Source of the DNA: a virus | IMG/VR virus record: IMGVR_UViG_3300026458_000070 | Coordinates: 1-23,488 of that record | Direction: 5' to 3' (one strand) | DNA length: 23,488 nt | Part shown: in pieces, positions 1 through 23,488 of the stretch | Layout: each line of letters starts with the position of its first letter | Numbering within the stretch: the stretch's first letter is position 1 | Translations under genes and position numbers: made by a program | The notes under the pieces: generated by a model | Database searches by the model: none | What the model was told of the DNA's origin: nothing | The model's input: only the letters and a program-made list of their open reading frames with translations

Positions 1-174
1 ACTACATTAGCAATTAAAGAATGTGAGTTAGCTACATTTACTAAAGTTCAAAAACTAATTAGTAAATATTCTACAAAAATATCACCATTGATAGCTATTG
101 TAAAAGATATAAATAAAAATACAATTGATGCATTAGATGCACAAAAAAATTTAGCAACAGTGTGCGGTTGGTAG
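1..174 (+). CDS. C-terminal end of an unrecognised protein (partial)
   Basis: An open frame enters from the window edge and ends at TAG 172-174, giving the last 57 residues of a protein that ends in VCGW. The tail is rich in Lys, Ile, Thr and Asn, with a helix-like stretch around SPLIAIVKDINKNTIDALDAQ. It is read in the same direction as the DNA polymerase gene and stops 13 nt before it, so it probably belongs to the same transcription unit. I do not recognise a family. The frame is uninterrupted and sits immediately before the AGGAG of the polymerase gene, which supports it being real. Confidence 0.6.
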   Translation, partial: TTLAIKECELATFTKVQKLISKYSTKISPLIAIVKDINKNTIDALDAQKNLATVCGW

Positions 175-187
175 TTAGGAGTTAAAA

Positions 188-1914
188 ATGAAGCACGTAT
201 TATTCGGTGAAGATGTTACCACAGTAAAAACAGCAGTGCTCATTAAAACACTTAACAAAAATGAAATTATAAACCATTATCTAAAAGATATGGATGATGA
301 TATAAATACTTTTGTAGCTTTTAACTTGCACTATGTAAATAATAAAGTAACAGCTAAAGACGCTAGAGAATACCTAGCGGAATTACTTGAAGGTATGGAT
401 GGGTTAGGAATAACTACACTATATGTAGCTGACTCTACATACTTTAAGTATTTAACTGGAGTAAAGAAAGTCAGTGATATGTATAATGAGGTTGTTCCGT
501 GTGATATAAAAGACTACAGACATATTAAATGTATACTAGGTGTTAATTATCAAGCAGGTATATATGACCCAAAGATGATACCTAAAATGCAAGGAACAGT
601 AGAAACTTTAAAGAAACATTTAGCTGGTTCATTCACAAGAAAAACCTTGGAACCTAAGACTGCTATATTGCAAGAATATGAAGACTCGATAGCACTAAAT
701 AATATGTTAAATACATTTGTGCGTGCTAGAAAGGTTCTTGCTGTGGATATTGAAACCACGGGTCTTAGGTTTAATGAAGCAAGGATAGAGTCTATAGCTT
801 TTGCTTATTCAGACTCTGAAGGTTACGCTGCCATTATTGACGGTAAATCTGGTTCACTTAAAATACTGAAGAAGTTTTTTAAAGCTTTTGATGGTAAATT
901 AATTTATCATAACGGCTTATTTGATATAAAATTCTTAATATACCATTGTTTTATGGAAGACAAGAATGATTTAAAAGGTATGCTAGAGGGTATACAGGTA
1001 ATGACTAAACATGTGGATGACACAATGATAATGACTTATTTGTGTACTAACAATACTCAAGGTAATGAACTAGGATTAAAACCTAATACTGTAGAGTACA
1101 CGGGTAATTACGCAGAAGATGTTAAAGATATTACAAAGTTAAGTTATAACGACTTACTAATGTATAATCTAAGAGATACCCTTGCTACTTTCTGGTTGTA
1201 TAATAAGAGAAAAATTGAATTAGCTACAGAAGGTCAAGTAGAAATATACAATAATGTATTTATGCCCAGCTTACCTGTGTTGTTAGAAATGATGCTAGTA
1301 GGTTTGCCTATGGATATGTCAAGATTAGATGTAGTTACTAGAATGTTACAAAGTGAAGTAAGACAAAATAAAAAAACTATACTTAGTAATGATTATGTAA
1401 AATCAGCAGTGTTTAAAATTGCTATTGCAGAGTCAACAAAAGCTAATGCAAAGTTAAAGAAAAAACTAAAGTCTATAACTGATTTTGTACAACCGTTCAA
1501 TATAAACTCTAATACACAGAAAGCAGTACTATTTTATGATGTTATGGGTTTACCTATAATTGAAACAACTGATTCTGGGTTACCTAGCTGCTCAGGAAAG
1601 ACAATTAAAAAACTAGCTAAGCAAATAGATGATGAAAAGACTAAACAGCTCCTAGAGGCTTTTAAAGACTATATGGATGCAGATAAAATACTTACTACAT
1701 TTATTAAAGCTTTTACTAATTTTGCCTTTGAAAAAAATGGTTTGCATTGGTTAAATGGAAATCACAAATTAGGTGGTACATTATCAGGAAGATTGAGTTC
1801 AACAGAACCTAACCTTGCTAACTTACCAAGTAATAGTAAATATGGTAAAGATATAAAGAGTATATTTAAAGCTCCAGAGGGTTGGTTATTTGCAGGCTCA
1901 GATTTTAGTGCCCT
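188..1914 (+). CDS. Family A DNA polymerase, exon 1 (3'-5' exonuclease and start of palm)
   Basis: This exon encodes residues 1-575 plus two bases of codon 576 of the phage replicative DNA polymerase. The ATG follows AGGAG at 178-182. The proofreading exonuclease has all three motifs: Exo I DIETTGL (D187, E189), Exo II HNGLFD (N242, D246) and Exo III YNLRD (Y326, D330). The polymerase part begins with the SGRLSS...EPNLANLP region and reaches motif A, DFSAL (D572). There the reading frame is cut by a group I intron; unspliced it runs only three codons into the intron and stops at 1922-1924. The joined gene, 188-1914 plus 2848-3670, is 2550 nt and 849 residues. The order matches the family A polymerases of N4-, T5- and T7-type phages. 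No separate 5'-3' nuclease domain is present. Confidence 0.93.
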
Positions 1915-2092
1915 TAACATTTGATGTTACAAGAAGAAAATACTTATGATGAGAATAAACAAATGATAATAAGTATAAGTACTCAAGTAAAGTCTTCGGG
2001 GGTCCTACTCAGTAATGGGTAGGTAATAATGGAATTTAATTGCTGGAACGCTAAGGGAGAAATCCTATGCCAATCAGCAGCGAAGATTTATA

Positions 2093-2121
2093 TTGACACT
2101 GTGTCTTTTTTATAGTATAAT
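2093..2121 (+). promoter_or_regulatory. Perfect sigma70 promoter for the intron-borne HNH gene
   Basis: TTGACA (2093-2098), a 17-nt spacer and TATAAT (2116-2121) match the sigma70 consensus at all twelve positions with ideal spacing. It lies inside the intron between Q and the endonuclease start. Transcription from it would begin near 2128, give a leader of about 30 nt, and would not include the 5' part of the intron, so this transcript cannot splice. This fits separate expression of the endonuclease by host RNA polymerase. Confidence 0.82.
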
Positions 2122-2157
2122 CATACTGTCAAGAAAATTTAACATAAAGGACACAGC

Positions 2158-2709
2158 ATGGAATGGATTATACCTGAATTTCCTAACTATAAGATTAATA
2201 AAGAGGGAGTAGTATTCTCTAAACGAAAAGGTTATAGGGAGTATAAAAACGGACCTTGGATTGTTGAAGAGAATTGGAAACCTCTCAAACAAGTGCTTGA
2301 TAAAGGTGTGGGATATTACTTAGTAAGTACGGTAAACTATGACACTGAAGGTAATCGTACCAAAAAGAATCAGTTTATTCATAGGCTATTAGGTAAAGCT
2401 TTTATACCTAACCCAGGAAATAAAGCACATATTAATCATATAGATGGTAATAAAACTAATAACTCATTAGATAATTTGGAATGGGCTACTGAGCAAGAAA
2501 ATACTCAACATGCAGTAGACACAAGACTTATGACGTTTGAACATTCTGAAAAAGCCATTATACAGATGACTAATAATTATGAGATTATAGCTGAGTTTAA
2601 ATCAGCTAGGGAAGCTACAGAAAAAACAGGTATAGCTTACCAAAATATATCTAAAGTAGTTCGAGGTATTAGACCTAGAGCTGGTGGCTTTAGATGGAAA
2701 TATAAATAA
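2158..2709 (+). CDS. HNH homing endonuclease within the polymerase intron (NUMOD4-HNH-NUMOD1)
   Basis: The 183-residue protein starts at ATG 2158, six bases after AAGGA. Its N-terminus (EWIIPEFPNYKINKEGVVFS) is a NUMOD4 DNA-binding motif. The middle holds the HNH core HINHIDGNKTNNSLDNLEWAT followed by QENTQHA. The C-terminal end (SAREATEKTG...ISKVVRG...AGGFRWKY) is a NUMOD1-type helix-turn-helix. Homing endonucleases of this class cut intron-less alleles and promote copying of the intron; the expected target is the uninterrupted polymerase motif A sequence. The stop codon ends only 1 nt before the R element at 2711, so gene and core are tightly packed. It is driven by a consensus promoter in the intron. 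All HNH residues are present, so it looks active. Confidence 0.92.
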   Translation: MEWIIPEFPNYKINKEGVVFSKRKGYREYKNGPWIVEENWKPLKQVLDKGVGYYLVSTVNYDTEGNRTKKNQFIHRLLGKAFIPNPGNKAHINHIDGNKTNNSLDNLEWATEQENTQHAVDTRLMTFEHSEKAIIQMTNNYEIIAEFKSAREATEKTGIAYQNISKVVRGIRPRAGGFRWKYK

Positions 2710-2847
2710 CGTTCAGAGGCTATCCCCGTACGGGGAGTAGGCTGCAAGTGCAGTCGAAACAGTTCCTACCCTACATTTTGAGGGTAAAGATATAGTCCGA
2801 CACTCATAGAAATATGAGAGCAGATTAACGACCTGCATAACAGAAAG

Positions 2848-3670
2848 CGAAGATAGAGTAGTAGCTATTATTTCTCAAGACCCCAACAAAAAAAGAATAT
2901 TTACCGATGGGATAGATGGACATTGTCTAAATGCGTATGGTTATTATGGTGACCAGATGCCAGACATAGACCCAGACAATCCAGAGAGTGTGAATTCAAT
3001 TGCCGATAAATATCCTACATTACGTCAGGATTCTAAGGCAAGTACATTTGCTTTAAATTATGGAGGAACTTCATTGACTCTTCATAGTAATAATGGGCTA
3101 CCGATGGACCAGGCTATTAAAGTAGAAGCTGGTCATAAAGAAATGTACAAAGTGCTACATAGTTGGAGCCAAGATAACAAAGTACTAATGGCAAAACAAG
3201 GTTATATATCTTGTGCTTTTGGACTTAAAGTCAGAACCCCTCTATTAGCAAAATCTCTAATTGATTCAAAGATTACTCCAAGCAGTGTAAAAGCTGAATT
3301 TAGAAGTGGTAATAATGCTGTGACACAGTCACACGGATTAATGACTACTAATGCTGGAATAATGTTTAAAGAACGATTAGACAAATCACCATATAGGTAT
3401 CAAGTACTTCTGATTAACTTTATCCATGATGCAATTTACTTATTAATTGAGGAAAATGCAGAAGTCATAGAATGGGTTAATGTTAACTTGATTGAATGTA
3501 TGGTGAACTCAGGGGACTACCAAGTACATGGTAATACTGAAGTTCCAATATTGGCTAACCTGGAGATAGGAAAGTCATGGGATAAGCAGTATGAATTACC
3601 AGTTAATTGTAGTGTCACTGAAATTATTAAGATATTAAAGGAAAAAGTAAATGAAAGTAAAACCGTGTAG
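2848..3670 (+). CDS. Family A DNA polymerase, exon 2 (motifs A-end, B and C)
   Basis: Joining CT (1913-1914) to C (2848) makes a Leu codon and restores the palm sequence DFSALEDRVVAIISQDP, which matches the usual motif A pattern D-x-S-x-L/I-E. Exon 2 then carries motif B on the O helix, R635-x3-K639-x3-F643-x3-Y647-G, and motif C IHDA (H769, D770). The Phe/Tyr positions are those expected for nucleotide selection. A start at 2957 is often predicted because it is the first ATG, but that would omit 36 codons that clearly continue the polymerase. The frame ends at TAG 3668-3670, overlapping the next gene by 20 nt. Splicing has not been shown and is inferred from the protein match and intron motifs. 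Confidence 0.88.
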
Positions 3671-4055
3671 TAAAATATGCCAGGAATGTGGCTTTATTAA
3701 GTCAGGTGCTAAGAATACATTGTATGCTGAAACCTTTGATATCGTACAAAGTGGTGTGGTTTTTCCATGCCACATGTATTTAAAAAGTCAGACAGGGAAT
3801 GAATCGTATGGTACAGAAAATCTAAAAGAAATTAAGGTGTGTAGGGGTTATATAGCCTACATGAAAAAACATAATCTGGATTTAATAGAAACATGGGAAT
3901 CAAATAAGCAATACTTTTGGTTCCAAAATTTATTAAATGAAATAACAGATGAAGACTTAAAAGATATATATTCACCTGATGAGTTAATTGAAGCTCATAA
4001 AGGTTTAAAAGAACATATATATTTAGGCAACACAATAGGAAAAATAAATGATTAA
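3651..4055 (+). CDS. Cys-rich protein of unknown function
   Basis: This 134-residue protein starts at ATG 3651 after AAGGAA, inside the last codons of the DNA polymerase gene. It opens with C6-x3-C10-x2-C13 (CSKICQEC), followed by FPCH at about residues 39-42 and VCRGY near residue 63, so five cysteines and a histidine could hold zinc or an iron-sulfur cluster. The remainder is hydrophilic and probably helical. I do not recognise a named family. Overlap with the polymerase upstream and an 8-nt overlap with the nuclease gene downstream suggest coupled translation and a role in replication or nucleic acid processing, but that is context only. Confidence 0.75.
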   Translation: MKVKPCSKICQECGFIKSGAKNTLYAETFDIVQSGVVFPCHMYLKSQTGNESYGTENLKEIKVCRGYIAYMKKHNLDLIETWESNKQYFWFQNLLNEITDEDLKDIYSPDELIEAHKGLKEHIYLGNTIGKIND

Positions 4056-5028
4056 ATACAATAACCCAACGGGATTACACCCATTTGTTGCAGCAATGCT
4101 AACTTACAACGATTATGATTATACTAATGACCCATCAGTTATAAGTACAACATCATTAATGAAACCAGTAAATATGGTAGCACTAGAGAGATTTAATAGT
4201 GGTTGTAATAAAGAAGTAGATGTAGAAGGTTTAATTCCTTCAGTAATGGGTAGTGCAATGCACAGTCTATTAGAAGTAGCTCTTGAATCAACAGATAAGC
4301 CAACATGGGAAATGTTAGGTGTAAAGGCTGATGACTTAGAAATACAACAAGAAATTCGTAAAGCAGTGAAAGTTTTAGGTACAGCATTTACTTTATCAGG
4401 TAAGTTCGATGTTCTATATAAATATATGAATAATCCATGGAGATTAGCTGACTTAAAAACAATGTCAACTTGGGGAACAATTCTTTCTAGTAAAGAAAAA
4501 AATCTTGAATTTGTTAAACAACTTTCAATTTATAGATGGTTGAACCAAGATAAAGAGATTGATGATATTGCAGAAATCTTTTACTGGTACACAGACTGGT
4601 CTAAAGTTAAAGCTTTACAAGATAGTAGTTATCCACAATCACGAGTTGGTCACTTTGAAATAGCTTTATGGAACTTAGAAGAAACAGAGCAATTTATTAA
4701 AGCTCGTTTATTCGAGATATCTAAAGCACTTGAGAGTTTAGCTAGAACTGGTAGAACAGGTACAGCCTGTCAAGAAGCAGACTTATGGCAAAGTGATGCT
4801 AGTTATAAATATTACAAACCTAACAAACAAGGTAAGATAAATTATACTAGAGCAACTAAAGTGTTTGCCCAGCAGTCAGAGGCAATTGCATTTATGGCTA
4901 GTAATGGTAACGTAGGTGAAATCAAAGAATTTCCAGCAATGATTAAAAGATGTAATTATTGTTCAGTTCGAGATTTTTGTGAACAGTATCCAGTGTATAA
5001 AGCACAGGGTTTAATCCCAAATTTATAG
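4048..5028 (+). CDS. Cas4/RecB-like PD-(D/E)XK exonuclease with predicted Fe-S cluster
   Basis: The 326-residue protein has the signature of the RecB/Cas4 nuclease fold: G68-x3-H72 with E76, the acid D121 in GKFD, the D135-L-K137 core, and Q158-x3-Y162. Four cysteines are placed as in Cas4 and AddB, C53 upstream of the core and C302-x2-C305-x5-C311 near the C-terminus, which normally ligate a 4Fe-4S cluster. Such enzymes degrade DNA ends and make single-stranded tails. In this phage it would work with the Sak4-like ATPase, the probable SSB and the RusA-like protein in recombination-dependent replication; that partnership is inferred. The start overlaps the previous gene by 8 nt, with an AGGAAAA ribosome site upstream. 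Confidence 0.82.
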   Translation: MIKYNNPTGLHPFVAAMLTYNDYDYTNDPSVISTTSLMKPVNMVALERFNSGCNKEVDVEGLIPSVMGSAMHSLLEVALESTDKPTWEMLGVKADDLEIQQEIRKAVKVLGTAFTLSGKFDVLYKYMNNPWRLADLKTMSTWGTILSSKEKNLEFVKQLSIYRWLNQDKEIDDIAEIFYWYTDWSKVKALQDSSYPQSRVGHFEIALWNLEETEQFIKARLFEISKALESLARTGRTGTACQEADLWQSDASYKYYKPNKQGKINYTRATKVFAQQSEAIAFMASNGNVGEIKEFPAMIKRCNYCSVRDFCEQYPVYKAQGLIPNL

Positions 5029-5037
5029 GAGTGAGTT

Positions 5038-5316
5038 ATGAGTATTAAAAGTGATGCATTCGTAATTAGAGTGCAAGATAATAGAGGTAAGATTAAATCT
5101 CAAAAACATATTGATATGCTACATGTAATATCACATTTAGGTAGTGATTCAACTGTCGACCAAGCGGAAAATAAAAAGATGGTGGGGATAACTTTCATCA
5201 ATCAAGTTGCAGTAGAATTATCTACAGCTGACCAAGAGTTATTTTGGAAAGAATTTATGGAATTACCAAGTCAAAAAATAACAGATGCTAAACTACTTCT
5301 TATGAAATATGTTTAG
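5038..5316 (+). CDS. Small protein of unknown function
   Basis: A 92-residue protein with a good GGAG site eight bases before ATG 5038. The sequence is soluble and mixed alpha/beta, with no cysteines, membrane segment or known motif that I can see. It lies between the Cas4-like nuclease and the AAA+ ATPase gene, 9 nt after the former. Its stop at 5314-5316 precedes the favoured ATPase start by 28 nt. The reading frame matches its neighbours in base composition. Function cannot be stated. Confidence 0.7.
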   Translation: MSIKSDAFVIRVQDNRGKIKSQKHIDMLHVISHLGSDSTVDQAENKKMVGITFINQVAVELSTADQELFWKEFMELPSQKITDAKLLLMKYV

Positions 5317-5344
5317 TAAAGAAAAATTTAAACAGGAGTTTATG

Positions 5345-6727
5345 ATGGAACCTTTAGAAGGCGAATTAACAGTAGAAAGTGCAGCAAAGGTAGCTGCAAG
5401 TGTGGGCAAAAAAACTTTTGCAGATGTAAAAACAGACTACGGTGTAGTACTTGTACAAGGTAAACTCTATTATGGATGTCACCTAAGAGGTACATTAACA
5501 GAAAAAAGTAAAACAGCATTTAGTGTTTTATCTTCAACAATAGATGATGTAGATGATATTAAATTAGATACATTTATCTTTGGACAAATGCAAGGTACAG
5601 ATTTAGCATTAGCTGAAATTGATACAAGTGATTTATATAATTGGTTTTTTAATTCAAGTGCTACTGCAACTCTTCCTGCTTTATCAAAAGAAGTTAAAGC
5701 TATTGTATTGAAAGATATTAATAAATGGAAAGGTATGTATGAAGGTGGACATAGTACATTTGCACCATTAACTACTTTATCTGATGAATTAGCTGAACCA
5801 ATTATAACAAGTAACCAGTATGCAGAAATGTGTACACAGTTACAAACTTTAGGTGTGCAACTAGCTAGTGAACTTGCTAAAATTAAAAAAGATTTACAAG
5901 GCATTGGTCTTGAAGGTTTTATTGATAGATATGCATTTAAGGAACATGTACTTGTATCTGGTCCAAGTGGTGCATCAAAAACTTATACCGTAGATAAATT
6001 TGTGACTGATAATGGGTTTACAAAAGAGTTTATTGCTGGACATGAAGCTATTGAATCAACTGATTTACTTGGTTACCCAATTAGACATATTGATGGTTCA
6101 TTTGTATGGATGGATGGTCCACTTACAGCAGCATTTAGAAATGCACAAGTAGAAAAAACTGTACTATTCATTGATGAATTACTGAGAGTACCATCTAAAG
6201 AGTTAAATATTCTTGTAGGTGCACTTACTCCAAACTCTGCAGGTCAATTTGTTTTAAGAACCAATAGACTAGTAGATATTGAACATGGTATTGGTAAGTC
6301 TGAAACACTTATAATTCCTCAAGAAAATCTATGGGTAGCTGGGACTACAAATATGGGTGGTGATTATGATGTAAATGAAATGGATTTAGCTCTTAATGAT
6401 AGATTTATGATTACTGATGTAGCTATTGACCAAGAAACTATTGATACAATTATTCAATCTTCTGACCATAATAATTTGGGTCAAATGGTACAAGATAAAC
6501 TATCTAAACTATTCCAATTAGTTAATAGTTTGGTTGCTGCACAAGAATTGACTTATAACATGAATATTCGTCATATTACTAAAGTATTGAAAAACACACA
6601 AGATGTTAAACAAATTAAGTCTTACTTACAAGATTTAGCTCCTCAAATTGTGAGTAGAACTACTGAAGGTAAATTAAACCAGTCTGAGTATCAGATATAT
6701 AAAGATACTGTTGACTCACTATTTTAA
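5345..6727 (+). CDS. MoxR/CobS-like AAA+ ATPase
   Basis: An ATPase of 460 residues. Walker A GPSGASKT lies at residues 206-213 and Walker B VLFIDEL near 273-279, followed by a sensor-1 type segment VAGTTNMGG and an arginine-containing DLALNDRFMI stretch. These are the marks of the MoxR/CobS branch of AAA+ proteins. The first 190 residues have no motif I know. I chose ATG 5345, six bases after AGGAG (5334-5338); an in-frame ATG at 5309 overlaps the previous gene and has no ribosome site, and 5342 is also possible. It is followed 10 nt later by a VWA-domain protein. MoxR ATPases work with VWA partners as chaperones or metal chelatases, and N4-like phages carry an equivalent ATPase/VWA pair. A cobalt-chelatase role is not supported beyond fold similarity. 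Confidence 0.85.
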   Translation: MEPLEGELTVESAAKVAASVGKKTFADVKTDYGVVLVQGKLYYGCHLRGTLTEKSKTAFSVLSSTIDDVDDIKLDTFIFGQMQGTDLALAEIDTSDLYNWFFNSSATATLPALSKEVKAIVLKDINKWKGMYEGGHSTFAPLTTLSDELAEPIITSNQYAEMCTQLQTLGVQLASELAKIKKDLQGIGLEGFIDRYAFKEHVLVSGPSGASKTYTVDKFVTDNGFTKEFIAGHEAIESTDLLGYPIRHIDGSFVWMDGPLTAAFRNAQVEKTVLFIDELLRVPSKELNILVGALTPNSAGQFVLRTNRLVDIEHGIGKSETLIIPQENLWVAGTTNMGGDYDVNEMDLALNDRFMITDVAIDQETIDTIIQSSDHNNLGQMVQDKLSKLFQLVNSLVAAQELTYNMNIRHITKVLKNTQDVKQIKSYLQDLAPQIVSRTTEGKLNQSEYQIYKDTVDSLF

Positions 6728-6737
6728 AGGTTAAATT

Positions 6738-8027
6738 ATGGAAGAAATAAACGAACAGAAAATGTTGTTCCAGTCAGCTATCCGTAAGAAGATATTTGCT
6801 GGCTCGGAACTAATGAAAGAATCATTACAAAATTCAAACTTTGTTGTATCTAAACAATTTCCTACTCAAGTAATCACAATTGATAATAGACGCTATGTGC
6901 GAGTAAATGAAGCAGATATACACGAAGATTCTATTGATTCATTACTATCTACTATGCTAGGTATTGAAGAATTCAAAGATGAAGATGCTGACTTAAATTC
7001 GGTTTTACAGAAATCAATTAAGTTAAATCATGAAATGGATGCTGTTGATTGCACAAAAAATCTAATTGAAGTTGATGACTTCCAAAATATTACTAATTTA
7101 GATACAATTCCAATCCAAAAACAGATAGTAGCTGTTACGGAAGAAGAAAAAGATAAAGAACGTGAACAGAATAAACAAGATGAAGAAGATGGTGGAGATG
7201 TTACTGAGCAAGCTCAGAGAATGTCTAATGCAATGAATGCAGCTACTTCACCAACTGAAGCTGACTCTGGTCAACAAATGTCTTATCAAGTAGAACAAGA
7301 ATTAGAACAAACATTGGATGAAGTTAAAACACATGCTGGTAAATCATATTTCCATGCAGAAGAGTCAATGTTTAATGCTGAAGAACTTAATGAGTTAAAA
7401 AAGCAAGCCAACACACTATTAAAAGCTTTTCGAGGTAAGAAAGGTAGAACCAAGAGATTATCACCATCAAAACGTATTTCAGCTAGAGATATGTCATTAG
7501 ATAAAGACAAAGTTTACATATCTAAATTTACTGGTGAGGGTAAGTTCATTCACATGAATTTCCTTATTGATTGTTCTGGTTCTATGAGTGGGTATCCAAT
7601 GCGTAATGCAGTGGCTATAACTTATATCTTTAATCAATTAGCAAAGGCAGGGCACTTAAAAATGACTGTCTTATATAGTGAATCAAGTCATAATCATAAG
7701 ATTGTGTTACCAGTAGAAGACTCTGAAATATTATCATTGCATTTAACTGGTGGTTCCGAAGGTTTAACTAGAACAATTAATGAACACGTTGCTTGTATAA
7801 AGAATACAAACATGATTTGTCTAACAGATGGTAATCTTGCAGATGAAGGTATTGATAAAAAGTTCTGGGATAAAAACAAAATGGTGACTACAGGTGTATA
7901 TGTAAATAAGAAAGCTAAAAAGCTAACTGAGTATACAGGTAGTTTAAATAAATGGTTTAATCACTCTATCGTAAGAGCAGATGTGAAAGAGCTAATTCAA
8001 GCCTTAGTTAGAATAGGGTTAAAATAA
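6738..8027 (+). CDS. VWA (von Willebrand A) domain protein, CobT-like partner of the AAA+ ATPase
   Basis: The 429-residue protein has an acidic, low-complexity middle (about residues 130-195, rich in Glu, Gln and Asp) and a C-terminal VWA domain. The metal-ion-dependent adhesion site is intact: D278-C-S280-G-S282 in FLIDCSGSMSG, a Thr near 344 and D364 in LTDGN. Acidic linker plus C-terminal VWA is the architecture of CobT, the partner of CobS. It is translated from ATG 6738, 10 nt after the ATPase gene. The pair probably forms a complex that remodels a protein or loads a metal. Which substrate it acts on during phage infection is unknown. Confidence 0.83.
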   Translation: MEEINEQKMLFQSAIRKKIFAGSELMKESLQNSNFVVSKQFPTQVITIDNRRYVRVNEADIHEDSIDSLLSTMLGIEEFKDEDADLNSVLQKSIKLNHEMDAVDCTKNLIEVDDFQNITNLDTIPIQKQIVAVTEEEKDKEREQNKQDEEDGGDVTEQAQRMSNAMNAATSPTEADSGQQMSYQVEQELEQTLDEVKTHAGKSYFHAEESMFNAEELNELKKQANTLLKAFRGKKGRTKRLSPSKRISARDMSLDKDKVYISKFTGEGKFIHMNFLIDCSGSMSGYPMRNAVAITYIFNQLAKAGHLKMTVLYSESSHNHKIVLPVEDSEILSLHLTGGSEGLTRTINEHVACIKNTNMICLTDGNLADEGIDKKFWDKNKMVTTGVYVNKKAKKLTEYTGSLNKWFNHSIVRADVKELIQALVRIGLK

Positions 8028-8039
8028 AAAGGAGATAAT

Positions 8040-10187
8040 ATGGATTTTAGTAGTTTCAAGTACTTTGAACCAAGTGAACAATTGGTGACCGTACTTAAAA
8101 ACAAGAATCAATCTAGTGAAAGTTTATTCTTCAGAGTAATGGTTGCATACTATTTCACAAAAGTGGCAAGTATAATGCGTTGTTCTGTAAAAACTTTGGA
8201 TAGAGGTGTAATCCCCACAAATATGTATGCTCTAAATTTAGCAACATCTGGGTTTGGTAAAGGTAGAAGTATTAACATCATTGAGAATGATATTCTTAGT
8301 GGTTTTAAAAATGTGTTTATGGATTCTACTCTTCCTAAGATAGCAGATAAAAATTTAGCTAAGATTGCAATAGCAAGAGCATCAAAATTAGGGGTTGACC
8401 CTGACCAGATGTATACAAAAGTGCTTGCAGAGTATGCTAGTACAGGTGCATACCTGTTTAACTTTGATTCAGGTACAAGTCCTGCAGTCAAACAATTAAG
8501 ACATCAATTATTATTAGCTGGTGCAGGTTCTATTAATCTTGAAATGGATGAGGTTGGAGCCAACTTTAGTAACAACTTAGAAGTATTAAATACTTTTATT
8601 GAGTTATATGATGTAGGTAAAGTTAAACCAAAAATTACTAAATCTACAAAAGAAAATGTTAGAAATGAAGATATTACTGGAGCTACACCAGCAAACTTAC
8701 TTTTATTTGGTACACCAAGTAAATTGTTAGATGGTGGTAGAACAGAAGCTGAATTTTATGACATGCTTGATATGGGTTATGCTCGTAGATTACTATTTAG
8801 TTATGTATCAAAGACAGAAACTAATACAGATATGTCTGCAGAAGATTTGTTTGACTTAATGACAGATACTTCAACTGATTTGTATATTAAAAGTTTACAT
8901 GATGAGCTAGAGGAACTAGCTGATGAGAAATATTTTGATAGACAATTGTTTATTGATAAAGCTACAACTATTGAGTTAATTAAATATCAGCAGTATTGCC
9001 AAGAGCGAGCCAAAGATATGAAAGAACATCAAGAGATGGAAAAAGCTGAGATGACTCATAGGTATTTTAAAACACTTAAACTTGCTACGGCTTATGCATT
9101 TATTGATAAATCCCCAGATATCAGATTAAATCATATTCAGTCAGCTATGAAATTAGTTGAAGATTCTGGGACAGCTTTCTCAAAAATTTTGAAGAGAGAG
9201 AAACCTTATGTGAAACTAGCTAAGTATGTCGCAGATGTTGATAAAGAAGTTACTCATGTTGATTTAGTAGAAGATTTACCTTTCTATAAAGGTTCTGAAT
9301 CTCAAAAACGTGACCTATTGAATTTGGCAGTTGCTTATGGGTACAGAAATAACATCATTATTAAGAAATCTTACGTGGATGGTATAGAGTTCTTGAAAGG
9401 TGAGTCGTTACCTGAAACTGATTTAAGTAAATTAACTGTATCTGCAAGTAAAGATATTGCTGTAGGTTATGGGCATGATGTAGTTTCATTTGACCAGTTA
9501 GTAGATTTTGTTACTATGCCTGGGTTACATTTTACTACACATCACTGGCAAGATGGTAATAGAAATAAAACTAATTTAATACCTGGTTTTAATCTGGTGG
9601 TTCTTGATATAGACCATGGTATTACATTAGATATAGCAAGAAGTCTTCTTGAAGATTATACATATATTGCTTACACAACTAAACGACATACGGAACAAGC
9701 AAACCGATTTAGGATTATATTACCATTGTCACATACTATTAGTCTTGGTTCAGATGAATATAGTAAGTTTATGGAAAATGTGTTTAGCTGGTTACCTTTT
9801 GATGCTGATGAAGCTACAAAAGATGTAGCACGTAAATGGATGACAAATCCAGGTGAATCATTTGTAAATGATGGCAAATTATTAGATGCTATGCAATTTA
9901 TACCTCAAACAAAGAAATCAGAAGAGATGACACTTAGAAGACAACAAGTTAGTTCAATGTCAAATCTACAAGCTTGGTTCTTCAGAAAAATAGGTGAAGG
10001 TAACAGAAACAATGTTCTACTTAAGTACGGTTTAGTACTTGTAGATAATGGTTATGATATAGACTCTGTGCGTAATGCAGTTGTTGATTTCAATAACAAA
10101 GTTACAGACCCATTACCTGAAGCTGAAATACACCGTACATTAATGATTACGATTACTAAACGTATGGCAGAACTAGGTAAGCTCTAG
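8040..10187 (+). CDS. Primase-helicase: P-loop ATPase domain plus AEP-type primase
   Basis: A 715-residue protein starting after GGAG (8031-8034). The N-terminal half has a P-loop-like ATSGFGKGRS (69-78), an acidic MDEVGANFSN segment and the arginine finger-like LDMGYARRLLFS, resembling the DUF3987-type helicase ATPases. The C-terminal half looks like an archaeo-eukaryotic primase: D523-x-D525-H in VVLDIDHG, then YTTKRHTEQANRFRIILPL with the basic residues expected at the nucleotide site. It ends in a PriCT-like helical segment (GNRNNVLLKYGLVL...). This suits a protein that unwinds the fork and makes primers for the family A polymerase, comparable to the N4 primase gp43. The domain calls rest on motifs read by eye; the helicase part is the less certain. 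Confidence 0.72.
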   Translation: MDFSSFKYFEPSEQLVTVLKNKNQSSESLFFRVMVAYYFTKVASIMRCSVKTLDRGVIPTNMYALNLATSGFGKGRSINIIENDILSGFKNVFMDSTLPKIADKNLAKIAIARASKLGVDPDQMYTKVLAEYASTGAYLFNFDSGTSPAVKQLRHQLLLAGAGSINLEMDEVGANFSNNLEVLNTFIELYDVGKVKPKITKSTKENVRNEDITGATPANLLLFGTPSKLLDGGRTEAEFYDMLDMGYARRLLFSYVSKTETNTDMSAEDLFDLMTDTSTDLYIKSLHDELEELADEKYFDRQLFIDKATTIELIKYQQYCQERAKDMKEHQEMEKAEMTHRYFKTLKLATAYAFIDKSPDIRLNHIQSAMKLVEDSGTAFSKILKREKPYVKLAKYVADVDKEVTHVDLVEDLPFYKGSESQKRDLLNLAVAYGYRNNIIIKKSYVDGIEFLKGESLPETDLSKLTVSASKDIAVGYGHDVVSFDQLVDFVTMPGLHFTTHHWQDGNRNKTNLIPGFNLVVLDIDHGITLDIARSLLEDYTYIAYTTKRHTEQANRFRIILPLSHTISLGSDEYSKFMENVFSWLPFDADEATKDVARKWMTNPGESFVNDGKLLDAMQFIPQTKKSEEMTLRRQQVSSMSNLQAWFFRKIGEGNRNNVLLKYGLVLVDNGYDIDSVRNAVVDFNNKVTDPLPEAEIHRTLMITITKRMAELGKL

Positions 10188-10193
10188 TTAATA

Positions 10194-10219
10194 GGACCAA
10201 GATACTTGAACGTCCTTTT
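10194..10219 (+). terminator. Possible weak terminator or processing hairpin after the primase gene
   Basis: GGAC-CAAG (10194-10201), a 3-nt loop ATA, then CTTG, a three-base bulge and GTCC (to 10215) form an interrupted stem followed by TTTT. It sits in the 68-nt gap between the primase-helicase and the Sak4-like gene. The bulge and short U-run make it weak; RNA processing is an alternative. Confidence 0.35.
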
Positions 10220-10255
10220 AAAAGCTAGTAAATTTTATAAAACTAAAGGAGCAAT

Positions 10256-10990
10256 ATGTCTACAGAAACAGTTAATGACGATTTAGTCTTGATATCTGGA
10301 GCATCTGCCACTGGTAAATCGGCTAGTTTAATGAACATAGCAAACCCAGAAGGGGTAATGTATTTGAATTGTGAAAGCAATAAAAAGTTACCTTTTAAGA
10401 GTAAATTTATGGAACTTACTATAATTGACCCTTACCAAGTGTATGAAGCTTTTGACCATGCAGAAACTCTGCCTGATGTGCACACAATCATTATTGATAC
10501 TTCTACTTATCTTATGGATATGTTTGAAACTCAATATGTTTTAGCTTCTGCTAATACCCAAAAAGCTTGGGGAGATTATGCTCAATACTTTAAAAGATTG
10601 ATGCAGCAATATGTAGCAAAGTCTACAAAGAATGTTATTGTTTTGGCTCACACTAAACAAGTGATGAATGACGCTGAAATGGTTCTTGAAACTAAAGTAC
10701 CCGTTAAAGGTGCTCTAAATAATAATGGTATTGAAAGTTATTTTAGTACAGTTATTTCATGTAAGAAAATGCCACTAAATAAATTGAAAGATTTTGCTAG
10801 TGATATGCTTACTATTACTGAAGAGGAAGAAATGCTTGGTTATAAGCATGTATTCCAAACTCGTTTAACTAAAGATACGGTAAATGAACGTATGAGAAGT
10901 TCAATGGGTATGTGGAATATCAAAGAAACTTACATTGATAACAATGCACAGTTAGTTATTGATAAACTACACCAATTCTACGGTGATTAA
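10256..10990 (+). CDS. Sak4-like RecA-fold ATPase (AAA_24 type)
   Basis: The 244-residue protein starts at ATG 10256, after AAAGGAG. It has Walker A G15-ASATG-K21-S22 close to the N-terminus and Walker B HTIIIDTST (D81). After that comes VIVLAHTKQV, which fits the conserved segment of RecA-fold phage ATPases. Size and layout match the Sak4/AAA_24 family, single-strand annealing or strand-exchange helpers whose genes usually sit beside an SSB gene. Here the next gene is the probable SSB. It likely acts in recombination-coupled replication together with the Cas4-like nuclease. There is a 104-nt structured gap before the SSB gene, so the two may be expressed at different levels. Confidence 0.72.
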   Translation: MSTETVNDDLVLISGASATGKSASLMNIANPEGVMYLNCESNKKLPFKSKFMELTIIDPYQVYEAFDHAETLPDVHTIIIDTSTYLMDMFETQYVLASANTQKAWGDYAQYFKRLMQQYVAKSTKNVIVLAHTKQVMNDAEMVLETKVPVKGALNNNGIESYFSTVISCKKMPLNKLKDFASDMLTITEEEEMLGYKHVFQTRLTKDTVNERMRSSMGMWNIKETYIDNNAQLVIDKLHQFYGD

Positions 10991-10994
10991 GTAG

Positions 10995-11065
10995 CTCTGA
11001 CAGAGTTTTATCTATTTAGGTGACTCATTTATTGAGTTTAATACTTTCGAGGCTTGTAGAGCCTC
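10995..11065 (+). promoter_or_regulatory. Cluster of three hairpins upstream of the SSB gene
   Basis: The 104-nt gap between the Sak4-like and SSB-like genes contains three inverted repeats. They are CTCTG-A-CAGAG (10995-11005, followed by TTTTATCT), ACTCA-TTTAT-TGAGT (11023-11037) and GAGGCT-TGTAG-AGCCTC (11049-11065). The first could be a short terminator or processing site; the other two lack a U-run. An abundant SSB would fit a processed, stabilised 5' end, but no promoter consensus is clear here. Confidence 0.5.
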
Positions 11066-11094
11066 TGACAACATAATTAAAAGGAAATATTATT

Positions 11095-11820
11095 ATGGAT
11101 TTATTTAAAAAAGACGCATCAATTGAAACAGAAAAAGACACACTAGGTGGTGGTGGTTTTGTATGGGATACAGGACTTTATGACGTTGCAATTGACTCAG
11201 TATACATGGACCAATCTAAAGGTGGTGCTTACTCACTAAACTTCGTATTCAAAACTGCTGATGGTAGAGAATTAAGAAATACTCAATATGTTACTTCTGG
11301 TGCTGCAAAAGGTACAAGAAATTACTATGAAAAAGATGGTAAGAAACACTACCTACCTGGCTTTACTGCTGCAAATGATATTGCCGTAGCTGCTACTGGT
11401 AAAGAACTTTCTGCTCTTGAGAGGGAAGATAAAATTGTAGAGATTTATGATTTTGACCTTAAGAAAAAAGTACCAGCTACTAAGCCAGTATTCATGGAAA
11501 TGATTGGTAAAACTTTTAAACTTGGTGTTCAAAAAGTTAAAGAGTACAAAAATGTAAAAAATGGTGCTGGTGACTATGTACCTGGTAATGAAATTAAAGA
11601 GTTTAATGAAGTTGCTAAGTCATTTAACAATGATGGTCTTACTTCTGTTGAAGCAAAAGCTGGGGCAACAGAACCAGAATTTGTTAACAAATGGTTAGAA
11701 AGAAATGGTGCTGACTTTATTAAAGACAAAACTAAAGGTGTAACTCCTGCCGCTGGTGGTGGAACATCTGGAATGCCTGCTGCAGGTACTGGTGCTGCTC
11801 CTTCATTATTTAATAAGTAA
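11095..11820 (+). CDS. Probable single-stranded DNA-binding protein (N4 gp45 class)
   Basis: A 241-residue protein with an AAAAGGAAA site before ATG 11095. The N-terminal 120 residues alternate beta-strand and glycine-rich loop (GGGGFVWDTGLYDVAIDSVYM, AYSLNFVFKTADGRE), as expected for an OB fold. The C-terminal 40 residues are flexible, rich in Ala, Gly, Pro and Thr, and end in APSLFNK rather than the acidic tip of bacterial SSB. Charge, length, tail and its place between a Sak4-like ATPase and a RusA-like gene all suit a phage SSB. N4 SSB also lies just upstream of the convergent virion RNA polymerase and activates late transcription. No motif proves the fold, so the call depends on context and composition. 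Confidence 0.6.
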   Translation: MDLFKKDASIETEKDTLGGGGFVWDTGLYDVAIDSVYMDQSKGGAYSLNFVFKTADGRELRNTQYVTSGAAKGTRNYYEKDGKKHYLPGFTAANDIAVAATGKELSALEREDKIVEIYDFDLKKKVPATKPVFMEMIGKTFKLGVQKVKEYKNVKNGAGDYVPGNEIKEFNEVAKSFNNDGLTSVEAKAGATEPEFVNKWLERNGADFIKDKTKGVTPAAGGGTSGMPAAGTGAAPSLFNK

Positions 11821-11825
11821 TAAAT

Positions 11826-12284
11826 GTGAAAGCCATAGTGCTTCCCATTTACTATACTAAAGAGTACAAACGTGGAAAAACTATGAAGCGTAAAAATAAG
11901 GAAGGTAAAGTCATTACTAAAGTAGTATATGAGCATACCTTTCTTGTTGGTATGAATTGGTATAGGAATGTTGACCCATATACAAATAATGAGGTCAAAA
12001 CTTGGTATGATGAAGAGATAACTAAACAGTTAGGTGTAAATCCAGATTTAACTAAGCCTTTTCAGTATACCTTAAATTTAAAATTGTATTATTCAAACCC
12101 CAGTTGCGATGGGTCTAATATATTCTCACTTATGGAGAAGTATACCTTAGACTCATTGCAAAAATTAGGTTGGGTAAAACAAGATAATGTTAAGTTCCAT
12201 ACAGGTACAACTACAGAAGTAGTTGAAAAAGACAGTGATAACCCTAGAGTTGTTGCTGAAATAATAAGGAAAGAAGATGCCTAA
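11826..12284 (+). CDS. RusA-like Holliday junction resolvase, with altered acidic motif
   Basis: The 152-residue protein uses GTG 11826, five bases after the SSB stop and without a clear ribosome site, so it probably depends on coupling. The GTG start keeps the beta-strand IVLPIYY with which RusA-type proteins open; an ATG at 11883 would remove it. The region CDGSN...MEKYTLDSLQKLGWVKQDNVKF resembles the RusA pattern D-x-D-N...K...D-x-L...DD-x-V. D95, N98, D109 and D120 are present, but the second Asp of D-x-D is Ser97 and the late DD is QD. RusA cuts four-way DNA junctions; with a changed acidic cluster, this copy may be divergent or reduced in activity. An unrelated small nuclease is possible. 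Confidence 0.5.
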   Translation: MKAIVLPIYYTKEYKRGKTMKRKNKEGKVITKVVYEHTFLVGMNWYRNVDPYTNNEVKTWYDEEITKQLGVNPDLTKPFQYTLNLKLYYSNPSCDGSNIFSLMEKYTLDSLQKLGWVKQDNVKFHTGTTTEVVEKDSDNPRVVAEIIRKEDA

Positions 12285-12648
12285 GTATAAAGAATTATTT
12301 TTACAACATGGTAAACAAGTAGATATGAAGTTGCAAGAAATTGCTACTAAATTATCAACAACTGCTGATTTTGAAAATGACAAAGTAGATATACTTATTT
12401 CTTTGGGTCTAATTGGAGAATTCAATTCTGATTTAGTTAATTTATTAGCTAATGATGCACCTAAAGATTTAGTAACTAAATTTGTAAGTGAAGACCCAGT
12501 AGAATTGTATAAAGTAAGTGTAAGTAAATGTGAGGGTTCTTGTGATTGTGAACCAACTAGAGAAGAGAAGCAAATTGATGCTATTACTGACCTAGTTGAA
12601 AGATTAGAAGAATTAACTAAAAACGCACAAGCGAAAGTAAGAGGTTAA
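12277..12648 (+). CDS. Small acidic protein of unknown function
   Basis: This 123-residue protein starts at ATG 12277 after AAGGA and overlaps the previous gene by 8 nt. The sequence is acidic and helix-rich, with a cluster of three cysteines in CEGSCDCEP near residues 87-95 that could bind metal, and a coiled-coil-like end (ITDLVERLEELTKNAQAKV). I do not recognise a family. It is the first of three short genes packed between the RusA-like gene and nrdA. Confidence 0.68.
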   Translation: MPKYKELFLQHGKQVDMKLQEIATKLSTTADFENDKVDILISLGLIGEFNSDLVNLLANDAPKDLVTKFVSEDPVELYKVSVSKCEGSCDCEPTREEKQIDAITDLVERLEELTKNAQAKVRG

Positions 12649-12650
12649 TT

Positions 12651-12917
12651 ATGAAATTAATTATGGAAGAAGCAGAAATTCAAGCTGCAGTTAAAGCGTA
12701 CATGGGTACTGATTATGACATCAAAGACCTAAAAGTAGTTGTTGGGAGAACTAAAAGTTCAACTAGAATTGAAGTTGAAGTTGAGAGAGTACAAGTTGAA
12801 GCTTGTATACCTACTTCACCTATTATGAGAGATATCAGTGTGCCTGAAAAGGTTGTTGCTCCTATAACACCAAAAGTACACTCTGGTCCAATTTTCTCAA
12901 GAATTGAGGAAGACTAA
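12651..12917 (+). CDS. Small protein of unknown function
   Basis: An 88-residue protein starting 2 nt after the previous stop, with AGAGG upstream. The N-terminal half looks like a small alpha/beta unit (AEIQAAVKAYMGTDYDIKDLKVVVGRTKSSTRIEVEVERV). The C-terminal 35 residues are Pro- and Ser-rich and likely disordered, ending in SRIEED. No family recognised. The opening resembles short DNA-binding or transcription-accessory phage proteins only in a general way. Confidence 0.62.
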   Translation: MKLIMEEAEIQAAVKAYMGTDYDIKDLKVVVGRTKSSTRIEVEVERVQVEACIPTSPIMRDISVPEKVVAPITPKVHSGPIFSRIEED

Positions 12918-13108
12918 TGGCTGCTGATAACGAACAATTAGTAGCGATTAAAACGCTAATGGATAAATGTATTGATGAGATTGACTCATACATAGAAAAA
13001 CCTACTAAAACTAAAAGTCTAAATATTAGAAAAATGACTACAAGTATTGGTAAGTCTGGTACATTTTTAAGAGCTGAGCTTATAGCTTTAGATAAAGCAG
13101 GATATTAA
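12917..13108 (+). CDS. Small helical protein of unknown function
   Basis: A 63-residue protein whose ATG shares one base with the previous TAA (TAATG), a typical coupled start. The sequence is basic and helical, with a KTKSLNIRKMTTSIGKSGTFLR segment that looks histone-like or helix-turn-helix-like but matches nothing I can name. The stop is one base before the nrdA start, so it is the lead gene of the ribonucleotide reductase set. Confidence 0.6.
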   Translation: MAADNEQLVAIKTLMDKCIDEIDSYIEKPTKTKSLNIRKMTTSIGKSGTFLRAELIALDKAGY

Positions 13109-13109
13109 T

Positions 13110-14906
13110 ATGAATGCTTGGGAAGAATTACCTCAGTTTAGTAAAGAGTTATATAAAGCTACTTATTTTCATGAGAATGATGATTATGAATCATGGTCAC
13201 ATAGAGTTTCCCATAAATATGCTAATGATGAAAATCATGGTAATCGTTTAAAGATATATATACAAAAAAGATGGTTTCATCCGTCTACTCCTATTGCGTC
13301 TGATAGAGGGTTACCAATTGCTTGTTACGTTTCACATGTTGGTGATAGTAATGAAAGTATATTTGACTCATATCATGAAGGTGCTTGGTTAGGTGCTCTT
13401 GGTGGTGGTCGAGGAGTTTACTGGGGAGATGTTGGTTCACAAGGTCGTCCTATTGGTAAATACTCTAAAGATTTAACTTGGAGGGAAATACAAAGTAACC
13501 CTGACATACCAAAAAGTCCTGGAGTTATTCCATTTTTAGGTGTGTCAGATAGAGCTACGTATGCAATCTCACAAGCTGGAACTAGACGTTCAACTGAAGC
13601 AGCATATATGCCTGTATATCATGCAGACATTATTCCTTTCAAAGACATTCGTTTAGAAACTGGTTCAAGAGATAGACGTATGCCTAACTTACATCATGGT
13701 ATAGCTATTACAGATGCCTTTATGGAAGCTGTGAAAAACTTACAACCATGGGATTTAATTGAACCACACACAAAAATGGTTGTGGACACTGTTGATGCTT
13801 TTGATTTATATATGGACATTTTGTCTGTAAGAAAAACTGAAACTGGTGAGCCATATTTATTATTTATTGATACTGTCAATAGAGATAATCCTATTGAATA
13901 TACAAAAGAAGGTTACTTAGTTTATTCTAGTAATATATGTACAGAGATAGTTGGTGCTACTGCTCCAGACTTAACTGCTGTGTGTTGTTTAGCAAGTTTA
14001 AACTTGGAACAATGGGATGAATATGAAGACAGTATTGAGCAAGTAGTAAAAGACGTTTCTGATTATCTATCTAATGTATTGATTCATACTGTTAGAGAAA
14101 CAAAACATAGACCTGAATTTGCTCGTGTACGTAAATTCATTGAAGAAACTATGGAAATTGGTATTGGTGTAATGGGCTTAGGTTCACTATTTCAAAAACG
14201 TAATATTCCATTTGAATCTCCAATGGCGAAAGGTTTGAATAGTCAGATAATGACTGCAATCAAAAATGCAAGTGATAAAGTACAAAGAGAAATTGAGGAA
14301 GATGAAAGATGCTTACTTAGTATCAAGCATGGTACTCATAAACGTAATCTACATTCATTAGCTATTGCTCCTACAATGAGTATTAGTACTTTAAGTGGTT
14401 TATGTAGTTCAGGTGTAGAACCTTGGGTAGCTAATAGTTTTACTAAAAAAGTACCTACTGGTAGTTATACTATACGTAATAAATATCTTGTACAATTAAT
14501 CAACGAAACTGCATTAACTGATGTAGGTATGCCTGGTGATAAGTGGATTGAAGAACAGTGGAAGTTAATTAACAAAGCTGGTGGTTCAGTTCAACACTTA
14601 GATTGGATGACAGACTATGACAAAGATGTATTTAAAACAGCTTTTGAAATAGACCAAAGAACTATCATTGGTTTAGCTGCTGACAGACAAAAAATCATGG
14701 TAAATGAACAGTCACAGAGTATTAATTTATTTATGCCTGCAGAAGTTACTTATGAAGAGCTATATACTGTTCACATGATGGCTTGGGAAGAAGGTTTAAA
14801 ATCTTTATATTATTTACGTTCTGAGCCAGCTGTACAAGCAGATGTTGCAAACAAAGAAAGACAGGCTATTACATTAGAAGATGATGTATGTGTAGCTTGT
14901 ACATAA
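13110..14906 (+). CDS. nrdA: Class Ia ribonucleotide reductase, large subunit
   Basis: Reduces ribonucleoside diphosphates to deoxyribonucleotides together with NrdB. The 598 residues are short against about 760 in E. coli because the N-terminal ATP-cone allosteric domain is missing. That suggests no dATP overall-activity inhibition, usual in phage enzymes. Active-site residues are all visible: C72 in PIACYVS, N275-x-C277-x-E279 in SSNICTEI, C292 in VCCLASLNL, the tyrosine pair Y567-Y568 in SLYYLRSEP, and the C-terminal redox pair C594-x2-C597 in CVACT. The radical thus arrives through the tyrosines from NrdB and disulfide exchange uses the C-terminal cysteines. The gene is translated from ATG 13110 after AGGA. 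nrdB lies one gene downstream. Confidence 0.95.
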   Translation: MNAWEELPQFSKELYKATYFHENDDYESWSHRVSHKYANDENHGNRLKIYIQKRWFHPSTPIASDRGLPIACYVSHVGDSNESIFDSYHEGAWLGALGGGRGVYWGDVGSQGRPIGKYSKDLTWREIQSNPDIPKSPGVIPFLGVSDRATYAISQAGTRRSTEAAYMPVYHADIIPFKDIRLETGSRDRRMPNLHHGIAITDAFMEAVKNLQPWDLIEPHTKMVVDTVDAFDLYMDILSVRKTETGEPYLLFIDTVNRDNPIEYTKEGYLVYSSNICTEIVGATAPDLTAVCCLASLNLEQWDEYEDSIEQVVKDVSDYLSNVLIHTVRETKHRPEFARVRKFIEETMEIGIGVMGLGSLFQKRNIPFESPMAKGLNSQIMTAIKNASDKVQREIEEDERCLLSIKHGTHKRNLHSLAIAPTMSISTLSGLCSSGVEPWVANSFTKKVPTGSYTIRNKYLVQLINETALTDVGMPGDKWIEEQWKLINKAGGSVQHLDWMTDYDKDVFKTAFEIDQRTIIGLAADRQKIMVNEQSQSINLFMPAEVTYEELYTVHMMAWEEGLKSLYYLRSEPAVQADVANKERQAITLEDDVCVACT

Positions 14907-14915
14907 AGGATTTAT

Positions 14916-15404
14916 ATGGAAGCATATATTGGAACCAAACTGATAAACGCTAAACCTATGAGCAGACTAGTATATACAGCCTTACGAGGCTGGGAACTAC
15001 CTGCTGATGAGAATGGTGCAGATGAGGGTTACCTTGTAGAATATCTTGATGGGGGTAAAGCTAATACTTCAGAATATGAAGGTTATATTAGTTGGTCACC
15101 TAAAGATGTGTTTGAAAAAGCATACAAAACATCAGGTAGTTTATCATTTGGTTCAGCTATTGAACTAATGAAACAAGGTAATAAAGTTGCCCGTGAGGGT
15201 TGGAATGGTAAAGGTATGTTTATATTTTTAGTGGGCGGGAGTCAATTTAAAGTAAATCGCCCACCATTATTGGGTATTTATGAAGAGGGTAAAGAAATTA
15301 ATTACCAACCTCATATTGATATGAAAACTGCAGACGATACAATTGTACCTTGGTTAGCTTCTCAAAGCGATATGCTTGCAGAAGACTGGGTGATTGTATC
15401 ATGA
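14916..15404 (+). CDS. Tad2-like (DUF2829) anti-Thoeris protein with an extra N-terminal phage domain
   Basis: A 162-residue protein after AAAGGA. Residues 76-162 match the DUF2829 pattern: LSFGSAIELMKQGNKVAREGWNGKG, then QPHIDMKTAD and PWLASQSDMLAEDW. Tad2, a DUF2829 protein of phages, blocks the Thoeris defence by binding the cyclic ADP-ribose signal molecule. Residues 1-70 (YIGTKLINAKPM...LPADENGADEGYLVEYLDGG...GYISWSPKDVFEKAY) form a second domain often found in phage proteins, of unknown function, here fused in front. The gene sits between nrdA and nrdB, and the nrdB ATG overlaps its TGA. The DUF2829 call is strong; anti-Thoeris activity is by family and untested. Confidence 0.82.
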   Translation: MEAYIGTKLINAKPMSRLVYTALRGWELPADENGADEGYLVEYLDGGKANTSEYEGYISWSPKDVFEKAYKTSGSLSFGSAIELMKQGNKVAREGWNGKGMFIFLVGGSQFKVNRPPLLGIYEEGKEINYQPHIDMKTADDTIVPWLASQSDMLAEDWVIVS

Positions 15405-16450
15405 GTAATCTATTAAATCGTTCCACAACTTTACCTGTTTACAGGGAAGCTGGTGGGATGAAATACCCTTGGATGGAAGATGCCACTAAATTACTAATGG
15501 ACATGTTCTGGAAATTTGATGCTATTGAATTAGGGAAAGATGTAGAAGACTATGCTAAAGGTTCTAAGAAAGAGCGTGGTGATATACAAGAAATCATGAA
15601 ACTGTTTACACAAAATGAGGTACAAGTATCTCATGGATATGTGAAGATGGCAACTATATTTAAACCTGAAGAAGTAGTAAATTGGTGTGTGTATGCTAAT
15701 GGTACAGAAGTAACTCATAAAATGGCTTATAGCCTTTTTACTGAAACTATTTTACCTAATACTAGTATATACACTGATTTTTTAGATATTAATGTTATGG
15801 CTACAAAGTCTACATTTCTTGATAAAGCTAAAGTAAAAAAATGGGAAGACTACAAAGCTGTAGGATTAACTGATGCTGAAGTGGATTGGGAATTTAGAAG
15901 AGCTGTTGCTCGTATGCTTGCTGTTTATGGTGGGGGTACAGAACTTGTATCTTTGTATGCTCAGTTTGCAATGTTACTACAATTTCAATTTGCAGGTAAA
16001 TATCCAGGTCTTTGCCAAATAGTTGAATATTCTATTAGAGATGAGTATATACATGGACTTACAAATTGTAGACTCTTTAGAGAATACATTAGTGAGAACA
16101 AAGATATCTGGGATGATGAGTTAAAATTTGATATTTATGAAGGTACGAGAGAACTTGTATCTTATGAAGAATCATTGATTGACTATATTGACCCAGCTCA
16201 TATAGATAAAGATAAATGTAAAGAGTATGTACGTTACCAAGCAGACCAAGCACTGAAAGAGTTAGGAATGAAACCTAACTATAATATTGCTGATAACCCT
16301 TTTCCTTTTATGGGGGAAGTAACAGGTACTATTCTAACAGATTTCTTTAGTGGTAAAGTTACTAGTTATAGCAGAAAAATGTTAGGTACAAAAGAAAATC
16401 TTAGAGCCAAAATAAAAAAGCTTAATGGAGAATCACATGAAAAAAACTAA
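15401..16450 (+). CDS. nrdB: Class Ia ribonucleotide reductase, small subunit
   Basis: Provides the tyrosyl radical and di-iron centre for NrdA. The 349-residue form starts at ATG 15401, overlapping the previous TGA (ATGA). The frame also extends upstream to 15350, but that stretch lies inside the preceding gene. Metal ligands: E103-x-x-H106 in EVTHKMAY with the radical tyrosine Y110, E181 in GGGTELVSLY, and E215-x-x-H218 in RDEYIHGL. The first ligand, Asp in most relatives (TQxDVxV), appears to be E73 here (TQNEVQV), a conservative change. All others are kept, so an active enzyme is expected. The C-terminus lacks the usual long acidic tail and ends in ESHEKN. Confidence 0.93.
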   Translation: MSNLLNRSTTLPVYREAGGMKYPWMEDATKLLMDMFWKFDAIELGKDVEDYAKGSKKERGDIQEIMKLFTQNEVQVSHGYVKMATIFKPEEVVNWCVYANGTEVTHKMAYSLFTETILPNTSIYTDFLDINVMATKSTFLDKAKVKKWEDYKAVGLTDAEVDWEFRRAVARMLAVYGGGTELVSLYAQFAMLLQFQFAGKYPGLCQIVEYSIRDEYIHGLTNCRLFREYISENKDIWDDELKFDIYEGTRELVSYEESLIDYIDPAHIDKDKCKEYVRYQADQALKELGMKPNYNIADNPFPFMGEVTGTILTDFFSGKVTSYSRKMLGTKENLRAKIKKLNGESHEKN

Positions 16451-16745
16451 TGATGCAGGGGAAGCAACTGATATTTCAGTAGAAGCTACCCTACAACAAA
16501 GGGGTAATCGTTATGGTGAATTCAAAAATCATGCTAGTTTATCTCAAGCACTTAAAAGTGCTTTTGATGCTCATGTAGTTAAGTATGGTCAACCAGAAAA
16601 CTTTACGGATAGTATGAGTGAATCAGTAGAAATGATTTTTCATAAACTAGCACGTATTGCCAATGGTGACCCAACTTATGATGACACTTGGCGGGATATT
16701 GCAGGTTATGCTCAACTTATAGTTGATGAGGTCAATGAAAAATGA
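16437..16745 (+). CDS. DUF6378-like phage protein
   Basis: The favoured start is ATG 16437, five bases after GGAG (16428-16431), giving 102 residues; an ATG at 16425 is possible but lies before that site. The pattern RGNRYGEFKNHASLSQALK...MSESVEMIFHKLARIANGDPTYDDTWRDIAGYAQL matches the short DUF6378 family found in many phages. The E...HK-x-ARI...GDP-x-YDD-x-W-x-DIAGYA segment recalls the metal-binding helices of all-alpha NTP pyrophosphohydrolases, which would suit its place next to nrdB and a MazG-like gene. Enzyme activity is unknown. It overlaps nrdB by 14 nt and the next gene by 4. Confidence 0.75.
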   Translation: MKKTNDAGEATDISVEATLQQRGNRYGEFKNHASLSQALKSAFDAHVVKYGQPENFTDSMSESVEMIFHKLARIANGDPTYDDTWRDIAGYAQLIVDEVNEK

Positions 16746-16921
16746 CCGACTACGAGATAGAGAAAAAAATTGAGAACATTAAAACTTCTCAGGCTCCTTT
16801 AGAATTGAGAGAGAAGGCAATTAAAGAGTTGGAGAGTAAGCTAAGCACTAACAACTCTTCACATATTGCTAGACAACAGTATGCAGAGAGTGCACCTGAC
16901 TATTCAGATATTGGAGAATAA
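16742..16921 (+). CDS. Small charged helical protein of unknown function
   Basis: A 59-residue frame starts at ATG 16742, overlapping the TGA of the preceding gene (ATGA), and ends at TAA 16919-16921 immediately before the next ATG. The protein begins MTDYEIEKKIENI and is rich in Glu, Lys and Ser. The first 35 residues look like two short helices, and the end (APDYSDIGE) is acidic. Tight coupling on both sides and use of otherwise empty sequence support it as a real gene. No family recognised. Confidence 0.68.
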   Translation: MTDYEIEKKIENIKTSQAPLELREKAIKELESKLSTNNSSHIARQQYAESAPDYSDIGE

Positions 16922-17395
16922 ATGAAATTAGAAAAGGAATTACAAATGAATTTTAACCCGATTAAGCAAATTTACAAGTTTAACCAAGAAGCTGGGCTAT
17001 TAGAAAAAGGCTACTCCGATGAAAGAGAGTGTGCCTACCCTATAGAAGAAGCTTTAGAAGGTTTTAATACTACTGAACTATTAGCACAACTAAGCATGGA
17101 ACGAGGTGCAAGTCCTAAAGACATTTCAAGACGCATTATTGATTTAACTATCAATGGTGAAGATATACAAAATGTTGATAGATTAGACAAACATCTCGAT
17201 GCTATAGTATTTGCTTTTGGTTCAATATTTAAACTTGGTCTTAGTCCTCAAGAAGCTATGAAAGCTTTATCCATTGTTGCTGATGCAAATATACAAAAAC
17301 TTACTGTTGGTGTAGACTCAGAAGGTAAACAAATGAAACCTGAAGGTTTTATTCCACCTGAAACTCAATTGCAGAAAATTTTAGATACTTTGTAG
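16922..17395 (+). CDS. MazG-like nucleotide pyrophosphohydrolase
   Basis: A 157-residue protein starting right after the previous stop, five bases after GGAG. A second ATG at 16946 (MNFNPIKQI) also has a ribosome site, AAGGA, and would begin at the conserved domain, so the true start is open between the two. It has the pattern of all-alpha NTP pyrophosphohydrolases of the phosphoribosyl-ATP pyrophosphatase/MazG-like group. The landmarks are IKQIYKFNQEAGLL, PIEEALEGF (metal-binding EE), a downstream NVDRLDKHLDAIVFAFGSIFKLGL with acidic residues, and the closing GKQMKPEGFIPPETQLQKIL. Such enzymes hydrolyse (d)NTPs to monophosphates, which fits a gene following ribonucleotide reductase. The exact substrate cannot be read from sequence. 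Confidence 0.8.
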   Translation: MKLEKELQMNFNPIKQIYKFNQEAGLLEKGYSDERECAYPIEEALEGFNTTELLAQLSMERGASPKDISRRIIDLTINGEDIQNVDRLDKHLDAIVFAFGSIFKLGLSPQEAMKALSIVADANIQKLTVGVDSEGKQMKPEGFIPPETQLQKILDTL

Positions 17396-17630
17396 TGCCA
17401 CAGTCAATTGCGTAAGTAACGACTTAAACTATCTTACCCAGTAATCCGTAATAATGGGTATGTTTGTCAACTACATCAAATAAGTTGTCGAAGCTATAAT
17501 GAGAATATTAGCAAATGGGTTATCATAACCAATACAAAATATGAGAATACAGTAAGCACTAATACTGTGTTGGAAGGGACTATAATATGACATCCGCAGC
17601 CAACTAAAATAAAAAGCAAGGGATTATTAT
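17396..17630 (+). ncRNA. Structured non-coding stretch, possible RNA of unknown type
   Basis: About 235 nt with no credible gene. It contains successive stem-loops: TACCCA/TGGGTA (17435-17460, 14-nt loop), CAACT/AGTTG (17468-17487), GGTTA-TCA-TAACC (17518-17530) and ACAGTA/TACTGT (17549-17568). An AGTC/GACT stem may open it (17402-17424). TATAAT-like strings occur at 17495 and 17581 but without a -35 at the right distance. It is followed by a strong terminator. It could be a long structured 3' end of the operon, a separate small RNA or a decayed group I intron. Confidence 0.45.
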
Positions 17631-17659
17631 AGAGTCGTATTTATGCGGCTCTTATTTTA
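17631..17659 (+). terminator. Rho-independent terminator ending the rightward operon
   Basis: AGAGTCG (17631-17637) pairs with CGGCTCT (17646-17652) over seven base pairs, including one G-U, with an 8-nt loop, and is followed by TATTTTA. It separates the protein-coding block and the structured RNA stretch from the tRNA promoter a few bases on. Confidence 0.75.
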
Positions 17660-17663
17660 GTTA

Positions 17664-17692
17664 TTGACTAACTAAATATTTTTAGCTACAAT
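17664..17692 (+). promoter_or_regulatory. Sigma70 promoter of the tRNA genes
   Basis: TTGACT (17664-17669), a 17-nt spacer and TACAAT (17687-17692) give a strong sigma70-type promoter. The start would fall near 17699, about five bases before tRNA-Asn, so the tRNAs appear to be read by host RNA polymerase independently of the operon upstream, from which a terminator divides them. Confidence 0.78.
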
Positions 17693-17703
17693 ACACATCA
17701 CAT

Positions 17704-17779
17704 TACGATATAGCTCAGTTGGTAGAGCGTCTGGCTGTTAACCAGAATGTCCCAGGTTCGAGTCCTGCTATCCCATCCA
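17704..17779 (+). tRNA. tRNA-Asn(GUU), with mismatched acceptor stem
   Basis: The cloverleaf is clear in three arms. The D stem is GCTC/GAGC. The anticodon stem is TCTGG/CCAGA around loop CTGTTAA, anticodon GTT at 17737-17739. The T loop is TTCGAGT. CCA is encoded at 17777-17779. The acceptor stem is poor: 5' TACGATA against 3' TATCCCA leaves A2-C71 and C3-C70 unpaired, and the T stem has a C-C pair at 49-65. The discriminator is T rather than the usual G for Asn. It may be decayed or need partner changes; it is at least a recognisable tRNA-Asn. Confidence 0.72.
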
Positions 17780-17836
17780 TTTAACCCCTCAAAGCAATTT
17801 ATAGCGATGTAACTCAGTTGGTAGAGTAATGGATTC

Positions 17837-17865
17837 TTGACTTGTCAGTCTAAAGATACTATAAT
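17837..17865 (+). promoter_or_regulatory. Sigma70 promoter at the very start of the tRNA-Trp insertion
   Basis: TTGACT (17837-17842) begins at the first inserted base; a 17-nt spacer and perfect TATAAT (17860-17865) follow. Transcription would start near 17872, leaving only about 12 nt before the HNH ATG. The insertion therefore brings its own expression signal. Confidence 0.8.
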
Positions 17866-17883
17866 GGTGTCAAAGGATTAATA

Positions 17884-18273
17884 ATGAAAAAAAGAATGCT
17901 AACGGATGAACAACTATATATAGAGAATTCTACAACAGCAAGGTCTGTAGTTAGAAGGCGAATACTATATGATAATCTCATAGAGTACAAATGCTCAATA
18001 TGTAGTTCAGAACCAAAATGGAGAGGTCAGGATATGTCATTAATTTTGGACCATGAAAATGGAATAAACAATGACCATAGACTCACAAATCTTAGGTTCT
18101 TATGTCCAAACTGTAATCATCAACAACCAACGTATGCTGGTAAAAACAAACGTAAAACTGATGAGAAGAAATGCGTAGACTGTAATAAGACTATTCATAA
18201 AAACTCAATTAGATGTAATGGATGTTCTGCTAAGAAAAAACATGCAGATGGTTTGATGAGCTATAGTAATTAG
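17884..18273 (+). CDS. HNH endonuclease inside the tRNA-Trp gene
   Basis: A 129-residue protein, six bases after AAAGGA. The core is a zinc-supported HNH nuclease: C37-x2-C40 (CSIC), the L-x-LDHENG motif with D56-H57, then LTNLRFLCPNCNHQQPTYAGKN with N69, C74 and C77. A second zinc-finger pair follows, C97-x2-C100 and C111-x2-C114. The layout is that of small phage HNH homing endonucleases. It is unrelated in domain make-up to the NUMOD-type enzyme of the polymerase intron. The stop codon TAG supplies the last three bases of the insertion, so gene and insertion boundary coincide. Expected target: the uninterrupted tRNA-Trp anticodon region of related phages or hosts. Confidence 0.9.
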   Translation: MKKRMLTDEQLYIENSTTARSVVRRRILYDNLIEYKCSICSSEPKWRGQDMSLILDHENGINNDHRLTNLRFLCPNCNHQQPTYAGKNKRKTDEKKCVDCNKTIHKNSIRCNGCSAKKKHADGLMSYSN

Positions 18274-18335
18274 CAAATCCATAAGTCGTTGGTTCAAGTC
18301 CAGCCATCGTTGCCATCCCAAAACAAGGTAAAACT

Positions 18336-18443
18336 ATGTTAGCTTTATTTACACCTGGCAAGATTAAAATTGCTGTGAATGTATTAATTCTTGTAGGAAG
18401 TATCCTATATGAAATTAATGCCCAAAGATATAAGGGGGCATAA
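18336..18443 (+). CDS. Small single-pass membrane peptide
   Basis: A 35-residue frame starts at ATG 18336 after AAGG and ends at TAA 18441-18443, just before the convergent terminator. Residues 10-27 (IKIAVNVLILVGSILYEI) are hydrophobic enough for one membrane helix, with a short polar tail ending in RYKGA. No family can be named. The region downstream of a split tRNA is otherwise empty, and the frame is short, so a chance reading frame remains possible. Confidence 0.45.
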   Translation: MLALFTPGKIKIAVNVLILVGSILYEINAQRYKGA

Positions 18444-18453
18444 AGCCCTCTTT
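18434..18453. terminator. Bidirectional terminator between convergent units
   Basis: GGGGGC (18434-18439), loop ATAAA and GCCCTC (18445-18450) form a six-base-pair stem (one G-U). TTT follows on the plus strand and an A/T-rich run lies on the other side for leftward transcription. It overlaps the last codons of both converging genes. Confidence 0.68.
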
Positions 18454-21400
18454 ATCCAAATACTTTTGTAGGAAATATAACATCTATACCCAAATTAGGT
18501 GTATGAAATATATTTCTTTCAAAGATATTAGCATCAAATATAGTGGAACCTCCATCTAAATTTAACATATCATTTAGTAGTATTGTAAACATCGCATTAA
18601 CTGGGTTGTTACGTAAACTTCTAAACATAATTCTCTGAATTCTTGATGTGAATGAGATAAAACTTGTCACACCTGTCTGCTCTAAAAATCTAAACTCTCT
18701 AGGTATATTTACCTTATAATCAATGAAGTTTTCTAAAGCTTCTTGAGCCGCATTATCACTCATTTCTTTCAACTCATTTGTTGAAGGTTTTCTCTTCTTC
18801 TCTTTCACAAAATTCTTAACTTTTATATCCATATTATTTTCATAATCAACAACCTTAGCAACAACATCTACTGCTTGAACTGCCGCAGAACCTACTGCTA
18901 CCATTGAAGTACCTGGAGTGCCTAAATACTCTTGAAGATATGCACTAATGTCATCTCTTTCTTTAATATCTTTGATATGCTCACCCATTTCTTTTAGTGC
19001 TTCTGCCATAGCTTGAGGACTTGCTGCTTTTGTTTTTGAACCAAGTTTGTTAGCAACAGCGATTAAAAGGTCTTCACCATTAACACCAAATTTACTCATA
19101 CCCATTATAGACTTACCTGCGATGTTTAAAGCACCTTTATCATCTTTAAATAGGTAGTTAATCAATGAAGACACATCATTATGTAATCCTGACAGTGTAT
19201 GCTCATTTTTACTTGATAATTCAATTGCTAATGACTGTATAAACCCATTAAAGTGTGCTGCAGCTAATGGATGATTCTTAATATCATTTTCTAGCTTAGC
19301 TATTTTACTAACTAATGCAGGAGTACTTTTTACTCTATTTTGGAACTCTGCTTGAAGCAGGTCTTCTCTAATAGTAGTAAGTTCAGACATTTCATTCATA
19401 ACTCTTTTTGTTTTAGAATAAATAACATTTACAGGTACATTTCTACTCATTAGGTAAGATACATTTGATATTGCATCTCTAGCTATTTTAGTAGGTGCTG
19501 TAATTACCCAGTGAATCTTTTGTAATAGTATTGACTTCTTAAGTATACTAAAGGCTTTATTTAGTGTTGTACCAGTTTCTCCTATTTGGATTTCCTTGTA
19601 ACCTTCAACAAAGTCTTTCATATCTTTACGAACCAATGTAACTGAATCACCAAAGGCTCCAGCATCTGATTTAGCATGAGCTTCTGTATATCTCATTTGA
19701 ACTTCTTTAGGCATATCAGCTAATGATACATCTTTAGGTAATTTGATATACCATAAATGTTCACCAGTTTTAATGTCTTTTACTATTGTAGAAGCTTTAA
19801 CTGTATCACTATAAGTAAATTTATCAACTATCTCTTCTCTGATAGATTGTGTTTCTAATAACATCATTCTATGAGTATGAGCTTTGATTAAACTGTATAC
19901 AGGATTTCTAACATAACCTAATGTATCAAGTTCTTCATTACTTAAAATGATTCTAGCTTGAGCATCAGTGTTTGTAACTGCATTATTAGCTAATGGCTCA
20001 AATTGACTAGGTAAAGCTAAATTGATATTAGGGTCCATCTTAAGGTTTACACCTGCACCAGATTGGAATGATATATCTCCTGCATCTCTATAAATGATAC
20101 CTGCTGTAGTCTTAGTTGGTTTTCTAAGTATCTTCCAGCCTAAACCATTAGACATAGCTCTATTAATATTATCAAGAGTAACTACTTTAGTTTCATTGTT
20201 CTTTTCAAATATCATGTGGTTAAGATTACCAGTATGTTTATCTAACTCATAAGAGATAGTTGCATCTACTTCGTTATCTAATGATTTATTAGCAACAGAA
20301 ATACCATATAGTCTTTCAAACATTGCTTTGTGTTTATCACTAGAGTTAATCTTAGTCATCAAGTCATTTATGTTTTCAACACTATCCATTGCATATAAAG
20401 CTGAAAGCTTACTAACTGTATCAGAGATACTAGTAGGTAGTCTTAGGTCAGTTTTATAACCATGTTTAGGTGTAATTTTATTAACATATAATCCAGCTAA
20501 GTCTTTAGCTATTACAGTAGCATTTCTTAATTGACCAGCTGTCAACTTAGGGTTACTCTCAATATCAGCTATAGCATCAGCTATGGTAATTTTACCAGTA
20601 AGTATATCAGTTAACATTGTTGGCTCTAAGTTAAATAGTGGAGTTTCACTAAGTAATGCATGTAAACCTTTGATATCATCTTTAGTGTATAACTTAGTAA
20701 TATCTTTTTGTAACTCATTGATTTCTTTTTGCTCTAAAGAAGCTTTACGCTCTTCTGCATGTAAAGAAGCAGTTATGATTTTATTCATAGCTTTATAATC
20801 AAAGTTATCATCTAAGTTCATATAGATTTTTAACTTACTAATAAGTGTATTTTCATCCCACTGGCGTGCAATACCATTATAAGTATCTCTATATATTTTT
20901 GACTTTTTCATCATCTTTTCATGGTAGTCTTTACCATTTAATTTATTCATAGTTAAATCTACAGATAAATCTAAAGTATTTTGAATAAGCTTAGCCATCT
21001 TAGCATCAACACTAACAAACGCATCTGCAATTGGTTGAGTTACTTTATCCACACCCTCTGCTTTTTTATCAGAAGGGGAATAAGGTTTATAGTCATTATT
21101 CAGGACATCAACGAAACCCAATTCAACTTTAGGGTTCTCTGTTTTATCTGAATACTTAGCATCATATAATGAACCAAGTAAATTACCATAAACTGTATCA
21201 AAATCACTTACAGGAAGTCCCAACATTTGCATAAATGCAGCTTTGAATTTATTCCAAATACGTGTACCAACAGGAACTTTTTTAAGTTCTGCAACAAACT
21301 CAGGGTTAGTTAGACCAAGAGTCATAAACTCGTGTAGTCTTTCTTTATCAACCATACCATCTAATTTATCAATTACCTTAGTAAGAGTAGGGTTTAACTT

Positions 21401-23488
21401 ACCTTTTTGCTTATATGCGTATATATAAAGTTGTGCTATTTGTTCAGCAAACTTAGAATCAGTTTCAATAGATTGAGCAGTCGCTGCATGAACTAACTCA
21501 TGTGCAATTTGTTCACTTGTATGTTTTGAACCAAAGTAAATAGTGTTGCTACCTAAATCATACTTAGCTTTAGTACCATTATATTCTGGGTCAATTATGA
21601 TATTAACATTTTTATTTTTATCTAAAGCAGCATAAGCTAATTTAGCTAAGTTAGTATCATCAATCTTAGAGATAGCTGTTTTAACTCTTTCCATAGTTTG
21701 TTCTTGGTAAGCTTTACTATTTGTATCTAATGGTTCAACCTTCTCTTCAACTTTAGTTGTAGGTTTAACACTACTTTCATAAGTATTTACTTCACTAAGT
21801 ATTTTAGGTTTAACCCCAAAAGATGTCTTAATTACTTCATTACCTATAGCAGATTGTTTATCAGCAATAATTTGTGTTAACTCTGCTTCTGTTCTACTAA
21901 TGTGAGCATCCATTTTAGCTTGTAATGTCTTATCTTGGGTCATACTTCTAGCATATTTAAGTTCTCTGAGAGCTGCTTCTACAAAGTCATATTTTTTATT
22001 AACTTCGAGTATTTGGTTTTTATATTCTTCTTCCATAGCCAAAGCAAAACTAACAGTTGAGCCAACACTATCGTGATTAAGCATAAGTCCATCTTTATAA
22101 TCTTTAAACTCAGGTCTTGCGTATACAGCTTCAAGTGCTTTAACTAAGATAGCAGCATCTGTCATGTGTTGTAATAAAACCTTAATAGAGTTCATATTTG
22201 GGAAATGTTTCTTAATAGTTGTAAGAGTTTTATCTCCAGTTTCAACTACTGCTTCATTCCACTTCTCAATAGTAGCCCCAAAGTCTTCACGAGCTTCTTT
22301 ATAGCCTTCTGGTGTGTTAATATTCTCAGTATCCATTGTAGCTAGTGGGGGTACAATTCTAATTTGGTCATACAAAGTATTTTCAGAAAATCTTGCTTCC
22401 TCAAGCAGATTATGTATATCCTCTAAAGCTTTAGATTGGTCATTAAATAGTTTAGCACCTGTAGACTCTTCAACAATACTTACTAGTTTATCAGCTACAC
22501 CTTTCTTAGTAGATAATTTAGCAATTAGTTGTATACGTAGTTCATCACCTTCTGGTAAGTCTTTCTTACTATCTATTTCAAGTATATCTAACATCAAAGG
22601 TACTTTATCATTATCAATCATTTCACTAGTTAACTCTTTACTTATCTCAAGTATATTGTTATATTTAGCTTGCCCATAAATGAATTTAGTAAATGGTAAT
22701 TTCATGAGATTACGTGGACCTTTTATTATACCTATACTTGGGTCCATAATTTTATTCATTAAACCTATAATTTTACTATTAGCCCCACCTAAAGCATCTA
22801 ATGAATTAGCTTTCTTGTCACTAAATTTAGCAAGTTCTTTTTCAAGTACTTTAGTAGATAATTGATACATGTCAGAAAACTCTTCAGCTACTTCTGTAGT
22901 CTTTGAGTCATACACTCTCTCACCTAATACTAAATCTTTAACTACCTCAGCTGCCGCTGGAGTTCTTCCACTAGCTTGTAATACTGTAATTAATGCACCT
23001 GACGCTGTAGCATCTGGTTTTACCAAGAAATGTGTATTAACTTCACCTTTAGAATAACCTTGACGGATGTCATTAATAGCAGTTACATAATTGGCAACAT
23101 CCCAAGCAGACTTAGCACCTTTAATTGGTTCATTACCAATATCCATATCTTTACCAATACCAAGTATAAGCCCTAGTTTGTTGGCAGAGCTATCATTAAA
23201 GCTTTCAATATAATCATTAAGCTTACGTCCAGTAGGAGTATTGCTATTACCAAGTATTTCATCAAGTGTTAGTCCTGTTTCATCAGATAAATACCCTAAC
23301 ATATAATCTATTTCTTTTTTACCAAGAGTTTGAACTTCTGGGGAACCAAGAATAGGACGAGCAAAAGCTGCATCAGTTTGATAGTTGAGAGTTTGTTCAA
23401 ATACATGTAGTCTATTTTGTACTGCTGTTTGGTAAGTATAATGTAAGTTACTATCTATAAGTGTATCAAAATCATCAAACAATCTAAC
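18452..23488 (-). CDS. Virion RNA polymerase, N4-like, with HELVH peptidase domain (partial at its N-terminus)
   Basis: The frame is open to the window edge; TTG at 23482 is only the first possible start, so the N-terminal part is missing. Numbering from it, 1676 residues are seen. Single-subunit RNA polymerase motifs occur in order: motif A D157-ATA-S161-G162, motif B R257-x3-K261-x-P263-x5-Y269-G270, with the fixed K-x7-YG spacing of T7 RNAP (K631, Y639), and motif C H470-D471-S. In N4 the virion RNAP (about 3500 residues, injected with the DNA) transcribes early genes. After a Lys/Glu-rich linker, residues 600-770 carry AHELVHAAT (H661, E662, H665) with E718 as possible third ligand, a zincin-type motif. 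The C-terminal 900 residues resemble the long virion-packaged tails of phage polyvalent proteins. It runs leftward, against the replication genes, as in N4. Confidence 0.85.
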   Translation of the reverse strand, partial: VRLFDDFDTLIDSNLHYTYQTAVQNRLHVFEQTLNYQTDAAFARPILGSPEVQTLGKKEIDYMLGYLSDETGLTLDEILGNSNTPTGRKLNDYIESFNDSSANKLGLILGIGKDMDIGNEPIKGAKSAWDVANYVTAINDIRQGYSKGEVNTHFLVKPDATASGALITVLQASGRTPAAAEVVKDLVLGERVYDSKTTEVAEEFSDMYQLSTKVLEKELAKFSDKKANSLDALGGANSKIIGLMNKIMDPSIGIIKGPRNLMKLPFTKFIYGQAKYNNILEISKELTSEMIDNDKVPLMLDILEIDSKKDLPEGDELRIQLIAKLSTKKGVADKLVSIVEESTGAKLFNDQSKALEDIHNLLEEARFSENTLYDQIRIVPPLATMDTENINTPEGYKEAREDFGATIEKWNEAVVETGDKTLTTIKKHFPNMNSIKVLLQHMTDAAILVKALEAVYARPEFKDYKDGLMLNHDSVGSTVSFALAMEEEYKNQILEVNKKYDFVEAALRELKYARSMTQDKTLQAKMDAHISRTEAELTQIIADKQSAIGNEVIKTSFGVKPKILSEVNTYESSVKPTTKVEEKVEPLDTNSKAYQEQTMERVKTAISKIDDTNLAKLAYAALDKNKNVNIIIDPEYNGTKAKYDLGSNTIYFGSKHTSEQIAHELVHAATAQSIETDSKFAEQIAQLYIYAYKQKGKLNPTLTKVIDKLDGMVDKERLHEFMTLGLTNPEFVAELKKVPVGTRIWNKFKAAFMQMLGLPVSDFDTVYGNLLGSLYDAKYSDKTENPKVELGFVDVLNNDYKPYSPSDKKAEGVDKVTQPIADAFVSVDAKMAKLIQNTLDLSVDLTMNKLNGKDYHEKMMKKSKIYRDTYNGIARQWDENTLISKLKIYMNLDDNFDYKAMNKIITASLHAEERKASLEQKEINELQKDITKLYTKDDIKGLHALLSETPLFNLEPTMLTDILTGKITIADAIADIESNPKLTAGQLRNATVIAKDLAGLYVNKITPKHGYKTDLRLPTSISDTVSKLSALYAMDSVENINDLMTKINSSDKHKAMFERLYGISVANKSLDNEVDATISYELDKHTGNLNHMIFEKNNETKVVTLDNINRAMSNGLGWKILRKPTKTTAGIIYRDAGDISFQSGAGVNLKMDPNINLALPSQFEPLANNAVTNTDAQARIILSNEELDTLGYVRNPVYSLIKAHTHRMMLLETQSIREEIVDKFTYSDTVKASTIVKDIKTGEHLWYIKLPKDVSLADMPKEVQMRYTEAHAKSDAGAFGDSVTLVRKDMKDFVEGYKEIQIGETGTTLNKAFSILKKSILLQKIHWVITAPTKIARDAISNVSYLMSRNVPVNVIYSKTKRVMNEMSELTTIREDLLQAEFQNRVKSTPALVSKIAKLENDIKNHPLAAAHFNGFIQSLAIELSSKNEHTLSGLHNDVSSLINYLFKDDKGALNIAGKSIMGMSKFGVNGEDLLIAVANKLGSKTKAASPQAMAEALKEMGEHIKDIKERDDISAYLQEYLGTPGTSMVAVGSAAVQAVDVVAKVVDYENNMDIKVKNFVKEKKRKPSTNELKEMSDNAAQEALENFIDYKVNIPREFRFLEQTGVTSFISFTSRIQRIMFRSLRNNPVNAMFTILLNDMLNLDGGSTIFDANIFERNIFHTPNLGIDVIFPTKVFG

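Follow-up and report, generated by a model that had tools for sequence, protein, structure and literature searches.

A probable bare homing-endonuclease insertion in the anticodon of a phage tRNA-Trp gene

In the window, i.e. the whole 23,488-nt stretch of viral DNA analysed here (IMG/VR record IMGVR_UViG_3300026458_000070), a tRNA-Trp gene is interrupted within its anticodon by an insert made of a promoter-like leader and an HNH endonuclease gene. The best explanation, to which we give about three chances in four, is a bare homing-endonuclease insertion, involving neither intron nor splicing and most probably leaving the tRNA inactive. The first-pass annotation had proposed an unusual intron, another splicing route or a bare insertion; the evidence favours the third.

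The split tRNA-Trp gene and its insert

The 5' half of the tRNA (17803-17836, + strand) comprises the acceptor 5' strand, the D arm, the anticodon stem 5' strand and U32, U33 and C34. The 3' half (18274-18315, + strand) carries C35, A36, A37 and A38, followed by the anticodon stem 3' strand, the variable loop, the T arm, the acceptor 3' strand, G73 and CCA. Once the halves are joined, ARAGORN recognizes a 76-nt tRNA-Trp(CCA) in which all 21 stem pairs are present and the CCA is encoded, and the clean 76-nt tRNA-Trp rebuilt in the first-pass annotation is right to the base. The insert occupies the 437 nt between C34 and C35 (17837-18273). A junction after C34, as previously placed, rather than after a U, is the only one that gives both a 7-nt anticodon loop and the anticodon CCA. 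A one-base shift giving the anticodon GCA (Cys) was discarded, since the second case described below (L003) fits CCA only and the discriminator is G. Without introns, ARAGORN calls at this locus only the uninterrupted tRNA-Asn(GTT) located directly 5' of the split gene (17704-17779, + strand; Rfam tRNA, 53.7 bits); with introns allowed, it recovers the 17803-18315 span, but with a wrong junction and as Ala(agc).

Reading of 17837-18273 bears out the earlier description of the insert as 47 nt of promoter and leader plus a 390-nt gene with nothing after it, the stop codon abutting the tRNA 3' half. The gene (17884-18273, + strand) encodes a 129-aa protein that matches the middle of the 'HNH endonuclease' profile phrog_10822 (E 2.4e-30; positions 68-185 of 245), its match to the Pfam HNH family being below the Pfam cut-off. 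C37, C40, D56, H57, N59, G60, N69, C74, N76 and C77 are invariant in 15 relatives, and the protein is, by its sequence, a member of the phrog_10822 family. Upstream, a putative -35 box, TTGACT, proposed from its match to the consensus, opens the insert, occupying its first six bases (17837-17842), and is followed, after a 17-nt spacer, by a putative -10 box, TATAAT (17860-17865), and by a Shine-Dalgarno sequence, AAAGGA (17872-17877), all on the + strand. The motif AGTCT (17847-17851, + strand), kept like AAAGGA in the second case, may pair with the GGATT that overlaps the ribosome-binding site (17875-17879). It is paired in the minimum-energy fold of the window, and both arms are invariant, hence devoid of covariation. 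Such a pairing may mask the ribosome-binding site in read-through transcripts from upstream starts, an arrangement that would resemble the one described for I-TevI and mobE, and RNA started at the internal promoter would escape this masking.

Uninterrupted alleles and a second carrier

A search with the neighbouring virion-type protein identified three relatives of this phage (L110, L111 and L112; about 80% nt identity for L110 and L112). As expected for a homing gene located inside its target, all three carry an uninterrupted tRNA at the same syntenic spot, just before a small ORF: a 76-nt tRNA-Trp(CCA) in L111, and a 76-nt tRNA with anticodon UCA in L110 and L112. This conserved small ORF (MLALFTPGKIKIAVNVLILVGS...; 18337-18444 in the window, + strand) anchors the synteny with the three relatives. 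Comparison of the junction with these empty sites reveals no base duplicated and none lost, and no HNH homologue was found in the three records. The window halves and the relatives, but not L003, have lineage-specific D-arm and variable-loop bases in common (TAACTC..GAGTA, AAGTC), which indicates a native tRNA invaded by a foreign cassette. The insertion proposed by the first-pass annotation, which had pointed to related phages as the place to look for the whole 76-nt gene, thus stands, the relatives carrying this gene whole and not one half of it.

Other differences were observed in these relatives. The UCA tRNA of L110 and L112 (9885-9960, minus strand) has C34 changed to U, with G55 and A73, and scores 67.6 bits as a tRNA. 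L110, but not L112, carries a TGA instead of a TCA codon close to the end of its virion gene (about 9546). Compared with the window, L110 also has an interruption of about 300 nt in its gene for the ribonucleotide reductase small subunit (11442-11749, minus strand).

The second case, L003, is a 78.7-kb viral contig in which an HNH protein 68% identical to that of the window is encoded within a tRNA-Trp, also between C34 and C35, and the split gene is also preceded by a tRNA-Asn. Its insert begins, at its very first base, with a promoter-like CTGACT-N16-TATAAT, and its HNH gene ends one base before the tRNA 3' half. The backbone proteins of the two phages are only 29-33% identical, whereas the HNH proteins, encoded at the same site, are 68% identical; therefore the HNH gene most likely moved between lineages, landing each time at one site. 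The same comparison (dN 0.28, pS 0.73) shows that the HNH protein is under purifying selection. A search for other relatives of the L003 phage gave none. A search of viral contigs with the 5' junction pattern returned, besides the L003 contig, one unrelated coding family and nothing else, and the genome contigs and plasmids searched contain no close HNH homologue. Only two copies of the split arrangement are known, which counts against a bare insertion. Elsewhere in the L003 phage (L135, L137 and L138), three tRNA-like genes have anticodons that ARAGORN cannot assign.

The insert can be viewed as a minimal self-contained cassette, with its own promoter, its own ribosome-binding site, a 129-aa HNH gene and nothing else. 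The anticodon is the most conserved part of a tRNA gene, and it is there, or close by, that the HNH enzyme would cut or nick uninterrupted tRNA-Trp alleles in co-infecting phages. Repair from the inserted copy would then transfer the cassette to the cut allele, and the insertion, by destroying the target, would protect its carrier.

Intron, alternative processing or inactivation

That the split gene arose by misassembly, or that its halves resemble a tRNA by chance, is scarcely credible. The contig is indeed metagenomic, but this reading is already contradicted by the independent second case, of diverged sequence, and by the exact empty site present in three relatives. An intron has to be weighed more carefully. 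A normally spliced group I intron, its core hidden in the HNH coding region and the 47-nt leader, is unlikely, even though several observations are in its favour: the final base of the window insert is a G, the cloverleaf stays closed across the insert in the minimum-energy fold, and HNH relatives are located in group I-like inserts of suppressor tRNAs. Furthermore, tRNA group I introns typically insert repeatedly in the anticodon loop, so that the recurrence seen here counts against a bare insertion. However, group I introns have a U before the 5' splice site and a G at the intron end, and this signature is not found: the 5' exon ends with C34 in both phages and the last base of the insert is an A in L003. 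Neither is the P3-P8 core with its P, Q, R and S elements, as judged by searches of limited power. At E<=10, Rfam returns on the window insert, coding region included, only tRNA and chance matches, and no group I match on the L003 insert either; in a home-made scan for R and S motifs, both inserts remain at shuffle level. The polymerase intron of the same window, which the first-pass annotation had rightly contrasted with the tRNA insert, is detected by both approaches, exceeding all shuffles in the motif scan and matching Rfam Intron_gpI with 37.9 bits (E 9e-8), which falls short of the gathering score of 50. This intron and its I-HmuI-like HNH gene (2158-2709) split a family A DNA polymerase gene (1925-2956). 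Both approaches nevertheless miss two inserts of crAss-like phages, L087 and L006, that look group I-like by eye, and their negative results on the split tRNAs are therefore weak.

Other evidence against an intron does not depend on these models. The insert leaves no space for a core outside the HNH gene, nothing follows the stop codon in the window, whereas intron-like relatives keep roughly 50-170 nt there, and the reduction of the insert to a promoter and a gene in both the window and L003 counts for a bare insertion. Synonymous sites are saturated between the two copies, which, with the dN given above, argues against any RNA core common to both being conserved inside the HNH gene, and the consensus structure of the two inserts is not clearly better than chance (6% of synonymous shuffles are as low). 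The folding energy of the inserts is low (z -3.1 and -2.6), but was rejected as a sign of RNA structure because family members outside tRNAs are equal when compared with synonymous shuffles.

Without an intron, the cassette would not be spliced out, and the tRNA-Trp is thus probably inactive as long as it carries it. A functional tRNA could nevertheless be produced from an intron-less insert if the read-through transcript were cleaved and then ligated by a repair enzyme, or if the two halves assembled in trans into a tRNA in pieces, nicked in its anticodon loop. This seems quite improbable, although both window halves are intact and the precursor can adopt a cloverleaf in which the insert forms a single domain. 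Indeed, the window tRNA displays no decay, with all pairs and all checked invariants kept, and only 2% of tRNA copies would keep all pairs after 6 random substitutions; either insertion took place recently or production of the tRNA continues, which counts against a bare insertion. Moreover, 11 stem pairs differ from those of L111, each of them with both sides changed. Such compensatory changes were rejected as proof of a working tRNA, the halves being native and the changes possibly older than the insertion. The L003 tRNA is weakened, with U2.U71 and U3.U70 mismatches and neither C56 nor G19, as would suit a decaying gene, but its G19U and C56A changes together would keep a Watson-Crick pair, which counts against decay. 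No RtcB match was found in five phage records, a search for a T4 Rnl1-type ligase returned no match and was also silent on its controls, and we know of no bacterial enzyme that cuts at the insert junctions.

An HNH family of tRNA arrays and its known counterparts

In viral contigs, homologues of the HNH gene are mostly found in tRNA arrays, where their stop codon often lies within a few bases of, or overlaps, the 5' end of an uninterrupted tRNA gene, frequently a tRNA-Trp. In many phages (L002, L030, L040, L043, L052, L055, L065, L068, L070, L086 and L089), such genes adjoin the 5' end of an uninterrupted tRNA-Trp(CCA) or run into it, and further ones abut tRNA-Leu, -Ser or -Gln. In a tree built from 87 columns, most forks of which are weak, the window and L003 proteins form a pair (support 99). 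The nearest rows are free-standing genes located beside tRNA-Leu, tRNA-Thr and a CUA tRNA (fork support 84), and such genes may be the nearest kin of the split-tRNA HNH genes. A separate branch (support 100) includes the HNH proteins encoded inside suppressor tRNAs of crAss-like phages. In these phages, HNH-bearing inserts of about 1 kb interrupt the anticodon of tRNAs that look like CUA suppressors (L087, 2240-3320; L006, 1747-2821; L005, 1722-2772). By eye these inserts resemble group I introns, with group I-like R and S elements in L087 and L006, and they are probably such introns, but Rfam misses them. In Enterococcus phage iF6 (L008, 1615-2570), an HNH gene lies amid tRNA fragments.

A self-splicing element usually accompanies homing genes located in structural genes and conceals their cost. 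A naked homing gene in the tRNA anticodon of two distant phages would imply either that loss of the tRNA is tolerated or that the tRNA is made by an unknown route. If phages tolerate this loss, the cost of a bare homing gene becomes measurable. The locus also points to a large HNH family directed at tRNA genes, in which free-standing, split-gene and probable intron forms coexist and which would allow steps of the collaborative-homing model to be put to the test.

Among known systems, group I introns that carry endonuclease genes in tRNA anticodon loops, e.g. in cyanobacterial tRNA-fMet, resemble the window insert by their anticodon position and precise insertion, and the crAss-like cases also by a homologous HNH protein. 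The window insert differs from them by having no detected ribozyme core, no sequence after the gene, a C instead of a U at the 5' junction and a shorter protein (129 aa). The bare insertion is proposed by analogy with mobE of phage Aeh1, which lies in nrdA, and T4 mobA, which lies in gene 60; each is a free-standing HNH gene that entered a conserved phage gene and split it, without an intron (PMC2988022). Splitting of a gene by an intron-less homing gene is thus of a known kind, its novelty here being its occurrence in a tRNA. The hosts of mobE and mobA are protein genes whose pieces reassemble, whereas the window host is a tRNA split in its anticodon and, unlike in these examples, the insertion is present in two diverged phages. 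The NrdA of Aeh1, functional although split, also offers a model for a tRNA in pieces.

Free-standing endonuclease genes are known in phage tRNA arrays, such as those of SegB in T4/T6 and of HegA/F-TflIV in BF23 (PMC13096335). They occupy the same neighbourhood as the window gene, and the array HNH genes even belong to the same family, but they lie between uninterrupted tRNA genes, whereas the window gene sits inside its presumed target, the split tRNA-Trp. Intron-encoded endonucleases cleave no more than 25 bp from the site of their insertion, and free-standing ones cleave at a great distance (PMC2988022); the HNH gene of the window has the location of the first type and the build of the second.
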